Part shown: piece by piece, positions 1 through 64,000 of the stretch
Layout: each line of letters begins with the position of its first letter
Numbering within the stretch: position 1 is the first letter of the stretch
Source of the DNA: a bacterium
GTDB taxonomy: Bacteria > SZUA-182 > DTGQ01
NCBI GenBank assembly: GCA_040755755.1
Contig: JBFLZW010000024.1
Location: forward strand, 5,388 to 69,387
DNA: 64,000 bases
Direction of reading: 5' to 3'
Translations under genes and position numbers: made by a program
Notes under the pieces: generated by a model
The model's database searches: none
What the model saw: the letters and a program-made list of their open reading frames with translations, nothing else
What the model was told of the DNA's origin: nothing

Positions 1-558
1 TGTGCCGGCACCTCGGCAGGGAAAGCGGACCTTACCGAAGGCTCCCAGGCTGTATCCGCCAGTCCCGAAGGGAAACCCTATTTTACCAAGGTCAATATCT
101 GGTACGAGTACAAGAACGAAAAGCTGAACCCGATTCCCTCTACCAATTATCATCAAGGAGAAATGCTGCCGGTTGGTACGAAAGTAACCATCAAGGAATG
201 CAGCGATAAAAAAATCCTGTTTGCCGATGATAGCACCAATACGGTCTACACCCTGGTGTATATAGCAAAGCATGGCCAGATGACGCCGGAGGAATTCTTC
301 GGCCATTATTTCTCCGAAGGAAATGTCATGGCTGAGGGTGGTGAATTTTCGAAATTTACTCCGGAGGAGCAAAGCAATATTAAAAGCGGTACACTGGCCG
401 AAGGGATGAGCAAGGAGGCAGTGCTCATGGCTTATGGGTATCCGCCTAAAATCAAAACACCCGATATATCGAACGATGTATGGACTTTTTGGAAAAACCG
501 CTTCGATACCACCGTGGTGACATTCCAGGATAATAAAATCGCGAACATCAAAGATTAA
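1..558 (+). CDS. BamE/SmpA-like domain protein, 5' end outside window
   Basis: The frame is open from base 1 to a TAA at 556-558, so the start lies before the window. The first in-frame Met (163) is inside the conserved domain and is not the start. The visible 185 residues align almost end to end with the C-terminal domain of the caspase-like protein that follows, and the last 45 nt of the two genes are identical, so they are recent tandem paralogues. The pattern L-x-E-G-M-S-K, then G-Y-P-P, then V-W-x-F-W and a final V-x-F-x-D-N-K-I-x-x-I recalls the BamE/SmpA/OmlA fold. The first residues read CAGTSAG, which could be the mature end of a lipoprotein, but this cannot be confirmed. An envelope role is inferred. 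Confidence 0.75.
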   Translation, partial: CAGTSAGKADLTEGSQAVSASPEGKPYFTKVNIWYEYKNEKLNPIPSTNYHQGEMLPVGTKVTIKECSDKKILFADDSTNTVYTLVYIAKHGQMTPEEFFGHYFSEGNVMAEGGEFSKFTPEEQSNIKSGTLAEGMSKEAVLMAYGYPPKIKTPDISNDVWTFWKNRFDTTVVTFQDNKIANIKD

Positions 559-595
559 CGTACCCTGCACAGTAAATACGCGGCCAGATCGCAAA

Positions 596-623
596 GGGCA
601 GGCACCAGACAGGGTGCCTGCCC
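596..623. terminator. GC-rich hairpin after the first gene
   Basis: Perfect 11-bp stem (596-606 with 613-623, GGGCAGGCACC and its complement) and a 6-nt loop, 38 nt after the stop of the first gene and 52 nt before the next start. No T-run follows, so it is a weak intrinsic terminator at best, or a 5' structure of the caspase-like gene. Confidence 0.4.
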
Positions 624-674
624 CTTGCCAGTTATGAGCATGAGAAATCCGGACAATAGAGAGGTGTCTGAGCG

Positions 675-2378
675 ATGAGGAAAACGGAGTCACCTGTAAG
701 CGCACTATACTATGCTGTCCTGATTTGTTTCGTATCCACATGCTGCTGCTTCTATTCAGCGGCTCAGGCCAGAGATCGGGACCTTTCCATATCCCCCCGG
801 GTTAATTCATCCTCTCAGCAGCAGGTTGCGAAGCAGGGTGAGTACTGGGCGCTCATTATCGGGATAAACAACTACGAAAACTGGGCTCTTTTGCAGACAG
901 CTCTTGCTGATGCCACCGCGGTTCGTGAGGTTTTAATTAAAAACTACGGGTTCTCTGAGAAAAAAACTGTCTTTCTGAAGGACCGGGAGGCTACCCGGCA
1001 GAATATTTTACGGGAATTCAGAAAGATGGTGGAAGTAATGAAGGAGGACGATTCCCTTTTCATCTATTATGCAGGTCACGGGTATTTGGACAAGCTCCTG
1101 AATGTAGGGTACTGGGTACCCTGTGACGGCAAGGCAACCGATATCAGCACCTTCATTCCCAACTCCACTATCCATGACCTTGTCAAGGCAGCCAAATCCA
1201 AACATATCTATTTAGTATCCGATTCCTGCTTCTCCGGCTCGCTCTTTTTACGGGCTGAAACTCCCTCCCCGGCTACCATCGATGATCGATACATCAAAAA
1301 ATATGGAGGGCTCAAGTCACGGCAGGTGTTATCATCAGGAAATATGGAGCCGGTATCGGATAGCGGCTATGATAACCACTCCATTTTTGCCTACTACTTC
1401 ATCAAGACCCTGAAGGAAAACCCGGACCCCTATCTTACCCCGATGGGGATTTTTGAAAGGCTGAAGGTCCCCATGGCCAGAAACGCCAACCAGATTCCAA
1501 TCTGCAAACCATTACAGGATGCCTATGATGAAGGCGGAGAATTCATTTTTGCAAACCTGGCCCTCAAAAACCATCCCGGTAAGCTTAGCCCTCTTCAACA
1601 GCCCCCCTCTTCGGATCTTGAGGTTGAATCGGAAAAAGAAAAGGTTCAGCAGGAAGCAGAGCAGCTCCAGCAGCAAAAGAAACAACTGGAGGAGTTGCGA
1701 AAAGCCCTGCTCGAACAAAAGGCCCTGATCAATGAGCAAAAAGGCGTGGCCGAAGAGAAGGCCAGGATTGAGCAGCAGCTCAAGGAAATTCAGCTCAAGC
1801 AGGGAGCTGTACCAGTCACCCCCGGACAGGTGAAACAGAAGACCGCATCGGTACAGCAGGAAACTATTTATCAGGTGCAAAAACCAATAGAGCCGGCAGC
1901 GGGGAAAACCTATTTTACCAGGGTCAATATCTGGTATGAGAAGCCGGACCAGATTCCTTCCACCAATTATCATCGAGGGGCTCGCCTGCCGGTTGGAACA
2001 AAAGTAACCATCAGGCAACAGAGCAATGGCAAAATCCGGTTTGCCGTTGATGGTGCCAGTACAGTCTATACCCTGGTATATATACCAAAACATGGCAGGA
2101 TGACGATGGAGGAATTCTTTAGCCATTATTTCTCCGAAGAGAATGTCATGGCCGAGGGTGGTAAATTTTCTCAATTTACGCCGGAGGAGCAAGATAACAT
2201 TAAACATGGCACCCTTGCCGAAGGGATGTGCAAGGAGGCAGTGCTCATGGCTTACGGGTATCCACCAAAACACAAAACACCTAATATATCCAATAACGTA
2301 TGGATCTTTTGGGAAAACAATCACAATAAGATCGTGGTGACATTCCAGGATAATAAAATCGCGAACATCAAAGATTAA
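675..2378 (+). CDS. secreted caspase-like (C14) peptidase with coiled coil and BamE-like C-terminal domain
   Basis: 567 residues. A hydrophobic signal segment (about 12-31) is followed by a caspase/metacaspase p20-like domain (about 55-295). His135 in YYAGHG and Cys185 in SDSCFSG form the expected catalytic dyad. Residues about 315-375 are a Glu/Gln/Lys-rich coiled coil. Residues about 415-567 repeat the BamE/SmpA-like domain of the preceding gene. Exported prokaryotic caspase-like proteins with accessory C-terminal domains are known, but their substrates are mostly unknown. The signal peptide and C-terminal domain suggest action in the periplasm or at the outer membrane. The ATG at 675 is followed directly by the signal sequence. 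A strong terminator follows the gene. Confidence 0.85.
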   Translation: MRKTESPVSALYYAVLICFVSTCCCFYSAAQARDRDLSISPRVNSSSQQQVAKQGEYWALIIGINNYENWALLQTALADATAVREVLIKNYGFSEKKTVFLKDREATRQNILREFRKMVEVMKEDDSLFIYYAGHGYLDKLLNVGYWVPCDGKATDISTFIPNSTIHDLVKAAKSKHIYLVSDSCFSGSLFLRAETPSPATIDDRYIKKYGGLKSRQVLSSGNMEPVSDSGYDNHSIFAYYFIKTLKENPDPYLTPMGIFERLKVPMARNANQIPICKPLQDAYDEGGEFIFANLALKNHPGKLSPLQQPPSSDLEVESEKEKVQQEAEQLQQQKKQLEELRKALLEQKALINEQKGVAEEKARIEQQLKEIQLKQGAVPVTPGQVKQKTASVQQETIYQVQKPIEPAAGKTYFTRVNIWYEKPDQIPSTNYHRGARLPVGTKVTIRQQSNGKIRFAVDGASTVYTLVYIPKHGRMTMEEFFSHYFSEENVMAEGGKFSQFTPEEQDNIKHGTLAEGMCKEAVLMAYGYPPKHKTPNISNNVWIFWENNHNKIVVTFQDNKIANIKD

Positions 2379-2395
2379 GGTACTTCGCTCAAGAA

Positions 2396-2423
2396 AAAAG
2401 GCGGGATTTTTATCCCGCCTTTT
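2396..2423. terminator. bidirectional rho-independent terminator
   Basis: Perfect 12-bp stem (2396-2407 with 2412-2423) around a TTTT loop. The stem begins with an A-tract and ends with a T-tract, so it can terminate in both directions. It lies between convergent genes, 18 nt after the caspase-like gene and 32 nt past the end of the minus-strand barrel gene. Confidence 0.9.
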
Positions 2424-2454
2424 CTGTTGTGGCAAGTAATGATGTCCAGAATTT

Positions 2455-2895
2455 CTAAAAGACAGCGAATATACTTGCAGTAAATTCGCAGGGTTTTATT
2501 TTTTCAGTTGTGGTAATATAATCAGTATGGTAGTAGTAATTATAATAATAACTGGTTTCAACCTTTCTCTCAAACTCTATTTCAGCCTGATAGAAAGATA
2601 ATTCAAACCCGAAGCCCACTTTTTTGGTTCTTAAAAATTCAACTCCGACAGCCGCGAACACTCCGGGTTTCGACCTATCGACGTAATCTCCGCTGGCTGC
2701 ATGATAGCTCAATCCAGCGCGGACATACGGGGAAACACTGATCCGGGGGATCGCGTATCGTACGTCAAGCTTAAGAGGAAAGTTTACAAAACTGGCATCC
2801 CCCGCGATAACCATGATGGGGCCAATTCCACCCCCAACTCCGAGACCAAAGTCGAACTGGACATAAGGATGGAATGAAACAGCTTCACGTTTCAT
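2455..2895 (-). CDS. outer-membrane beta-barrel protein, probably truncated at the N-terminus
   Basis: 146 residues of alternating hydrophobic/polar strands with Gly and aromatic residues (YVQFDFGLGVGGGIG, YVRAGLSYH), and a terminal Phe as in many outer-membrane barrels. No signal peptide is present. The only in-frame ATG directly abuts GGAGG, which is too close for normal initiation. Upstream the frame stays open for about 17 codons to a TGA without another good start. The gene may have lost its 5' end, or initiation may be unusual. It is third in a minus-strand series after two LPP20-type lipoprotein genes, separated from the nearer by 95 nt. Confidence 0.55.
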   Translation of the reverse strand: MKREAVSFHPYVQFDFGLGVGGGIGPIMVIAGDASFVNFPLKLDVRYAIPRISVSPYVRAGLSYHAASGDYVDRSKPGVFAAVGVEFLRTKKVGFGFELSFYQAEIEFERKVETSYYYNYYYHTDYITTTEKIKPCEFTASIFAVF

Positions 2896-2990
2896 CCTCC
2901 TTAACCATAGTGATTGATACGGTATTAATAAGAACCTCTCCTGTCATTGTAATCTTTTCCAGATCAAAAATTCAAGGTACTCCATTCACC

Positions 2991-5144
2991 CTAATTTTCA
3001 TGTATCCTGATCTCGGTAAAATCCTGCACCCAGGTCAGGGAGGAGAGATTTTGCATGCCGATGGACAAATCCCGCAGCCCTCGGGTATTTTCTTTTTCAA
3101 GGGAACAGAATGCCGCAGGATCTACCAGGGCGAACGGCTCGATAGAGGCTATGGCTTTAATCCTTTCGATGCCTGCCGGGCCTGAGACGGTTATGTTGAC
3201 CCCCCCGAATTCGGGTGACGGGATGGAATACGTTCTGCCACCCCTGATAAAATTATCCTTCTGCAGTGGATTGGGGAAAATTACCGTCAGTTTGCCGCTT
3301 GTCCCGATATCCAGCAGCGAAAGATAGCAATCCCTGTCCGATTTGACATACAAGGTAAGAGAATCTCCTGTCTTATAATCACTGCGGTCGGTCCATAGAT
3401 CAATGCTGAACTTGCGCTCCTCTTCCTCTGAAAAATACACTTTATCAAGCGTAAGGTCATAAGCGGGTGCGGTATCCTGATTCTGACTATGACCGCTTTT
3501 CGAATCAAGAGATTTGAGATCGGCACTATCGATGGAGTCCCTGGCGATAATGATCCTGGCTGTCGAGACGAGGGTCCCGTCATCCGTATCCACCAGTTTG
3601 GCATTGATTCGCAAGCCCTGGTCATAAAGCCAGTATACCCCTGAAAGGTAGTAGTCCGCTTTTAATGCCCTGGCTTTCTCCCGCAGGTCCCTGTCCCTGG
3701 CTTTGTCAGGGGAGCCTTCTTCGTCAATCACGACGAAACCATCCACTTTGGCCAGAGTTGTCCGCAGGTCAGATTCCAGAACCCTGCTGAGAATAAGCCT
3801 TTCTTCGCTCCTGGCCTCGGAAAAATCCAGGACTGCCACCTTGCTGCTGCTACTGCTGGCAGCAGCTCCGGCAGTAGTGGCATTCGTATATATTCTGGCT
3901 ATGACTTCTTCCACCAGCTTGACTATCCCCTCAGACCAGGGATATGCTTCGGGTTCTCTGGCCATATCCGCAATGAGAAGATCATAGGTGAATGTCGCCT
4001 TTTTCCCGCTCCCCTGCCCGCCGTCTTCAAGGTTAACCACTGCGGATATGGTATTCACCCGGTTCTTCGATTGATCGACCCGGTATACCTTTGATCTGGC
4101 TATGCCATTGGCATCGGTGATCACCCCGGCATCCAGCTCTCCGGTGGAAGAATCAAAGGCGAATTTCACCGGCATTCCGGCTATGGGGTATTGGTTCTTC
4201 CGGTCGCCCTCCTGACCTTCAAAAAGCACTTTGACTGCCAGATCCCTGGCCAGAGGACTGCCTGCAAACCCTTTCTGGTTATTTCCATCGACCGGGAAAA
4301 TCCGGATATTCGAGATAATGTTATCCAGCCTCCTTTTGCTATCGGCCAATGACTTTTCCCCATCCTGTATCCTTGCCTCAAGCTCCTGGCTCTTGAGGTC
4401 TGACTTATCTTTCCGGATTATCGAACGCTGCTTGAGCAGCACATGAAAGCTGTCCGCCATCGCATTTGCCTGCCGGTAGCTATCGAGGGCCTTGACCAGT
4501 TCCCTGTTATTTTCCTGCCCCAGGCCCGACGAATAGAGATTATGGATAGTCTCAAGACTGCTGATAATCTCGCCTTCCAACGCTCCTGCCGCCGTATCCC
4601 TCTCCAGGGTAGCCAGAGAATAATACCGCCTCTCCTGTTCACTATACCACCTTTCACTGATGGTCAGCCCGGCTATCTTAGTGTCTATCTTAACCTTTAT
4701 CTTCGATTCGACCCGCGACTCCAGGGAGGTGGAGTGGTGCTGACCGTGGATTCCTTTCGCTTCCTGCTGGAGAGAGGTTTCCCCCTGGAAAGAGGTTTCT
4801 TCGCCTGAAATCTCCATCTCTATCTGCTTGAGGAGGTCCATGCGCGCATCTTCATCTGCGGATGTGCTATCCTTATCTGATACGCCGACACCAGTGAGGT
4901 AAAAGGCATATGGGTATCTGATATCTTTCCGGGATACAACCCAGGATGGGGCGGTTTCTTTTACCCTGCGGATTGCGGCTGAAGATGGAGGTGGAGATTT
5001 AGGCGTTGATGCAGATGCAGGTGTGTTTGTGACCTGCTTTCCGGCTGTATCCGGTAACTGGCGATGAGCGCAGCCGGTAAGACAGGGCAGGAAAAAGCTG
5101 GTTACAAGGAATAAGAAGACAAGGAATATTGGGGTATTTTTCAT
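2991..5144 (-). CDS. LPP20-type lipoprotein with FlgO-like and DUF4384-like domains
   Basis: 717 residues with a lipoprotein signal peptide (lipobox LTGC near residue 25). An LPP20-like region follows (about 65-190, starting APSWVVSRKD). Residues about 430-545 (VAVLDF ... YYLSGVYWLYDQGLRINAKLVDTDDGTLV) resemble FlgO/CsgG-type envelope lipoproteins. The C-terminal part (about 575-690, DLWTDRSDYKTGDSLTLYVKS) matches DUF4384, a domain often linked to caspase-like or secreted kinase proteins. The shorter LPP20 lipoprotein gene lies upstream on the same strand. Between them sit a palindromic repeat element and a strong hairpin, so co-transcription is uncertain. The role is unknown; an outer-membrane-anchored scaffold is inferred from the domains. 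Confidence 0.85.
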   Translation of the reverse strand: MKNTPIFLVFLFLVTSFFLPCLTGCAHRQLPDTAGKQVTNTPASASTPKSPPPSSAAIRRVKETAPSWVVSRKDIRYPYAFYLTGVGVSDKDSTSADEDARMDLLKQIEMEISGEETSFQGETSLQQEAKGIHGQHHSTSLESRVESKIKVKIDTKIAGLTISERWYSEQERRYYSLATLERDTAAGALEGEIISSLETIHNLYSSGLGQENNRELVKALDSYRQANAMADSFHVLLKQRSIIRKDKSDLKSQELEARIQDGEKSLADSKRRLDNIISNIRIFPVDGNNQKGFAGSPLARDLAVKVLFEGQEGDRKNQYPIAGMPVKFAFDSSTGELDAGVITDANGIARSKVYRVDQSKNRVNTISAVVNLEDGGQGSGKKATFTYDLLIADMAREPEAYPWSEGIVKLVEEVIARIYTNATTAGAAASSSSSKVAVLDFSEARSEERLILSRVLESDLRTTLAKVDGFVVIDEEGSPDKARDRDLREKARALKADYYLSGVYWLYDQGLRINAKLVDTDDGTLVSTARIIIARDSIDSADLKSLDSKSGHSQNQDTAPAYDLTLDKVYFSEEEERKFSIDLWTDRSDYKTGDSLTLYVKSDRDCYLSLLDIGTSGKLTVIFPNPLQKDNFIRGGRTYSIPSPEFGGVNITVSGPAGIERIKAIASIEPFALVDPAAFCSLEKENTRGLRDLSIGMQNLSSLTWVQDFTEIRIHEN

Positions 5145-5160
5145 TCTGCCTGCTCTCTTT

Positions 5161-5193
5161 ATCCGCCTCTCCCCTTTACGGGGAGAGGCGGAT
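5161..5193. repeat. 14-bp perfect hairpin upstream of the DUF4384 lipoprotein gene
   Basis: Arms 5161-5174 (ATCCGCCTCTCCCC) and 5180-5193 are perfectly complementary around loop TTTAC. The hairpin sits 16 nt before the ATG of the minus-strand lipoprotein gene, so it would fold in its 5' leader near the ribosome binding site. The CTCCCC/GGGGAG core recurs near 57.6 and 57.9 kb. Confidence 0.75.
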
Positions 5194-5208
5194 ATTCATA
5201 TCTGAAGT

Positions 5209-5328
5209 GAATGGCACTTACATAAGAATTCGTAATTTTCCCGCAGAGACGCTCTGCGGGAGATCGTTTTCCCCTGTGCGCTTTGTGTCCTCTCTATATT
5301 ATAAGCTTGGCTTATGTAAGTGCCATTC
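5209..5328. mobile_element. 120-bp MITE-like element with 18-bp perfect terminal inverted repeats
   Basis: The left end GAATGGCACTTACATAAG (5209-5226) and its exact complement (5311-5328) bound 120 bp. An internal 8-bp hairpin (5240-5247 with 5253-5260, loop GACGC) lies next to the left end. The left end plus about 28 further bases recurs at 63908-63953. No coding capacity and no clear target duplication. It lies between the two LPP20-type lipoprotein genes. Confidence 0.8.
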
Positions 5329-5357
5329 TTTCTAAAGTGGCATCAGCAAGAACAGTT

Positions 5358-5996
5358 TTATTGCCCGGCTTTCTCTTCCCGCTTCTCCACCTCTTTTGAC
5401 AGCTCGTCATGTAATTTCCCGGCATTCTCCCTGACATAATCTTTGACCTTGGAGTTCAATTCCTTCGCCTTGTCAAGGTTTTGTTCGAACTCGTTCAGGT
5501 CGAGCATTGCTAACGAGAAGATCAGGCCCTGGTTTTCGGGCGACTCCCAATGATCAATTATTTGCACACCGGACAGGGTCATCGAGGAAACAGTCTTGAT
5601 TGCCTGTTCAACATGCTGCTCCTCACTTGTTTCGGAAAAATCACCCGCTGTGGTGGAGGCTGCATAATCCTTCATCAGTGAAGCTACGTAGGTCTCAAAT
5701 GTCTTGGCCACTTCGTTCCTGGCACGGTTATCCGCTGTGGAGCGAAGGAGAGAATAATTTTTTATGCCCGATGCCGAACCAACACCATAAAAAACTTTCT
5801 TGCCTCCATCCTGAAAGGCACCACTGCCTTTGGTTACCCATGGAGGGGATTCCACCTTTTTAAATCCAATAGTAGTTTCTGCCGGTTTGGCGACAGGTTC
5901 TCCCGTCTCTACTTTTTTCCCTGCGCATCCGCTGAAAACAACCAGGCATACAAGGCTCATAAGGATTGTTTTGTGCATCTGTTGCCGATCAAACAC
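5358..5996 (-). CDS. LPP20 family lipoprotein
   Basis: 212 residues. The GTG start at 5996 is preceded by AAGGAGG with an 8-nt gap, so it is preferred over the internal ATG six codons later. The signal peptide ends in lipobox FSGC near residue 23. The body (ESPPWVTKGSGAF ... FYGVGSA, and a Ser/Thr-rich region before WESPENQGLIFSLAMLDL) is typical of LPP20 lipoproteins. The C-terminus is Lys/Glu rich. A sequence-related, larger LPP20-type lipoprotein is encoded next on the same strand, so the two may work together in the outer membrane. No enzymatic residues are apparent. Confidence 0.85.
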   Translation of the reverse strand: MFDRQQMHKTILMSLVCLVVFSGCAGKKVETGEPVAKPAETTIGFKKVESPPWVTKGSGAFQDGGKKVFYGVGSASGIKNYSLLRSTADNRARNEVAKTFETYVASLMKDYAASTTAGDFSETSEEQHVEQAIKTVSSMTLSGVQIIDHWESPENQGLIFSLAMLDLNEFEQNLDKAKELNSKVKDYVRENAGKLHDELSKEVEKREEKAGQ

Positions 5997-6036
5997 TTTT
6001 TCAGCCTCCTTTTCTGCTCTCTTGGAGCGTTACCAG

Positions 6037-7173
6037 TTAGTCATTTTTGCAGTTATTACAGCTTATATTTGATACAGATCCCGGTACTTCGTACGGAGAT
6101 AAGAAATATATGGCATATGGCGCGGCGTTGATTTTTTCGCCAGTTACTCTCTGTACCAATTCCCGAGAAGTGAACTTTGCTCCGTGAATATGAATATGCT
6201 TTCGCAACCATTCCAGGAGAGGCGAAAAATCGCCATGCATGATATATTCCGGAAGAGTCGGAATGTCTTTTATCAAACGGTCATAGAATTGCAGAGCTAA
6301 TACATTTCCCAGCACATAGGTCGGAAAATACCCGAAAAACGCCGCTGACCAATGAACATCCTGGAGCACACCCAATGCATCGTTGGGTGGTGTGAGCCCT
6401 AAATAGGCTTTCATTTTCTCATTCCATAGCTCAGGTAAGTCTTTGACTTCAACTTCCAGGTCGAAACGGAGAAAAACATGAAGGTTGTAGGTGACTTCAT
6501 CAGCTTCGGTTCTGATATAGCCTAGGCGTACGACATTGACAGCCTGGTAAGCCTGTTCTATAGTTGCCTCTACCAGTTGATCGGGATAAAAGGACTTTAA
6601 AATCGGAAGAAAATACGTCCAGAATGCCCGGCTTCTGCCAATCACATTTTCCCAGAGGCGCGATTGGGATTCATGAACTGCCGTCGAGGCTCCTTTCGAT
6701 AATGGCGTTCGAGCGAGCGCCTCCGCAATCCCCTGTTCGTACAATGCGTGACCACATTCATGGACAGAGCTAAGGAAGGCTGAAGTAAATGAATTTTGGT
6801 CCAGCCATGTCGTAATTCTGACATCTTGGGGTGAGAATGCCACTGAAAAAGGATGGGCGGAAATATCCTGCCGTCCCCGGTTAAAGTCATAGCCAATCCT
6901 CTTGAGCACCGCTGTTCCAAATTTCCATTGAGCATCGACATCGAAAGCTCCTTGAAATAGAATACCTTGAACCGCATCCTGCTGTCGAGAAATCTGCTTT
7001 ATCAGCGGAACCAGTTCTGTTTTGAGAGCTTCAAAAATACCAGCCACGTCCGCGGTTTTCATTTCAGGTTCATACAGGTCCAATAACGGATCATAGATGT
7101 TCTCGGTATATCCCAGGCACTCGGCTTCCTCTGACGGGTAAGGACAACCAACAGGAATGAGGAGCATTGACAA
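6037..7173 (-). CDS. M32 (Taq-type) metallocarboxypeptidase lacking the N-terminal part
   Basis: 378 residues against about 500 usual for the family. The catalytic half is intact: HECGH zinc motif (His138, Glu139, His142), VHESQSRLWEN, and the IRTEADEVTYNLHVFLRF signature. About 135 N-terminal residues are missing. The reading frame runs into the end of the upstream M1-barrel gene with only a TTG start (7173), 16 nt from that gene's stop. M32 enzymes remove C-terminal residues from peptides in the cytoplasm. The shortened protein may be a pseudogene left by a deletion, or a re-initiated ORF; family knowledge favours decay because the helical N-terminal lobe contributes to the substrate groove. 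Confidence 0.8.
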   Translation of the reverse strand: MSMLLIPVGCPYPSEEAECLGYTENIYDPLLDLYEPEMKTADVAGIFEALKTELVPLIKQISRQQDAVQGILFQGAFDVDAQWKFGTAVLKRIGYDFNRGRQDISAHPFSVAFSPQDVRITTWLDQNSFTSAFLSSVHECGHALYEQGIAEALARTPLSKGASTAVHESQSRLWENVIGRSRAFWTYFLPILKSFYPDQLVEATIEQAYQAVNVVRLGYIRTEADEVTYNLHVFLRFDLEVEVKDLPELWNEKMKAYLGLTPPNDALGVLQDVHWSAAFFGYFPTYVLGNVLALQFYDRLIKDIPTLPEYIMHGDFSPLLEWLRKHIHIHGAKFTSRELVQRVTGEKINAAPYAIYFLSPYEVPGSVSNISCNNCKND

Positions 7174-7188
7174 GGAATTGAACCCGGG

Positions 7189-10053
7189 TTAGAAGAAACC
7201 GCCGATCTGGAGCCAGGTGACAACGGGCTCTTCTCTTTCCGGGTCATGGTCGAGAGGAAAAGCCACATCAACCCGCAGGTCCAGGGGGATTAAATTCGCC
7301 AGCGAGGTTTTTACGATCAGGGCTGTCCCTATGTCATGCCGGTAGTGGGCATCGCGGAACCTTTGACCATTATCCCAGACTTTCCCTCCGTCATAATAGC
7401 AGGCAGCATCGACGCCCTCGAACCAGAAATACTTTTTGATCGAGATATCCTTCCGAAAGCGCTTGTGAATCGGCCATTTCAATTCCGCATTCCAGACAGC
7501 GATACTCGATCCCAAATAATCGAGATCGTAATTATATCCACGGAGCATCGCAGGCCCGGCCAGTGAAAATCTCTTCTTCAGAGGCGCTTCACCCTGAATG
7601 TCCCCCACAAATGACCGGAGCATCAAGCTCGACAGGTGGTGAACATGGATGAAGTATTGCCCATCGATCTGATATTGCTCAAAATCGTAATCTCCACCCA
7701 ACTCCTCTGAGCATATCTCGGCTCCCCCCTCCAGATGCAGCCCCGACAGGGGAGTTTGCCGGGCGTCCCGGATGTAGTGTAAGCTTATGCTTCCTGCCGA
7801 TCCCCTCCAGCGGATCGATTTTTTTTCAAGGTTCTCTTTTTCTTCAAGGTCTTTATCTTCATCCTCGGAAAGATAGTAGGCTTCCTGAAAATTGTACAGC
7901 AAGTCGAAATAGTTTGCAGGCATGCGGACCTGCTGATGGGACTCGTACAGGGTTAAGCCGAATCCGGCAGATCCCCCCCGGACGCCCTGCACATCGAAAG
8001 CCGCGGCCCTGGCCGCCAGATTCGGCAGGAACAGCCGGTCCCTGGTAAAAAGCGCCTGGAAGCCTAATTTGCGGGGTTCCTGCTTGTAAAAGCCGCTGAT
8101 CAGCAACTGCCAGTCAGTGAGATATCCTGCGGTCAGGGTCAATCCGATAATTTGTTTATCGGTCGGATTGGAAGTCGATAAAGGAATCGCGGTAATCAGA
8201 TAACTGTCGGAATCGGGAAAATCGAAGATTGGACTGAACCTGACGGGAAGCCGGTAATGGTTATTCGAGCGATCGATATCCGGCAGGATATGCCGTGGAT
8301 CGAGGCTGGCCTCGGCAATTTTCCCCTCGGTTGTGAGGGTAATGCTTTCTTCCTCCTGCCTGCCATCAAACTGCACGGTTTCCTTCCTGCCATCCTGAAA
8401 GACAACCTGTAATTCTCCCGGCATGACAGCTTCCTGGAGACGCCGGATATGCACCGTGGATATGATCTCGCCGGTCCGGCCCTGGCGGGTGGAAATATGA
8501 TCAATGGCATAATCCAGTTTTTTCGTGTCGTAGATCCATTGGTCAAAAAACCAGGTGAGGTCCTTTTTGGCCACCTCCTGACAGAGAGACAGCAACTCCC
8601 GGGTGGTCACTATTCTGGCAAAATATCTCTGGACGAGGGCCTGCAAAAAAGCCCTATAATCTTCATCACCCATCAGGTAATGGAGCATGCGGTGGATCAT
8701 GGCTCCTTTGTCATAGTGCATGGCACTGAGGGAGGCAAGGTCATCGGTCGCTTTGGCAGATTCGGTAATGGGACGATCGTACCCTCTGACAGCCTCTTCC
8801 CGGTACGGCAGTTCGACAAAATATTCGCTGTAGTCCATATTCGGCATCCACCGGGGCCAGGAGAGCAGGTTTTTCCCCTTCCCGTATTTCTTCTCGAAAT
8901 ACCGGATACTGGTATAGTTGGCCAATCCTTCGCCGATCCAGTTATGCTTGTCGAAATTGTAGGTCAGGCCGACGCCAAACCACAGATGACTCACTTCATG
9001 GACCACGACAGCCTCCATGATCCGGTTCAGCAGGCCGGGTAACTTGTGTAATTCCCGGGGAATAAAAATGCTGTTGCCTGAAGTGTAGGCTGCCGGAGCT
9101 CCCATGTAGAGATCGACAAGCGATAGATGATCGAAGGTCAGGGGCAGTTGAACATCCTGATGGATATACCGTATGGCTTCGGCTGCATACTGAAGGCAGG
9201 ATTGCATGGTCTTTGCATCCTGGGGCAAATAGTAAGCCCTTATCTTTACTCCTTCGGATTCTTTTTCCGCAGTGCGATAATGACGGCTGGATGCCAGGGC
9301 CAGCAGGGGGGTGGGGCCGCAGTTTCCCGAATAGGTGGTGGTCCCGTCAGGATGGCTTTCGATCTTTTCCCAGACTGCCGAGGAAACAGGAACTTCCTGC
9401 GAAGGAAGAGTAAGGGAAAGATGGAAATAAGCCGCAGGTGCTTCTTCGATGCCGGTAATCCACTTCCCGTCCCTTCTGGATAGGAGAAAGGGATACCAAA
9501 ACCCCTGTAAATAAAGCGTCTGCCGGTAATGACCTTCACCGAACCTTTCAGGGACCCTGCCGTGAAAGTCAATCTCGAGCGTATACTTTTCTCCGGGGGC
9601 CAGCGATCTGGGCAGGGAGACATGCAGCAGGGTCTTTTCCTGAGCACATCCGAGCGGCAGATCGTGATCTGCCCGGTAGTCATACTGCATCGGATTACCC
9701 TGCTCGTCCCGGACTCCGAGAATTTCCATCCATCCGGGATTGAATCCTTCGGGATAGATAGTATCGTACGTACTTCCATCCACTTTCGGGTCTTTTCGGG
9801 CCAGGGTATTGGGAACCAGTTGGAAAAGCATCTCGGATAAGGGAAGGTCTGAAGTATTGTAACAGGTAACCGTTACTTTTCCGGCAAGAAAATAGGTCTG
9901 GGTGTTCAACTGAACATCGATCTCGTAGCGGGGAAGATTGTCCGGTGGGGGATATTGGGCAAACTCCGGTTCCGGCAATCCGCTGAAGAATATCAGCAGA
10001 AGGGCAGTAATCAAGAGAACGTAGCCTGCTTTTTGTTTCATTGCCGTCTGCAA
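7189..10053 (-). CDS. M1-family metallopeptidase fused to an Omp85-like outer-membrane barrel
   Basis: 954 residues. The signal segment (about 8-32) is followed by an M1-type beta domain and a gluzincin core: HEVSH at 352-356 and Glu375 in WIGEGLANY, giving HExxH-18-E. The GxMEN substrate motif is altered to YMGAPAAYTSGN. After about residue 600 the protein becomes strand-rich and ends in a BamA/surface-antigen-like barrel with the LRGYNYDLDYLG motif, WNAELKWPI, a tyrosine-rich penultimate region and terminal GGFF. I infer a peptidase tethered to the outer membrane by its own barrel. The gene has its own divergent start opposite the pagL-like gene. Confidence 0.85.
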   Translation of the reverse strand: MQTAMKQKAGYVLLITALLLIFFSGLPEPEFAQYPPPDNLPRYEIDVQLNTQTYFLAGKVTVTCYNTSDLPLSEMLFQLVPNTLARKDPKVDGSTYDTIYPEGFNPGWMEILGVRDEQGNPMQYDYRADHDLPLGCAQEKTLLHVSLPRSLAPGEKYTLEIDFHGRVPERFGEGHYRQTLYLQGFWYPFLLSRRDGKWITGIEEAPAAYFHLSLTLPSQEVPVSSAVWEKIESHPDGTTTYSGNCGPTPLLALASSRHYRTAEKESEGVKIRAYYLPQDAKTMQSCLQYAAEAIRYIHQDVQLPLTFDHLSLVDLYMGAPAAYTSGNSIFIPRELHKLPGLLNRIMEAVVVHEVSHLWFGVGLTYNFDKHNWIGEGLANYTSIRYFEKKYGKGKNLLSWPRWMPNMDYSEYFVELPYREEAVRGYDRPITESAKATDDLASLSAMHYDKGAMIHRMLHYLMGDEDYRAFLQALVQRYFARIVTTRELLSLCQEVAKKDLTWFFDQWIYDTKKLDYAIDHISTRQGRTGEIISTVHIRRLQEAVMPGELQVVFQDGRKETVQFDGRQEEESITLTTEGKIAEASLDPRHILPDIDRSNNHYRLPVRFSPIFDFPDSDSYLITAIPLSTSNPTDKQIIGLTLTAGYLTDWQLLISGFYKQEPRKLGFQALFTRDRLFLPNLAARAAAFDVQGVRGGSAGFGLTLYESHQQVRMPANYFDLLYNFQEAYYLSEDEDKDLEEKENLEKKSIRWRGSAGSISLHYIRDARQTPLSGLHLEGGAEICSEELGGDYDFEQYQIDGQYFIHVHHLSSLMLRSFVGDIQGEAPLKKRFSLAGPAMLRGYNYDLDYLGSSIAVWNAELKWPIHKRFRKDISIKKYFWFEGVDAACYYDGGKVWDNGQRFRDAHYRHDIGTALIVKTSLANLIPLDLRVDVAFPLDHDPEREEPVVTWLQIGGFF

Positions 10054-10228
10054 CTCGCTTCGGTGAAATTATTATCTTGACTTGGGTTCCAAATAATGTA
10101 TAACTCGATTCCACAAGGGAAGCTGTACCGTGGATAACAATACCTTATTTTCTCTGGTATTGCAAAAGAAAGTTTCAGGAAGGAATTTTTTGCCGATAAA
10201 GAGGGATAAACAATCGGAGGAGAATATC

Positions 10229-10831
10229 ATGACTCCAGGTACCTGTAAAACCTTCATTATCAGATTCCTGGGATGCAGTATCCTGCTTTCAATTATCATC
10301 TCAGGCCCAGGAGAAACCCATGCCGGGCGGAACAGCCGGGATTTTGTTCCCTCCCGGTATGGATTTGCTTTGATCCTTGGGAATACCTACAACCCGGAGA
10401 ACGATATCAGATTTTCCCTGATTTCCGGCTTTGCCTTATACGATTATGACCGAATCTGGCATCACCCGGCGCCTGCTCCGTTGCGCTTTAAGGTAGAGGG
10501 CAGCCTTGGAGCAACCACCAGCCCCCGGACCCGTGCCGTAGCTTCCTGCGGCATAATGGCCTTGTATTACCTGGATAAGTTTGCCACTCAGCGCTTGCGG
10601 CCTTATGGAGAGGCAGGGATCGGGATTATCTATACCGATTTTCGAGTCAAGGGGCAGGGTTTGCGCATTAACTTTAACCCGCAGGCGGGCTTTGGCACTG
10701 AATTTTTGACCGGATCAGGATCACCCTTTTTCACGACCCTTCGTCTTCACCATATCTCGAACGGCGATTTGTATAAAGATAATCGGGGTGTTAATGCCGT
10801 TGTTCTCGTATTGGGATATTTTTTTCATTAG
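10229..10831 (+). CDS. pagL: PagL-like lipid A deacylase (acyloxyacyl hydrolase family)
   Basis: 200 residues from ATG 10229, chosen over an earlier in-frame ATG (10130) because AGGAG lies 8 nt before it and a signal peptide begins there. The mature protein is an eight-strand-type barrel. Near the C-terminus LRLHHISNGDLYKDNRGVN matches the PagL signature, with catalytic His and Ser (H-x-S-N). The position where I expect the catalytic Glu of Pseudomonas PagL appears to be Asn, as in some environmental homologues, so activity is not certain. PagL removes the 3-position acyl chain from lipid A in the outer membrane. Transcribed away from the M1-barrel gene and converging on the pyrophosphatase gene. 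Confidence 0.75.
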   Translation: MTPGTCKTFIIRFLGCSILLSIIISGPGETHAGRNSRDFVPSRYGFALILGNTYNPENDIRFSLISGFALYDYDRIWHHPAPAPLRFKVEGSLGATTSPRTRAVASCGIMALYYLDKFATQRLRPYGEAGIGIIYTDFRVKGQGLRINFNPQAGFGTEFLTGSGSPFFTTLRLHHISNGDLYKDNRGVNAVVLVLGYFFH

Positions 10832-10883
10832 GAGCATGTACCTGCGGTCTGACTGCCGGGGGTAAAAGATGGGGGCAAGCGGC

Positions 10884-12518
10884 CTATTTTAAAATCTCCA
10901 GGACATGGGGAACAAGCTGTTTCTTTCTGGAGAGCATGCCTTTGGCGTACAGCAGGTTCGGCTCAACCTTGTCATAGCCGAGGCGCTCGGCCAGATACTC
11001 TTTCCCCGCATACAGGAGATAACTTCCGCCTTTGACCACATCGCTGATCATCAGCATCGAAAACAGATACTCATGATTAGCGGTCAGGGCCTGGAGCTGC
11101 TTCAGCAGGTCCTCCTTGAGGTCGTTCAGCAGGGAGCGACCGACGATTTCCACCTGCCCGATCCCGAATTTGCCAAGCTCCGAGTCGTATACTTTGAAAT
11201 CATTATTGATGATTTCCTGAACCGAAAGCGCGCTGACCGACGATCCGGCGGCAAAGAGATCGTTTCCAAACCGCAGAGTATCCAGACCGGCGATTTCCCC
11301 CAGCCAGGAAGCCATTTCCTGATCATGCGGGGTGGTGGTCGGAGATTTGAAGAGCATGGTATCGGAGAGAATGCCGGACAGCAGCAAACCTGCCATCTCA
11401 GGGGCTGGTTTCTTCTGCAGGGAGTGGAAAAACTGGGCAATAATGGTACAGGTGCTCCCCAGGGGCTCGTTGATGAAGCGGATCGGGCGGATGGTATGCA
11501 GATCTCCTAACCGATGGTGATCGACAATTTCGACCAGATCAGCCTCTTCGATACCGTCGATAGCCTGGCTTTTCTCATTGTGATCCACAAGTATCACTTT
11601 TTTCCGGCAGCCCTTGAGCAGATCGGTCCGGGTGATAATACCCTGGAGGTTCCTCTCATCGTCCAGGACAACCAGACCCCGCTCTTCCGTCTGAACGATC
11701 CGTTCCCTGATTTCATAGAACCTGTCTTCCGGCTTGAGTGACCCTCCCAGAGGATCGGCCACTTTGCCCACCGGCGTGGCCAGCCTGGCCAGCAGGGCGG
11801 TAGAAGCCGTATCAGAGGGAGAGAGGAGAACATAAACACCTTTCTCTCTGGCCAGGGCAAGAATGTCCTCTCTGACCGCCGCTCCTCCGCAAACAACCAG
11901 GGCGTATACTCCCAGCTCAACGGCCAGCTTCTGGATGTTGGAGCGGTCGCCGACGATTACGATCGGCAAAGCGGTTTCCGCGGATTGAAGGATGTAGCGG
12001 CTAAAGGCCTCCTCTTCCATCGCTCCGACCAGTATCCGGGCGGCAATGGTTTCCTGCGAACTCTCCCCTGCCAGCAGCTTGGCCTTGATTCCTTTGAGCA
12101 GAGAATTTACAGACACGGGCAGGGAATTGGGGAAATTTTCCTGCTGGAGAATATGCCGGGCTATACGGGAAAAAGTCAAAATCCCCTGAACCTTCCGGCT
12201 GTCAGCCGAAACGGGGATAAAGTGAAGATCACGTTCCTTGAAAATTTCAACCGCCTTCCGCAGCGGCTCTCCCGGCGAAAGGCAAACCACATCCCTGGTC
12301 ATAAGGTCCTTGGCCCTGATGTAGAGATCGCCAATATAGGCGGGAGGATCGATATTAAACTTATCGAGAACAAATTGAGTTTGCGGATTGATATTCCCGC
12401 ACCTGGCCGGAACAAGTCCTTCCTCTCCCTGTACCTGCCGCTTGAAACAGGCATACGCCAGACAGGAACAGATGGAATCCGTATCCGGATTTTTATGACC
12501 AATAATTATAGTTGACAT
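10884..12518 (-). CDS. ppaC: manganese-dependent family II inorganic pyrophosphatase with CBS-DRTGG insert
   Basis: 544 residues. The DHH catalytic half has GHKNPDTDS (His8, Asp12, Asp14) and IVDHH (Asp333-His335). The DHHA2 half carries the substrate-binding SRKKQ near the end. Between them lie CBS1 (about 71-122), a DRTGG-like domain (about 135-245) and CBS2 (about 265-305), the arrangement of CBS-PPases that are regulated by adenine nucleotides and diadenosine polyphosphates. It hydrolyses PPi to phosphate in the cytoplasm and drives biosynthetic reactions, including sugar nucleotide formation. It converges with the pagL-like gene with 52 nt between them. Length and motif order are normal. 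Confidence 0.95.
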   Translation of the reverse strand: MSTIIIGHKNPDTDSICSCLAYACFKRQVQGEEGLVPARCGNINPQTQFVLDKFNIDPPAYIGDLYIRAKDLMTRDVVCLSPGEPLRKAVEIFKERDLHFIPVSADSRKVQGILTFSRIARHILQQENFPNSLPVSVNSLLKGIKAKLLAGESSQETIAARILVGAMEEEAFSRYILQSAETALPIVIVGDRSNIQKLAVELGVYALVVCGGAAVREDILALAREKGVYVLLSPSDTASTALLARLATPVGKVADPLGGSLKPEDRFYEIRERIVQTEERGLVVLDDERNLQGIITRTDLLKGCRKKVILVDHNEKSQAIDGIEEADLVEIVDHHRLGDLHTIRPIRFINEPLGSTCTIIAQFFHSLQKKPAPEMAGLLLSGILSDTMLFKSPTTTPHDQEMASWLGEIAGLDTLRFGNDLFAAGSSVSALSVQEIINNDFKVYDSELGKFGIGQVEIVGRSLLNDLKEDLLKQLQALTANHEYLFSMLMISDVVKGGSYLLYAGKEYLAERLGYDKVEPNLLYAKGMLSRKKQLVPHVLEILK

Positions 12519-12566
12519 ACCTGTCGTTTGTCTCCCTAACCTACATAGTGATCAATCACATGGTGA

Positions 12567-13130
12567 TCAATCAAACGAATAGCGGTACTTGGCTCTCCCC
12601 TTCCGATAGAAGCTTCCGGTAATCAGGCCGATAATCCAGCCAACGGATAAAATACCTGCCCCAACCCCTATCCAGAGAAGATCCTGGCGGTCTTTCAGAC
12701 GGAGATTTTCCTGCTTGAGGCGCCTGAGCTCCTGCGCGCTATTCTCGAAAAGCTGGGCATATTTCTTTAATGACTTGTTTTCCTCGCTCAATTGAGCAAT
12801 CACCAGGGACTGCTCTTTCGTCTTGCTGGCCAGGGCAGTAACCTGCTCCGTGAGGGGCCTCCCTTCGTTCAGCAGAGAGCTCATGATCCAGCCCTCTTCA
12901 TCAGCCGCGGTCCGGATATGGTACCATGTTCCCTCCTGACCCAGGACGGTCACGGGATCTCCGGTCCTGACTCTGGCAATGACTTTATATTCACTGCCTG
13001 GCCCGTTATTGACTTTCACCCATGTTGTCTCCGTAACGTACATGGTCTTGGCCATTCCGTTCCCCCCGGCCAGGAAACCAATCACCAGGGCCAGAATAAA
13101 GACAAATGACAGAAAGTGACTTTTCGGCAT
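12567..13130 (-). CDS. exported SH3-domain protein with coiled coil and C-terminal membrane anchor (YgiM/TIGR04211 type)
   Basis: 187 residues. The ATG at 13130 has AAGGAGG 8 nt upstream. A signal peptide (about 1-27) is followed by a bacterial SH3 domain (about 28-95: WVKVNNGPGSEYKVIARVRTGD ... GWIMSSLL), a coiled coil (about 98-145) and a single membrane helix (about 150-172) before a short basic tail. This order matches the TIGR04211 SH3 and anchor proteins of proteobacteria, such as YgiM, thought to bind envelope or peptidoglycan components. It stands 48 nt downstream of no other gene on its strand and 48 nt before the pyrophosphatase gene, with which it may be co-transcribed. Confidence 0.85.
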   Translation of the reverse strand: MPKSHFLSFVFILALVIGFLAGGNGMAKTMYVTETTWVKVNNGPGSEYKVIARVRTGDPVTVLGQEGTWYHIRTAADEEGWIMSSLLNEGRPLTEQVTALASKTKEQSLVIAQLSEENKSLKKYAQLFENSAQELRRLKQENLRLKDRQDLLWIGVGAGILSVGWIIGLITGSFYRKGRAKYRYSFD

Positions 13131-13400
13131 TCCTCATACCTCCTTATGAGAACTTAAGCAAGCTTTGCAGACTCTGTATCATGGCAAAAATATCCTGTTT
13201 CGTCAAGGAGATAATGATACGATCTTTCCCATAGTCAGGACCGGATTAAAGGCATTCTCATACTTACCGGGATATAGTGCATGTTCTGATTCTGAAGAAT
13301 GGCTTGATTTTTACGAGCAGGTTTTGCGGGAATCACCTTGTTGGCCGCTTGAAGGCGCAGCCTTTCTCGGTATTTCATCGTGCATGAGGAACTACAAAAA

Positions 13401-13489
13401 TGGTGCCGAGGGCCGGACTCGAACCGGCACGGGGGCAAGCCTCCGAGGGATTTTAAGTCCCTTGCGTCTACCAATTCCGCCACCCCGGC
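13401..13489 (-). tRNA. tRNA-Leu (UAA)
   Basis: 89-nt cloverleaf with a long variable arm. Acceptor GCCGGGG pairs with CCTCGGC (one G-U). The anticodon loop CTTAAAA gives anticodon TAA, the T-loop is GGTTCGAGTCC, and CCA is encoded. It is the first of three minus-strand tRNA genes here. Confidence 0.97.
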
Positions 13490-13762
13490 TCCAAGCGCAT
13501 GTTCTCTCAAAGAGAACAAAATTTAACACTATTTGGCAAATATGTCAATGTATTTGTTGACTGCTCTTCACGACTTCCCTCTCTCTAAAAGAAGAGTCTG
13601 CCCCATAAAGAACTTATTGATTTTTGAAAAGGTAGTCATTTTAAGCTGGACGTACGGTCAAGAATTTACTATTATTATAATTACACTGTATATGATTCCA
13701 CCTTAGATATATTTTGGCCCTCAGGGCCGGCAGATACGGCCTTTATCGGCGCAGGGAACATC

Positions 13763-14290
13763 ATGGAAAATTGCAGCAATGGTAAACCAAAACTCATCCT
13801 TAATCCAAGAATTGGGCAGGGAGAAAATTTTTGGCCTGCATCTCGGGTAGCGGATTTATTCTGGAAGTGCCAGGAGGATTATAGTTTTGAAACATGGATC
13901 ATTGCCGGTTTCACTGATCAGGATTATGTAAAAGAGATTACGGACCGAATGAAGGGAGAAAAACCCCGTACGATCAGCCTCCTGGAGTTAGATAAATTAG
14001 GGGAGATGTTAAGGTCCTGCAACCTGTTCATCGGACCGGACGGCGGGACGAGCAGATTGGCTGCTTCCCTGGGCGTGCCGTGTATCATACTTTTCGGACC
14101 GACAAAGCCTGCCGCCTGGGCAGCACCTTCCGGGACACGGAACGAAATCATCTGGAAAGGGGTTGCCTGCTCTCCCTGTTCTCTTGAATACCGGCGTACC
14201 TGCCGGAGCAGGCAATGCTTTACCGCTATTTCAATAAGAGAAGTTATCGGTAAGATAGAAAAGATATCTGTTTATATTACGGAGCAATAA
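13763..14290 (+). CDS. C-terminal half of a GT9 (heptosyltransferase-type) glycosyltransferase
   Basis: 175 residues against about 330-380 for GT9 enzymes. It begins at the second Rossmann domain (KLILNPRIG) and carries the donor-binding signature GPDGGTSRLAASLGVPCIILFGPTKPAAW. The usual N-terminal acceptor domain is absent. The frame stays open upstream for about 45 codons without a start and without recognisable GT9 sequence. The gene lies on the plus strand between minus-strand tRNA-Leu and tRNA-Cys, a position typical of insertions or remnants. It is probably a truncated pseudogene, although the ATG is intact. ADP-heptose transfer to LPS core is the family role, not shown here. Confidence 0.7.
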   Translation: MENCSNGKPKLILNPRIGQGENFWPASRVADLFWKCQEDYSFETWIIAGFTDQDYVKEITDRMKGEKPRTISLLELDKLGEMLRSCNLFIGPDGGTSRLAASLGVPCIILFGPTKPAAWAAPSGTRNEIIWKGVACSPCSLEYRRTCRSRQCFTAISIREVIGKIEKISVYITEQ

Positions 14291-14294
14291 GTAA

Positions 14295-14366
<72 letters not shown>

Positions 14367-14382
14367 ATGTCGAAAAAAAAAG

Positions 14383-14454
14383 AGCGGGAAACGGGATTTG
14401 AACCCGCGACCACCGCCTTGGCAAGGCGATGCTCTACCGCTGAGCTATTCCCGC
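14383..14454 (-). tRNA. tRNA-Gly (GCC)
   Basis: 72-nt cloverleaf with acceptor GCGGGAA/TTCCCGC, anticodon loop TTGCCAA giving GCC, and T-arm GCGGGTTCAAATCCCGT. CCA is not encoded. It is upstream of tRNA-Cys on the same strand. Confidence 0.97.
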
Positions 14455-14608
14455 TTTTTATTTGTGTATGAGTTAATTTATAGCAAATTTGAGCCTGCTT
14501 GTCAATGTAAATTTGCCAATAAGCCACGGTAAATTTGTTCTCATTTTTAAAGTTGATGCGTAGCGCGTTCTGGGGGTCAACGACCGTTTTCGTGAGGTAA
14601 TTATTGCC

Positions 14609-15112
14609 ATGGACTTGCTTGATGGAATACACAGCCGAAGAAGCATCCGCAGCTATACCGGCCAGCCGGTTGACCGGGCGCTTTTGCTTGAGATCATTAA
14701 AGCCGGGACCTGGGCTCCATCCGGCCTCAACAATCAACCCTGGCGCTTTGTGATTGTTCAGGATCAGGGCTGGCGCTGCCGGTTGGCTCAGCTTACCCGC
14801 TACAGCAGGATTATCGAGGCAGCCTCAGCCTGCATCGCTGTTTTTATCGACCGGAAGGCAATGTATCATGAAGTCAAGGATTATCAGGCCATAGGCGCAT
14901 GTCTGCAAAATATGCTGCTTTCGGCCCATGCCCTGGGACTGGGAGCTGTCTGGCTCGGAGAAATACTGAAGAGCAGCTCCGAGGTGAGAACACTGCTGGC
15001 CTTACCCGATAATTTGGAACTTATGGCAGTTGTGGCCGTTGGCTATCCGGATGATCAAAATCAGGAGTCCGAGCGTCTGGAGCTGGAGGATGTCTTACTG
15101 AAGGAGCTATAA
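14609..15112 (+). CDS. nitroreductase family FMN oxidoreductase
   Basis: 167 residues. It opens with the nitroreductase signature IHSRRSIRSYTGQPV, followed by AGTWAPSGLNNQPWRFVIV for FMN and substrate contacts, and ends with LGLGAVWLGEI and VAVGYP. Length matches the short single-domain nitroreductases. They are homodimeric flavoenzymes that use NAD(P)H to reduce nitro compounds, quinones or flavins. The natural substrate cannot be read from sequence. GAGG stands 11 nt before the ATG. The gene is alone, between the tRNA cluster and a heptamer-repeat block. Confidence 0.9.
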   Translation: MDLLDGIHSRRSIRSYTGQPVDRALLLEIIKAGTWAPSGLNNQPWRFVIVQDQGWRCRLAQLTRYSRIIEAASACIAVFIDRKAMYHEVKDYQAIGACLQNMLLSAHALGLGAVWLGEILKSSSEVRTLLALPDNLELMAVVAVGYPDDQNQESERLELEDVLLKEL

Positions 15113-15170
15113 AGTATTCACCCCGGCTTTCCGATTTGCGTTGTTTGCGGAGCTTCAGCCAAGAGTGATG

Positions 15171-15239
15171 TCTGAATTCTGACTCCTGACTCCTCTTCAC
15201 TGATCACTGACCACTGGCCACTGACCACTAACCACTTTC
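15171..15239. repeat. heptamer-type intergenic repeat (CTGACTC and CTGACCA units)
   Basis: Two period-7 arrays side by side: TGACTCC units, then variants of CACTGACCACTGGC. The same two-part sequence, inverted, occurs at 21767-21896, with single parts at 33600, 46026 and 61142-61405. Confidence 0.85.
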
Positions 15240-15255
15240 TTCCCTGCTCAGGCCC

Positions 15256-15672
15256 TCATGCCCTCTCTTCCACCGAGAAAGCTCTTTGGGCTGCCTCTTT
15301 ATTTTTGTCCTCTTTCTTCTTTTGACAGCTCACGCAGTACAAGGCAAACGGCAAGGCTTCCAGTCTCTTTTCAGGAATCGGCTGGCCGCACTTCTGGCAG
15401 GCTCCGTAATTCCCCTCGGCCAGGCGGTCGATGGCATTTTCGATATTTTTGAGCTTTTCGTTGTAATTGCTGATCAGTGTACAGTCTATTTCTTTATTTT
15501 GGTTTAAAAAAGAGAGATCCAGCTCATCAACGGCAGAATCAATGATGGTTTTAATGTCATGGATATCTGTGTTGGCCAGATGCGAGATCTCCTTAATGCC
15601 CTTGTTTCTCTCGTTAATCAATATTTGCAGAAGTCTTTGTTCCCGTTCAGTCAGCTTTCTCTTAATTTGCAT
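15256..15672 (-). CDS. TraR/DksA-type C4 zinc-finger protein
   Basis: 138 residues. The N-terminal two thirds are helical with Arg/Glu/Lys repeats. The C-terminal part has the zinc finger CQKCGQPIPEKRLEALPFALYCVSCQ, with all four cysteines in the DksA/TraR spacing, preceded by NYGAC. DksA-type proteins bind RNA polymerase in the secondary channel and modulate transcription with ppGpp. The pair of acidic residues expected at the coiled-coil tip is not obvious, so this may be a DksA paralogue rather than DksA itself. AAGGAACG lies 7 nt before the ATG. It stands alone between repeats. Confidence 0.85.
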   Translation of the reverse strand: MQIKRKLTEREQRLLQILINERNKGIKEISHLANTDIHDIKTIIDSAVDELDLSFLNQNKEIDCTLISNYNEKLKNIENAIDRLAEGNYGACQKCGQPIPEKRLEALPFALYCVSCQKKKEDKNKEAAQRAFSVEERA

Positions 15673-15915
15673 AAGCTTACGTTCCTTAGATAAATGTTAA
15701 AGGTTAAATATCCCTCTTCTGAAGGATTCCGCTCCACGTGCCGTTCTCTCCCCAATTTCCTGTTCCCCAATTTCCTGTTTTTGTCTTCCGAGCCCTTTTC
15801 AATCGGCAGATATGGGATAAAACCTTTATTTTCATGTACGTTTTTTGTTTCCAGGCTTACTGTCTCTCTAAGAGAATCGGCATGGAGCGGAGCAGACATC
15901 GAATATTTTTCACCA

Positions 15916-18900
15916 TTAAAAATCCTTCTTCCAGATCAGATCCACGCTGGAATTCTGGTCATTGCGAATCTCGGCCTCCAGGGTGAGATTGCTGTACAGG
16001 TAATATTCCACAACGACCTGCTCGGCTCCTTTCTCCTGGCCGAACTCCTTGCCGAAAGAGACGAAGACATTCCTGGTCAGATATTTTCCCACTTCAAGAG
16101 TGCTGATCCCCTCCTTTGAGGCCCGGATCTGCACGGTATCGACCGGCAATTTCTCGCCGAATATTCCCAGCACCTGGGTGGCCACTACCCTTCCCAGCAG
16201 GGCAAAGGCCTCACCCTGCAAGCTGGCGGCCTCCCTTTGATTCAGGTTTTCGAGCTGCTGGCCGAAAACCAGGAGCGAAATTATTTGATCCTGCGACAAT
16301 GTCGGGTCATCACTCTGCAATCTGACGACCGGAGCTTTGCGGGTTCCTGAAATCAGGATGTAGATATTCGTCTCCCCCACCCGGTAAACGGTTTCCATAT
16401 CGATCAGGGGATTGATTTCCGGCAGTCCCTGAAACTGAATGTTCGCCCTGCGGATAGTAAATTCCTTGCCGTAAAATTCATAGGTTCCCCGTATGCTTTC
16501 GATACTCCCCGCAATGGCCGGATCCTGGCCGAAGGTCTTATGGATGCCAAGTTCTCCCTTGAGCTCGATATTGGTTTGTTCACCGCTGACCCAAAAATTC
16601 CGGGGGATGCTCACGGTTACGGACATGGATACATTGGGTTTGAAAAAAGCCGCTTTTTTTTCCACCAGCTTCATCTCATCCTCTTTCCCCCGTATCACCT
16701 GAATTTCTGAAGAGCTTTTTTTACCGAAGGCAAAATCACTCAGCCTGGCCTTCCCCTCCGGGATAGACATTCTGCCCGCCACGGCAATGCGGGACAAGTT
16801 TCCCTGAGCTGAAAGCTCCCCATTGAAAACAAAATAAGTGGTGCGGGAGTAGAGTATTTTCCACTTATCCGCTCTGATCCTGGCCGTAATGCTCCTGACC
16901 GTAAATCCGGATAACTCCACAGCGGCGGAAAGTCTTCCTGCACCGGACTTTCCAGCAAGGTCCACATCCTCGAAGGTAATACGCTGGCTGTTTCCCCTGA
17001 TCAGGGCGCTCCTGACCTGAAAGACCTGAAGGAGCGGCTTGATTCGAAATGAGGTCCTGACAAATCCCACACTTCCTTCAAACCGGGGGTCCCGGAGACT
17101 GCCGGTCATCGATCCTGTCCCGGAGACGGCTCCCTTCACCTCGGCGAGGGCAGGCAGGAATGAAGGAATCACCGAGAGGTCAACCTCCTGAAGCCGTATC
17201 CTCAGCTCCAATCCTGATCTGGACCAGCGGTCAGGGACTGAGCGGAAAGAAAGGTCCACCGGCACCATGCCTTCAAGGTGCAGGATCTCTTTTTCCGCCT
17301 GAGCCAGGCTGGCGGTGATATTCAGTTTTTTTTGGCTGTAGGTGAATTCCTGGTGCAGCCGGTTAAAGGAGAAGGTGGACCATCGCCCTTTGATGACCTC
17401 GAGTTTCCCGCTCATTTCGGGCGAGATTCTCGTTCCCGCAAGGTTCACCTCTCCCTCCAGGGTACCGGAAAGAGATCCGAGTGAAGAAGCGGTCCTTCCC
17501 GTCCATTTCCCGATCTCCTGCACGGGGAAGCCGGATACCTGAATCTGCATTTTCTGTTGACCGGTCCGTCTGATTTCTCCCTGGGCAGCGAAATACCTCT
17601 GCCCCGATCCCAGCCGGAGAGAGAGAATGCGCACATTTTTATCGGCATCCAGTTCCACCCGGATCGGCTCGATGTTTCGCCAGATCGATTCTTCCAGGGG
17701 GAATGAAGCCTCATCCACTCTGACCGATACCTGGAAGGGCTGAAGGATATCCGCAACCCCCCGGGCCTGGTAGACCCGGTTGACTTGCCGGGTTCCCCTG
17801 ACCTGCCAGGTGATCTTTGGCCCCTCTTTCCTGGCCTGGATGCTCAGAGAATCCTGAAATTTTTGCTGCTCGTGCCAGAGGGAGGCCGCCTGGATCCGGG
17901 CATCGAAATTCAGGGCCTGAAATGAACGCCCTCCCCCTGCCCTGCCCTTGAGCGCAATATTCGAAGCATGATAGCCCCGATAGGTTATATCGCGGCCAGT
18001 AAATTCCCCCGCAAGCTCAGGCTGTTGCCAGCTCCCGGTGATTTTCCCGTGGCCGCTGACCACACCTGCGGAAAGGTCAGCCAGCCGGTCAATTCCCGCC
18101 CGTGAGAAATCCAGCTCCGACAGGTTCCAGATCAGATGCAGCTTCTGCCGGGAGGCTGTGCCGCGCAGGGTGAGGGCTAAACCATCGGCGGTGATTTTTC
18201 CCTGGCTCAGGTGCACGGTCCCGGCTGCAAAATCCCCCTGAAGCGTAAGATTGTCCACAAACCTGTTTTCAATCCAGGAGGGGAAAAGACGCACCGATCC
18301 GGCAGCCTGAAAATTTTTGGGAAATCCCGTTCCCACGCTTCCCTGGAGCATTGCATCCCCGGCCAGCCGTGATTCCCGGACCAGGCGGGCGGGCAGCCCC
18401 TGTATCCGCGCAAGGTTCACCTGCTGGAAAGAAATATCCGCCCGGTACAGAAAAGGAGGCCGCAGGTCTGCCTCCCCCTCCAGTCTGACCCTGCCCGCAG
18501 GGCCATTCACTTCCAGGTTCGCCAGCCGTAACTTTCGCCCATCCAACTGGGCTGAAAACCCTGCTGCCGTAACGGATTGCCCAAACAGGGTAAAGGGAGA
18601 AATATCAGCTTCAATTTCCGCTGAAATCTCATCCGGCCGGATGCCCTCTCCCCTGATTCGGGCATGCAGATCGAGATACCGGGAAAAGGCGGACCGTTTT
18701 TTTTCGGGCAGCCACCAGGATACCGGAAATCTCCGGATGCCGGTGCGCAGACGGTAGCGGGGAAATCCGGGATCGGAAAGGTCCAGGTTGCCGCCGGACT
18801 GCCACTGCCCTTTTTGCCTGTCCGCCTCAAAGGAGAGGAGAAAGGAATAATCGAGATCGCTCAAAGTTCCCCGGACTCTGCCCTCCCCTTCCAGGTCGGA

Positions 18901-19788
18901 AAGACGCAGGAGGGCGGGGGGAAATTGGCCCGGCACGCCGCCTCTGGCCAAGATAGCCTCCAATTCCGGAAGAGATATCCTGGAGAGCCTGCCCCGCAGA
19001 TCGAAAAAGGGCACATCCCGCTGACCTGCTGCCAGATTCACCCTGCCCTGCAGCCAGATCTGTGCCGGAGCGCTCATAACCTCCAGGCCGCTGATGTCAA
19101 GGACTCCCTGCCGGGAGGAAACATCACCCCGGACCTTGTTGACCGCCAGTTGCCAGGGACTGACCCGAAAGGAAAGATTCCGGACCCTGGCGTCCCAGTC
19201 CCCTGCTCCAGGCCGGAGATACAGGCCAAGGGAAAGGTCTGCCTGAATGCCCTGGCCGGATATCTCGATCGGCGATTTCTTCTGAAAGTAATCCCGGAAA
19301 GTCACATATCCATCCTGGATAAGGAGCCGCTGGATCCGAAAATCCAGGAGAGGAAATCCCGCGCCGGTCGGCGATGGAGGAGAGGGGCGGCCCGGCAGGG
19401 GAAGCACGCGGATACCTCCCTCTTCGGTACGGATTATGGTCAGGTGCAGCCTTGAGAGCGCTACCCGGGGAAAGGTCATCTGCCGGGTCAGAAGAGCGAG
19501 CGGAGAGAAGCGGACTTTCATTTCTCCCAGACTCAGGTGCTCACCTTTCGGGTCTCGCAGCTCCACCTCCTCCAGAACCAGGCCGGTAACAAGGTTTCCT
19601 CCGATTCTCCTCACGGATAAGGCCAGCCCAAACTTCTCCCGGGCATTTCGGGCCAGAACCCCGCTCAGCCAGTTCCGGAACGAGGCGGTTTGGGTCACCA
19701 GGGCCAGAATAACCAGCACGCTCCCAAGCACCAGCGCACAGGAGCCTAACAGGATAGCCAGACTTCGAATGACCGATTTAGCGCTCAT
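15916..19788 (-). CDS. tamB: TamB/DUF490 translocation and assembly module protein
   Basis: 1290 residues. An N-terminal signal anchor (about 9-32) is followed by a long beta-rich body of repeated strands, as in AsmA/TamB bridge proteins, and the conserved TamB/DUF490 domain over roughly the last 330 residues (GKARLSDFAFG ... SIRGTYEFYGKEFTIRRANIQFQG ... DQIISLLVFGQ ... LEVGKYLTRNVFVSFGKEFG). It ends VDLIWKKDF, typical of the family. TamB spans the periplasm and works with TamA in outer-membrane protein assembly or phospholipid transport. The ATG follows the stop of the Omp85 gene with no gap (TAAATG), showing translational coupling. Confidence 0.95.
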   Translation of the reverse strand: MSAKSVIRSLAILLGSCALVLGSVLVILALVTQTASFRNWLSGVLARNAREKFGLALSVRRIGGNLVTGLVLEEVELRDPKGEHLSLGEMKVRFSPLALLTRQMTFPRVALSRLHLTIIRTEEGGIRVLPLPGRPSPPSPTGAGFPLLDFRIQRLLIQDGYVTFRDYFQKKSPIEISGQGIQADLSLGLYLRPGAGDWDARVRNLSFRVSPWQLAVNKVRGDVSSRQGVLDISGLEVMSAPAQIWLQGRVNLAAGQRDVPFFDLRGRLSRISLPELEAILARGGVPGQFPPALLRLSDLEGEGRVRGTLSDLDYSFLLSFEADRQKGQWQSGGNLDLSDPGFPRYRLRTGIRRFPVSWWLPEKKRSAFSRYLDLHARIRGEGIRPDEISAEIEADISPFTLFGQSVTAAGFSAQLDGRKLRLANLEVNGPAGRVRLEGEADLRPPFLYRADISFQQVNLARIQGLPARLVRESRLAGDAMLQGSVGTGFPKNFQAAGSVRLFPSWIENRFVDNLTLQGDFAAGTVHLSQGKITADGLALTLRGTASRQKLHLIWNLSELDFSRAGIDRLADLSAGVVSGHGKITGSWQQPELAGEFTGRDITYRGYHASNIALKGRAGGGRSFQALNFDARIQAASLWHEQQKFQDSLSIQARKEGPKITWQVRGTRQVNRVYQARGVADILQPFQVSVRVDEASFPLEESIWRNIEPIRVELDADKNVRILSLRLGSGQRYFAAQGEIRRTGQQKMQIQVSGFPVQEIGKWTGRTASSLGSLSGTLEGEVNLAGTRISPEMSGKLEVIKGRWSTFSFNRLHQEFTYSQKKLNITASLAQAEKEILHLEGMVPVDLSFRSVPDRWSRSGLELRIRLQEVDLSVIPSFLPALAEVKGAVSGTGSMTGSLRDPRFEGSVGFVRTSFRIKPLLQVFQVRSALIRGNSQRITFEDVDLAGKSGAGRLSAAVELSGFTVRSITARIRADKWKILYSRTTYFVFNGELSAQGNLSRIAVAGRMSIPEGKARLSDFAFGKKSSSEIQVIRGKEDEMKLVEKKAAFFKPNVSMSVTVSIPRNFWVSGEQTNIELKGELGIHKTFGQDPAIAGSIESIRGTYEFYGKEFTIRRANIQFQGLPEINPLIDMETVYRVGETNIYILISGTRKAPVVRLQSDDPTLSQDQIISLLVFGQQLENLNQREAASLQGEAFALLGRVVATQVLGIFGEKLPVDTVQIRASKEGISTLEVGKYLTRNVFVSFGKEFGQEKGAEQVVVEYYLYSNLTLEAEIRNDQNSSVDLIWKKDF

Positions 19789-21657
19789 TTAAAAAGCCTG
19801 ACCAATACTGAGGTGAAAGCGGTAGCGGACAGGTATCTCTTTTTGCGGATTGAGAATATAACCATAATCCAGCCGCAGAGGGCCAATGATGGTCTTGTAT
19901 CGAATTCCCGCACCCGTAGAATAGTGCAAATCGTTAAAGTCAAACTGCATCGAATTAGGAAAAACATTGCCGAAATCCACAAATGTCACTCCCCACAGCT
20001 TGCCGAACAGGGGAAACCGAAGCTCCATACCTCCCTCAACCAGGGAATTTCCGCCAACCGGCTCCTGGTTCTCGGAAAGAGGGCCCAGCTTCTGGTAATC
20101 ATATCCGCGGACACTCATGGTTCCACCGGAAAAAAACCGCTTCATGATCGGCACTCCCCGCTGGTTCAGGCCGTAGGGCTGAATTGTTCCCATGAGCAGC
20201 CGTCCTGCAAGTATCGGCCCGGCCAGGAGACGATAGTAGCGCTTATACTCCGCGGTTCCCTTCACATAGGATACCTCGGAGCCGATGCCTTGCAGGGATG
20301 GTTCGATAAAAAAAGAAGCCTGTTCCCCGCTGGTCGGATCCAGAGGAGAGTCGGTGGTATTCCATTTGAAGCCGGTTTGAAAATAGGAAAGGAAGTATAC
20401 CCTCTCCTGATCCTTTTTGGCCTCCTCCGACAGACCGCTGATGGCAGACGAATCCAGGCGGTGAGCCAGAAAGACCGACAATGCGGAACCGATGCCCCGC
20501 TCAACCCGTAACTCGTTCGAGATATTGCTGACGTCAAAAGAAGTAAACATTTCTTTCCGCCTGAACAGAGTCCACCGGGAGGTGGATGCGGAGTCGGGAA
20601 AGTACGGCTGCCTGAAAGTCAGGGCCTCCTCTTCGGCCAGAGAAGACAGGCTCAGGGATAGCCCAAGCTCCCGCAAGCCCCCGAAAATATTGCGGTAGGT
20701 CCCCGATATTCTGAGGCGCAGCCGATCTTCCGTTCCATACCCAAGTCCGACCTCCACGGTCCGGGGCTTTCGCTCCTGAAGGAGGATATGAACATCTATC
20801 GGCCCGGTTCCCTCCTGAAGATTCACCGGGTTCACCAGGACAGAGCGAAAGAAGCCAAGGCCGTTAATTCTCGACTGGGTTTGAAAAACCCTGTTCATGG
20901 AAAAGGGCTCCCCTTCGGCAAAGGTCACCTCGCGCATGATATTGGGAAGTGAGATATTTTTATATCCCGTGACCTGTATCCTGCCAAACCGGCTCAAGGG
21001 CCCCAGCTCAACCGGCAGACGAATGACCGCACTGTTATCCTTCTCATAGATCAGGACCCTGCCCGACAACCGGGCTCTTGGGTAACCGGAATTGGCCAGA
21101 TATTCCAGGATATTGGTCTTGGACTGCTCATAATCCCTGACCCGGAATATTTTTCCCCGCTGAAGGGATATAATCCGCCGAAACCTCTCTTCCCATTCGG
21201 ATGTCTGCCCATCCCGAATTTCAAAGGTGACTTCCTGAATGGTCACTGCAGGCCCCTCGCTGACATACAGGGTTATTGTTAAAGCCCCATCTTCTTCTTC
21301 CGTTATCTCCGGACTGATCCTGACCTGATAATACCCCTCCTGGTGGTAAAGCTGCTGAACCTGTTCCAGGTCGCTGTCCAGTTTTTCGGCGGTATATTCC
21401 TTGCCTTCCTGCCAGAACTTCCAGAACGGAGGGGGCCGAAGGCCCGTCATTTGCTGGCGGACCTTACTCCCGGAGACTCTCTTTACTCCCACCAGCCGGA
21501 TCTTTCGCACCAGACTCCGCCTGTTCTGACTGCTCCCCTGAGCACGGGCCGGAGCACTCAAGCCTAACCAGAGGGCGGCCCCAATCAGTATCATAGCCAG
21601 GTTCACCAACGGGAAAACCGGCATTCGTTTTCCAAAATCCGAGGGGAATTCATCCAT
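19789..21657 (-). CDS. tamA: Omp85 family outer-membrane protein, TamA/BamA-like
   Basis: 622 residues. A signal segment ends near AQG at about 41. POTRA domains follow (about 50-300: KIRLVGVKRVSGSKVRQQM, YVSEGPAVTIQEVTFEI, FGRIQVTGYKNI), then a 16-strand surface-antigen barrel (about 300-622) with the SVRGYDYQKLGP motif, an RGF/RGY-type lid lock. It ends in HLSIGQAF with terminal Phe. Direct coupling to tamB supports a TamA role rather than BamA. It probably inserts or threads outer-membrane proteins. The start could also be the second Met, 11 codons later, since neither has a strong ribosome binding site. Confidence 0.9.
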   Translation of the reverse strand: MDEFPSDFGKRMPVFPLVNLAMILIGAALWLGLSAPARAQGSSQNRRSLVRKIRLVGVKRVSGSKVRQQMTGLRPPPFWKFWQEGKEYTAEKLDSDLEQVQQLYHQEGYYQVRISPEITEEEDGALTITLYVSEGPAVTIQEVTFEIRDGQTSEWEERFRRIISLQRGKIFRVRDYEQSKTNILEYLANSGYPRARLSGRVLIYEKDNSAVIRLPVELGPLSRFGRIQVTGYKNISLPNIMREVTFAEGEPFSMNRVFQTQSRINGLGFFRSVLVNPVNLQEGTGPIDVHILLQERKPRTVEVGLGYGTEDRLRLRISGTYRNIFGGLRELGLSLSLSSLAEEEALTFRQPYFPDSASTSRWTLFRRKEMFTSFDVSNISNELRVERGIGSALSVFLAHRLDSSAISGLSEEAKKDQERVYFLSYFQTGFKWNTTDSPLDPTSGEQASFFIEPSLQGIGSEVSYVKGTAEYKRYYRLLAGPILAGRLLMGTIQPYGLNQRGVPIMKRFFSGGTMSVRGYDYQKLGPLSENQEPVGGNSLVEGGMELRFPLFGKLWGVTFVDFGNVFPNSMQFDFNDLHYSTGAGIRYKTIIGPLRLDYGYILNPQKEIPVRYRFHLSIGQAF

Positions 21658-21766
21658 AGCTGTCGAATTATAATACGGTTAATCAATAAAATCACCAATA
21701 ATTCCATAAAATCTTCAATACCCCCTCCAGGTAAGAGCTAAAAAGAGAATCGGTCGATAGTAATGA

Positions 21767-21896
21767 GAATTCAGGAGTCAGAAGTCAGGAGTCAGGAGTC
21801 AGGAGAGAGTGATCAGTGGCCAGTGGTCAGTGAAGAGAAGGCAGGGGTCAGAATAAAGGCTTTCTTTTCTCCTGAATTCTGACTCCTGACTCCTGC
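21767..21896. repeat. palindromic heptamer-repeat element
   Basis: The left arm has five GTCAGGA-type heptamers, the centre holds GATCAGTGGCCAGTGGTCAG (also period 7), and the right arm has inverted heptamers (CTGACTCCTGACTCCTG). The element fills most of the gap between divergent tamA and the FemAB-like gene. Confidence 0.85.
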
Positions 21897-21930
21897 AAAA
21901 ATTTATCCACCCGTTCGGAGTGTAGAAGAG

Positions 21931-23067
21931 ATGGTTTCTGTTGAGCTTGTCCAGACTGAACAGGCATTTCAGGATTTACGGCCCGCGTGGGATACAATCC
22001 TGGAAAGATGTGCTTCTTCCAGTATTTTTTTAACCTGGGAATGGCTGTTTACCTGGTGGGTCCACTATCAGCAGAACAGAAAGCTGTTTTTGATATTGTT
22101 TCGGGAGAAGGGGGAGCTGCAGGGCATAGCTCCTCTGTTTCACGAGGAGGAAGTACGAGGTGGCATACGGATGCGGACCCTGAGATTCCTCGGAAGCGAT
22201 GGACCAGCCTGCTCAGAATTTCTCGACCTGATTATTGCTCCGGGATATGATACCGAGGTGTACCAGCGGTTCGGTGAGTTTCTCAAGGAGCGCTCACCCC
22301 TCTGGGACCGGATTGTTCTGAATCCCCTCTCATGGGGCAATTCGGAGATATATCGGCTGTACCGGATGTTGAATCGATCCTATTCAGCCGAATTGGAAGA
22401 GGCTTTCAGGTGTCCTTATATCAGGCTTCCTTCTGATTGGGACCAGTTTCTGGTCCGGCTCAGCCGCAATTTTCGACAACAAATTCGCACTTCACTGCGA
22501 AAATTCGAACAACAGACTGAAATGAGATACCTTTCAAATGCCCAGGATATCTTTCCTGTTCCCCTGCTGGTCAATACCCTGCGCACACTGAACGGGCAGC
22601 GGATGGAGCGCAAGGGGATCGACTCCACCCTGAAAATCTCCTCCTTTCATCGATTTCTGCTGGACGTTGCCGAGCACCTGCACCGGAGGGGCTGGCTATC
22701 CTGTTCACTCATTCAAAGAGATCAACAGATTGCAGCTATCATTTTCAATTTCCGGTACGGAAAAAAGGTCTGGTATTACCAGGCAGGATTCCTTCCGGAA
22801 TACGCACATTTTCGCCCCGGAACACTGCTTTTTGCCCAGACTATCAGGGAGGCCATCGAAGCGGGATTTTTGGAATATGATTTCCTGCGGGGGGAGGAAG
22901 AATATAAATACCGCTGGGGTTCGCTCAATCGGCCGGTGACTACTTTCCGGCTCTATAATCGAAAACTCTTCCCCCAAATGATTTATTACTTTCGAAAGGC
23001 GAAAATCCGGCTCTCCGGGCCATTAAAAAGAATATACCACTCGATACAGACTCACCATGATAGCTGA
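21931..23067 (+). CDS. FemAB/GNAT-like acyltransferase of an EPS locus
   Basis: 378 residues, full length for the BioF2-like/Acetyltransf_6 family (PF13480 type), which shares the FemAB double-GNAT fold. The C-terminal half contains the conserved LFLRGEEEYK-like segment (here FLRGEEEYKYRWG) and AAIIFNFRYGKKVWYYQAGF. Such proteins are common in exopolysaccharide loci and are thought to transfer acyl or aminoacyl groups to sugars. A second member is at 55578-56666, so the two bracket the EPS locus. The gene is transcribed on the plus strand, opposite to most of the locus. No membrane segment or signal peptide is seen. Confidence 0.8.
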   Translation: MVSVELVQTEQAFQDLRPAWDTILERCASSSIFLTWEWLFTWWVHYQQNRKLFLILFREKGELQGIAPLFHEEEVRGGIRMRTLRFLGSDGPACSEFLDLIIAPGYDTEVYQRFGEFLKERSPLWDRIVLNPLSWGNSEIYRLYRMLNRSYSAELEEAFRCPYIRLPSDWDQFLVRLSRNFRQQIRTSLRKFEQQTEMRYLSNAQDIFPVPLLVNTLRTLNGQRMERKGIDSTLKISSFHRFLLDVAEHLHRRGWLSCSLIQRDQQIAAIIFNFRYGKKVWYYQAGFLPEYAHFRPGTLLFAQTIREAIEAGFLEYDFLRGEEEYKYRWGSLNRPVTTFRLYNRKLFPQMIYYFRKAKIRLSGPLKRIYHSIQTHHDS

Positions 23068-23091
23068 GATCCGCTCTTTTCCCGTAACTGC

Positions 23092-23218
23092 TCAGGCACA
23101 AATGGGTAAAGGCACAGAGGCACAAAGTTACCTTGCCTGTTTGCTGCTTAATTGCTCAGCATTTATTTTTATCTTCTTTGTCCCTGGTACCATTGTCTCT
23201 CTATGCCTTTGTGCCTGA
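23092..23218. repeat. inverted intergenic repeat of the GGCACAGAGGCACAAA type
   Basis: TCAGGCACAAA (23092-23102) and its exact complement (23208-23218) enclose further GGCACAGAGGCACAAAG copies. Related to the CACAGAGACAC repeats around the GT4 gene at 29.9-31.1 kb. Confidence 0.7.
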
Positions 23219-23707
23219 TTTATCAGTTTGTCTCAAATTGAGATAACCACAGCAGGCAAGATTGCTGTGCCTCATCAGGCTGAACTTTTTCTTCCAATTC
23301 GCCTGCCACCATCCTTGGCCCGGCAGAATCATTCTCACCAGCGATGCTCCGTAAAAATGTATTTCCGGTCCGTACGATCCCGTCAATCTGCAAGCTCCTT
23401 CAGGCATACTGCTTTATTTATCAGCCAGTAATAAAATTTTAAGGAAATTTCTTTTCAAGAAAACGTATCAATACAAATTCTCTTTTCCCGTTTGTCTCAC
23501 AAAGCAACATCTTTGACTCAGTTATTTGTCTCTAAATTGAGAAATTCAAGAATCCGTCACTCTATGGATAGGCTTTTTTCCAAGAATTGTCCTGAGTAAA
23601 GTCTTTGGCATTTTCCTAGAGATTGACTATATTACTAATAAATGAATAACTAACCTATTGAGTTACAAGGATAATCATGAGGTATCAATTACACATGCCG
23701 ATCTAAT

Positions 23708-23723
23708 TGGCATGATAATTGCT
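23708..23723 (+). promoter_or_regulatory. sigma-54 (RpoN) promoter candidate
   Basis: TGGCATGATAATTGCT matches the sigma-54 consensus TGGCAYRNNNNTTGCW at every defined position. It faces the secreted-protein gene starting at 24006, leaving about 270 nt of leader. A sigma-54 promoter implies an enhancer-binding activator and conditional expression. Confidence 0.7.
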
Positions 23724-24005
23724 TTAATTATAACTCGAAAGTCATGACTAAATGTAGGTGTATAAGTAATAGAGAGGGAGGATGGATACCTTGCTTTTGC
23801 CTTATGAACCATTCTCACCTTTTGAGGTCCAGGCAGCAGTTGTCTCCACAGCTTCCTGCAAGTAAGTTAGGTTATTAAAATTCTTCATTTTATTATTCGG
23901 ATTTTTAATTACCTTATGTATTTCCCTGTCCGGCCGCAGGGCAAGAAAACCTTATATTTTCAAATAAGAAAACGAACAAAGGTTAATGAAAAGGAGGAAA
24001 TATCA

Positions 24006-24638
24006 ATGTGTAAGAAGGAAAATGTTTATTTGCCGTTCACAATAGTTTTTCTGGTCGGATTTGTTATGAGTGCTCTCAGTACCATAGTTTGGGCTCAAGT
24101 TGCTCCGGCAGTTGTTACTACGCCGGTCACCACTACGGCTCCTACGATTGTTACTACCACGCCCACCACTCAAAACTGGGCAGCCATGCCTCCGTATAAC
24201 ACTCTGTGGCCTCTGTGGTCGCCGGCACTATCTCCCGTCAATCCGGCAACCGGCCAGCCGACCCCCCTGGTAACCAGCCTTACACCTTCTACGGTACTGC
24301 CGGTTCAACCCGGTCTGACCTGGCATTTCGCTCTGGGGCATCCCTGGCTGCTCTATAATACTCCTATGGGTATGGCGTATTATGATCCTTTTACCGGAAT
24401 CGATCTTTGGCCGCCGGATATTCTCATGAATTCGATCACCGGCCTTCCCATAACCATTACTTTGCCACCTACCTACTCTATTCTGCCACCTACTCCAGCA
24501 TGGTGGATATTGCAGGAAGTCCCGGCTGCCAACTGGGAATACGTGACGGTTTATCCCAGTTTTTCCCTCTCGGCTATATCCACTCCGCCTGCGCCCCCGT
24601 TAAGCTCATTATTGACGCCCAGTGCGATTTTACTGTAG
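24006..24638 (+). CDS. secreted Pro/Thr-rich protein of unknown function
   Basis: 210 residues from ATG 24006, which has AAGGAGG 8 nt upstream; an earlier ATG (23916) has no such site. A signal peptide (about 10-30, ending VWAQ) leads into a Thr/Val/Pro-rich linker (TTPVTTTAPTIVTTTPTT). The remainder is rich in Pro and Trp with short motifs such as WPLWSPALSP and ITLPPTYSILPPTPAWW. I recognise no family. It sits alone on the plus strand inside the EPS locus, behind a sigma-54 promoter and before a good terminator, so it is a monocistronic, conditionally expressed exported protein. A matrix or surface role is a guess. Confidence 0.75.
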   Translation: MCKKENVYLPFTIVFLVGFVMSALSTIVWAQVAPAVVTTPVTTTAPTIVTTTPTTQNWAAMPPYNTLWPLWSPALSPVNPATGQPTPLVTSLTPSTVLPVQPGLTWHFALGHPWLLYNTPMGMAYYDPFTGIDLWPPDILMNSITGLPITITLPPTYSILPPTPAWWILQEVPAANWEYVTVYPSFSLSAISTPPAPPLSSLLTPSAILL

Positions 24639-24731
24639 GCAGTAAGGAGAAAGGATTCTATTAATTACCTGTTGACCTCATCACTTCATCCCTTATTCCC
24701 TTCACCCAAGGGGTGTTTTACCAGATGATCG

Positions 24732-24770
24732 TGAGGGAAAGTCTTTCAGCGAAGGAGAGACTTTCCCTCA
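24732..24770 (+). terminator. rho-independent terminator
   Basis: A 13-bp perfect stem (24732-24744 with 24758-24770, TGAGGGAAAGTCT) is followed by GATCTTTTTC. It lies 94 nt past the stop of the secreted-protein gene and just beyond the end of the convergent GT2 gene. Confidence 0.8.
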
Positions 24771-24784
24771 GATCTTTTTCAACC

Positions 24785-25984
24785 TCACCTGTCTGCGTTA
24801 TTTACCTTCCCCATCCTGTCAGGAGTCCAGAGAACATCATGGTTTCGGGTACAGCACCGGAGCCATCCGCACAGCATGGCATGGTTGACGAGTACGAAAT
24901 GATAAGGGACCCTGCACACCAGGGATAGTTTCCCCTCCCATCCCCCCAGCCAGGAGCCGATCAAGGCGAGACTGTAGAAGGCCAATTGGAGAACAAGGAA
25001 GAAAAAATACCCCTTTCCGCTTCCCAGTGCCGCCAGGTTCGAGATTAAAAGAGTGATCATAAGGAACGGAACCAAAAGCCGTAAAAGCTTATGAGAGACA
25101 AGCTGCCAGGCAAATACGGGATAACGGAAAGGATTCAGCAGGTTCCGGTTCCGGAACAGGGTTCGCACGGTTCTATTGGTGATGCGGATCTGCCGCCGGA
25201 CCTCTCCTCCCATCTTGAGGGATGCGCACTCACGGACCAGGGCTGACTCCTCCATCACCCCCCGGTATCCCTGCCGGACAACCTGCAAGGGGATAGCCAG
25301 ATCGTTCAGATCGCCCGCGAGCAGGGGAAGATATAATTCTTTTCGAATGGCGAAAATTGCTCCATCGGCTCCGACACAGGAGCCCAAAGCCGATTCCTTC
25401 CGCTTGAGATACCGCTCAAAGCGGTGGTACAGTCCGCTCGTTTTCCCAACAGAATTTCCGCACGGGCTGACGATGTATTCGGTCCGTCCGGTCACAAAGC
25501 CGATCCGCTCGTCCCGAAAGCTCAAAACCAGATTCTGCAGGGACTTTCGGTCGAAAAAGGCATTGGCGTCCGTGAAGACAAGTATCCCGCCTGCTGTCAG
25601 AGGGACCACCTGATTCAACAGAGCGCTTTTCCCCTGCCGCTCCTTTTGCCAAAACAGCCTTACTCCCCGATCCTGGTAGAGAGCCGCCCGCTCGTTTGTC
25701 CGGTCAGTCGAACCGTCGGAAGCCACCCATATTTCCAGCTTTTCCCGTGGATAATCCAGCTCCAGGGTATTGAGGATTTTCTCTTCTATTGCCTCCTCCT
25801 CATTAAAGGCGGAAATGACGATGCTCACCGCAGGCCAGGTATTCTGATTCCCGTCGAGAGCCTTCTTCGGTAATCGCCCGCGCGAAAAAAGAAACAGGAG
25901 CAGGGGGTATCCGAAATACGGGTACAGAATCAAAAAAAGAGATGCCTTCCATATAACCGGACCGAAAAAAGTTGACAGGGCCAC
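24785..25984 (-). CDS. membrane-bound family 2 glycosyltransferase
   Basis: 399 residues from a GTG start (25984) with GAGGAGAG 7 nt upstream. An N-terminal membrane helix precedes a GT-A domain: SIVISAFNEEEAIEEKI, VASDGSTDRT, then FTDANAFFDRKSL carrying the metal-binding acid. Near 255-270 the acceptor region has GEVRRQIRITNR. Three or more membrane helices follow (about 285-370). This resembles processive or lipid-linked GT2 enzymes that build a polysaccharide backbone at the inner membrane. It lies 27 nt downstream of the oxidoreductase-epimerase fusion gene and is surely co-transcribed with it. Donor and acceptor are unknown. Confidence 0.85.
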   Translation of the reverse strand: MALSTFFGPVIWKASLFLILYPYFGYPLLLFLFSRGRLPKKALDGNQNTWPAVSIVISAFNEEEAIEEKILNTLELDYPREKLEIWVASDGSTDRTNERAALYQDRGVRLFWQKERQGKSALLNQVVPLTAGGILVFTDANAFFDRKSLQNLVLSFRDERIGFVTGRTEYIVSPCGNSVGKTSGLYHRFERYLKRKESALGSCVGADGAIFAIRKELYLPLLAGDLNDLAIPLQVVRQGYRGVMEESALVRECASLKMGGEVRRQIRITNRTVRTLFRNRNLLNPFRYPVFAWQLVSHKLLRLLVPFLMITLLISNLAALGSGKGYFFFLVLQLAFYSLALIGSWLGGWEGKLSLVCRVPYHFVLVNHAMLCGWLRCCTRNHDVLWTPDRMGKVNNADR

Positions 25985-26011
25985 TGGTTCTCTCTCCTCG
26001 ATGTGTTTCTT

Positions 26012-28123
26012 TTAACTGGCCCAGACATTTTTTGACCAGCTCAAAGTATTTTCCAGCCCCTCGCGGGCCGGGATGCGGGAGCACCACCCCAGATCCTGCC
26101 TGGCCCTGGAGATATCAAAGCGGCAGCTTTTACTGGAAGCTGCCAGCCGGTAGCGGGTCAAAAAAGGGTCCTTATGCATGATTCTGCTTACAAACTCCAG
26201 GCCAAAGGTCAGACTGTAAACCAGAGGATAGGGCAGATACACTACATGTCCATGAACACCCTTCTTGTGGAGATACCGCTGGATATAGACATGCTTTGAA
26301 ACCTGCTCCTCGTCCACGATGTTATAAACCTTACCGGCAGCATTCTCCTTTTCCAGGGAAAGTACAATGGCATCCAGAAGGTTGTCGATATAAACCAGGG
26401 GAAGCTCAAACCCTTTGCGGCCAATGGCCAGGATAACATTTTTCGGCAGGGCATAGCCGATCATGGGTGTCAGGACCGGCCCACCGGGGCCATAAATAGT
26501 ACCGGGCCGCAGGATGACTATTGGCAGGCGAGTTTCCCGGATGAACTGCTGGACGATTTTTTCCGCTTCCAGTTTCGTGTAGGTATAAGCTCCACGGTTT
26601 TGCGGATCAGCTTCGAGGGCGTCATCTTCCCTGATCGGACGGCATGTCGGAAGCCGCGTATAACCATAGACACTGAGGGAGCTGATATAAATCACTTTCC
26701 GGACCGCCTCTTCCTGAGCAAGGCGAAGCACATTCCGGGTACCTTTGACCGTAGTCTCCATGGCTGCATCAACCGCCCCTCCTGTGGTGTCAGCCGCTGC
26801 ATGGACAATCATCTCCACCCCCCGGATAGCTGTACGCAGGGAGTCTTCATCCCGGATGTCGCCGAAAAAAACCTCAAGGCCAAGATTGCGCAATTCCCCA
26901 AGGGGAGAGAGCTTTCTGACCAGTGCCCTCACCGGATATCCTTCCCGGACCAGCCTCCGGGCCAGATGGGTTCCCAGAAAGCCGGAGGCCCCGGTAATCA
27001 GCACCCTGGGAAGTTGTGGTGACTTTAGGGAAACAGCGCTCTTTTGGGGGAGAATGGGCGAAAAGTCCAGTTTCCTGGTACCAATCTGATCCCAGACCTG
27101 ATCTATTGCTTTGGCTACCTGCAGGCATTGATCTTTGCTGACCGGCGGAGGGCTTCCCCGCTGGATACTCTCATAGAACCGGTGGATGAGCGTGCGCATG
27201 CCGTGATAGGATTTTAACTTGCCGCGCAGGAATTGAACAGTATTGGCCACAGTCCTTTTCGAAAGCTGCCAGCTCTGCCCGAAATTAGCCAGGGGCTTGG
27301 TGATGGCTTTAGGCAGTTTCCGGTTGGGCTGAGTATAAAAGGTCATGGTATCGAAATTCACCTGCACGAACATCTCACTGCCGAACAAATTCAGGTAATG
27401 CAGGAAGGGTTTCGCGTTGAAGGAGATGGCCAGAGTGCCCAGTGCCCGTGCCCCATTGCAGAGAATTCGCAATTCGTCGGGCTGCTCCTGCGGCAGGGTT
27501 CCCAATGACCTGGACATGGCCTTCATTTCCCTGGGCGCACCGGTATATTCCAGGAGAAGGGCCAGCGGATGAGTGATAATATCGTGAAACACTCCGCCGG
27601 GGAGATTGTGGATCCAGGGAATTTCATTGGCCTTCGGATAGCTGCGGACTGCCGGGATATCAGTATTCCAGCCATAGTAGCTTTCTACGTAAATAATGCT
27701 GCCGAGGTCTCCCCGTTCCGCCATCTTCTGGACCTCGACCATGCAGGGGTCAAAGCAGTGATTGTGATCCACACAGAGTGAAACACCCTGCTTCTCAGCC
27801 GCTTTGAACATGGTCCGGGCTTCCTGATAATTCAAACCCACAGGTTTTTCAACCAGGATATTGCATCCCGCTTGTATGCACTCCAGCACCACCGGCAGAT
27901 GGCTGGCAGGAGGGGTCAATATATGGACAACCTGGGGTTTATGATAGAGGAACAGTTCTGACAGACTGACATAACAGGCAGGTATCTGGAATTGGGCGGC
28001 CCGCTTTTGGGCCTGTTCTCGATTTGCATCTACCAGGCCGACAATTCTCGCTCCCGGATAATCGAGAGCAAATTGGATATGTTTGGTTGAAATCTCTCCG
28101 CAACCCACGATGGCAATATCCAT
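26012..28123 (-). CDS. Gfo/Idh/MocA oxidoreductase fused to an SDR epimerase/dehydratase
   Basis: 703 residues from ATG 28123, preferred over ATG 28138 because the latter overlaps the ribosome binding site AGGGAG. The N-terminal part (about 1-340) is a Gfo/Idh/MocA oxidoreductase: DIAIVGCGEISTKH nucleotide site, then ILVEKPVG with the conserved EKP lysine. After a linker, residues about 370-700 form an extended SDR: VLITGASGFLGTHLARRL, IYISSLSVYG and catalytic YTYTK. Both modules are NAD(P)-dependent sugar or sugar-nucleotide enzymes. Fusion suggests two consecutive steps on one substrate, such as oxidation then epimerisation of a UDP-sugar for this EPS. Co-transcribed with the GT2 gene. Confidence 0.85.
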   Translation of the reverse strand: MDIAIVGCGEISTKHIQFALDYPGARIVGLVDANREQAQKRAAQFQIPACYVSLSELFLYHKPQVVHILTPPASHLPVVLECIQAGCNILVEKPVGLNYQEARTMFKAAEKQGVSLCVDHNHCFDPCMVEVQKMAERGDLGSIIYVESYYGWNTDIPAVRSYPKANEIPWIHNLPGGVFHDIITHPLALLLEYTGAPREMKAMSRSLGTLPQEQPDELRILCNGARALGTLAISFNAKPFLHYLNLFGSEMFVQVNFDTMTFYTQPNRKLPKAITKPLANFGQSWQLSKRTVANTVQFLRGKLKSYHGMRTLIHRFYESIQRGSPPPVSKDQCLQVAKAIDQVWDQIGTRKLDFSPILPQKSAVSLKSPQLPRVLITGASGFLGTHLARRLVREGYPVRALVRKLSPLGELRNLGLEVFFGDIRDEDSLRTAIRGVEMIVHAAADTTGGAVDAAMETTVKGTRNVLRLAQEEAVRKVIYISSLSVYGYTRLPTCRPIREDDALEADPQNRGAYTYTKLEAEKIVQQFIRETRLPIVILRPGTIYGPGGPVLTPMIGYALPKNVILAIGRKGFELPLVYIDNLLDAIVLSLEKENAAGKVYNIVDEEQVSKHVYIQRYLHKKGVHGHVVYLPYPLVYSLTFGLEFVSRIMHKDPFLTRYRLAASSKSCRFDISRARQDLGWCSRIPAREGLENTLSWSKNVWAS

Positions 28124-28171
28124 ACGGATCTCCCTCATTGTCGTTAAGAACCGTTAGTAAGCGCTTAAAAT

Positions 28172-28206
28172 GCATGAAAGGAGCGCTTATAGCGCTCCTT
28201 TCATGC
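28172..28206 (-). terminator. strong hairpin, likely terminator
   Basis: A 15-bp perfect stem (28172-28186 with 28192-28206, GCATGAAAGGAGCGC) with loop TTATA. It lies between the minus-strand gene ending at 28339 and the fusion-enzyme start at 28123. On the minus strand it is followed by ATTTTAAG, so it probably ends the upstream transcript. Confidence 0.7.
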
Positions 28207-28338
28207 TAAAAGTTGCTCTCAACGATACCTTATCGACATAACCGCTCCCGCTCAGCTATCCGTTACCTTCAAGAAGCAGCTCATTAATAAGAGTGTAGTC
28301 GGGAAATCGTGGAAAAGCCGATTAAGTTGTCGTATTGA

Positions 28339-29736
28339 TCAGTTCATGTACTGATAAACGATGGAATCAAACCGTCTGGTTAACCATACGGAAGAAGGTG
28401 AAACCGGGGTTGCATCGGACTCCAGGGCTGAAGATTGCACCCCTGCAGTGGACTCTTCCGGCTCGACGATGGTGATAACCGGCGCGGCCTGCGGCTCAGA
28501 AGCTGTTTCCATGTTGTTTGAGCCGAGAAGATAGGGTTTGCTCCGCTCGCCGAGGTTATTGGTTACCCACAGGTAGAAGGGACCGGTGCCCAGACCCCGT
28601 AAGTCGGTCCGGAATTTTGCGCCCTCATCCCCCATCCAGATTATCTTCTGAGTAACCCTGGTGGCTGCCCAGTAATCCGGCTGATCACCGATTTCCACCA
28701 GCGAGGCAGGGCCGATGCGCCGGTCGGGACTCATGGCAAAACCGTCAAACCAGATGCTCTGATCGATCGGCAATTGGTCTTGAGTCCAGTTCTGGCAATT
28801 GATCGTCCCCAGTTCCAGGGGGCCAAAACGCAGGCTCCCGTCTGATTCACGATAGCTGTTCATCCAGGGAGAGGTCAGGAGGTTATTATTTTCATCATAA
28901 ATTTCGCACTCCTTCCCGTCCAGCCAGAACTTCAGCTCAAGGCCGCCGCCAACCTTTCTGACCATCAGCTCGATGCAATACCACTGGTCAAGTTCCATCC
29001 GCTTCCCCAGGTGGACAAACAGGCGCTCACCTCCCTGGATATCATACATGCTGGGGCCCATCCCCTCCGGAATTTCATCCCACATGCAGGCATTCATATT
29101 AAAGAGATTGTGAACATAAAATTGCTTGAAACTGTTGTTGGTCCATTTGAAGATTGGTCCGCTGTAACGGACATAGTAGCGATAAAAATACTGGTCAGAA
29201 TCCGGCGCAGACCACCAGGTCATCGGGTGATAAATTCCCTTGCCCGGCTCTTCCTTCGGATACATCCAATCCTGCCAGGAATACTGAAGGCGGTTGCGGT
29301 AGCTCTGATTGCCGAGAACAGATATGCCAGCATCGAAGATCGCATCCGCATCCCGCTGCTCCGCTGTCTCAGCCCAGCATTCCCAGTTATCACGCAGCCA
29401 GCAGTTGCCATTCCTGATCCAGCCATTGGTATCTTCAAAACTGCCCTGCTCTTCCGCCCAGTGAATCCAGTGGCTGGTTTCCTGCTCGAGCAGTCCTGTC
29501 CCGTGCAGGTCTGCAATTTCGCCACTTTGCAGGGCAGTGGCCTCCTTGCTTCCCGCATAGGCAGTCTCCGCGTTTGACGAATGACTGAAGGAGATATGCG
29601 AGACTTGCGGCTCTCCTGAAACTGATAGCGGGGTCAGGAGTCCTGCTATCAAAAGGAAGGTAAGCTGGAAAACATGGATCAGGGTTCTTCCTTTGGAAGC
29701 GGCAGGCGAAAAGGTAAAGCGTACTTCTCGGGACAT
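28339..29736 (-). CDS. exported protein with lectin/lyase-like jelly-roll domain, function unknown
   Basis: 465 residues with a signal peptide (about 15-42). The central part (about 90-345) is rich in Trp and Tyr (WMYPKEEPGKGIYHPMTWW, YFYRYYVRYSG, DQWYCIELMVRKVGGGLELKFWLDGKECEIYDE) and has the strand pattern of LamG-like or polysaccharide-lyase jelly rolls. A shorter Ig-like stretch follows (TGPFYLWVTNNLGERS), then a Ser/Glu-rich tail. Position inside the EPS locus suggests binding, trimming or releasing the polysaccharide, but I see no catalytic motif that I can name. It has its own terminator and no close partner. Confidence 0.65.
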   Translation of the reverse strand: MSREVRFTFSPAASKGRTLIHVFQLTFLLIAGLLTPLSVSGEPQVSHISFSHSSNAETAYAGSKEATALQSGEIADLHGTGLLEQETSHWIHWAEEQGSFEDTNGWIRNGNCWLRDNWECWAETAEQRDADAIFDAGISVLGNQSYRNRLQYSWQDWMYPKEEPGKGIYHPMTWWSAPDSDQYFYRYYVRYSGPIFKWTNNSFKQFYVHNLFNMNACMWDEIPEGMGPSMYDIQGGERLFVHLGKRMELDQWYCIELMVRKVGGGLELKFWLDGKECEIYDENNNLLTSPWMNSYRESDGSLRFGPLELGTINCQNWTQDQLPIDQSIWFDGFAMSPDRRIGPASLVEIGDQPDYWAATRVTQKIIWMGDEGAKFRTDLRGLGTGPFYLWVTNNLGERSKPYLLGSNNMETASEPQAAPVITIVEPEESTAGVQSSALESDATPVSPSSVWLTRRFDSIVYQYMN

Positions 29737-29895
29737 GATAAAAAAACCTCCTGAATGTTAAAAAGAAACTCTGGATGAAATAGATATGCTTTTTCTTATG
29801 GAGTATAAATTGGAAATGGAAGAAGCAAAACGAAAGCACATCTTACGTAAAATAAGCCCCGATAATACGCTATTTATCCTATGCTGTCAAGAGGG

Positions 29896-31089
29896 TCAGA
29901 TCATTTTTCCTCCTCTAATTTTCCTGGCAATTCTCATTATGTGAACCTGTGCTTTTCTCTGTGTCTCTGTGGTTTCTTTTGTATTTATATAGAGTTGCTC
30001 ATATCGCTCCACCATCAGCCCCAGATGATAGCGCTCCACGACTGTTTTCCGGCCACATTCACCAAACCGGCGGGCCATCGGCGGATCATCCAGAAGGGCC
30101 TGGATAGAGGAAGCGAAAGACCCCGTATCGTGCGGCGGAACCAGAAAACCTGTCCGCCCTGACTGAACGATTTCCTGATTCCCGCCCACACGGGAGGCCA
30201 CAACCGGCTTTGCGCAGCTCATGGCCTCGAGCAGGGAGATCGAGGTTCCCTCGCTCCAGGAAGGGAGCACAAAAATATCCATTACCGAAAGCAGATCCCG
30301 GATGTCGAACCGCTCCCCCAGCAGCCGGCAGGTTGCGGAAAGCCCGCTCTTATGGATTATCTCTTCAAGATTTTTCCGTTCCGGCCCTTCACCCACGATC
30401 AGCAGTCTCAGCCTGGGATTTACGGCCGCAACCTGCCGGAAAGCATGCAGCAGGGCCGGATAGTTCTTCACCTGACTCAGGCGTCCGACACTGCCGATGA
30501 TTGTCTGGTCCTGCCCTATCCCCAGTTCCTGCAAAAGCCCTTCCGGTTTTGGCTGGGGAGAAAAATACCCGGTATCGATCCCGTTTTCAATAACCATCAC
30601 TTTCTCATCCGGCCAGCGGAAAGCCTTATGCAAATAACCCTTCAACACCGGTGAGACAGCCACAATTCTCCTGGTCTGCCGGGCGTAGAACCGCTCCAGC
30701 TCGATCATCCATCGCGGGTCAGGAAAGGGTCGTCCGTGCTCGGTATGGATCTGAGGGATTCGCAGACAGCGGCTGACCAGGGCTGCCACAGGCCCGCAGC
30801 CGCTATGACTGTGGATAATATCCGCTTTTTCCCTTTGAACGATGCGAAGCAGGGAATAGGGATAGATCAGGGACGCGCCTTTGATCATCGGATCAGCCAG
30901 GATGATTTTGGCTCCCTCCTGCTCAGCTCGATCAGCCAGAGGGCCGCGGGAAGAGAGGCAGACGACCACTACCCTGAAAACCCGGCTATTGATCTTTCCT
31001 ATCAGGCGGGTGATGACAGTTTCGGCTCCACCGGTCTCCAGACTCAGGACCAGGTGGAGTACGGTGATTGGATTGGGGTTGGATGACAA
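29896..31089 (-). CDS. family 4 glycosyltransferase
   Basis: About 397 residues if the TTG at 31089 (AGGGGA 5 nt upstream) is used; an ATG 11 codons earlier lies in repeat-derived sequence. GT-B fold: LSLETGGAETVI acceptor loop, VVVCLSSRGPL, HSHSGCGP, then donor site IGSVGRLSQVKN, LLIVGEGPE and the EX7E motif in SWSEGTSISLLEAMSCAKPVVAS. It adds a sugar from a nucleotide donor to a growing lipid-linked oligosaccharide at the cytoplasmic face. The last about 25 codons (TKETTETQRKAQV) are translated from a CACAGAGACAC repeat, so the original C-terminus has been replaced or extended. Confidence 0.88.
   Translation of the reverse strand: MSSNPNPITVLHLVLSLETGGAETVITRLIGKINSRVFRVVVVCLSSRGPLADRAEQEGAKIILADPMIKGASLIYPYSLLRIVQREKADIIHSHSGCGPVAALVSRCLRIPQIHTEHGRPFPDPRWMIELERFYARQTRRIVAVSPVLKGYLHKAFRWPDEKVMVIENGIDTGYFSPQPKPEGLLQELGIGQDQTIIGSVGRLSQVKNYPALLHAFRQVAAVNPRLRLLIVGEGPERKNLEEIIHKSGLSATCRLLGERFDIRDLLSVMDIFVLPSWSEGTSISLLEAMSCAKPVVASRVGGNQEIVQSGRTGFLVPPHDTGSFASSIQALLDDPPMARRFGECGRKTVVERYHLGLMVERYEQLYINTKETTETQRKAQVHIMRIARKIRGGKMI
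29961..29980 (-). repeat. left copy of a 20-bp inverted repeat
   Basis: The exact complement of AAAAGAAACCACAGAGACAC at 31111-31130. This copy lies inside the 3' coding end of the GT4 gene. Confidence 0.85.
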
Positions 31090-31110
31090 GGGATTCCCCT
31101 TTGAAAAAAT

Positions 31111-31130
31111 AAAAGAAACCACAGAGACAC
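31111..31130 (+). repeat. right copy of a 20-bp inverted repeat
   Basis: AAAAGAAACCACAGAGACAC, followed by GGAGGCACAGAGCAAAG. Together with 29961-29980 it brackets the whole GT4 gene, about 1.15 kb apart. Confidence 0.85.
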
Positions 31131-31195
31131 GGAGGCACAGAGCAAAGCAAAGGGTAAATTCTCTGGGTCTGGTTTATTTGTTTTTGAGCTTCCGG

Positions 31196-33088
31196 CTACA
31201 GGTATTCCGCCTGCCAGACCTGGAAGAGCAGGAGGGCAAAGATCAGTTTATCGTGGGTTTCTTTTCGGGAGAAGTGCTCATCCAGGATTTTCCGGACTGC
31301 GCCGGGGTCAAAAAAACCTGATTCCCGAAGGCGTTCCCGGCTCAGCATCTCGCAGACATACGGCTTGAGATCAGAGCGGAGCCAGTGGGCTATAGGGCCG
31401 ACAAATCCCTGTTTTTTATGCCGCAGCACGGCCGGGGGCAGAAGACTGGCCCCGCATTTTTTCAGCAGGTACTTTTTCTGGAAAAACTTCAGCTTCATTT
31501 CAGATGGTATGCGAAAGCAGAATTCAAGCAGCTTATGATCCAGAAACGGGACCCGGACTTCCAGCGAATGGGCCATGCTGATGCGGTCAGTAAGGGCCAG
31601 AATATCATCTGGCAGGTAGGTATGGATATCCTGGTAAAAAACCCGGTTCAACGGGGAAATATCCCTGGGCCGATGAAAAAATGCCTTCAGGTGTGCCTCG
31701 ATACGGGAGGGATCGATCTGGCGACGGATATCGGGATGATATAACTGATGGCGCTGGGAGGCGGCCAGAAGCGAGATAAATTGCAGATACCGTGACGAAG
31801 CTGGCAGGCCGGATCCTCTGATGAATCTTTTCAGGCGGTTGATGGCAGGATTGCCATTGGCCTGCTCAGGAATCCCCATAGCCAGGGGATGAATTACCCG
31901 CTGGCGCATCCAGCGGGGGATATGATCGTACCAGTCCCCCAGTTGAAATCCGAGGTATCTTTCATATCCCCCAAACAGCTCATCGCCGCCCAAGCCCGAC
32001 AGAGCGACAGTCACCTGGCTCTTGGCCAGCTCGGACACATAGTAGGAAGGAATGGCTGAATCATCGGCCAGAGGCTCATCAAGGGCCTGCACAATCCGGT
32101 GGAGAACATCAACGGCCTGGGGCTGGACTTCCTGCTCGTAGTGGCAGGCTTCATAGTGCCGGGCGACCATACGGGCATAAGGGCGCTCGTCGTCAAAGCC
32201 GCCTGTTGATCCGCCAAAGCCGATGGTGAAGGTCCGCACCGCTGAGGGAAGATTCCTGGCCATGAGGGCCACCACGCATCCTGAATCCACACCACCGCTT
32301 AAGAAAGCACCCAGAGGCACCTCACTCATCAGGTGAATCCGGACCGACTCTTCCATCAGCTCCATTACCCCTTCCAGAAAGTATGATTCCGGTTTGCCGT
32401 AATCCGGCGCGATAACCAGATTCCAGTAGGACCGAATGTGCACTCCTCCGGGAGTGACGGTCATGAGATGCCCGGGACACAGCTTATGGATTCCGCTGAA
32501 AATAGTCAGCGGAGCTGGAATATAGGACAGGGTAAAATAGGCATCCAGGGCATCAAGATCCACCCTGCGCTGAACCCCTTTGATCTTCAGCAGGGACTTC
32601 AGCTCAGAACCAAACAGGATTCCTGCCGCGGTCCGGGTATAGAAGAGCGGTTTGATGCCCAGCCGGTCGCGGGCCAGCAGCAGCTTCCGGTTGCGGATAT
32701 CCCAGAGGGCAAAGCCAAACATGCCCCGCAAAAAAGCAGGCATCTTTTCGCCATATTCTTCATACAGGTGGACCAGGACTTCCGTATCACTGCCGGTCGA
32801 AAACCGGTGCCCTTTTTGTTCCAGGCTCTGCCTGAGATGCCGGTAATTATAAATCTCGCCATTATAGACCACCCTGATGGTCCCATCCTCGTTGGCTATC
32901 GGCTGCTGGCCGCCACTTCGGTCGATAATGCTCAGCCGCCTTGAGCCGAATCCGAGATTTTTGTCCAGATAAAAGCCTTCAGCATCCGGACCCCGATGGG
33001 CAATGGCATCGCCCATCAGCTTCAAATCCGGAAATTCAACTCCAAGCTCCGGCTGAGAGAAATTATAGATACCAAATATTCCGCACAT
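31196..33088 (-). CDS. asnB: glutamine-hydrolysing asparagine synthase-type amidotransferase of an EPS locus
   Basis: 630 residues. The class II glutaminase domain (1-about 210) starts MCGIFGIYNF with catalytic Cys2 and has AHRGPDAEGFY, YNGEIYNYRHLR and GSDTE for glutamine binding. The synthetase domain has the PP-loop LSGGVDSGCV and LSGLGGDELFGGY. Length and gene setting resemble the amidotransferase-1 type linked to exosortase-associated EPS loci, where the acceptor may be a sugar acid or aspartyl group rather than free aspartate. It lies upstream of the GT4 gene on the same strand, 74 nt away, with an intergenic repeat between. It ends in TAG, a normal stop here. Confidence 0.92.
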   Translation of the reverse strand: MCGIFGIYNFSQPELGVEFPDLKLMGDAIAHRGPDAEGFYLDKNLGFGSRRLSIIDRSGGQQPIANEDGTIRVVYNGEIYNYRHLRQSLEQKGHRFSTGSDTEVLVHLYEEYGEKMPAFLRGMFGFALWDIRNRKLLLARDRLGIKPLFYTRTAAGILFGSELKSLLKIKGVQRRVDLDALDAYFTLSYIPAPLTIFSGIHKLCPGHLMTVTPGGVHIRSYWNLVIAPDYGKPESYFLEGVMELMEESVRIHLMSEVPLGAFLSGGVDSGCVVALMARNLPSAVRTFTIGFGGSTGGFDDERPYARMVARHYEACHYEQEVQPQAVDVLHRIVQALDEPLADDSAIPSYYVSELAKSQVTVALSGLGGDELFGGYERYLGFQLGDWYDHIPRWMRQRVIHPLAMGIPEQANGNPAINRLKRFIRGSGLPASSRYLQFISLLAASQRHQLYHPDIRRQIDPSRIEAHLKAFFHRPRDISPLNRVFYQDIHTYLPDDILALTDRISMAHSLEVRVPFLDHKLLEFCFRIPSEMKLKFFQKKYLLKKCGASLLPPAVLRHKKQGFVGPIAHWLRSDLKPYVCEMLSRERLRESGFFDPGAVRKILDEHFSRKETHDKLIFALLLFQVWQAEYL

Positions 33089-33332
33089 AGGAATTCAACC
33101 CGCCTCGAAAAAAATGTGTATGGATCACCAATACCTTGTCTTATTGCCTATCCTTTTCCAATTGACAGTCACTCTTAATATAGAGCATATTCGGGTAGGG
33201 TATATTTAGTAGACTTTTCTGTGAGGGTGGAGGAATTGTCATAAGAAATAATAAAACTCATAGAGTCCCTTAACCACTCCTCTTCAGTGAGGGAATGGGG
33301 AAAAGCCTCGTTGTATTGTACGCAGTGAATTT

Positions 33333-33599
33333 ATGATTAAGGAACGTGTTGCCGTGAAAAGACGCGAAAAAATTCCAATCAGAATTTATCTGGAACCTGA
33401 ACAGGAAAAGATCATCAATCACTTATCGAGGACCAGTGGCAGGTCCAAAGCCGCCATTGTCCGATTGTGTATCTCTCAATTCATAGACAATCTTCTCCCG
33501 GAAAAAGATCCGGCTCTGGATATTATAGGCCCCGGAGACGCACAAAAAGGAGATATTTCTCAAAACCACGATGATTATTTAACCTCTTTCAAAAAGTAA
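33333..33599 (+). CDS. ribbon-helix-helix (CopG/Arc-like) DNA-binding protein
   Basis: 88 residues; the start may instead be GTG 33354, which has AAGGA 9 nt upstream. Residues about 11-52 (KIPIRIYLEPEQEKIINHLSRTSGRSKAAIVRLCISQFI) show the beta-strand, helix, turn, helix pattern of RHH repressors, with SKAAIVR on the second helix. Many are antitoxins or plasmid-copy regulators, but no toxin gene adjoins it. It sits between the divergent asnB and convergent GT4 genes, so it could regulate the EPS transcript; this is inferred from position only. Confidence 0.7.
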   Translation: MIKERVAVKRREKIPIRIYLEPEQEKIINHLSRTSGRSKAAIVRLCISQFIDNLLPEKDPALDIIGPGDAQKGDISQNHDDYLTSFKK

Positions 33600-33626
33600 G
33601 CTCCTGACTCCTGACTCCTGACTTCA
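33600..33626. repeat. short GACTCCT heptamer array
   Basis: Three TGACTCC-type heptamers directly after the stop of the RHH gene and touching the end of the convergent GT4 gene. Same family as 15171-15239 and 21767-21896. Confidence 0.8.
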
Positions 33627-34817
33627 CTCCCCAAGAAGTCCCTCATACAAATCCAGGGTCTTTCGGCCAACGGCCTCCCAGCTATACTGCTCTAATGCCC
33701 TCCGATGCAGTTGCCTGCCCAGGTCATTCACCAGGCCGGGGTTTTGAATGAGCCGCAGCATTGTATCAGCCAGGTCCTGCGGGTTATCTTCCTCTATATA
33801 GAGGCCGCTTTCCCCCAGGTATTCCGGAAGCCCCACCTTCCGGGTGGCAATTACCGGCACGGCATTGGCCATGGCCGCAGTCACGGCAGCCCCGGCCTCA
33901 CTGGTCGTATAGGGTATAACCATACACAGGGCTGTCTGCAATTCTGCAAACAAGGATTCATCACTCCGGTAGTCGAGCCATTTGAACTTATTGCTGATCC
34001 CAAGTTCATGGATGAGTTTTTGGCCTTTTTCCTGGCCGTAGCCTTCATTCAACCCATAGATCATGAGCGGCGGTGTTACCCCCTGCGCCCTCAGAATGAG
34101 CAGTGCCTTGAGAAAGGCATCGAAGCCCTTGCCAGAAGTCAGATGATGGCCACCGCAAAATGCGATCTGATGCCGGGCAGGAGGTAATGCGCCCGGTTCC
34201 ATCAGCCTGGATATACCGGCAGGTATATGAGTGCCATGAGGTATGATGTGAACCCTTTCCGAAGTGACACCCAACGCTTCGAGTGCCTTTCCGGCAGCCG
34301 CATTCTGGACGACTATGGCATCGGCCTTATGGTAAATCCTGTTTAATTTTATCGTGGAAAATGCTTTTGACCCGACCTTGAGCTGCTTTTGTATGCTGTC
34401 GATCTCATGGATACTGATCACCCGCCTGGCCTGAGTTGGATATGACAGAAAAGAGAGCAGCGGAAGAAAGCCGAATGACCCCTGGGTCTGCTGATAATGA
34501 AGGATGGCCGGTGATTTTGCCTTTGCAAGGTATCCGAAGCCCTTGAAGGCATCTGCGGCCAGTTCTCCAATGGCCCGAAGGTAGCTGATAGCCAGGGGAG
34601 CAGGTTTCCAGTAAAAATCGGGGAATCTTACCTTGTGACAGGGTGAGAAAAACAGCTCAGGATGAAAGGGATCATCACGAAAACACAGGCAGTTGGCTGA
34701 AATAACCTCGATCTCCACACCCAGCCCCGTCAGTGCCTGAGCAAGATTATGGGCAAACCTGCCGCAGCTTTTCTCCTTATACCAGCATGAAATTAAGCCA
34801 AGCCTGATGGTATCCAT
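33624..34817 (-). CDS. family 4 glycosyltransferase
   Basis: 397 residues of GT-B fold. The N-terminal domain begins LGLISCWYKEKSCGRFAHNLAQAL. The C-terminal domain has HIIPHGTHIP, IAFCGGHHLTSGKGFDAFLKAL, MIYGLNEGYGQEKG and the donor-binding region IPYTTSEAGAAVTAAMANAVPVIATRKVGLPEYL. The EX7E motif is degenerate at its first Glu (SEAGAAVTAAMANA). Retaining GT4 enzymes act at the cytoplasmic face in EPS assembly. Its start overlaps the end of the SDR gene by 25 nt, so the two are translationally coupled. Confidence 0.87.
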   Translation of the reverse strand: MDTIRLGLISCWYKEKSCGRFAHNLAQALTGLGVEIEVISANCLCFRDDPFHPELFFSPCHKVRFPDFYWKPAPLAISYLRAIGELAADAFKGFGYLAKAKSPAILHYQQTQGSFGFLPLLSFLSYPTQARRVISIHEIDSIQKQLKVGSKAFSTIKLNRIYHKADAIVVQNAAAGKALEALGVTSERVHIIPHGTHIPAGISRLMEPGALPPARHQIAFCGGHHLTSGKGFDAFLKALLILRAQGVTPPLMIYGLNEGYGQEKGQKLIHELGISNKFKWLDYRSDESLFAELQTALCMVIPYTTSEAGAAVTAAMANAVPVIATRKVGLPEYLGESGLYIEEDNPQDLADTMLRLIQNPGLVNDLGRQLHRRALEQYSWEAVGRKTLDLYEGLLGE

Positions 34818-35542
34818 CGAGCAAATACCCTCCGGATTATCTTTCTGAGGGACAGGGAGCGGATCTCCTCTGCATGAGGATTCATTACCAGCTCAAGAAG
34901 CTGATCCGCCACCCCTTCGGGGGAGGTCACATCGGCCCCCTTCAGTATATCGGCAGGAAACACCTTTAACAGCTCAGTATCCACATAACCTGGACAGAGG
35001 CAGGAAACCTCGATATTGTGGGGAGCCAACTCCCGCTGCAGGGATTCGGAAAATCCGATAACCCCGAACTTCGAGGCACAATAGGCGGCCAGGTTGGGAA
35101 AGCCGAACCTTCCTGCCTGAGAGGCCACATTGATGATCTGTCCCGCCCCCTGCCGGATCATAACCGGCACAACCTCCCTGGTGCAGAGAAAGACCCCGGT
35201 TAAATTGGTTCCCATGACCTTTTCCCAATCGGTCAGGGAAGTCTGGGCCACAGAGCCATATACACATACTCCCGCATTATTGATCAATACATCTATGCGG
35301 CCAAACCGGCCGACGACCCTGGTCACCAGTGCCCTGACACTGCCCTCGCTCTGCACGTTCGCGGTAACGGCCAGACAGAAGCCCTGACGGCTTTTGATCC
35401 CCTGGCTGACCTCGTGCAGGGCCGCTCCATCGCGGGAGGCCAGAATAACCCTGGCTCCCCTGTCAGCCAAAAGGCAGGCCGCAGCCCGGCCAATACCCCG
35501 GCTGGCTCCGGTTATGATGATCACTTTACCGTTGAGGAGCAT
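34793..35542 (-). CDS. short-chain dehydrogenase/reductase
   Basis: 249 residues from ATG 35542, chosen because the classical SDR fold starts there (MLLNGKVIIITGASRGIGRAAA); an upstream in-frame ATG (35641) only adds non-conserved residues. TGASRGIG cofactor site, NNAGVCVYG, catalytic Ser in INVASQAG and YCASK tetrad are all present, and PGYVDTELL follows. A classical NAD(P)(H) oxidoreductase whose substrate is unknown; in this locus a sugar or lipid precursor is possible. Overlaps the following GT4 start by 25 nt. Confidence 0.88.
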   Translation of the reverse strand: MLLNGKVIIITGASRGIGRAAACLLADRGARVILASRDGAALHEVSQGIKSRQGFCLAVTANVQSEGSVRALVTRVVGRFGRIDVLINNAGVCVYGSVAQTSLTDWEKVMGTNLTGVFLCTREVVPVMIRQGAGQIINVASQAGRFGFPNLAAYCASKFGVIGFSESLQRELAPHNIEVSCLCPGYVDTELLKVFPADILKGADVTSPEGVADQLLELVMNPHAEEIRSLSLRKIIRRVFARWIPSGLA

Positions 35543-35724
35543 GGGGATAATCTTCCCTGCGGTCGAGGGAGTGAAGGTTAGTTTGCATATTTGCGAAATG
35601 TTGAAGAAGATACTTTGGTGGGTGAGGTGAGCTGCTAACAACTGCCAGGCGGTAGGCGGTACTATGAGGCAGATAGCCTAATTATTCATGAATCTTTTCC
35701 AGGTTTTCCAGTCCAAATGCGACC

Positions 35725-36054
35725 TCACCCGTCAGTTCGTTCACATTCATACAGTATTTTTCCTTCCTTCAAGATTCTCTTCCTGAAATATCCATAAATA
35801 TCTGCAAAGTCAAGTACGCTCACTGGTCTATGGGCTTCCATAAGGCATTCAGCTACGGCACGGAAGTATTCCTCATCAGGGATCCCCTCAAAGCATATAT
35901 CTATGTCGGAATCAGCTCTGTAATCACCTCTTGCCAGGGCCCCATACAAAATAATCCTCATAGCCCCATGACGAAGCAAGATCGATTCTATTTGTTCTAT
36001 ATCCCGTAAGATATCAGCAGGAAATTCTTTTTCTGTTAATAGTAATTTCTCCAT
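35725..36054 (-). CDS. minimal nucleotidyltransferase (MNT/MntA-like)
   Basis: 109 residues. The core reads ILYGALARGDYRADSDIDICFEG, matching the Pol-beta superfamily motif G-x-x-x-R-G with DSDID metal ligands; the usual GS is GA here. Small MNT proteins are typically antitoxins of HEPN/MNT modules and AMPylate their HEPN partner. No HEPN gene is visible beside it, so it is an orphan or the partner was lost. It opens the accessory zone of the window, where many small genes are broken. The surrounding DNA is more AT-rich than the EPS genes. Confidence 0.8.
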   Translation of the reverse strand: MEKLLLTEKEFPADILRDIEQIESILLRHGAMRIILYGALARGDYRADSDIDICFEGIPDEEYFRAVAECLMEAHRPVSVLDFADIYGYFRKRILKEGKILYECERTDG

Positions 36055-36192
36055 AGAGGAAACCTCCCATCCTACTACTTATGCTTCTCCCCCCTTCCAG
36101 CAACTTACTTTTTAACCGAATGTTTTTATTAATGAGTTGATCGGCATAAGCCGAATATTTAGACTTAAACGAGAACATTGGTATCGAAAAAG

Positions 36193-36429
36193 TTACCGCT
36201 CATAGAGCTCTTCCCGTTTCGAATAGAGAATATCTCCCAGATGGTATCCTTTTTCTATATCTGCAATAAACTCCTCTTCTGATTTATCTCTTTGAGGATA
36301 TTGCAGTACCAGCATCCCATGTTTATCTTCGATTTCAATTTCCTTATTAATTACTTTTTGTGTTTTTCTCAACCTTTTCAGTCTCCTCCACGGTCTCTTT
36401 TTGGCGAAGCCTCGAATTAATAATATCAT
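36193..36429 (-). CDS. small protein downstream of the DUF4325 gene
   Basis: The frame gives up to 78 residues, but the first part overlaps the end of the DUF4325 gene in another frame. The real start may be an unusual codon near the overlap or the ATG at 36315, which would leave 40 residues. The conserved-looking part is KEIEIEDKHGMLVLQYPQRDKSEEEFIADIEKGYHLGDILYSKREELYER. It resembles the C-terminal halves of small antitoxins, but I do not recognise a family. It is the third gene of the ATPase/DUF4325 set. Confidence 0.45.
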   Translation of the reverse strand: MILLIRGFAKKRPWRRLKRLRKTQKVINKEIEIEDKHGMLVLQYPQRDKSEEEFIADIEKGYHLGDILYSKREELYER

Positions 36430-36682
36430 TTAATAAGGCGAGATCGTATTTAAGGATGTTCTTAAATCTCAATTTCCTTTTAAGGTCTTCTTTTGTATGC
36501 TGAAGAGCAAGTTTCCCAAACGCCTCATCGATAAAAGAAACTGAAGCAACTAGGATGTTTTCAAAGTCAATATCAAAAATATTCTCTTCATCCCATTTTT
36601 CCCTTAAGACCTTATTCAACTTCTCCCCATCGTCTCTTGATACCGTTCTTTTTTCACATAGTTGTGTTATATGAATCTTCAT
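36347..36682 (-). CDS. STAS-like DUF4325 protein
   Basis: 111 residues. The conserved DUF4325 part is FENILVASVSFIDEAFGKLALQHTKEDLKRKLRFKNI, a STAS-like beta-alpha fold with the SFxDExFG signature. DUF4325 genes commonly pair with GHKL ATPases, and the two are thought to act like anti-sigma kinase and antagonist, though direct functional data are scarce. The ATPase gene lies immediately upstream (11 nt), and a small gene overlaps the 3' end. The C-terminal tail is charged (KETVEETEKVEKNTK). Confidence 0.8.
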   Translation of the reverse strand: MKIHITQLCEKRTVSRDDGEKLNKVLREKWDEENIFDIDFENILVASVSFIDEAFGKLALQHTKEDLKRKLRFKNILKYDLALLNDIINSRLRQKETVEETEKVEKNTKSN

Positions 36683-36693
36683 ATTAATATTCC

Positions 36694-37584
36694 TTAAAAT
36701 AAGTCGTCTTCTTCTGAAGATAAAAAATAAAATCCTTCTTTATCAGCATTTATTTCTAACTCAATAAGTGTGCCTTGAAGAGGATGCTGCATAGTTTGTT
36801 TTTCTTTCCTGCGTTTTTTTTGACCAGTATAGTTCCAAACAGCCTTACCATCTCCTGATAAGATATACATTTTCCCTTCATTAACCTCTATGAATCGGTT
36901 GATATGACTTAAGCCATATCCTGCCTGTTTTCCTACGCGGCTCGTAACTCCTTCTTGGGTAGCGAGCTTTATACTTTCGTAACAATTATTCAAGCTTCCA
37001 TATTGAGGAATTTTTCTTAAAGATGCCAAAATTCCTATTCCAAAGTCTGCAATACAAAGTCTTATTTTCTTTTCTTGTGGATAAGATTGAGCACAAACGT
37101 AACAGCCTTCTTTAGACTCACTATGGTCAAACACATTAGTCATCAATTCGTTTAGTGCCAGTTTAAGAGAACATTTAACCCCTTCGGACATGTGAATGAA
37201 GTTGCCAAAAACTTCTAATATTTGGTCTATTAACGAATAGTCTAAACTATATATCCTTTTAAGTTGTACATTAGGACTTTCTATTCTGTGATTTATGCTT
37301 TTAATTTGGAAAAAATTATTAAAACCGATTCCTGCCAAAAACTCTTTTGTGATTCGCTTCTTGGGTTCTTGATACCTTGCTTCTTTCCCCAAGGATAAAC
37401 ATTCTGAAAGTGTTCCAGCTAATAGAACTATTCCAAAAGGGGTAAGAAATTCTGTTTTTGATAGATCAAAAATGACTCCTTCTTTTTGTGACATTCTTGC
37501 CTGATAACATAATCCGAGTAAAGCATTTGAAAATGCGATAGTTTGTAATTTTGGATATTCCAAAAAAGTATATTTGTTATTCAT
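36694..37584 (-). CDS. GHKL-type ATPase with N-terminal STAS-like domain
   Basis: 296 residues. The N-terminal part (about 10-90: GVIFDLSKTEFLTPFGIVLLAGTLSECL) is STAS-like. The ATPase follows, with N-box LALNELMTNVFDHS, G1 box IADFGIGI and G2 box QAGYGLSHINRF, all as in anti-sigma kinases such as SpoIIAB or RsbW. A C-terminal STAS-less tail ends in acidic residues. Combined with the adjacent DUF4325 protein this looks like a partner-switching phosphorylation module, perhaps signalling or defence related. AT-rich codon use sets it apart from the EPS genes and suggests recent acquisition. Confidence 0.82.
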   Translation of the reverse strand: MNNKYTFLEYPKLQTIAFSNALLGLCYQARMSQKEGVIFDLSKTEFLTPFGIVLLAGTLSECLSLGKEARYQEPKKRITKEFLAGIGFNNFFQIKSINHRIESPNVQLKRIYSLDYSLIDQILEVFGNFIHMSEGVKCSLKLALNELMTNVFDHSESKEGCYVCAQSYPQEKKIRLCIADFGIGILASLRKIPQYGSLNNCYESIKLATQEGVTSRVGKQAGYGLSHINRFIEVNEGKMYILSGDGKAVWNYTGQKKRRKEKQTMQHPLQGTLIELEINADKEGFYFLSSEEDDLF

Positions 37585-37590
37585 AGAAGG

Positions 37591-38160
37591 TCATTTGTGA
37601 CGAAGTGAGCTCGATTCTACCGGTATAATTTGGATATCCGGGAGATTATCCCATAGAGAGTCCTTTGTTTTATGCTCTTGCAAAGCTTCTACCACCATAG
37701 GCAAAGGGTCGGGCCATATTTCGGGAAGATCAGCTTCTCCTTTGAGATGCACAGAGAATGCCAATTGTTCACGAGGAGGTGAGAATTGAGCGTTCACTCC
37801 CTCTTTATTTCCGCGTGCATCTATTCTCTACCATCCGAAATCGGGTAAATACAAAGCATCACGGCTGAGTCTCTGATAGCAGAAACCAGCAGGTAGAGAA
37901 TTTGCCCTCAATAATGCTGCAAGAAGATGGCTTTTCGCATAGCATATACCGCATCCAGCCTCTAATACCTCTGAAGATCTCCAGGTAACGGTGGAAATGT
38001 CATAATCAGCAATATGCTTGATATCATCTCTTACCCATTCAAAACAAGCCTTAGCTATAGCTTGTTTATTCTCTTTTCCATGAGATAGTATGTGAGCTTG
38101 TTCGATTATTTGAGGATGTCTCCAGTTAATTATATCTGTAGATTTAAGGTATTCTTCCAC
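37591..38160 (-). pseudogene. transglutaminase-like protein broken by an in-frame TAG
   Basis: One continuous frame of 190 codons interrupted only by TAG at 37828-37830. The first 110 residues carry the transglutaminase-like core VLEAGCGICYAKSHLLAALLRANSLPAG with the active Cys. The frame continues after the stop with RIDARGNKEGVNAQFSPPREQLAFS, a known continuation of this family (normally GWYRIDARGN), so Tyr TAT/TAC became TAG. From memory of the family a segment with the catalytic His (near HGLNAVYL) is also missing before ALYLPDFGW. TAG serves as a true stop in other genes here, so read-through is unlikely. Confidence 0.85.
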
Positions 38161-38311
38161 TATTCATAACTTTCTATTTTTATTCACCCATTCATTGCCG
38201 GACGTTGCACCTGATCGCTTATTGATTTATCCATTACGGGCACTGTGTTATTATTATATTCCATCCCCTCATTTCCTTGCAACGAGGAGTAACATTTTTC
38301 CCACCTCCCCC

Positions 38312-39514
38312 CTACCCTTCCACCGCTTCCCGGTAAACATCCTCCATGATCCGGGAGATTCTGGCCCAGGAGTATTTTTCTTCAACCAGTTTGCGGGCGT
38401 TTTCTCCCAGCCGCACCTGCAATCCCGGATTGCGGAGCACTTCTACCACCCGATGGGCCATATCGTCAGGAGTATCCGCGACCAGAATCTCCTGGCCGTC
38501 CCTGGCTTCGATTCCCTCGCAGCCGATGGAGGTTGACACCACAGCCTTGGCCATGGCCATAGCGGATAAAATCTTGAGGCGCGTTCCGCTGCCGATCCGG
38601 ATGGGAACTGCCATCAGCCCTGCCCTGGCCAGCAGGGGTCGTACATCGCTGACAAATCCCAGCATTCTGGCCCCGGTTTCATCGGCCAGATTCAGGAGCC
38701 GCCGGGACGGGTTTTGTCCGATTATCAGGCATTGCACTCCCTCCTCCAGAGCCTGAATTTTGGGCCAGACACTTTCCAGGAAGTACTCTACCCCGTCGGC
38801 ATTCTGAAAAACATGCATTCCTCCCAGGAGCACAACCGTCTTTTCGGGTGAGATGGATGGTTGGGGCTGAAAATATTCTATGTCCACTCCATTTGGCGCT
38901 ACCCGGACCGGGACACGGAGCGGAGAGGCTTTCTCCAGCCATTGTCTATCCACATCGGAAACCACCACATGAAGACGGGTTTTCATCTCCATCTTGTAGA
39001 GAAAGTGCTGCCATTTTAGAGCCTGCCGGGAGAAAAACCACCTTTTCGCGAAATTTGGCTCCACCTCAGCCCGGCGCTCCATAAGCAGCCATTCCAGATC
39101 ATGATGAACAGCAATCGCCGGAGGGTCACTTGTGCCTTTGGCATAAACAATCAGGTTAGGCATGTCACAGTGAACGAGATGAATCCGGTCTCTGTGCAAA
39201 ATCCTCTCCAAAGCTTTCCAGGCTGGCGGATGGAGATACTTGCGGACCACGAAGGGATCAGGGGAAAAAAGGCTGCGCATCAGGGAAAGCCCCAGATTCA
39301 GCCGGGAAACATCTTCGGGGAGAACAAACGGGTAAACCCCGGCACAAAACCTGCCAAGCACCTCTGCCGACTTCCAGTCATCAGGCTTTTTCACAAAGCC
39401 GATCAGATGGATGCGGTGCTTTTCGGCCAGATGCTTCAGCAGGTAGTACGTCCTCTGCGAATGCCCATCCACCGGAGGATAGGGAATAATGGTCGAAAGG
39501 AATACGATATTCAT
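38312..39514 (-). CDS. family 4 glycosyltransferase
   Basis: 400 residues from ATG 39514, where the family sequence begins (MNIVFLSTIIPYPPVDGHSQRTYYLLKHLA); an ATG 11 codons earlier is less likely. GT-B fold with acceptor loop PPVDGHSQRTYY, RVAPNGVDIEYFQPQ, VVLLGGMHVFQNADGVEYFLESVWP, and donor region VPIRIGSGTRLKILSAMAMAKAVVSTSIGCEGI. It resembles sugar transferases of exosortase/PEP-CTERM-type EPS loci. Flanked by accessory genes on both sides, it looks like an island of EPS content within the decayed zone. Confidence 0.87.
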   Translation of the reverse strand: MNIVFLSTIIPYPPVDGHSQRTYYLLKHLAEKHRIHLIGFVKKPDDWKSAEVLGRFCAGVYPFVLPEDVSRLNLGLSLMRSLFSPDPFVVRKYLHPPAWKALERILHRDRIHLVHCDMPNLIVYAKGTSDPPAIAVHHDLEWLLMERRAEVEPNFAKRWFFSRQALKWQHFLYKMEMKTRLHVVVSDVDRQWLEKASPLRVPVRVAPNGVDIEYFQPQPSISPEKTVVLLGGMHVFQNADGVEYFLESVWPKIQALEEGVQCLIIGQNPSRRLLNLADETGARMLGFVSDVRPLLARAGLMAVPIRIGSGTRLKILSAMAMAKAVVSTSIGCEGIEARDGQEILVADTPDDMAHRVVEVLRNPGLQVRLGENARKLVEEKYSWARISRIMEDVYREAVEG

Positions 39515-39742
39515 CGGGGCGGAATTTATGATTTTATGATGAGGCATAACGATATTGCCTTGTCGGTGATATTGACATGAGGTTGATAATTGATGGTTGA
39601 AAGGATGATAATTGATAATTGTAATTAGGATACAATATGGCTATAATAATTTATGGATATAAATCGGTAACAAACGGTAGTATATGTATGAGTAAAATGA
39701 TAATACTGAAAAATGAATGACTAAGAAAGCAGAGGGTGACCT

Positions 39743-39979
39743 GTGACCATAAAAGAACATCTCGTAAATGAACTCGATAGGCTTGATGACAAGCAATTAC
39801 TCGAAGTTGAAGAATTTATTTTATTCTTGAAGTTCCGTTCTCGGCTTGTGCCCTCTCAAGTCTATGATGATAAGCAAATTGCTCAACTCTACGGAGAATT
39901 TGCTGAAGAAGACCGCCTGCTTGCAGAAGAATCTATGCAAGACTATCTAACTGACCTATTAAGGGAAGATCAGCAGTGA
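39743..39979 (+). CDS. antitoxin of a mazEF-like pair
   Basis: 78 residues: helical N-terminus MTIKEHLVNELDRLDDKQLLEVEEFILFLKFRS, as in DUF2281-type antitoxins, and a charged C-terminus ending LTDLLREDQQ. The following mazF frame starts at GTG 39976, overlapping the antitoxin stop. Since the toxin gene carries a nonsense codon, the antitoxin is probably a remnant. RBS is weak. It lies on the plus strand in the gap left in the EPS locus. Confidence 0.75.
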   Translation: MTIKEHLVNELDRLDDKQLLEVEEFILFLKFRSRLVPSQVYDDKQIAQLYGEFAEEDRLLAEESMQDYLTDLLREDQQ

Positions 39980-40323
39980 CCACAGTGAAGCGCGGAGAAA
40001 TATGGCTTGCTGATTTGAATCCGACTCGTGGATCAGAGCAAGCAGGAATTCGTCCTGTGCTCATCTTTCAGAATGACTTGTTGAATAGGTATACTGTCAC
40101 GGTTCTAACAATTCCCTTGACCACAAATTTATGACGGGCGTCACTTCCTTCCTGTGTAATGATTTCCCGGGAGGAGGGAGGACTTACAACTGATTCAGTT
40201 GCTCTTTGCCATCAGTTGCGCGTTTTGGATAAAACGCGGCTACACCATAAGATCGGGACCGTAAAGCAGCAAACTCTAACTATGGTTGAAAGCAAGATGC
40301 TGTTCACCATGGGTATACTATGA
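39976..40323 (+). pseudogene. mazF: mazF-type toxin gene with an in-frame TGA
   Basis: GTG start overlaps the antitoxin stop. The frame encodes TTVKRGEIWLADLNPTRGSEQAGIRPVLIFQND, the MazF/PemK N-terminus, then continues to TTNL. TGA at 40132-40134 interrupts it, and the same frame goes on with RASLPSC ... EEGGLTTDSVALCHQLRVLDKTRLHHKIG, the rest of MazF, to TGA 40321-40323. The simplest cause is CGA to TGA at an Arg codon. MazF cleaves mRNA at specific sequences; the truncated product (52 residues) would be inactive. Confidence 0.88.
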
Positions 40324-40654
40324 AAGAATGGATTAAGCGACCAACGGAACCTGAGAAAGTTTTTGATATTACATCAGATCCTATTTATCTGCTCTCTACC
40401 GGACACTTTTGAGGTAACAACCGCGAATGAACGCGAATGAACGCGAACTGAACAAAGAGGACTCGATAATGAAGGCAAATCAGAAGAATTTATTAGCGTC
40501 TATTCGTGTGCATTCGCGGTTGATTACAGGAATTGAAAAAAGTGTCCGGTAGCGAATTTATCTGATGGAAGGATATGAATCCGACGCTCCAGCGGACTTA
40601 TCTGCCAATCTTGATCACTACCTTTATGGAGAAGATCATCCAAAAGGGAATTGA
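40320..40654 (+). pseudogene. small gene split by a MITE insertion
   Basis: The ATG at 40320 overlaps the mazF stop (ATGA). The first part reads MKEWIKRPTEPEKVFDITSDPIYL; after the 164-bp insertion the sequence resumes at the duplicated ATTTATCTG with IYLMEGYESDAPADLSANLDHYLYGEDHPKGN and a TGA. Joined, it gives a coherent about 53-residue small protein of a conserved but unnamed type. Its coupling to mazF suggests a third component of the addiction module, or the start of a following operon gene. Confidence 0.8.
40392..40555. mobile_element. 164-bp MITE with 9-bp target duplication
   Basis: Terminal inverted repeats TACCGGACACTTTT (40397-40410) and its complement (40538-40551), flanked by direct repeats ATTTATCTG (40383-40391 and 40556-40564). 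Inside is a second perfect inverted repeat AACCGCGAATG (40419-40429 with 40511-40521) with tandem CGCGAATGAA copies. No coding sequence, so a transposase elsewhere must have moved it. Confidence 0.88.
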
Positions 40655-40690
40655 TGGCGGTTACTACACTCCTGAAGTAATGGCAAGCAT

Positions 40691-42277
40691 TTACCCGAAT
40701 ATCCAGAGCCACCGCACTCTTTTATGCCGGTCTTTGGTGGTTTCAACTCCCAGCAGCCCGCCCAGAATAGCCCAATACGATCCTTTCCCCTTTGCCGATT
40801 TAGCGGAGTACAGGGGATTCAGCTCAAAAATGGAGAATTTATCCGTTCTGACCCTTCTGATCAGCCTCCAGAGAAACCTGAATTCCCAGCTATCCTCACC
40901 TGTTCGCTCATACGAGATCATTGCCCATGAGGAGCCGGTCTTCCGGGTATATTCTCCCTGATTTCGGTAGGAGAACAAAGGCCAGAGCAGGGTCAAGCGG
41001 AAAGCATCTTCTCTCTCGTTGCGGTCGTAGCTGTAGAGAGGAAAGATCGCATGCTGTCTTCGCCCTGGTCGCTGATGATACCTGATAAGGCTGACTTCCG
41101 GCGGATAAAGCCACAGTAAAGCTATATCCTTGTCCCGTCCTCTTTGCGCCCGGCCATAGAATGGCCACAGGTAGTATTCCCTGTCCACCCCTTTCTTCCG
41201 GCTGAAGTAGTAGGGCGGCAGCAGAGCCACAGAACCCATCGTAAGCTGCTCATCCGGGTTGTATCGGTGATAGTAAAACGGAAACAGCCAGGTGCGCCCT
41301 TCATCGCCATCCCGAATATTGCTGAAGAAGGGAAAGATGATATCCTGCCGGGACAATCCGCGGCTGCGGTCCCGAGTGTCCATGAATATGAAGGGGGCAA
41401 GGACGAACCGCCTGATATACCAGTTTCCCCTGCTGTGGACCCCATAGAAGGGAATAATATGGGTTAAGGTGTACTCTCTGTAGTGGACAGACGAATACAG
41501 GGGAAAAATCATGATCAGCCCGTAATCTTCAGCGCAGATTCGACAGAAGAATGGCAGTATCCTGATAGAGAAGGTTTTCGGCGACGTTTTCTCTCCCCTC
41601 CGGTACTTTCCCCGGGAAGAAAAACAATCCGTAAGGTCTGACTGGCTTTGGATATCTTCCGTTTGGTAATAAACAGAATACAGGGACGAAAAGGTCACCT
41701 CTCCACTCGGATACCTTGAAGAGCCGGGCAGGACTGCCTCGATCCCCATGTCCTCTCTCTCATCGGCAAGGGAAACCGTTATCAAGGTGCTCAGGTAACA
41801 GGCATGATACTTTCTCCTCATCGAGAAAGGTGTAACCAGCCGCAGGTATTTGCCCGATGGTTCACGGTTAGAGCCAGGGTGAAAAACCAGCCAGCGGGGG
41901 AAAGCTCCCGCTGCCTGATAGGGGTGCAAGTCTTTTCCATTCCGGGAAGTCGGAAAAACAACGCCGTGCTGCCGGTTTTCAGACTTTCCATACCACCCAT
42001 TCTCCTGCAGATCACTTTCCGGGGAAAAGAGCAGAGAACGCACATGGGAGCGGGTTTTCTCATTATCTTTCTTATGATCTCTCTCATAAGGGAAATACAG
42101 CCGCAGGGTATCGGTTTTAGCCGGGTCTTGAGCCTCCCGGTAGAGGATGAGAGGCCATGCAGATATCGGCGGCCATGAATTCTCCTGGGCTTTTGCAGGC
42201 TGCACAGGACAGAGAGAGCATACCGATGATGACATGAGCGCAATAGACACCAACATATTGGATAACAACACCTTCAT
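40691..42277 (-). CDS. exported repetitive beta-strand protein of unknown function
   Basis: 528 residues with a signal peptide (about 1-30, ending PAKA). After about residue 150 there are repeated short segments of the form LxP[FL][YF]xx (IIFPFFSNIRDGDEG, WLFPFYYHRYN, LWPFYGRAQRG, IFPLYSYDRNE, LLWPLFSYRNQ), about 30-45 residues apart. Such aromatic strand repeats suggest an outer-membrane barrel or propeller. No family is recognised. It is on the minus strand beside the decayed addiction genes; the 3' end lies 37 nt from the split small gene. Confidence 0.7.
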   Translation of the reverse strand: MKVLLSNMLVSIALMSSSVCSLCPVQPAKAQENSWPPISAWPLILYREAQDPAKTDTLRLYFPYERDHKKDNEKTRSHVRSLLFSPESDLQENGWYGKSENRQHGVVFPTSRNGKDLHPYQAAGAFPRWLVFHPGSNREPSGKYLRLVTPFSMRRKYHACYLSTLITVSLADEREDMGIEAVLPGSSRYPSGEVTFSSLYSVYYQTEDIQSQSDLTDCFSSRGKYRRGEKTSPKTFSIRILPFFCRICAEDYGLIMIFPLYSSVHYREYTLTHIIPFYGVHSRGNWYIRRFVLAPFIFMDTRDRSRGLSRQDIIFPFFSNIRDGDEGRTWLFPFYYHRYNPDEQLTMGSVALLPPYYFSRKKGVDREYYLWPFYGRAQRGRDKDIALLWLYPPEVSLIRYHQRPGRRQHAIFPLYSYDRNEREDAFRLTLLWPLFSYRNQGEYTRKTGSSWAMISYERTGEDSWEFRFLWRLIRRVRTDKFSIFELNPLYSAKSAKGKGSYWAILGGLLGVETTKDRHKRVRWLWIFG

Positions 42278-42326
42278 GATATTTCTCAGGGAAAATCAGT
42301 CGAGGAGGTCTTGAAATCCACTCACG

Positions 42327-42578
42327 TCATTCGTCTATGTCCCTTCTATGGCCAATCCTTAAAACCACTATATCTTCACCCTCAATGTCAAATATAACCC
42401 TATAGTCTCCTACCCTAAGCCTGAACGTTCCTATTTTGGGATTGATTAACTTACGAGCAAATTTAAAAGGCTCAGCAGCACATTCTTTGAGTTTCCTGGC
42501 AATTCGCTCTTGAATGTCTATCTCAATGCCCTTCAAGTCCTTCAAAGCTCTCTGGGTAAGATATATCTTATACATCAA
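42327..42578 (-). CDS. RelE/ParE-type toxin
   Basis: 83 residues: MMYKIYLTQRALKDLKGIEIDIQERIARKLKE ... KLINPKIGTFRLRVGDYRVIFDIEGEDIVVLRIGHRRDIDE. The FRLRVGDYRVIFDIE and VLRIGHRRDIDE segments are typical of RelE/ParE proteins, with the basic residues used by ribosome-dependent RNases. Its start overlaps the antitoxin gene end by 11 nt. It appears intact, unlike most neighbours. Confidence 0.9.
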   Translation of the reverse strand: MMYKIYLTQRALKDLKGIEIDIQERIARKLKECAAEPFKFARKLINPKIGTFRLRVGDYRVIFDIEGEDIVVLRIGHRRDIDE

Positions 42579-42765
42579 ATAAATCCTCGATCCGCTTTAC
42601 CCGACCCTGTCGATAATCTTCCCTTGCCTCTTCAATTGATTGCAAGTAGCTCTTACTCGAAAGTGCCAGGATGTCTTCAATATATTCTTCCATCGTCTCT
42701 TTAATTGTAGTTGATATCAAGTCTCTGAGCTCTTGAATAGTTAAGTCTTTTATCTTTGTTTCCAT
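42568..42765 (-). CDS. antitoxin of the RelE-type pair
   Basis: 65 residues from ATG 42765 (GAGG 11 nt upstream; a GTG four codons earlier overlaps the RBS). Mostly helical (METKIKDLTIQELRDLISTTIKETMEEYIEDI) with a C-terminal acidic and basic segment SIEEAREDYRQGRVKRIEDLF, as in RelB or Phd-like antitoxins of this kind. Overlaps the toxin start. Confidence 0.85.
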   Translation of the reverse strand: METKIKDLTIQELRDLISTTIKETMEEYIEDILALSSKSYLQSIEEAREDYRQGRVKRIEDLFDV

Positions 42766-42954
42766 GAATAGGGGCACCTCATAATTTCCTTATTTCCTGC
42801 TTATTGAATCTTACTTTGATATTTTAGCCTAATCGGGTTTATCTTACAACAAGCAAATCCCATAAGTTCAGGGCAATTCGTAAAGTTAACAGCTGTAACA
42901 GGACCAGAGTATAGTCTATAATGGTTATGACCAATAATGCTTAGGGAGAAAAAA

Positions 42955-43255
42955 ATGACCAATACCGAATACGGGCCGGTTCCGGAAGCTCTGCGGGGAG
43001 ACGTCAACCGGGCTGTCAGTATCCTGAAAAACGGAGGGTGTTCCGAGATATTCATTTTCGGTTCTGCGGTATCAGGAAAGATCAGACCTGAATCAGACAT
43101 CGACCTGGCTGTCCGGGGATGTTCCCAGGGCCTTTTTTTTCACCTATTGGGCAAACTTCTTCTGGAGTTGGATCAGCCCGCTGATCAACCTGGATACTCA
43201 AGATGCTTTCACTCAGTACCTGCAAAAGGAAGAAGAGCTTTTCCGGATCGGTTGA
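42955..43255 (+). pseudogene. nucleotidyltransferase (MNT-like) with a frameshift
   Basis: Starts at ATG 42955 with AGGGAG 6 nt upstream. It encodes IFIFGSAVSGKIRPESDIDLAV, the Pol-beta nucleotidyltransferase motif, and GKLLLELDQPAD. The natural continuation INLDTQDAFTQYLQKEEELFRIG* is in a different frame from about 43190, ending at TGA 43253-43255. A loss of five bases between CTGAT copies would explain it. The product would lack the C-terminal helix. Together with the next gene it belonged to an addiction-type pair. Confidence 0.8.
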
Positions 43256-43324
43256 GAAGATCATTGCTCAAATACGTTATAAAACCGAAAGTGGTAACCT
43301 GCCTGATAACTCAAGGAGGAAGTA

Positions 43325-43570
43325 ATGACTCAAACAGAAATCCTGGAAGAGCTCAAGAAGCTCACACCCCCAGAGCGTCTCACTATTATTGAAGCCGCCT
43401 TACATCTGATCCGTGAAGATCTTCTGTACGCAGAGCCCCCCCGACCCAGCCAGAGAGGAAACGACAATTGTCCGCAGCGGCTGAAGCGTTACTGCCGGAC
43501 TATTCAGCAGATAAGGAATTAACTATTTTCACGAATCTCGACCATGAGGATTTTCATGGATATGAGGAGA
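43325..43570 (+). pseudogene. PemI-like antitoxin with a C-run frameshift and lost 3' end
   Basis: ATG 43325 follows AAGGAGG. It encodes MTQTEILEELKKLTPPERLTIIEAALHLIREDLLYAEP, then the frame breaks at a run of seven C. With eight C the frame would continue PTQPERKRQLSAAAEALLPDYSADKELTIFTNLDHEDFHGYEE, the usual antitoxin C-terminus. After about 43570 the sequence runs into the end of the convergent glycosyltransferase gene, so the stop and any toxin gene are lost. The junction marks a rearrangement. Confidence 0.8.
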
Positions 43571-43581
43571 AATCCGGCTCA

Positions 43582-44796
43582 TTAATTTGGATCCGGCTTT
43601 TTCCCCAGGCACTCCCCGTATACCTCCTGTATCTTTTTAATCCATCCATCCACGGCAAAGCGTGCCCGAATCTTTTTCCGGGCTGCACTTCCAAGCTTTC
43701 CGGCCAGAAGCGGATCGGTCAGCACCCGCGCAAGACTTTCAGCCATCCCGGCCATATCCCCCGGATTGACCAGCAGGCCATCTATGCCCTGCTCCAGCAG
43801 GGCACCCACTCCACCCACCCGCATTGAAACTACCGGCAGGCCAAAGGCCATAGCCTCAAGGAGGGCCAGAGGCGTCCCTTCCGTGCGGGAGGTAATGGCC
43901 AGCACATCGAGAGCCTGGTAAATGCTGCCCATGTCGGCCTGAAATCCGAGAAAACAGACCTGCCGGGCAATGCCCAGCTCTCCGGCCTGCCTCTCAAGAT
44001 ATGGCCTCAGCGGTCCCTCCCCCACTATCCAGCACACAAGCTTAGGCAGGCGGGGAATAAGCAGACTCACAACGGTCAATAAATCAGCCGGATTTTTTTC
44101 CGGGCTCAGGCGGCCCACAAAGCCAATCACCAGAGCATCCGGATCACAGCCAAACTGCCTCCTGGTGTGCTGCCGCCCGGCAGCCACCACCCTGCCTGCT
44201 GCCAGAGGAGAAGCCCGATCTTCCTCCCCTAGCGGAATCCTGACCGCATTTTGCAATACCCTGATTTTGCCGGGCTTGATGCCCCTCTGCCTGATGAGGC
44301 GATCCTTGATCTCTTCCGAGACTGCGATGATGGCATCAAAAAAGGGCAGTATCCGGCGCTGAATTCCCTCATATCCCTGCACCTTGCGGTCGGTGGCTGT
44401 CCATCCATGCAGGGTGGTGATTACCGGAATCCTGGCTGCCCGTGCACACAGCAGCCCCACGATATCGGAGCGGTAGCCGTGAGTGTGAAGAAGGTGAATC
44501 CGCTCCGCCTTCAGGTAGCGGAAAAGCTGAGCCAGATTAGCCCAGTCAAAGGTAAAGCGCATGGGAAAGACGATATGCGGATACCTGTGGTCCCTCACCT
44601 GCCGCAAAAAAACATTGTCCGGCCTTCTGACCCAGATGAATATGCCCAGGGATGAGGTAAAATGGCTTTCCTCCTCCCCTCCCCTTCCTATCGACTCCTG
44701 GATTGACAGGACCACCCGTTCAGCACCGCCCAGGGTGGCGGGAGCGATCAGTTGCAGAACCCTGATCTGCCCCTCCCCGCTGTCCTTCTTCTCCAC
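43582..44796 (-). CDS. family 4 glycosyltransferase
   Basis: 404 residues from GTG 44796, chosen because GAGGAGG stands 4-5 nt before it and the GT-B fold begins soon after (IRVLQLIAPATLGGAERVVLSI); an upstream ATG overlaps the preceding gene. Donor-site motifs IGFVGRLSPEKNPADLL, WIVGEGPLRP and the EX7E region SRTEGTPLALLEAMAFGLPVVSM are complete. Retaining GT4 enzyme acting in EPS repeat-unit assembly. It follows the ATP-grasp gene by 22 nt, in one minus-strand operon. Confidence 0.9.
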   Translation of the reverse strand: MEKKDSGEGQIRVLQLIAPATLGGAERVVLSIQESIGRGGEEESHFTSSLGIFIWVRRPDNVFLRQVRDHRYPHIVFPMRFTFDWANLAQLFRYLKAERIHLLHTHGYRSDIVGLLCARAARIPVITTLHGWTATDRKVQGYEGIQRRILPFFDAIIAVSEEIKDRLIRQRGIKPGKIRVLQNAVRIPLGEEDRASPLAAGRVVAAGRQHTRRQFGCDPDALVIGFVGRLSPEKNPADLLTVVSLLIPRLPKLVCWIVGEGPLRPYLERQAGELGIARQVCFLGFQADMGSIYQALDVLAITSRTEGTPLALLEAMAFGLPVVSMRVGGVGALLEQGIDGLLVNPGDMAGMAESLARVLTDPLLAGKLGSAARKKIRARFAVDGWIKKIQEVYGECLGKKPDPN

Positions 44797-44818
44797 CCTT
44801 CCTCCTCGAATTTCCCCC

Positions 44819-46015
44819 CTACTCCCAGACCCCTTGCAGGGAGTCATGAGGCCGAAGGGTAAGGGAGCGCTGTTTGACTATCCGTCTCAGGCTGTCTGCA
44901 AAAAACACCAGCGGAGGCAGGGGGTCGGTCAGGCACAGGTCATCGAAATGGCTGTCAGCTTTCCCGATCCGGCCATAGGTTTTCAAGGCATTGATCTTCT
45001 GTCCAGGCTGCCGGAAAGCCTCCCAGAAGGCCCGCAATTCCCCCCAGAACCAGCGGGACTGAATGCCCGTGGGGTGATCAAGGACCGGGTCCGTATCCCC
45101 ATAGGCTGCTATCTGGTACATCAGGCAGGGAAAATCCACACCGGAAATCACCGCCAGGTGGGTAGCACTCCAAAAGCGCGGATTAACGTCCAGAAGATAC
45201 GGCACTCCGGACCCCTCGTGCACGGCAAAGTCTGCCTGACAGACACCATGCCATTCCAGGGCTTCGAGGAGCCTCTGCAGGCAGGTTTCGGCATCCTTGT
45301 GCCGGTCACTGACCCGCAGGGTAGCCACTCCTCCCCGCAAGGGGTAATTTCTCACCTGCCGGTAGGTGAACCGTGCCCGCATCTTTCCCCGGCAAAACAG
45401 CATGGCAACACAGTAGATCGATCCCGGTATATGCTCCTGTACCAGGAAGCGGTCCCGCGAAAGCCCATAGGGAAGATCAGCCTGCGTCCACCGTCTCAAC
45501 AGTTCCCCGGAGGATGCAACCTGAGTTATTCCCCAGGCACCTCCGCCCTGCCGCGGCTTCAGCCAGAGCGGATATGTGATTTCCTTCAGCCAGGGGTAAT
45601 GAGAAGGCTGGCCGGTGAGAAAAGCGGTGCGGGGGGCAGGTATTCCCAGTTTACTGGCCAGTTCATACAGTCGCTGCTTATCGTGAACCATGAGGATCTT
45701 TTCATATTCGGGAATGACCAGATGAAAATGGGGTTTGAACCTGGCCTGATGCCGGGCGATCAGGAAAGTCTCCTCGTAAATCGGCAGCAGAAAGCGGCAT
45801 CCTTCCCTCCGGCCATTCTCGATCAGAGAGGCAATACACTCCTCCGGCTTGCGAAACGGCGAAGGATAACGAAAATGCCCCCTGGAATACCGGGAGGAAA
45901 AACACATGGCCCAGGGGATGAAATCAGCCGTACAGACAGGGATACCCCGGCAGCCAAGACTCCTCAGGGCTGCATAAGCGATCCGGTTTTGGGCATTGGT
46001 GATCAGAACGCGCAT
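44819..46015 (-). CDS. ATP-grasp ligase of the EPS locus
   Basis: 398 residues: N-terminal preATP-grasp (MRVLITNAQNRIAYAALRSL), then the ATP-binding half (YPLWLKPRQGGGAWGITQV ... FLVQEHIPGSIYCVAMLF) and the metal site LLDVNPRFWSATHLAVISG with conserved Asn and Arg. ATP-grasp proteins join a carboxylate to an amine or thiol through an acyl phosphate. In capsule loci they may attach amino acids to sugars. Together with the PLP decarboxylase and the asparagine-synthase-like genes this suggests amino-acid or amide substituents on the polysaccharide; inference only. Ends in TAG. Confidence 0.85.
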   Translation of the reverse strand: MRVLITNAQNRIAYAALRSLGCRGIPVCTADFIPWAMCFSSRYSRGHFRYPSPFRKPEECIASLIENGRREGCRFLLPIYEETFLIARHQARFKPHFHLVIPEYEKILMVHDKQRLYELASKLGIPAPRTAFLTGQPSHYPWLKEITYPLWLKPRQGGGAWGITQVASSGELLRRWTQADLPYGLSRDRFLVQEHIPGSIYCVAMLFCRGKMRARFTYRQVRNYPLRGGVATLRVSDRHKDAETCLQRLLEALEWHGVCQADFAVHEGSGVPYLLDVNPRFWSATHLAVISGVDFPCLMYQIAAYGDTDPVLDHPTGIQSRWFWGELRAFWEAFRQPGQKINALKTYGRIGKADSHFDDLCLTDPLPPLVFFADSLRRIVKQRSLTLRPHDSLQGVWE

Positions 46016-46025
46016 TGTAAAAAAA

Positions 46026-46041
46026 GTGGTCAGTGGTCAGT
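46026..46041. repeat. CAGTGGT heptamer fragment
   Basis: GTGGTCAGTGGTCAGT, the second half of the heptamer repeat family also seen at 15171-15239 and 21767-21896, in the 58-nt gap between the ATP-grasp and PLP decarboxylase genes. Confidence 0.7.
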
Positions 46042-46073
46042 AAAGACAGTAGCAGGTGATCAGTGCCGATAAC

Positions 46074-47429
46074 TTACAAAACATCCATACCGATCATATA
46101 CTCATGGGTTTCCCGGTGCCGCAGGACGCTGGTCGTGCCATCATGCACGGCCACCACTGCAGCCCGCGGGAAGGAGAAGTTGGTTGAAAACTGGGTAAAA
46201 TAGGCACCCGCATCCATAATTGCCAGAATATCCCCGGCCTGGAGGAAGGGAAGATGAATGCTCCGAAAGACCCAGTCCCCGGGTGAGCACAACCGGCCAA
46301 CCACAAAATATTCCTGCCGGACCGGGTCGTTCAGTTTATTGGCCACAAAAGCGGTATGATATTCATGGTCCAGGGGGTAAGTGGTCGTAAACCTTCCGCC
46401 GTCGGTAATGGCAAATACCCTGCCCTTCTTCCCCCGCTGCTTGATTCCGTTGACCATCAGAAGCAGCACCTGGGCATCACTGGTAATGATCCTTCCCGGC
46501 TCCAGGCAAAGGACCGGGGGATCGAGCCCAAAGCGCTCACAACCCTTGACGAGCTCTGCCAGAATTTGCCTGGCCATATCCTCGATCGGCTGGCACTCTC
46601 CGTCCTGCGGCGGTCTCAAAGGGCGGTTCCATAAGCGGTAGCGCAGGGCTTCCCAATGGGAGAGCCCCTTGACTGTCGGCACCCCGAAGCCTCCTCCAAG
46701 ATCGATGGATCGGATCACGATACCATGACTTTGCCTGATTTTTGCGGCAAACCGCAGCAGGTCGAGGCAGGCCCGGATATGTCCCCCCGCTCCTGTGGCC
46801 CGGGTGGTGATATGACACATCAGGCCGGTGCAGGCCAGGTGCGGGGAGCGGCTGATAAAATCTATGGCCTGATCAGCCTGGCCGTCCTCGATTCCCAGGC
46901 CGAATTGGGAATTCCAGCCAACCCGAGGGCAAATCCGGATTCCGATTTCACACCCCGAGCCAAGCTCTTTGGCCACAGCTTCAATCTGTTTCAGTTCCTC
47001 AAGGGAGTCCGCGTTGATCCTCACGCCGAACCGAAGAGCCAGCTTTATGCTTTCCGGGGATTTGTTCAGCCCGTTGTAGATAATACGGCCGGGATCAACT
47101 CCCATTCGCAGGGCCAGCCACAATTCATAGGGAGAAATGACCTCGGCCCCCAGCCCTTCTTCCCCCTCCCCTCCCCGGTGCAGGAGTTTCAGCACCCCGG
47201 GGATGCCATTCGATTTGTATGAATAGCAGATGTGCACCCCCGGCTCATATCCGGCGAAGGCCTCTTTGAAGCGCCTGATGTTGCTCTTGAGCCTTTTCTC
47301 ATGAACGACGTGAAGGGGAGTGCCGAATTCCCCGGCCAGATCCAGACAGTTTACGCCGTCAATCAGAAGCACGCCCTGCCGGTTCGTCAGCCCCCAGTCC
47401 TCAACCCGCGGCCCTTTCGATGGGTTCAT
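46074..47429 (-). CDS. PLP-dependent fold-type III decarboxylase (DAP/ornithine decarboxylase family)
   Basis: 451 residues. The PLP lysine lies in CYSYKSN near residue 72. The alanine-racemase-like barrel includes VISPYELWLALRMG, YNGLNKS, IDLGGGFGVP and EPGRII, then the C-terminal domain. It resembles the exosortase-A-associated decarboxylases found in EPS loci rather than canonical LysA. It could decarboxylate an amino-acid precursor for the polysaccharide. GGAGAG lies 7 nt before the ATG. Its start overlaps the end of the O-antigen ligase gene by 29 nt. Confidence 0.88.
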   Translation of the reverse strand: MNPSKGPRVEDWGLTNRQGVLLIDGVNCLDLAGEFGTPLHVVHEKRLKSNIRRFKEAFAGYEPGVHICYSYKSNGIPGVLKLLHRGGEGEEGLGAEVISPYELWLALRMGVDPGRIIYNGLNKSPESIKLALRFGVRINADSLEELKQIEAVAKELGSGCEIGIRICPRVGWNSQFGLGIEDGQADQAIDFISRSPHLACTGLMCHITTRATGAGGHIRACLDLLRFAAKIRQSHGIVIRSIDLGGGFGVPTVKGLSHWEALRYRLWNRPLRPPQDGECQPIEDMARQILAELVKGCERFGLDPPVLCLEPGRIITSDAQVLLLMVNGIKQRGKKGRVFAITDGGRFTTTYPLDHEYHTAFVANKLNDPVRQEYFVVGRLCSPGDWVFRSIHLPFLQAGDILAIMDAGAYFTQFSTNFSFPRAAVVAVHDGTTSVLRHRETHEYMIGMDVL

Positions 47430-48645
47430 CTCTGTGCTCTCCTTCCCGGTTCCCCGCCTGGCGGCGGAGAATGCCTGAAACAGCCAGAAAGAGGTAGGGG
47501 AAGACCGAATAGGCCTGCGAGAGAAAGAAGCCGCAGACCAGGAAGCCGGTCAATCCCAGGGAAAACATCTCGGAAAGATGCTGGATGTCAATATCAGAGG
47601 CTGCCAGGGCACGGCACTTGGTTTCCCGGAAATTCCGCAGGCTCAAGGAGATCAGGAACAGGAAAACCAGAAAGCCTCCGATACCTGTCTCTGTTCCGAC
47701 CTGGAGAAAGCTGTTGTGGGCTACCTTCCAGGACCGGTCATATACGTTGCCGAGCCTGCCGAATTTTCCCCGGTCCAGGGCCCGTCCATAGGCGGTGGAA
47801 AAACAGTCCACTCCCACTCCCAGCCAGGGATGTTCAGCGAACATCTTCAATCCTCTCCCCCAGATCACTTCTCTCATGGAGCCGCGGTCTTCGCGGGAGA
47901 AAATAGTCTGGATGCGCTTCCAGTACTGGCTGCTGGCCAGACCGGCCAGGGTAAGGGTCAGAAGAAGGATAATCACTCCCCTGGCCCATTTTTGCCCGCT
48001 CCGTTTGTCCTTCGAGGGATTGCCGACCATAAAGGCCAGGATAATGGCCACCAGGCCAAGGAACCCTCCCCGCGACTGGGTGAGCAGAAAGGCGGACAGC
48101 ACAATGGCGCCGGCCCCGGCCAGAACCGCCTTCTGAACGCTCCCTCCCTCGAGAAAAAAGTACAGGAGGAAGGGAAAGGATATGACCAGGACCATAGCCA
48201 GATCATTGGGATCATACATGGTGCCGACACTGATCCGCTCGGTCTGGGCCCTCAGTTGTATGCTGGCCAGAGAGATCATGACCGCGCTCAGGACAATCAC
48301 CCAGGCAAGCTTGCGGATATCCCTGGGCGTGATCAGAATCCGGCAGAGGATCAGGAAATAGATGACCAGCTTGAAAAAGTCCTCCTTCAAAAATTCCAGA
48401 CTCTGCCGCGGATAGACGCCAAACAGGCCGGATGCGGCCATGAGAAAAACAAGGACCAGAAAGGCTAAAACTTCCGGCGTCTTGAAAATATTCCGGTTGA
48501 CCTTCTTTTTAATGTTCAATACATAGAGCACAAGAGTAAGGAGGGCCGCGATCTTCCCCGGATGCAGATGAAACAGAAGATCGGGGAAGATATCCTGAGG
48601 CCGGCCGATCATAACCAGGGTCCAGAGGTAGAAAGAGAGCATCAT
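47401..48645 (-). CDS. O-antigen ligase/polymerase family membrane protein
   Basis: 414 residues from ATG 48645, which overlaps the CapA stop in TGATG; a further upstream frame of 100 codons is only antisense-like noise in the CapA gene. About ten membrane helices, a periplasmic region with the conserved RGG (LLTQSRGGFLGLVAIIL) and GVGVDCFSTAYGR ... HNSFLQVGTETGIGGFLVF, the signature of Wzy/WaaL proteins. It polymerises or ligates polysaccharide repeat units at the outer face of the inner membrane. Coupled to capA upstream and the PLP decarboxylase downstream. Confidence 0.88.
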   Translation of the reverse strand: MMLSFYLWTLVMIGRPQDIFPDLLFHLHPGKIAALLTLVLYVLNIKKKVNRNIFKTPEVLAFLVLVFLMAASGLFGVYPRQSLEFLKEDFFKLVIYFLILCRILITPRDIRKLAWVIVLSAVMISLASIQLRAQTERISVGTMYDPNDLAMVLVISFPFLLYFFLEGGSVQKAVLAGAGAIVLSAFLLTQSRGGFLGLVAIILAFMVGNPSKDKRSGQKWARGVIILLLTLTLAGLASSQYWKRIQTIFSREDRGSMREVIWGRGLKMFAEHPWLGVGVDCFSTAYGRALDRGKFGRLGNVYDRSWKVAHNSFLQVGTETGIGGFLVFLFLISLSLRNFRETKCRALAASDIDIQHLSEMFSLGLTGFLVCGFFLSQAYSVFPYLFLAVSGILRRQAGNREGEHRDEPIERAAG

Positions 48646-49796
48646 CAGGGCTTTTGGGATCCCCGGAAAAATCCAGACCGCACCAGGCAGGGTAAAAGAC
48701 CCAGCAGCCAGCGCCGGTTTTCCCCTGTCCTGGCCAGGAAACTCAGCCGCCGAAACACTCCCGCCAACCCCTCTTCCCAGTAAATGACCTTCAGGAAGGC
48801 CCATTGGATACCTAATGTATGCCAGCAGGCATTCGCCCAGAACCGGTCCAGAAGGTCGAACCGGCCAAGGGGCAGGGAAATCGCCCGAAGATAGTGCAGG
48901 AATTCCTGCCGGTCTTCGCCGGTGAAGGGCACAGGCTGATGGCAACGATTGATCCGTACCGGCAAAACTTCAGCCTCCCGGACGTTGTGCCGGCCGCAAC
49001 GAAGACGCAGGATAAAGCTTCGATCCATGTGAGGGCGCTCAGCGGCATAGCTGTTCCCCCAGACCGGGAAAACGAAGCTTCCCAGGCTGTAGGCGATCAG
49101 CCCCTGACGGTAGCGCTCTATCCCCTGCGGCACATGCGGATGATGCGCAAGGACCAGGTCCGCCCCGGCATCGATGAGCTGCCGTGAAAGCCGGACCCGC
49201 CAGGGAGCGGGGTAAGCCACAAATTCAAGGTCTGCATGCAGGGAGATAACCACGATATCGACCTGCTGACGCAGGGAATCGATATCCTCAAGGAGGTATT
49301 TTTTCCTGATCGGGGCCACTCCGGGACGATTGGGCTGTGCAGATTGTCCGGTATCATCGGCATAGGCCAGGAAGCCGATCCGCTTTCTCCGCACGGTCAG
49401 GATGGCCGGTTTTCTGGCTTCGGCCAGATTCCCCCCGCACCCTGCGGTCATAATTCCCTGACCTTTCAGAAAGCTCAGGGTATCCCGGCAGGCCGGGGCA
49501 CCAAAATCCATGATATGGTTATTGGCTGTACTGAGCACGCGAAATCCTGTCCGTCCCAGGCCCTCGCCGTAGGAAGCGGGGGCCTTGAAGTCGAGATGGT
49601 TCGCCTTGAGGGGCGTTTTTTCATCATGCAGGACCATCTCCAGATTGCCAAAAACCAGATCCGCACTGCGCAGGATCGGACCACAGGGGGCAAAAGGGAA
49701 ATCTGTTCCAAACCGCTGGATGGAATCCCGCACCCCCATCCCCAGGCAAATATCCCCTACAGCCACAAGACTGATTGAATCAGAATCCCTTCCCAC
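48645..49796 (-). CDS. CapA-family metallophosphoesterase-like protein
   Basis: 383 residues from a GTG start. The PGA_cap fold begins SLVAVGDICLGMGV and contains GNLEMVLHD, ANNHIMDFG, FLAYADDTG and HHPHVPQGIE, as in CapA/PgsA proteins. Such proteins take part in poly-gamma-glutamate or polysaccharide capsule biogenesis; the active-site metal ligands of calcineurin-like enzymes are partly kept. No signal peptide, unlike Bacillus CapA. Overlaps the ligase start by one base in TGATG. Confidence 0.87.
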   Translation of the reverse strand: MGRDSDSISLVAVGDICLGMGVRDSIQRFGTDFPFAPCGPILRSADLVFGNLEMVLHDEKTPLKANHLDFKAPASYGEGLGRTGFRVLSTANNHIMDFGAPACRDTLSFLKGQGIMTAGCGGNLAEARKPAILTVRRKRIGFLAYADDTGQSAQPNRPGVAPIRKKYLLEDIDSLRQQVDIVVISLHADLEFVAYPAPWRVRLSRQLIDAGADLVLAHHPHVPQGIERYRQGLIAYSLGSFVFPVWGNSYAAERPHMDRSFILRLRCGRHNVREAEVLPVRINRCHQPVPFTGEDRQEFLHYLRAISLPLGRFDLLDRFWANACWHTLGIQWAFLKVIYWEEGLAGVFRRLSFLARTGENRRWLLGLLPCLVRSGFFRGSQKP

Positions 49797-49821
49797 AGGT
49801 GATTATAACAGAACCAACTCT

Positions 49822-51672
49822 CTAATCCACAAACGTACGAAAGAAATATTCCACGGTAACAATGGCTTCGACCAGATGGAAATAATTCCTTCCTGAATCG
49901 AGGCAGTTGACAAGGTTTTCAATCCCCTGCCGGGAGACCGTGCCCCGGTTCATGGTCCGGCTGTCCCGGAGGATGTCCATGAAGAATCGCCGGAAAGCAG
50001 GGTCCTTGCGAAACCGTCGGTCAGGATTTATGTCCGGATTGCCCCATTCCATTTGTCCTCTGGTCAGGCGATTGAGATAATAACCAGACTCTTTGACCAG
50101 GTCCCGCAAGCATGACATGCTACTTTGAAAGCGGTCCAGGGGCAAACCCGTCTTGCTCCAGGGGATTTTAGCCAGGCTGGGGAAGTAGCGCAGAAAAATC
50201 TGCCGGTACAGATGGCTCTGATAGCGGTATCGGGAAGGAAGGCGCAGGCAGAAATCGAACACGTCATAGTCCATGTACGGAAAGGCGCTTTCAATGTAAT
50301 TACGGGCTACCCAGGAATTACCGATAGTATATCTTCTGGCCCGGTTAACAAAGCAAAAGTATTGCAGCCAGTTCTCAACAGGCTCACGGCCTCGCTCCTC
50401 GCTCATCCTGCGGATATTTTCATCCGTAACCTGCATAAGAGAGCGGGCAAATTCGGGCGTAAAAAACTGCCGGGCAAGTTCCGGCTGAAGGCCGGAATAA
50501 ATCGTACGGATGAGCCTGCACCGCTCTTCGGAAGGGGGTTTGGGGCCGAGAATCGAAAATGTCGAGCCCAGTTGGGCATCAAAGCAGTAGCCATCGAGAA
50601 GGATGTTCGCCTTTCCTTCCCTGGCTGCACGCTTGGCCATCTCCAGAAGCCAGCTCTGGTGGCAGGAAAAATGGCTGTCATTCAGGATAAGAACCTCCGG
50701 GATCAGGGTGGTGACATCCTGGGAAAGGAGGTCAACAAAGTGCCATTCCCCGCTCAGGAAGCCGCAAACCCGCTGAGCAACCTGAGTTTCCAGATACCGC
50801 GGATTGCTTCCGGCATGGAAGAAATTGACTCTTCTTTTATTCTGTGAGGATATGGTTCCCAGGAGGCGGGAATCGAGCCCTCCGCTCAAGGGAATACCAA
50901 CCTGAAAACCAGGTTTCCATTGGTTTTCGACCGCTTTCCTGATCAGTGAATAGCCCTCCTCGATCAGTGCATCCAGCCCCGGATCCTTCTCCTGATTCTG
51001 GTACGGATAGTTCCAATAGCGCTCCCGGATGCAGCCGGTTTCACTCACCTCCATAACTGTGGCATAGGGAAGGAGATTGATATCCGAAAGAAAGGTCTTG
51101 TCTTCAGTGATAAACTGGAAATTATAAAAGTCACACAATGCACTCTGGTTGATCCTCCTTGCGCCATCCATCACCGGTACAAGAGCCTTCAATTCCGAAG
51201 CAAAGGTAAACTGTTCCGCTGTATCCTTGCAGTAGAGCGGCAGGAGACCATAGCGGTCATTGGCCAGCAGAAGGGAGTGGTTAATCGTATCGTAGATTAC
51301 CACGGTAAACACTCCCTTCAATAACCGGGCAAATCCCCTGCCCCGGTCAAGGAAAAGGTTCATGATCAACTCGGCCTCGGAATTCCGGGTAAATAGGTAC
51401 CCCCGCTCTTTCAGCTCCTGGACCAGGGAGTGGTATTCATAAATCTGTCCGTCAAAGAAAAGGATATAGCGGTTATCCGGGCTGGTAACCGGCTGGGGAG
51501 AGGGGTCCAGAGTGCCCAGAGTCAGACGGCCTGCCGCAAAGCGGCCGAGACTGTGCGAATCACTGATCCGGCTGAATGCGCGCTGCATATGGCTCCTCAT
51601 CCTGGCCAGCAATTCTTCCGATTTTTCCGGAGTAAAGGATTTTTTCCGATAAAAACCGTATAGTCCCGGCAT
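49822..51672 (-). CDS. asparagine-synthase-like protein lacking the glutaminase cysteine
   Basis: 616 residues. The synthetase domain is present with PP-loop IPLSGGLDSRLLG. The N-terminal domain resembles the class II glutaminase (ILFFDGQIYEYHSLVQELKERGYLFTRNSEAELI) but begins MPGLYGFY, so Cys2 is replaced by Pro and glutamine hydrolysis is not expected. It may use ammonia or another nucleophile, or adenylate a different acid, as in amino-sugar or antibiotic ligation. AAGGAGAG lies 8 nt before the ATG, inside the end of the flippase gene. It contrasts with the complete AsnB-type protein at 31196-33088. Confidence 0.87.
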   Translation of the reverse strand: MPGLYGFYRKKSFTPEKSEELLARMRSHMQRAFSRISDSHSLGRFAAGRLTLGTLDPSPQPVTSPDNRYILFFDGQIYEYHSLVQELKERGYLFTRNSEAELIMNLFLDRGRGFARLLKGVFTVVIYDTINHSLLLANDRYGLLPLYCKDTAEQFTFASELKALVPVMDGARRINQSALCDFYNFQFITEDKTFLSDINLLPYATVMEVSETGCIRERYWNYPYQNQEKDPGLDALIEEGYSLIRKAVENQWKPGFQVGIPLSGGLDSRLLGTISSQNKRRVNFFHAGSNPRYLETQVAQRVCGFLSGEWHFVDLLSQDVTTLIPEVLILNDSHFSCHQSWLLEMAKRAAREGKANILLDGYCFDAQLGSTFSILGPKPPSEERCRLIRTIYSGLQPELARQFFTPEFARSLMQVTDENIRRMSEERGREPVENWLQYFCFVNRARRYTIGNSWVARNYIESAFPYMDYDVFDFCLRLPSRYRYQSHLYRQIFLRYFPSLAKIPWSKTGLPLDRFQSSMSCLRDLVKESGYYLNRLTRGQMEWGNPDINPDRRFRKDPAFRRFFMDILRDSRTMNRGTVSRQGIENLVNCLDSGRNYFHLVEAIVTVEYFFRTFVD

Positions 51673-51676
51673 AAGC

Positions 51677-53152
51677 TCAATCTCTCCTTATAAATTCCCA
51701 CATCTCTTCAAGCAGGGACCGGTTGGCCATCCACAGGAAAGCCAGATAGCCGAAGGCTCCGAAAAAGCAGGTCAAAAAGAACCGGAACCAGGGCCCCAGA
51801 GCCGATAAAAACCACAGCCGCAAGCCGAAAATCAGCAGCACCATGAGCAGGCTTCCCTCGATCACAGGAACGAGATTCAGCCAGTACTCTCTCAGCGAAA
51901 TCCGGATGATGCGGATAGAATTCCAGGTTAAGACCAGAAACAAAAAGGGGTAGACAATCAGCCAGGCCAGGGAGATTCCCTGAATGCCATATCCTGCTCC
52001 AAGCCAGAATGCTGGCGGGAGAATCAGAGCACACAGAAGCGAGTTGAACAGGGCAATGCCGGGCCTGCCCAGGGCATTCGTCAGCGGCGCACCGAGCACA
52101 GCCAGAGAACGCAGCACGGACATAAGGCAGAGAACCTTCAAAGGACCGATCGCTGCGGCCCATTTTCTGGTCAAAACCAGCAGAATGAGGTCTTCGGCCA
52201 CCAGGAAAAGCCCCAGAAAGAGGGGAAAGACAATCAGAGCCACCAGACGACTGGTTTTCAAATAATAGTGCCGGACTTTTTCCTCCTCCTGCTGGACCTG
52301 GGAAAAGGTGGGATAAGCGATCTGCGGAATCATCGAAACCACCTTCTCCAGGGGGAGAGAGGCCATTTCAAAGGCCAGGGTATAGTTGCCCAGGGCCTCT
52401 TTGCCCAGCACACGGCCGGCAATGATGAAATCGGAATTGGAATAGGCGTACCACAGGATCCGGGAAAGCATGATCTGTGTGCCAAAATTCAGCAGGCCGC
52501 GACTGTCCCCGGTGAAGGGGTTAGAGAGTTTCGGTGTCCACTGCCGGTAATAATAAATCAGGCCGAGCATGATGAGCGGAGTGGCCAGGCTGCTGTAAAC
52601 CAGAGCCCGGACTTTCCACCCGGCCAGAACCAGGGACAGGCAGATCAGGCTGTGTCCTACTCCGGAGGCAAGCTCTGCCTTGGATCGCTGATCAAAGGCC
52701 AGTTCCCTGGTCATCAGATTATAGGGCACGCCGTAAAGGGCAACCAGGATCAGATTGAGCCCTAAGACCCTGATCATGCCCGCCAGGTTTTCCTCACGGA
52801 AAAACCTGGCCAGAAGGGGGGAAAGAACAATGGTTACCCCGTACAGGCCCAGGTTGATTGACAGCATGAGCCAAAAGCTGCGGTCGATATCCTCCTGAGT
52901 CAGATCCTGCTTCTGAATGATAGCCGCATCCAGCCCCACCCCCTCGAACAGGGTTAAAAAGGAAATAACCAGATTGGCCATGCCATAGAGACCGAAATCA
53001 GCCGGTTCCAGAAGCCGGGTAATGGCCATGGTCATGCCCAGGGTCAGGAGTTGTCCGAGCAGCCGTGTTCCCGCCAGCCAGGTGGCAGCCACCCGGACCT
53101 TCTGCCTGACCGAAACCTCCGCTGCACCGTTCTCTTCCAGAAGGCTGCTCAT
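51677..53152 (-). CDS. Wzx-like MOP-family polysaccharide flippase
   Basis: 491 residues with about 14 predicted membrane helices and sparse charged loops: GTRLLGQLLTLGMTMAITRLLEPADFGLYGMANLVISF at the start, then SRILWYAYSNSDFIIAGRVLGKEALGNYTLAFEMASLPLEKV and a C-terminal set of helices. The pattern is that of MOP transporters such as Wzx, which flip undecaprenyl-linked repeat units to the periplasmic side. Located beside the polymerase and transferases as expected. No clear ribosome binding site, so the ATG at 53152 is provisional. Confidence 0.87.
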   Translation of the reverse strand: MSSLLEENGAAEVSVRQKVRVAATWLAGTRLLGQLLTLGMTMAITRLLEPADFGLYGMANLVISFLTLFEGVGLDAAIIQKQDLTQEDIDRSFWLMLSINLGLYGVTIVLSPLLARFFREENLAGMIRVLGLNLILVALYGVPYNLMTRELAFDQRSKAELASGVGHSLICLSLVLAGWKVRALVYSSLATPLIMLGLIYYYRQWTPKLSNPFTGDSRGLLNFGTQIMLSRILWYAYSNSDFIIAGRVLGKEALGNYTLAFEMASLPLEKVVSMIPQIAYPTFSQVQQEEEKVRHYYLKTSRLVALIVFPLFLGLFLVAEDLILLVLTRKWAAAIGPLKVLCLMSVLRSLAVLGAPLTNALGRPGIALFNSLLCALILPPAFWLGAGYGIQGISLAWLIVYPFLFLVLTWNSIRIIRISLREYWLNLVPVIEGSLLMVLLIFGLRLWFLSALGPWFRFFLTCFFGAFGYLAFLWMANRSLLEEMWEFIRRD

Positions 53153-53224
53153 ACATGCCGGGAAGAAAGCAAAGGCAAAAGCATTTGTATTTCCCGCTTC
53201 ACTTCATCACTCCCGCGCAGACTC

Positions 53225-54502
53225 TCAGCAGGCCCGGTCCAAAATGGCAGCCAGTTGCCCGGTCAATCGCCGCTTATTGAATTTTTCCAGGTATTCCGGA
53301 TGCGGGTCAGTCGGCCAGTCCCCCTTCTCCCATCTGGTGTAAGCAGTATGGATAGCTTCAGCCACCTTTGCCGGCCCATCGCCGGTAAACAGGAGGTAGA
53401 AGTTCGACGAATAGTTACTGACCAGTTGAGCCACCTCCTGCGTGGAGTCAAGGGAAAGGATAGGCTTTCCGATCGCCAGGGCTTCGTACAGCTTGGCGCT
53501 GATCATATTTCCTCTGGAGCGCAGTAAAAACAGGGAGGAATCGGAAATATGCTGAAGGGCTTTTCGGCGGTTCGTATGCCCGCAGTGATGAACTACCCCG
53601 TGCAGGCAATATTTGTCCCTCATGCTTTGGAACCACTCCCTGTTATCGCCAAAATAGGAGAAGCTGATCCTCTGCCGGGGAATTTTGCCTTCGGCCAAAA
53701 CCTGCTGCAATCCCTGGAAAAAGATATCCGATCCCGGCAGGGTCGGATAGAAGTTGCCGGTATAGATAATGGAAAACCGGGAGTCTGCTGGAGACGATGG
53801 GGCTGCCGTGGGCAGCAGTTCGTCAAAAAAACCGTTGTAAATGACCGAACACTTGCCCTGAAGTGCGGGATAGAGTGAAAGATATTTATCCAAAGTCCTC
53901 TGGCTGGTCACCAGCAGCCAGTCCGCCTGATGGACGACCATCTTCTCAAGCCTTCGGATAATTTTCCAATACAGACTGCATCCATTTGGCTCATTTGTCC
54001 CCATAGCCTCCTGGGAGACAGGGTCCCGAAAATCCAGGATCAGAAACTTGCCGGTCAGCCATTTCAGCATTATGCCGGTCAGGGTGGAGCTGAAAGGTTT
54101 GGCGGAAACATAAATAATTTCGATCCCGTATTTGCGGATGAGCCGGTAGGCCGCCCACCAGGAAAGGGGGATCCAGCCCACAAAGATGTCAGGTAAGAAG
54201 AGGATATCAGCCGGATTATGGATGTGGTCATAGCCGAAAAAGCTCAGCACCCGGTTCATGAATCCGTTGAGCAGCCCATTGATCCTGGCCAGGTTTACCA
54301 GCGAGCGGGTATAAACAATCCCGACATGAGCGGGATGAGGCTCCTTTCCCAGCAGGCAGTAAGCCGGATCAGGATTTTTCACCGAGACCACGTAAGGCTG
54401 CCAGCCATATTCCGGCAGGTAACGGGAAAACCCCAGGGCACGCAAAGACCCTACATCCAGAAGGGGTGGATAATAGTAAGAGATCATGAGAATCCGCTTC
54501 AT
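53225..54502 (-). CDS. family 4-type glycosyltransferase
   Basis: 425 residues of GT-B fold: MKRILMISYYYPPLLDVGSLRALGFSRYLPEYGWQPYVVSV, the typical N-terminal strand and loop, then DFRDP, LLVTSQRTLDKYLSLYP, SVIYNGFFDEL, IIYTGNFYPTLPGSDIFFQGL and SLFLLRSRGNMISAKLYEALAIGKPILSLDS, the donor site. EX7E is changed, giving ISAKLYEALAIGKP. It probably adds a late sugar to the repeat unit. It lies 13 nt from the NodB gene, both on the minus strand, so they form one operon. Confidence 0.86.
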   Translation of the reverse strand: MKRILMISYYYPPLLDVGSLRALGFSRYLPEYGWQPYVVSVKNPDPAYCLLGKEPHPAHVGIVYTRSLVNLARINGLLNGFMNRVLSFFGYDHIHNPADILFLPDIFVGWIPLSWWAAYRLIRKYGIEIIYVSAKPFSSTLTGIMLKWLTGKFLILDFRDPVSQEAMGTNEPNGCSLYWKIIRRLEKMVVHQADWLLVTSQRTLDKYLSLYPALQGKCSVIYNGFFDELLPTAAPSSPADSRFSIIYTGNFYPTLPGSDIFFQGLQQVLAEGKIPRQRISFSYFGDNREWFQSMRDKYCLHGVVHHCGHTNRRKALQHISDSSLFLLRSRGNMISAKLYEALAIGKPILSLDSTQEVAQLVSNYSSNFYLLFTGDGPAKVAEAIHTAYTRWEKGDWPTDPHPEYLEKFNKRRLTGQLAAILDRAC

Positions 54503-54515
54503 CGCACAGAACCTG

Positions 54516-55568
54516 TCATGGGACGGGGAGAGTCAGGTAATGGCTGAGGTCCCGCACAAAATACGGCAAAGAATCCGGCGGGGGAATCCGGTTCAGGGAA
54601 AATACGTCCCACTTTTCCGGGTATATGCAGCCCAGTTGAGCTGTACAGGCATACTGGAAGCCAACTTTGCGCACCAGGGCCTTGATCCGGGTATCATAAT
54701 GCTCCCTCCGCCCGATCGGATAGGCAAACCCTTCCACCGGACGGCCCAGGTAGTGTTCGATAGTATTCTTGGAAACTCCCAGCTCTTCTTCAACCTTTTG
54801 GGAAGAAAGATGCACCATATTCGGGTGACTGACCGTATGCGAGCCAAAGTCAAGGTTATGGCGGCTCATCTCCTGGACCTGCTCCCAGGTCAGGGGAGCA
54901 TAATCATCGGTCGGAGGATGGCTGTCAAATTCCCGTCCTAAAAGATCTACCCATTCATCCGGACACATATTCTGTCGCCTCCAGATATAGGATATCAGCG
55001 ATTCCACCATCTCAGGGTGGCCGCAGGGATCAGCCGAAAACCACGTGCGGTAAAACTTTGGAGGAAGAAGCCCGTTTTTTTCCAGAACCCACGGTAATTT
55101 GGGATTTTGCCGGATCATGGCCCGCAACTGATCCCACCAGAACCGCCTGCCGGTGCTGATATACCCGGTGGCCAGGAAAATGGTCGCCGGAATGCGGTAT
55201 TTTTTTAAAATCGGGTAGGCATTGAGGTAATTATCTGCATATCCATCATCAAAGGTGACCACCACGGATCTGGGAGGGATAAGAAGCCGGGCATTGAGAC
55301 TTTTGACCAGAAAAGGAAGAGAAACCGGAGTCATATGCTCACTGAGAAATTGCATCTGCTTTTCAAAATTCCACCGGCTGATTCCTCCATCCTGACTATT
55401 GCGATGTCCTCCTTCAGCCTCCTGGTTGCCAATCCGGTGATACATCAGAATCAGGCAGCGATTGTCCCTGCCCCTTTTCCGTAAGAGCCAGGAATAGTAA
55501 CCGCAGCGAAACAGGATGGGCACAACAAAGCGCTTGGTTCTGTATTTGATTTTATGGATAGCATTCAT
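54516..55568 (-). CDS. NodB-type polysaccharide deacetylase
   Basis: 350 residues. Motif 1 VVVTFDDGYADN carries the catalytic base and metal Asp pair, motif 2 SHTVSHPNMVHLS the metal His, and motif 3 region GFAYPIGRREHYD. MYHRIGN lies near the start. Family 4 carbohydrate esterases remove N-acetyl (or O-acetyl) groups from amino sugars, here probably on EPS or peptidoglycan. No clear signal peptide, so it may act on the cytoplasmic side, or be anchored by the hydrophobic N-terminus. The FemAB-like gene ends 9 nt upstream. Confidence 0.9.
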   Translation of the reverse strand: MNAIHKIKYRTKRFVVPILFRCGYYSWLLRKRGRDNRCLILMYHRIGNQEAEGGHRNSQDGGISRWNFEKQMQFLSEHMTPVSLPFLVKSLNARLLIPPRSVVVTFDDGYADNYLNAYPILKKYRIPATIFLATGYISTGRRFWWDQLRAMIRQNPKLPWVLEKNGLLPPKFYRTWFSADPCGHPEMVESLISYIWRRQNMCPDEWVDLLGREFDSHPPTDDYAPLTWEQVQEMSRHNLDFGSHTVSHPNMVHLSSQKVEEELGVSKNTIEHYLGRPVEGFAYPIGRREHYDTRIKALVRKVGFQYACTAQLGCIYPEKWDVFSLNRIPPPDSLPYFVRDLSHYLTLPVP

Positions 55569-55577
55569 TACCGAGGA

Positions 55578-56666
55578 TTATAAGTTACCGGACAGGAAAG
55601 AATATTGAGTTTTTAATCTTTTGATAATCGGGCGAATATATCGGTAAAGTATAGAGTAGGTGAGCGACTTCAAACCCATCGGATAGAGCTCAAGAGTACA
55701 AAAATCTTCCCGATGATTAGAAAACTCCTCCTTCCATCGAGCATCGGAACCAAGGAATTCCAGCCTGTCTGCTTCCTTACCGTGAAAAAGCGAGTCGAGA
55801 ACCATGGCGAACAGGACCAGCCCCGGGGCATACTCGCGGCAGTCGAGCCGGTAAGAGGTTTTCAGGGCGTAGTATTTGCGGTCTGACAGAATTCCCAAAA
55901 CAAACGATACGGGCTGATCGTTAAAATACAGAGCATAAACCCGCGCTTTGTTCTGCCCGGCATAATGATCGAAAACCTCCTGATAGAAATGCATCTGATC
56001 CTCGTTGCGAATAATGGCTGATCCTGCCTGAGCCTTCCAGGAATCCTGTTCTACTATCCTGATCAGCTCAAATACCTCATCCCGCTCATGCCCCTGCGAT
56101 AACAGCTTCAGGCTGACCCGATGCTCTCTCTGTGCCCGGCGCACCTTGCGCCGTATTTCCGACCTGAACTTTGCTCCCTGAGCACTCAGGTAATCGTCGA
56201 ATGTCCCGGCCAGGGCCACTGCCCGCATCTGCGATGGATATTTGCTGATCGGAATCCATCGCTCTCTGGCCAGCCGGTCAACATTCCTGCACAGAAGGGA
56301 GTTGGTGCTGGTATCGGCAAAAACGAGTTTGGGGGGATAATACTTCCCCCTCAGGTACGCCAAAAGGTTCGAAATACCTCCCGTTGACTGCGGTGTGGCC
56401 AAAAAATCAGGGTACGCGGAAAAGTTGTTGTCAATGAAGCCGATGGCCTTGTCATGCCGCTTCAAAACAACACCAGCCTCTAAATCGTCAGTCCCGTCCG
56501 GCAGGTACAGCAGAGTGAAAGTCTGGCCGTTGCCAAAATGCCTGATCCAGAGATTGAGCCAGGCGTGAGTTAAAAAAAGGTTGCTGATCTGGGAGCGCTG
56601 ATAGAGATCGTCCCACAATCCCGCAATTTCCTGAAATTCCGGAAGGGTCTTAACCTCTCGAACCAT
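55578..56666 (-). CDS. FemAB/GNAT-like transferase
   Basis: 362 residues of the BioF2-like/Acetyltransf_6 type, like 21931-23067. Conserved features: YLSAQGAKFRSEIRRKVRRAQREHRVSL, ARVYALYFNDQPVSFVLGILSDRKYYALKTSYRLDCREYAPGLVLFAMVLDSLF, then LEFLGSDARWKEEFSNHRE, the usual C-terminal motif. These proteins accompany EPS genes and may acylate or aminoacylate the polysaccharide. It forms the right edge of the EPS locus and lies 9 nt from the deacetylase gene, clearly in one operon. Confidence 0.82.
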   Translation of the reverse strand: MVREVKTLPEFQEIAGLWDDLYQRSQISNLFLTHAWLNLWIRHFGNGQTFTLLYLPDGTDDLEAGVVLKRHDKAIGFIDNNFSAYPDFLATPQSTGGISNLLAYLRGKYYPPKLVFADTSTNSLLCRNVDRLARERWIPISKYPSQMRAVALAGTFDDYLSAQGAKFRSEIRRKVRRAQREHRVSLKLLSQGHERDEVFELIRIVEQDSWKAQAGSAIIRNEDQMHFYQEVFDHYAGQNKARVYALYFNDQPVSFVLGILSDRKYYALKTSYRLDCREYAPGLVLFAMVLDSLFHGKEADRLEFLGSDARWKEEFSNHREDFCTLELYPMGLKSLTYSILYRYIRPIIKRLKTQYSFLSGNL

Positions 56667-57053
56667 TGGCTATAGCCATATCATCCTGGCGACTGTTTCA
56701 GACATTATCTGACCTGAGCAAACCCTTGCCAGGCATAGCTTCGCCCCGTGAATTACCCTGCCTTTTTCTGGACTGGACCAAATATAAATACTGCTCCACA
56801 CATAATGATAGATGATTTTCCTGCAAATATGATCAAATAGTATAGACTTATCGGATAAATTTAGTATTCAACTGCATGGTGAGTCAGGTTTTCGGGGAGG
56901 AAGGTTTATTAAGGCGAATTTCCTGGTTTTACTACTAATGGAGGGATTCTTTTAAGATCTTTTAAGATAATGAGTTAACCGTCGTGGTAAAGCTCCGGTT
57001 AAATCCTCGATGGCAGGTCTCAGAATGGTGCTCGCTCCACCTTTGGGGATCGG
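56667..57053. other. 387-bp intergenic gap without a gene
   Basis: AT-rich, with no coding frame, strong hairpin or known repeat visible. It is upstream of the FemAB-like gene and may hold the promoter of the rightmost EPS operon, but I cannot point to a convincing promoter. Confidence 0.5.
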
Positions 57054-57512
57054 CTATCTATGAAACAGCGTAAATATAGCAATAATTGTCCCTGTCTGAG
57101 CTATCAGAAGACCAGCAACCCAACCGACTACCCATTTGATAACACTTGATCTGACCTGCTCTATCTCCCTGGTCAGCTTAAGCTCTACTTCTTTGATCTC
57201 TCCCCGAATCTGCTCTATCTCCCTGGTCAGCTTAAGCTCTAATTCTTTGATCTCTCCCCGAACCTGCTCTATCTCCCTGGTCAGCTTAAGCTCTACTTCT
57301 TTGATCTCTCCCCGAACCTGCTCTATCTCCTTGGTCAGCTTAAGCTCAACTTCTGATAATCTTGTATCAATTTTCTGTATATCCTCTTTCCCTGCTAGTT
57401 CCCGCTTGTGGTCATTTACCAGGGTTTCGATGTCCCTTACTATAACCTGAGCCTTTTCTTTACCAAAGGTTCCTGAAAAAATATCAAATAATTCCATTAC
57501 CTCTCTGCTCAT
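57054..57512 (-). CDS. coiled-coil membrane-anchored protein with internal repeats (DUF1640-like)
   Basis: 152 residues. An N-terminal region (MSREVMELFDIFSGTFGKEKAQVIVRDIETL) is followed by a coiled coil built of an 18-residue unit (ELKLTREIEQVRGEIKEV) in nearly four copies, and one C-terminal membrane helix (about 128-148). The order matches DUF1640/CCDC90-type proteins. Repeat units are almost identical in DNA, so copy number is likely variable. The protein stands alone between the EPS locus and the propeller protein gene. Confidence 0.8.
   Translation of the reverse strand: MSREVMELFDIFSGTFGKEKAQVIVRDIETLVNDHKRELAGKEDIQKIDTRLSEVELKLTKEIEQVRGEIKEVELKLTREIEQVRGEIKELELKLTREIEQIRGEIKEVELKLTREIEQVRSSVIKWVVGWVAGLLIAQTGTIIAIFTLFHR
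57156..57353. repeat. 54-bp tandem repeat within the coiled-coil gene
   Basis: Units start at 57156, 57210, 57264 and 57318, with few differences among them, giving 3.7 copies. Each encodes 18 residues, so gain or loss of units keeps the frame and lengthens or shortens the coiled coil. Confidence 0.9.
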
Positions 57513-58076
57513 CTTGTAGTCACCTTTGCTTCCTTAGTACACCGAGCGGAAAATCCGCGGCCAGTTAAAGCCGCCCCTTCACTCCCTCGCCCCCCTTTGG
57601 GGGGAGATGTCTGGGGTGAGGGGGGCGTCGTTGAACCAAACCAGCCGGGTGATTCCCGCGTCGTGTACTTAGCTTCCCCCCTACTAAGTCTATCAAGATC
57701 CTCTTTGAGGATTTAGATTATATTTATTTTATCACCTTTACAAGAATTACCATTGCTTTATTTTACTTGTCAAGCGCATAATTTACCATTTCCGAATTCG
57801 GCTCAATCCTCTCGTTTCCACGAAACAGGGAGCCACTATAGCAGCGGGAATCCAGAAGTAATTGCCATAACAAGGACTGGCGCTCATAGGCATGGAGCTT
57901 AATGATAGCATCTTTCCTCCATATCTCCCCTTTGGGGAGATGATTGGCAGGGAGCCCCTGTGACAGGTGAGAGGAGGAGCCGTGGGAATTTTCCATGGAT
58001 TATCCGACAAGCTGCGAGGTGAGAATGAATATCAGAATCGCCTTCACCCTTGGGTATACTATATATGGAAATCTCC
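57513..58076. other. 564-bp intergenic region with two GGGGAG hairpins
   Basis: No supported gene. Hairpins CCCCCC-TTT-GGGGGG (57590-57604) and ATCTCCCC-TTT-GGGGAGAT (57923-57941) belong to the same type as 5161-5193. A 77-codon minus-strand frame at 57763-57996 is partly made of this repeat and has no family match that I know. T-rich DNA at 57700-57770. Confidence 0.55.
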
Positions 58077-60956
58077 TCACTCCCTGGACACCAGATACCC
58101 TTCTCCCGGCCTGATGGGGTAATTTTTGCCGCTGCACCGGCTATAAAACCCGTAGGTAGCCTCCCATTTTCCAGAGCGGGTATTGAGCCTCTGCATTTCC
58201 GCCAGTTTATTGCTGTCGGTGTAGCCTTGCAGCCTTGTAAGAACCTCAAAAGAGAGAGCCTTTGTATCTTCAATGGGAAAGGATATCCAATTCACGCCCC
58301 CGCTCAATTCAGCCCCGATTTGGGGCAGGACCGTGTCAAGTTGATAAAAATACTCCACGCTCAAGGTGAGTCTGGGTCTATCTTCCCGCAAATAAAGCAA
58401 ATATGCCTGTCCCTCTTTGATTTCGAAGTTATCGCCGCCGGGAGCGGAAGACAGCCAGCGAGAGACTGTTCTGGGGTTTTCCTGCCAGAGAGCATGGGCC
58501 GCCCCTGCCAGGGAATGCATGAGCTGGTATGAGGTGCTGCCTTCAGCCGGAACCTTTCCCGGATATCCGAAGAGGTTCAATCCTGCCTTGAGATCGATGG
58601 ATGTCTGTTCTTCAAGCTGCAAGGCCTGATAGCTTCGGATTTTCTTCCCTTCGGCATTCAGGAAAATCAGATCGTACCGGCCAGCCGGAAGATCCGGCGG
58701 GAGACGAAACCGGATGCTGTTCGGATCCTGACGGTAACCGGGAGCCGTGCCGGGATTTTCAAGCTCAAGGCTTTGGGGAGCCGGATAGATATCGAACCCG
58801 CCAAATCGATTCCCGGCATAAATATACTTCTGGTCAGCCGCAACGATATTGGCACCCTGAGAAACCGGTATATTATCCAGTTTAGCGGGAGATGAAGGAT
58901 TAGATATATCCATGATCCATATGCCATTCGAATTTCCGGCTGCATAGAGGAAATTTCCCGAAACGGCGCAATCTGCCAGGTATTCATTCGGGAATTCCAC
59001 CTTTCGGCTGAGTATTGGATCGCTTTTTTCAGCTACGTTAACTACCATGATGCCATAGCTTCCGTTAACCAGGTAGGCGTAATTACCTTTAAGCCCGACA
59101 TCCAGAACAAGAGCGGGAGAGAGTGAGAGTGATGAGGTTGAGGATGATTTTGGAGGGATTATCTGAGGTTTTCCCGGATCGGAGACATTGATCGTCCATA
59201 ATCCATCCTTTCCACCGGCGACATAGGCCACATCATTCTGCACCACGATATCCTGAGGCATCGAGCCCAGGGTCAATTCTCCCCTGGGGGTACGGTTAAG
59301 ACCGGGATTTATTTGAAAAATATGCAGCCCTTTGATCAGGCTCAGCAGGTAAAGGTAATTACCCTGAATCGTGAGAGACTGAATCTGATCATCCTGGCGG
59401 ACGGGTTGTTCACCAGGCAAAATAACCTTATGATCAGCGGAAAGCTTGAACAGACAAAGGTTGGAACCATTGGCCAGATACAGTCCATTCCGGGAAACAC
59501 AACAGTTCGAGACCAGAACGGTATCCCAGCCGGTATTTGCCTTTTCCAGGGAGCAGTCGATGCGGGGATTCCACGGGTCGGCTATGCTAACGGCTTTCAG
59601 TCCCTGCCTGCCCATTGACAGGTAAGCATGATCTTCGGATACAGTCACCCCCCAGATATCGCCTCTCATGGGCAAATGCCCGATAGAAGTGCACATATGA
59701 TATGGCTGGATATCCAGTAATGCCAGGCCGGCATCGCCGTTGGCGATCAGTACATAGTCTCCCGTCTCATCGTCGGTCCTTATGGAGATTGCATTCCCCT
59801 GCGTAGAGATATGATGGCGAAAGATGGGATTTGATGGCAGAGAGATATCAACCAGATCCAGACCGGATGTCCCGGCGGCAACGATGGCCAGGTTCTCCCG
59901 CATAGCTATCGATTTTCTCCCGTCCGGCAAGGGAAGGCGATATACGACCGACGGGAACTCAGGATTATCCACATCCACCACATACAGACCGTAGCGGCTG
60001 TCAACGAGATAGGCATATCGGTTGTCCTTGATTTTCACATCCACAATATTGGGAAGGTAGGCAGGGACATTCGGATCGATCAGGCGGTTTGTGTCCAGAG
60101 GTTCCAGGACCGACTTCGATGATTCGTGAACGATTTGGGCTGAGCCGCTGTTGGCAATATAGATATACCGTTCATGGGTACGGGGATGAACCTGGACATC
60201 CAGACTGAAAGGAGATAAGATATCCCAGGTTATTGGAGATGTCAGCAGAAAAGAAAAGCCCTTGCCGGGAGACCAGTCATAGATCTTCAACCCTGATTTC
60301 CAGTTGGTGAGGTAGACTCGCCGCTCTTGCGCTACTGGCAAACCATCCTTATCTCCAAGGTGAATCCCATAGGTCAGGGAATCTGCGAGCAGGGCTTTCC
60401 TGCTGGGCAATAAGGGGTTAGAAACATCAATGACCCAAAGGCCTTTCAAAAGATCGGTAATAAAAAGGTAATTATCTGAAATTTTTATGCTTTGTAAAGA
60501 TTTACTGAAGCCCGGATCCTGAAATGTCTTTTTTATCTCCAGGTGGTTAGGGTCACTGACATGAATAATCAGGATTTTGGAATAATCGGCGATAGCATAG
60601 ACATAAGGGTCTCGAAAATCAAGTGCGGTAATTGAGCTTTGCTGGCTCCCCGCTCCGGAAATTACACTCCGGATATGGGGATAAGATGGGGTAAGAATAA
60701 CTCTTGAAATCTGATCGAGGCCGCTCCCCCTGGCAGTTATCAGATGACTGCCAGATTGAGTCATGGTGCAGGGCTCGATGGTATTTATTCTGGCGGTAAA
60801 GCCCTGGGCTTGTGCAGATCGATCAGCACAGTCAGGCAGGGTGAGGAGAAATATCAGAAGGGATATGAAAATACAATAAGCTGGTTCCCAAAAGATCCGC
60901 ACAGAGGGTAAAGATATCCCTTGTCCTTGATGCGTCCAGATCCGCGTAGTCACCAT
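58077..60956 (-). CDS. large exported LVIVD-type beta-propeller protein
   Basis: 959 residues with a hydrophobic N-terminal segment (about 27-48). Then follow more than ten LVIVD-like repeats, each with a sequence such as YVYAIADYSKILIIHVSDPNHLEI, YLFITDLLKGLWVIDVSNPLLPS, YAYLVDSRYGLYVVDVDNPEFPS, YAYLVNGSYGIMVVNVAEKSDP, typical of PF08309-type surface propellers. The C-terminal part (about 760-959) has two copies of a GLNLFGYP / GVNWISFP module with the ends GQAYLLYL and GEGYLVSR. Probably a surface-exposed binding protein; ligand unknown. No close partner. Confidence 0.82.
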   Translation of the reverse strand: MVTTRIWTHQGQGISLPSVRIFWEPAYCIFISLLIFLLTLPDCADRSAQAQGFTARINTIEPCTMTQSGSHLITARGSGLDQISRVILTPSYPHIRSVISGAGSQQSSITALDFRDPYVYAIADYSKILIIHVSDPNHLEIKKTFQDPGFSKSLQSIKISDNYLFITDLLKGLWVIDVSNPLLPSRKALLADSLTYGIHLGDKDGLPVAQERRVYLTNWKSGLKIYDWSPGKGFSFLLTSPITWDILSPFSLDVQVHPRTHERYIYIANSGSAQIVHESSKSVLEPLDTNRLIDPNVPAYLPNIVDVKIKDNRYAYLVDSRYGLYVVDVDNPEFPSVVYRLPLPDGRKSIAMRENLAIVAAGTSGLDLVDISLPSNPIFRHHISTQGNAISIRTDDETGDYVLIANGDAGLALLDIQPYHMCTSIGHLPMRGDIWGVTVSEDHAYLSMGRQGLKAVSIADPWNPRIDCSLEKANTGWDTVLVSNCCVSRNGLYLANGSNLCLFKLSADHKVILPGEQPVRQDDQIQSLTIQGNYLYLLSLIKGLHIFQINPGLNRTPRGELTLGSMPQDIVVQNDVAYVAGGKDGLWTINVSDPGKPQIIPPKSSSTSSLSLSPALVLDVGLKGNYAYLVNGSYGIMVVNVAEKSDPILSRKVEFPNEYLADCAVSGNFLYAAGNSNGIWIMDISNPSSPAKLDNIPVSQGANIVAADQKYIYAGNRFGGFDIYPAPQSLELENPGTAPGYRQDPNSIRFRLPPDLPAGRYDLIFLNAEGKKIRSYQALQLEEQTSIDLKAGLNLFGYPGKVPAEGSTSYQLMHSLAGAAHALWQENPRTVSRWLSSAPGGDNFEIKEGQAYLLYLREDRPRLTLSVEYFYQLDTVLPQIGAELSGGVNWISFPIEDTKALSFEVLTRLQGYTDSNKLAEMQRLNTRSGKWEATYGFYSRCSGKNYPIRPGEGYLVSRE

Positions 60957-61141
60957 ACTTTTTATATATCCGGTAATTATTCCATTCCGCGATAAAATAT
61001 GTCATATTCATGAAAAAGTAATTCGATAAAGAGAAATAAAAGCGGCAATCATCTATGACTAACAGTTTAGGGGCATATCTATAATTTATGCAATACAGGT
61101 GCCAATACAGCCGAGTGAACCTGAAAGCCCAATTCGGGCAA

Positions 61142-61405
61142 AGGAGCCAGGAGTCAGGAGTCAGAATGGGCATACCCCCAATCCTAAGATGAGACAAACA
61201 GGAGGGACTGACCTGAATCAGTAAGGGCAGAGTAAACGTGAGTGGGGAAGAGGAGGAATTATGACTTTTCTTTCCTACCTATGCAATTTTATACATAATC
61301 AGGAATCAATGGCTGGTTTGAAAGAAGTGGTTAGCGATCAATGGTCATCAGAATTTCAGAATAAAGACCTTCTCTTATCCTGACTCCTGACTCCTGACTT
61401 CTGAG
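61142..61405. repeat. heptamer-repeat element with inverted ends
   Basis: Left part GGAGTCAGGAGTCAGAATGG (about 61149-61168) and right part with CTGACTCCTGACTCCTGA (about 61380-61398), with GTGGTTAGCGATCAATGGTC near 61329 in between. It fills most of the 60957-61411 gap, which has no other supported feature. The right part touches the end of kaiB. Confidence 0.75.
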
Positions 61406-61411
61406 TCTCTA

Positions 61412-61687
61412 TTACCATTGCCGTATAGCGAGTCTCCCAAGGACCTGCTCTCTGTTGGACAGATCACCGATGATACGTTCCCCGGGGGATGGCAGCTTTT
61501 TAATGAGGGTCGGTGTAGCAATAATTTTTTCTTCGGCTGTTGCCTCAGGATGTTCCAGGAGATCGACGATGGTCAATTCGTAATTCCCCTGCAATTCATC
61601 CTCACAGATGCGGCGCAGGTTTTCTATTGCACGCTGTGATCTTACCGTATTGTCGAAAACATAGAGCTCAAATATATATTTATCCAT
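61412..61687 (-). CDS. kaiB: KaiB-like protein
   Basis: 91 residues from ATG 61687 (GGGAG 7 nt upstream), preferred over ATG 61711. Sequence YIFELYVFDNTVRSQRAIENLRRICEDELQGNYELTIVDLLEHPEATAEEKIIATPTLIKKLPSPGERIIGDLSNREQVL is a clear KaiB match, with the ATPTLxKxLPxPxxRIIGDLS block. KaiB has a thioredoxin-like fold and changes fold to bind KaiC in cyanobacteria. No KaiC is in the window. It is the third gene of a histidine kinase - response regulator - kaiB operon, 35 nt after the regulator, suggesting a role in stress signalling or timing. Confidence 0.93.
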   Translation of the reverse strand: MDKYIFELYVFDNTVRSQRAIENLRRICEDELQGNYELTIVDLLEHPEATAEEKIIATPTLIKKLPSPGERIIGDLSNREQVLGRLAIRQW

Positions 61688-61722
61688 TTGGTATCTCCCG
61701 GTGTCGTGCAAGGGTGAAGCGG

Positions 61723-62100
61723 CTACATCTGCGTTTCCAGGATATCTCTGGTTACCGAAAGGATCTGGGCGCTGTCTATTGGCTTGCTCAGGATCTCAAA
61801 TTGAAGTCCTTCCTCTCTGGCAGCCTTAAGCTGGGTGAAATATTCGTTGTAAAAGGCTGTTATAATATAGATGGGAATATCCTGATCTATTTTTCTCAGC
61901 TCCCGCAAAGTTCTGATACCGTCCCAGCCTGGCATCTTGAGATCGAGAAAGATCAGGTTATACTTATTTTCCTTCTCCATTACGACTCCCTTTTCGCCGG
62001 ATTCCGAAGTGTGTACCTGATAATCCGTATCCTCAAGGGCGAGGGTAAATGAATCCCGTATCCCCTTACTGTCATCAATTACCAAAATACGTTTACTCAT
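61723..62100 (-). CDS. single-domain CheY-like response regulator
   Basis: 125 residues: receiver domain only, with acidic pair IDD at 9-10, phospho-accepting Asp in IFLDLKMPG near 53, conserved Thr/Ser in YIITAF and Lys in LSKPID. No output domain, so it signals through protein contact. ATG overlaps the stop of the histidine kinase gene (ATGA). KaiB is encoded just after. The regulator is the likely phosphorylation target of the kinase. Confidence 0.93.
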   Translation of the reverse strand: MSKRILVIDDSKGIRDSFTLALEDTDYQVHTSESGEKGVVMEKENKYNLIFLDLKMPGWDGIRTLRELRKIDQDIPIYIITAFYNEYFTQLKAAREEGLQFEILSKPIDSAQILSVTRDILETQM

Positions 62101-63878
62101 TGGAAACCCTCCTTCTGTCTCTCGATCGGCAATAAAACCTGAATTATGGTTCCTGATCCCAGGCTGCTTTTACAGATTATTTTTCCTTTATGTGCTGCAA
62201 TAATGTTGTGGCAGATGGAAAGGCCCAGGCCGGTTCCCTCTCCCGTAGGTTTAGTCGTGAAGAAAGGATCAAATATCCTTTCCAGATTTTCCGGTGCGAT
62301 ACCGCAGCCGTTATCGGCGATTGCCACCTCAACCCAATCATCCTCACGGGCAATGTTTATGCGTATCTCCTGTCTTTCTTTCCCCTTTACGGCATCCAGG
62401 GCATTACTGATCAGGTTGAAAAATACCTGCTGGATGTTATTTACATTCATCCAGACCTGCGGTAAATCTTCAGCTATATCTTTTATCAATACAACATTCT
62501 GCTTCTCCAGACGGTAAGACATCAGCTTTAAAACTCTGTCAAGCGGTTCAACGCAGCTTCCCTTCTGGCATCTCTCTTCTCCTTCATCCTCCCGCCGTGA
62601 AAAAGTCAAAAGGTTTTTTACCACGTCTATACACTGCTTCGTCTCGTTTTCGATGTCGAGAAGTATCTGGTATTTCTGATCATTGCAAGAGGTGTGTTTA
62701 ATGCAATATTGAGTATAGTTGAGTATACTCATCATCGGATTATTCATCTCATGCGCCACACCGGCAATCATGGTACCTAAGGCATTCATTTTTTCCGACT
62801 GGATAAGCTGATTCTGAGATTCTTTGAGCTTCCCATGGGTCGCTTGAAGTACCTCATAAGCATCCTTAAGCTCTTTTTGAGCCAGTATGCGGTCCTGAAC
62901 CTGCCGGGTAAGCTGTTTATTGGCACTTTCCAGATCGGCTGTACGCTCCTGCACCAGTTGCTCCAGATAATCCTGATACTTTTTCAGTTCCTGTTCCATC
63001 CGTATCCGCTCGTCGATCTCATGATGAGCTACATTGAGCTCGGAAAGCCCCTGCATGGGGATGGCTATCAAGGGCATGACATAGCTGAAAAAATGAGCGA
63101 CATGCCCCAGGCTGAATAAAGGATCGAAAAGGTGCTTGGAAAAAGAGATGTACAGTTGGCCCCAGCAGTTGAGCAATATACTGTTCAGAATCAATCCGGA
63201 AAAGATGTCTCGTTGGGTAAGAAACCGTTTCATGACCAGGATAAAGGCAATGGCAAACAATATGGCTGAAAAAAAGTCGACTGGTCCGGCTATCAGCCTC
63301 TCTGGATAGATGATCTGCGGCAGAGGAAGCAGGAAGGCCAATGCGGTTACACTTCCGCTGACAACAAAAACACTGAGGGAAACAAGAATTGTCTCTTTAA
63401 CCTTTTCCTTGTTCGTACCCCACTGCAAATGTTCCACAAGAGGAGCCGCGATAATCATACCGGCAAGAAAACATTTACCAATGACCGAGCTGCACGGTAT
63501 AAAACGTGATAACTGAGTACTTACCTTCCCGAAGAAGGGCTCGTATGATAATATCCCATGAATGAAATCATTGCTCGCTGCTATACTGAAGCCAAGGCCG
63601 ATGAGCAGGTAATAGAGATTATTCAGCACCAGAAAGTACATGATGGAAATTACCCCCACTCCAATAGCGATAAATGTCTGCGCAATTTCAAGCAGCGTGT
63701 GGGTATTATAGGTACTTTTCCAGTGAGCGGAGTATGCCAAAGGCCCAATCAGCAAAAAAAGGACGCAAATGACAACATAAGATACGAAGTAGCCACGAAT
63801 ACTTTTCTTGCCCGGATCATACTCGTGCTGATCCGGACCCGGTATGTAGCTCTGAAGAAAAGACTTGTTTTGTGACAT
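62097..63878 (-). CDS. membrane histidine kinase with N-terminal multi-helix sensor
   Basis: 593 residues from ATG 63878; the longer frame to 63992 is translated repeat DNA. N-terminal seven or eight membrane helices ([17 protein letters not shown] in the loop, MASE3-like). A coiled coil follows (about 285-350), then HisKA with [17 protein letters not shown] (His376 in this numbering) and an HATPase domain with [18 protein letters not shown] and [10 protein letters not shown]. It autophosphorylates and should signal to the adjacent regulator. Stop overlaps the regulator's ATG. The upstream region carries part of the 18-bp inverted-repeat element. Confidence 0.92.
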
Positions 63879-63907
63879 GTTGGGACGTGTCCTGCTGTAT
63901 CTTGAGA

Positions 63908-63953
63908 GAATGGCACTTACATAAGAATTAGTAATTCTCCCGCAGAGACGCTG
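63908..63953. repeat. partial copy of the 120-bp inverted-repeat element
   Basis: GAATGGCACTTACATAAG (63908-63925) and about 28 more bases match the left end of 5209-5328. The right end would be beyond the window. It lies 30 nt upstream of the histidine kinase start and reads through into its longer frame. Confidence 0.8.
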
Positions 63954-64000
63954 AGACGCAGAGGATATCATTGAAAAGTAAAAGTAAAACAAGTTCCTCC

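Follow-up and report, generated by a model that had tools for sequence, protein, structure and literature searches.

Omp85 barrels are known as membrane-protein assembly and secretion machines, and PlpD was the first protein with such a barrel that was shown to act otherwise (PMC11116518). The Omp85 census of Heinz and Lithgow (2014) distinguishes ten subfamilies, of which the enzymatic ones are patatin and the PF00149 "metalloprotease", and it accepts subfamilies that lack POTRA domains; its main text mentions neither PF01433 nor an aminopeptidase (PMC4104836). In 2024, the patatin enzyme domain of PlpD was reported to be kept exclusively in the periplasm (PMC11116518). A search of the open-licence literature gave no published account of a fusion between an M1 peptidase and an Omp85 barrel, and a family of such fusions is apparently undescribed.

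We analyzed a stretch of bacterial DNA of 64,000 nucleotides, referred to here as the window, in which one minus-strand gene encodes an M1 peptidase and an Omp85-type barrel. The gene and the parts of its product lie as follows:

7189 to 10053, minus strand: gene for the fusion of M1 peptidase and Omp85 barrel, 954 codons if read from TTG and 950 if read from ATG, codon 5 (Pfam, model)
9955 to 10041, minus strand: predicted signal peptide, residues 5-33, a hydrophobic helix ending ...PEFAQ (helix 2-24 in the model; putative cleavage site)
9256 to 9930, minus strand: M1 N-terminal beta domain, residues 42-266 (model; M1 structure match from residue 39)
8524 to 9225, minus strand: M1 catalytic domain, residues 277-510 (PF01433 at 344-506; VIA-align to 6a8z; helical in the model)
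9085 to 9108, minus strand: position of the GxMEN motif, residues 316-323 (YMGAPAAY), with the glutamate absent (alignments)
8986 to 9000, minus strand: HEVSH zinc site, residues 352-356, whose two H and E do not vary within the window-type subfamily
8929 to 8931, minus strand: Glu375 (in GEG), third zinc ligand, invariant in alignments
8302 to 8511, minus strand: Ig-like beta-sandwich domain, residues 515-584 (model strands)
8257 to 8301, minus strand: linker motif DPxxxxxDxxRxNN, residues 585-599, common to M1-only relatives too (alignments)
7198 to 8202, minus strand: 16-stranded Omp85-type barrel, residues 618-952 (model strands; Omp85 E = 1e-12; hhalign E 1.5e-14)
7534 to 7545, minus strand: LRGY (VRGF/Y-type), residues 837-840, within loop 6, which joins strands 11 and 12

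The reading frame is open for 954 codons without an internal stop, and its product ends in ...TWLQIGGFF. The true start is probably the ATG of codon 5 (MKQKAGYVLLIT...) rather than the TTG, and from there the protein begins with a Sec signal peptide that has no lipobox cysteine. Pfam Peptidase_M1 (PF01433) matched residues 344-506 (E 2.9e-20, 73.3 bits against a cut-off of 27.7) and, in the same frame, Pfam Omp85 (PF01103) matched residues 658-941 (E 1e-12, 48.7 bits against a cut-off of 24), so that both exceed their curated gathering cut-offs. NCBIfam matches were weak but the same in kind (Omp85_fam 2.5e-09, BamA 3.2e-07, PepN type 3.1e-09), and no POTRA domain was matched by Pfam anywhere in the 954-residue protein. 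Because GC3 is equal in the two halves of the gene (0.60 and 0.61) and relatives share the co-linear layout, we rejected a frameshift or a misassembly as the origin of the fusion. The first-pass annotation had placed an M1 core and a barrel in one polypeptide, and the Pfam and profile matches in one reading frame, together with a confident model, bear this out. It had also raised the objection that homologues might always carry the two halves as separate genes, with a frameshift here; the frame is open, and relatives have both halves co-linear. We conclude that the M1-Omp85 fusion is confirmed as real.

An AlphaFold model was built for the 954-residue protein from an alignment of 58 sequences (the window protein and retrieved loci) in which BamA barrel rows were included. 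The model, with a mean pLDDT of 85.0 and a pTM of 0.84, runs from a signal helix through the M1 N-terminal and catalytic domains, an Ig-like domain and a short linker to a C-terminal barrel. A barrel of 12-16 strands had been anticipated after residue 600, and the model has exactly 16, between residues 618 and 952. In whole-model comparisons with VIA-align, the M1 half matched 1z1w (Z 28.5, rmsd 2.9, 460 residues aligned) and the Deinococcus two-domain M1 peptidase 6a8z (Z 26.9, rmsd 2.7, 388 aligned), and the sole clear match in a viral structure library was an M1 protein of Tupanvirus, the rest being noise. The Foldseek and VIA-align lists for the whole models were filled by M1 structures, and for that reason no Omp85 structure is listed there, which we do not take as evidence against the barrel.

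Profile comparisons and modelling support the assignment of the C-terminal half as a predicted Omp85-type 16-strand barrel that lacks POTRA domains. When aligned to a profile built from 20 Omp85 barrels, the window barrel gave an hhalign probability of 98.3 (E 1.5e-14), compared with 0.1 (E 0.44) for the same barrel reversed as a control, and the wider family's barrel gave 98.9% (E 1.6e-17), compared with 0.1% for its reversed control. When a family-barrel profile without BamA rows was searched against solved structures, the three best were all BamA chains (best E 2.9e-5). Because the alignment behind the window model contained BamA barrel rows, we also modelled L122, a distant fusion member, from fusion proteins alone; in this model (pLDDT 84.4, pTM 0.83), the Ig-like domain is again followed by 16 strands, and LRGY occupies the equivalent loop. 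In the model of the window protein, LRGY sits in the 27-residue loop 6, the site of VRGF in BamA-type proteins, and LRGY or VRGY is present in most of the larger fusion family. The Pfam Omp85 model was matched by 2 of 16 family barrels, the others being too diverged, and L219 and L252, as separate matches, both do match it. The barrels of the five nearest relatives of the window protein (L246-L250) are very divergent, have no LRGY and fall below Pfam Omp85, which counts against the explanation that we favor below. BamA-type barrels gave the window barrel a better score than the family barrel profile did, and a single-sequence phmmer search of it against the PDB returned no match.

The window protein and these five relatives, which we term the window type, share their catalytic residues. 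H352, E353, H356, E375, Y447 and K449 are invariant in all six aligned proteins, which indicates that the zinc site and the usual catalytic tyrosine are retained. The intact HExxH-18-E core claimed from the DNA was recovered, with catalytic Y447 and a match to the M1 fold, and the motifs named in the first-pass annotation were found at the residues given for them. In M1 aminopeptidases, the glutamate of GxMEN holds the free amine (the N-terminus) of the substrate. This glutamate is missing in six of six window-type proteins, which have MGAPAAY, MGSQSAY, GMTAD or AMAAD at that position; most other fusions have GMEY. Since the glutamate is gone while the zinc and catalytic set is kept, the alignments make ordinary aminopeptidase activity of the window type doubtful, and shifted specificity or endopeptidase action would be plausible. 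The missing GxMEN glutamate weakens the earlier designation "aminopeptidase". Another branch holds a full-length M1-barrel fusion (L113:1387-4344, minus strand) in which HExxH has become RLVAQ and GMEY is lost. Judged by these residues, L113 appears to be a natural pseudo-peptidase on an Omp85-type barrel, and its lack of HExxH means that not every fusion member need be a peptidase.

Co-linear M1-barrel relatives are spread over many bacteria that are only distantly related. About 20 of 386 genomes sampled across bacteria carry such a protein, counted as reading frames of at least 930 aa whose profile match extends into the barrel; in one other phylum, 16 of 60 genomes have homologues of about 950-1116 aa that are co-linear over their full length. 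Among the named carriers are candidate division KSB1 and, from the Bacteroidota, a MAG (L126, L127). The fusion is absent from all eight genomes of the same class that were searched, one of which has an M1 protein without a barrel. The rarity implied by the first-pass annotation thus holds in that the arrangement is uncommon and no published description was found, but this is a broad, multi-phylum family and not a one-off. A profile made from the fusions minus the window protein matched that protein over its full length, linker and barrel included, with 240 bits, and the window protein has the family layout of co-linear M1, Ig-like domain, DPxxxxxDxxRxNN linker and barrel. Its five nearest relatives have the same build and are 936-965 aa long, L246 being 950 aa with a match of 399 bits.

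We also built a tree of the M1 part by a quick method, with SH-aLRT as the sole measure of support and four of L246-L250 included. The window protein and these four form one clade (98%), within which the window protein pairs with L246 (99%). The remainder of the tree mixes other fusions with M1-only relatives, and the supported branches of the tree as a whole force at least two changes of fusion state. Because fused proteins occur on either side of the deepest split of the family, early fusion followed by losses would be the simpler reading of the tree, with repeated M1-Omp85 fusion kept as a possibility. One locus was considered as a split form (G015, L185:1312-5288, minus strand) and was rejected, as a DedA gene lies between its M1 and Omp85 genes and the M1 is of another type. 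Another unusual fusion was seen in L088, where a 975-aa minus-strand ORF encodes an M1 protein with apparent ChaN-like and PDZ-like regions (by eye).

The gene immediately downstream of the fusion gene, starting 15 bases after it, is an M32 carboxypeptidase ORF (6037-7173, minus strand) that lacks the first 133 profile positions of its family and represents a truncation or else a minimal version of the gene. No other M32 was found in this genome or in the class relatives, and because the relatives lack M32 as well as the fusion, both peptidase genes may have been acquired jointly. A PagL-like gene lies upstream in divergent orientation. Within 12 kb, a tamB-tamA pair (15916-21657, minus strand) encodes TamB (1290 aa) together with an Omp85 protein in which three POTRA domains were matched, and a separate BamA-type protein (L162) is encoded elsewhere in the same genome. 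The neighbors of the fusion in other genomes provided no functional link, the conserved ones being dnaE, LysE, subtilase and cytochromes. Elsewhere in the window we observed a protein of 567 aa whose N-terminal domain is caspase-like (C14; 675-2378, plus strand) and, near it, LPP20 and FlgO/DUF4384 lipoprotein-like genes (2991-5996); a large exopolysaccharide cluster (31196-55568) with an XrtA/PEP-CTERM-type amidotransferase, glycosyltransferases, a flippase and a polysaccharide deacetylase; and a 959-aa LVIVD-repeat protein (58077-60956, minus strand).

We consider it fairly probable that the fusion is an outer-membrane-anchored, periplasm-facing zinc M1 metallopeptidase with an Omp85 barrel. 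Sec would export the chain, and the BAM complex would insert the barrel in the outer membrane. A barrel with an even number of strands, here 16, has its two termini on the periplasmic side, and therefore the M1 body is expected in the periplasm, against the inner face of the membrane, provided that it does not pass through the barrel. In that position it would hydrolyze peptides or cut inside chains, the latter proposed because the amine anchor is gone, and possible substrates would be incoming oligopeptides or the debris of periplasmic and outer-membrane proteins. The main role of the barrel would be that of an anchor, with Omp85 insertion or translocation activity as a possible addition. The loss of HExxH in L113 and the lack of a functional link among genomic neighbors also count against this model.

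It is unlikely, in our estimate, that the protein is instead a factor for outer-membrane protein assembly or quality control, in which an M1 domain has taken the place of POTRA to trim or bind clients and is possibly non-enzymatic. Such a role would fit with every earlier studied Omp85 protein bar PlpD working in assembly or translocation (PMC11116518), with LRGY or VRGY being retained in most of the larger family, and with the loss of HExxH from one fusion (L113) and of the GxMEN glutamate from the window type. It fits poorly with the invariant zinc ligands and catalytic residues of the window-type set, the absence of POTRA and the patchy distribution, with no fusion in the class relatives and with separate bamA and tamA-tamB genes present.

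The first-pass annotation had favored an autotransporter-like protein, displayed at the surface or in the periplasm. A type Vd-like autotransporter, whose barrel would carry the M1 domain outward for surface display or release to digest external peptides, seems to us quite unlikely: the M1 body is large (about 580 residues), the linker is only roughly 30 residues and not of the passenger type, POTRA is absent, and a barrel of 16 strands has both ends in the periplasm. This is despite the LRGY kept in loop 6, the long-held view that type Vd passengers are secreted and the existence of surface aminopeptidase autotransporters such as AaaA (PMC6555100). PlpD, the analogue for the surface model, holds its enzyme domain in the periplasm (PMC11116518), and for this reason we prefer a tethered periplasmic peptidase; by analogy, the M1 domain is likely periplasmic, which leaves the periplasmic half of the original wording as the likely one.

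An accidental, independent fusion or an assembly chimaera of M1 and Omp85 genes in this genome only is highly improbable, since the lack of the fusion in eight class relatives and the closer score of the window barrel to BamA-type barrels than to the family barrel profile are set against a 240-bit co-linear match to the fusion family through linker and barrel, the sister protein L246, 98-99% support for the fused clade and uniform GC3.

A second enzyme class on an Omp85 barrel, present in many phyla, suggests that the Omp85 barrel has repeatedly served to tether hydrolases to the outer membrane. We tentatively raise the possibility that an M1 domain in place of POTRA represents an eleventh Omp85 architecture, old and multi-phylum, which would include a GxMEN-less subfamily of tethered, periplasm-facing endopeptidases or processing enzymes. 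The family is a clean system in which to ask if a POTRA-less Omp85 barrel can still insert or translocate proteins, and it also poses the question of why an M1 peptidase would drop its N-terminal anchor.

Compared with described systems, the window protein resembles the patatin-Omp85 proteins PlpD and FplA (type Vd) in having a signal peptide, an N-terminal hydrolase and a C-terminal 16-strand Omp85 barrel. However, PlpD and FplA have patatin and POTRA, where the window protein has M1 and, at the place of POTRA, an Ig-like domain, and it falls outside type Vd as defined by patatin, POTRA and a 16-strand barrel. The "Metallo" and "noNterm" Omp85 subfamilies likewise have a barrel without POTRA, and "Metallo" has an enzymatic N-terminal domain, but "Metallo" is defined by PF00149 and the window protein has an M1 peptidase instead (PMC4104836). 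AaaA, the Pseudomonas surface aminopeptidase autotransporter, also has a peptidase and a barrel in one chain, but it is a classical type Va protein without an Omp85 barrel and is a functional analogue only (PMC6555100). With the M1 gluzincins (tricorn factor F3, 6a8z, ERAP1, LTA4H) the window type shares the N-terminal and thermolysin-like domains, HExxH-18-E and the catalytic tyrosine; it differs in lacking the GxMEN glutamate and in carrying a barrel where larger members have a helical C-terminal domain. As modelled, the window protein is M1 by sequence, zinc site and fold, and Omp85 by sequence, strand number and loop 6.
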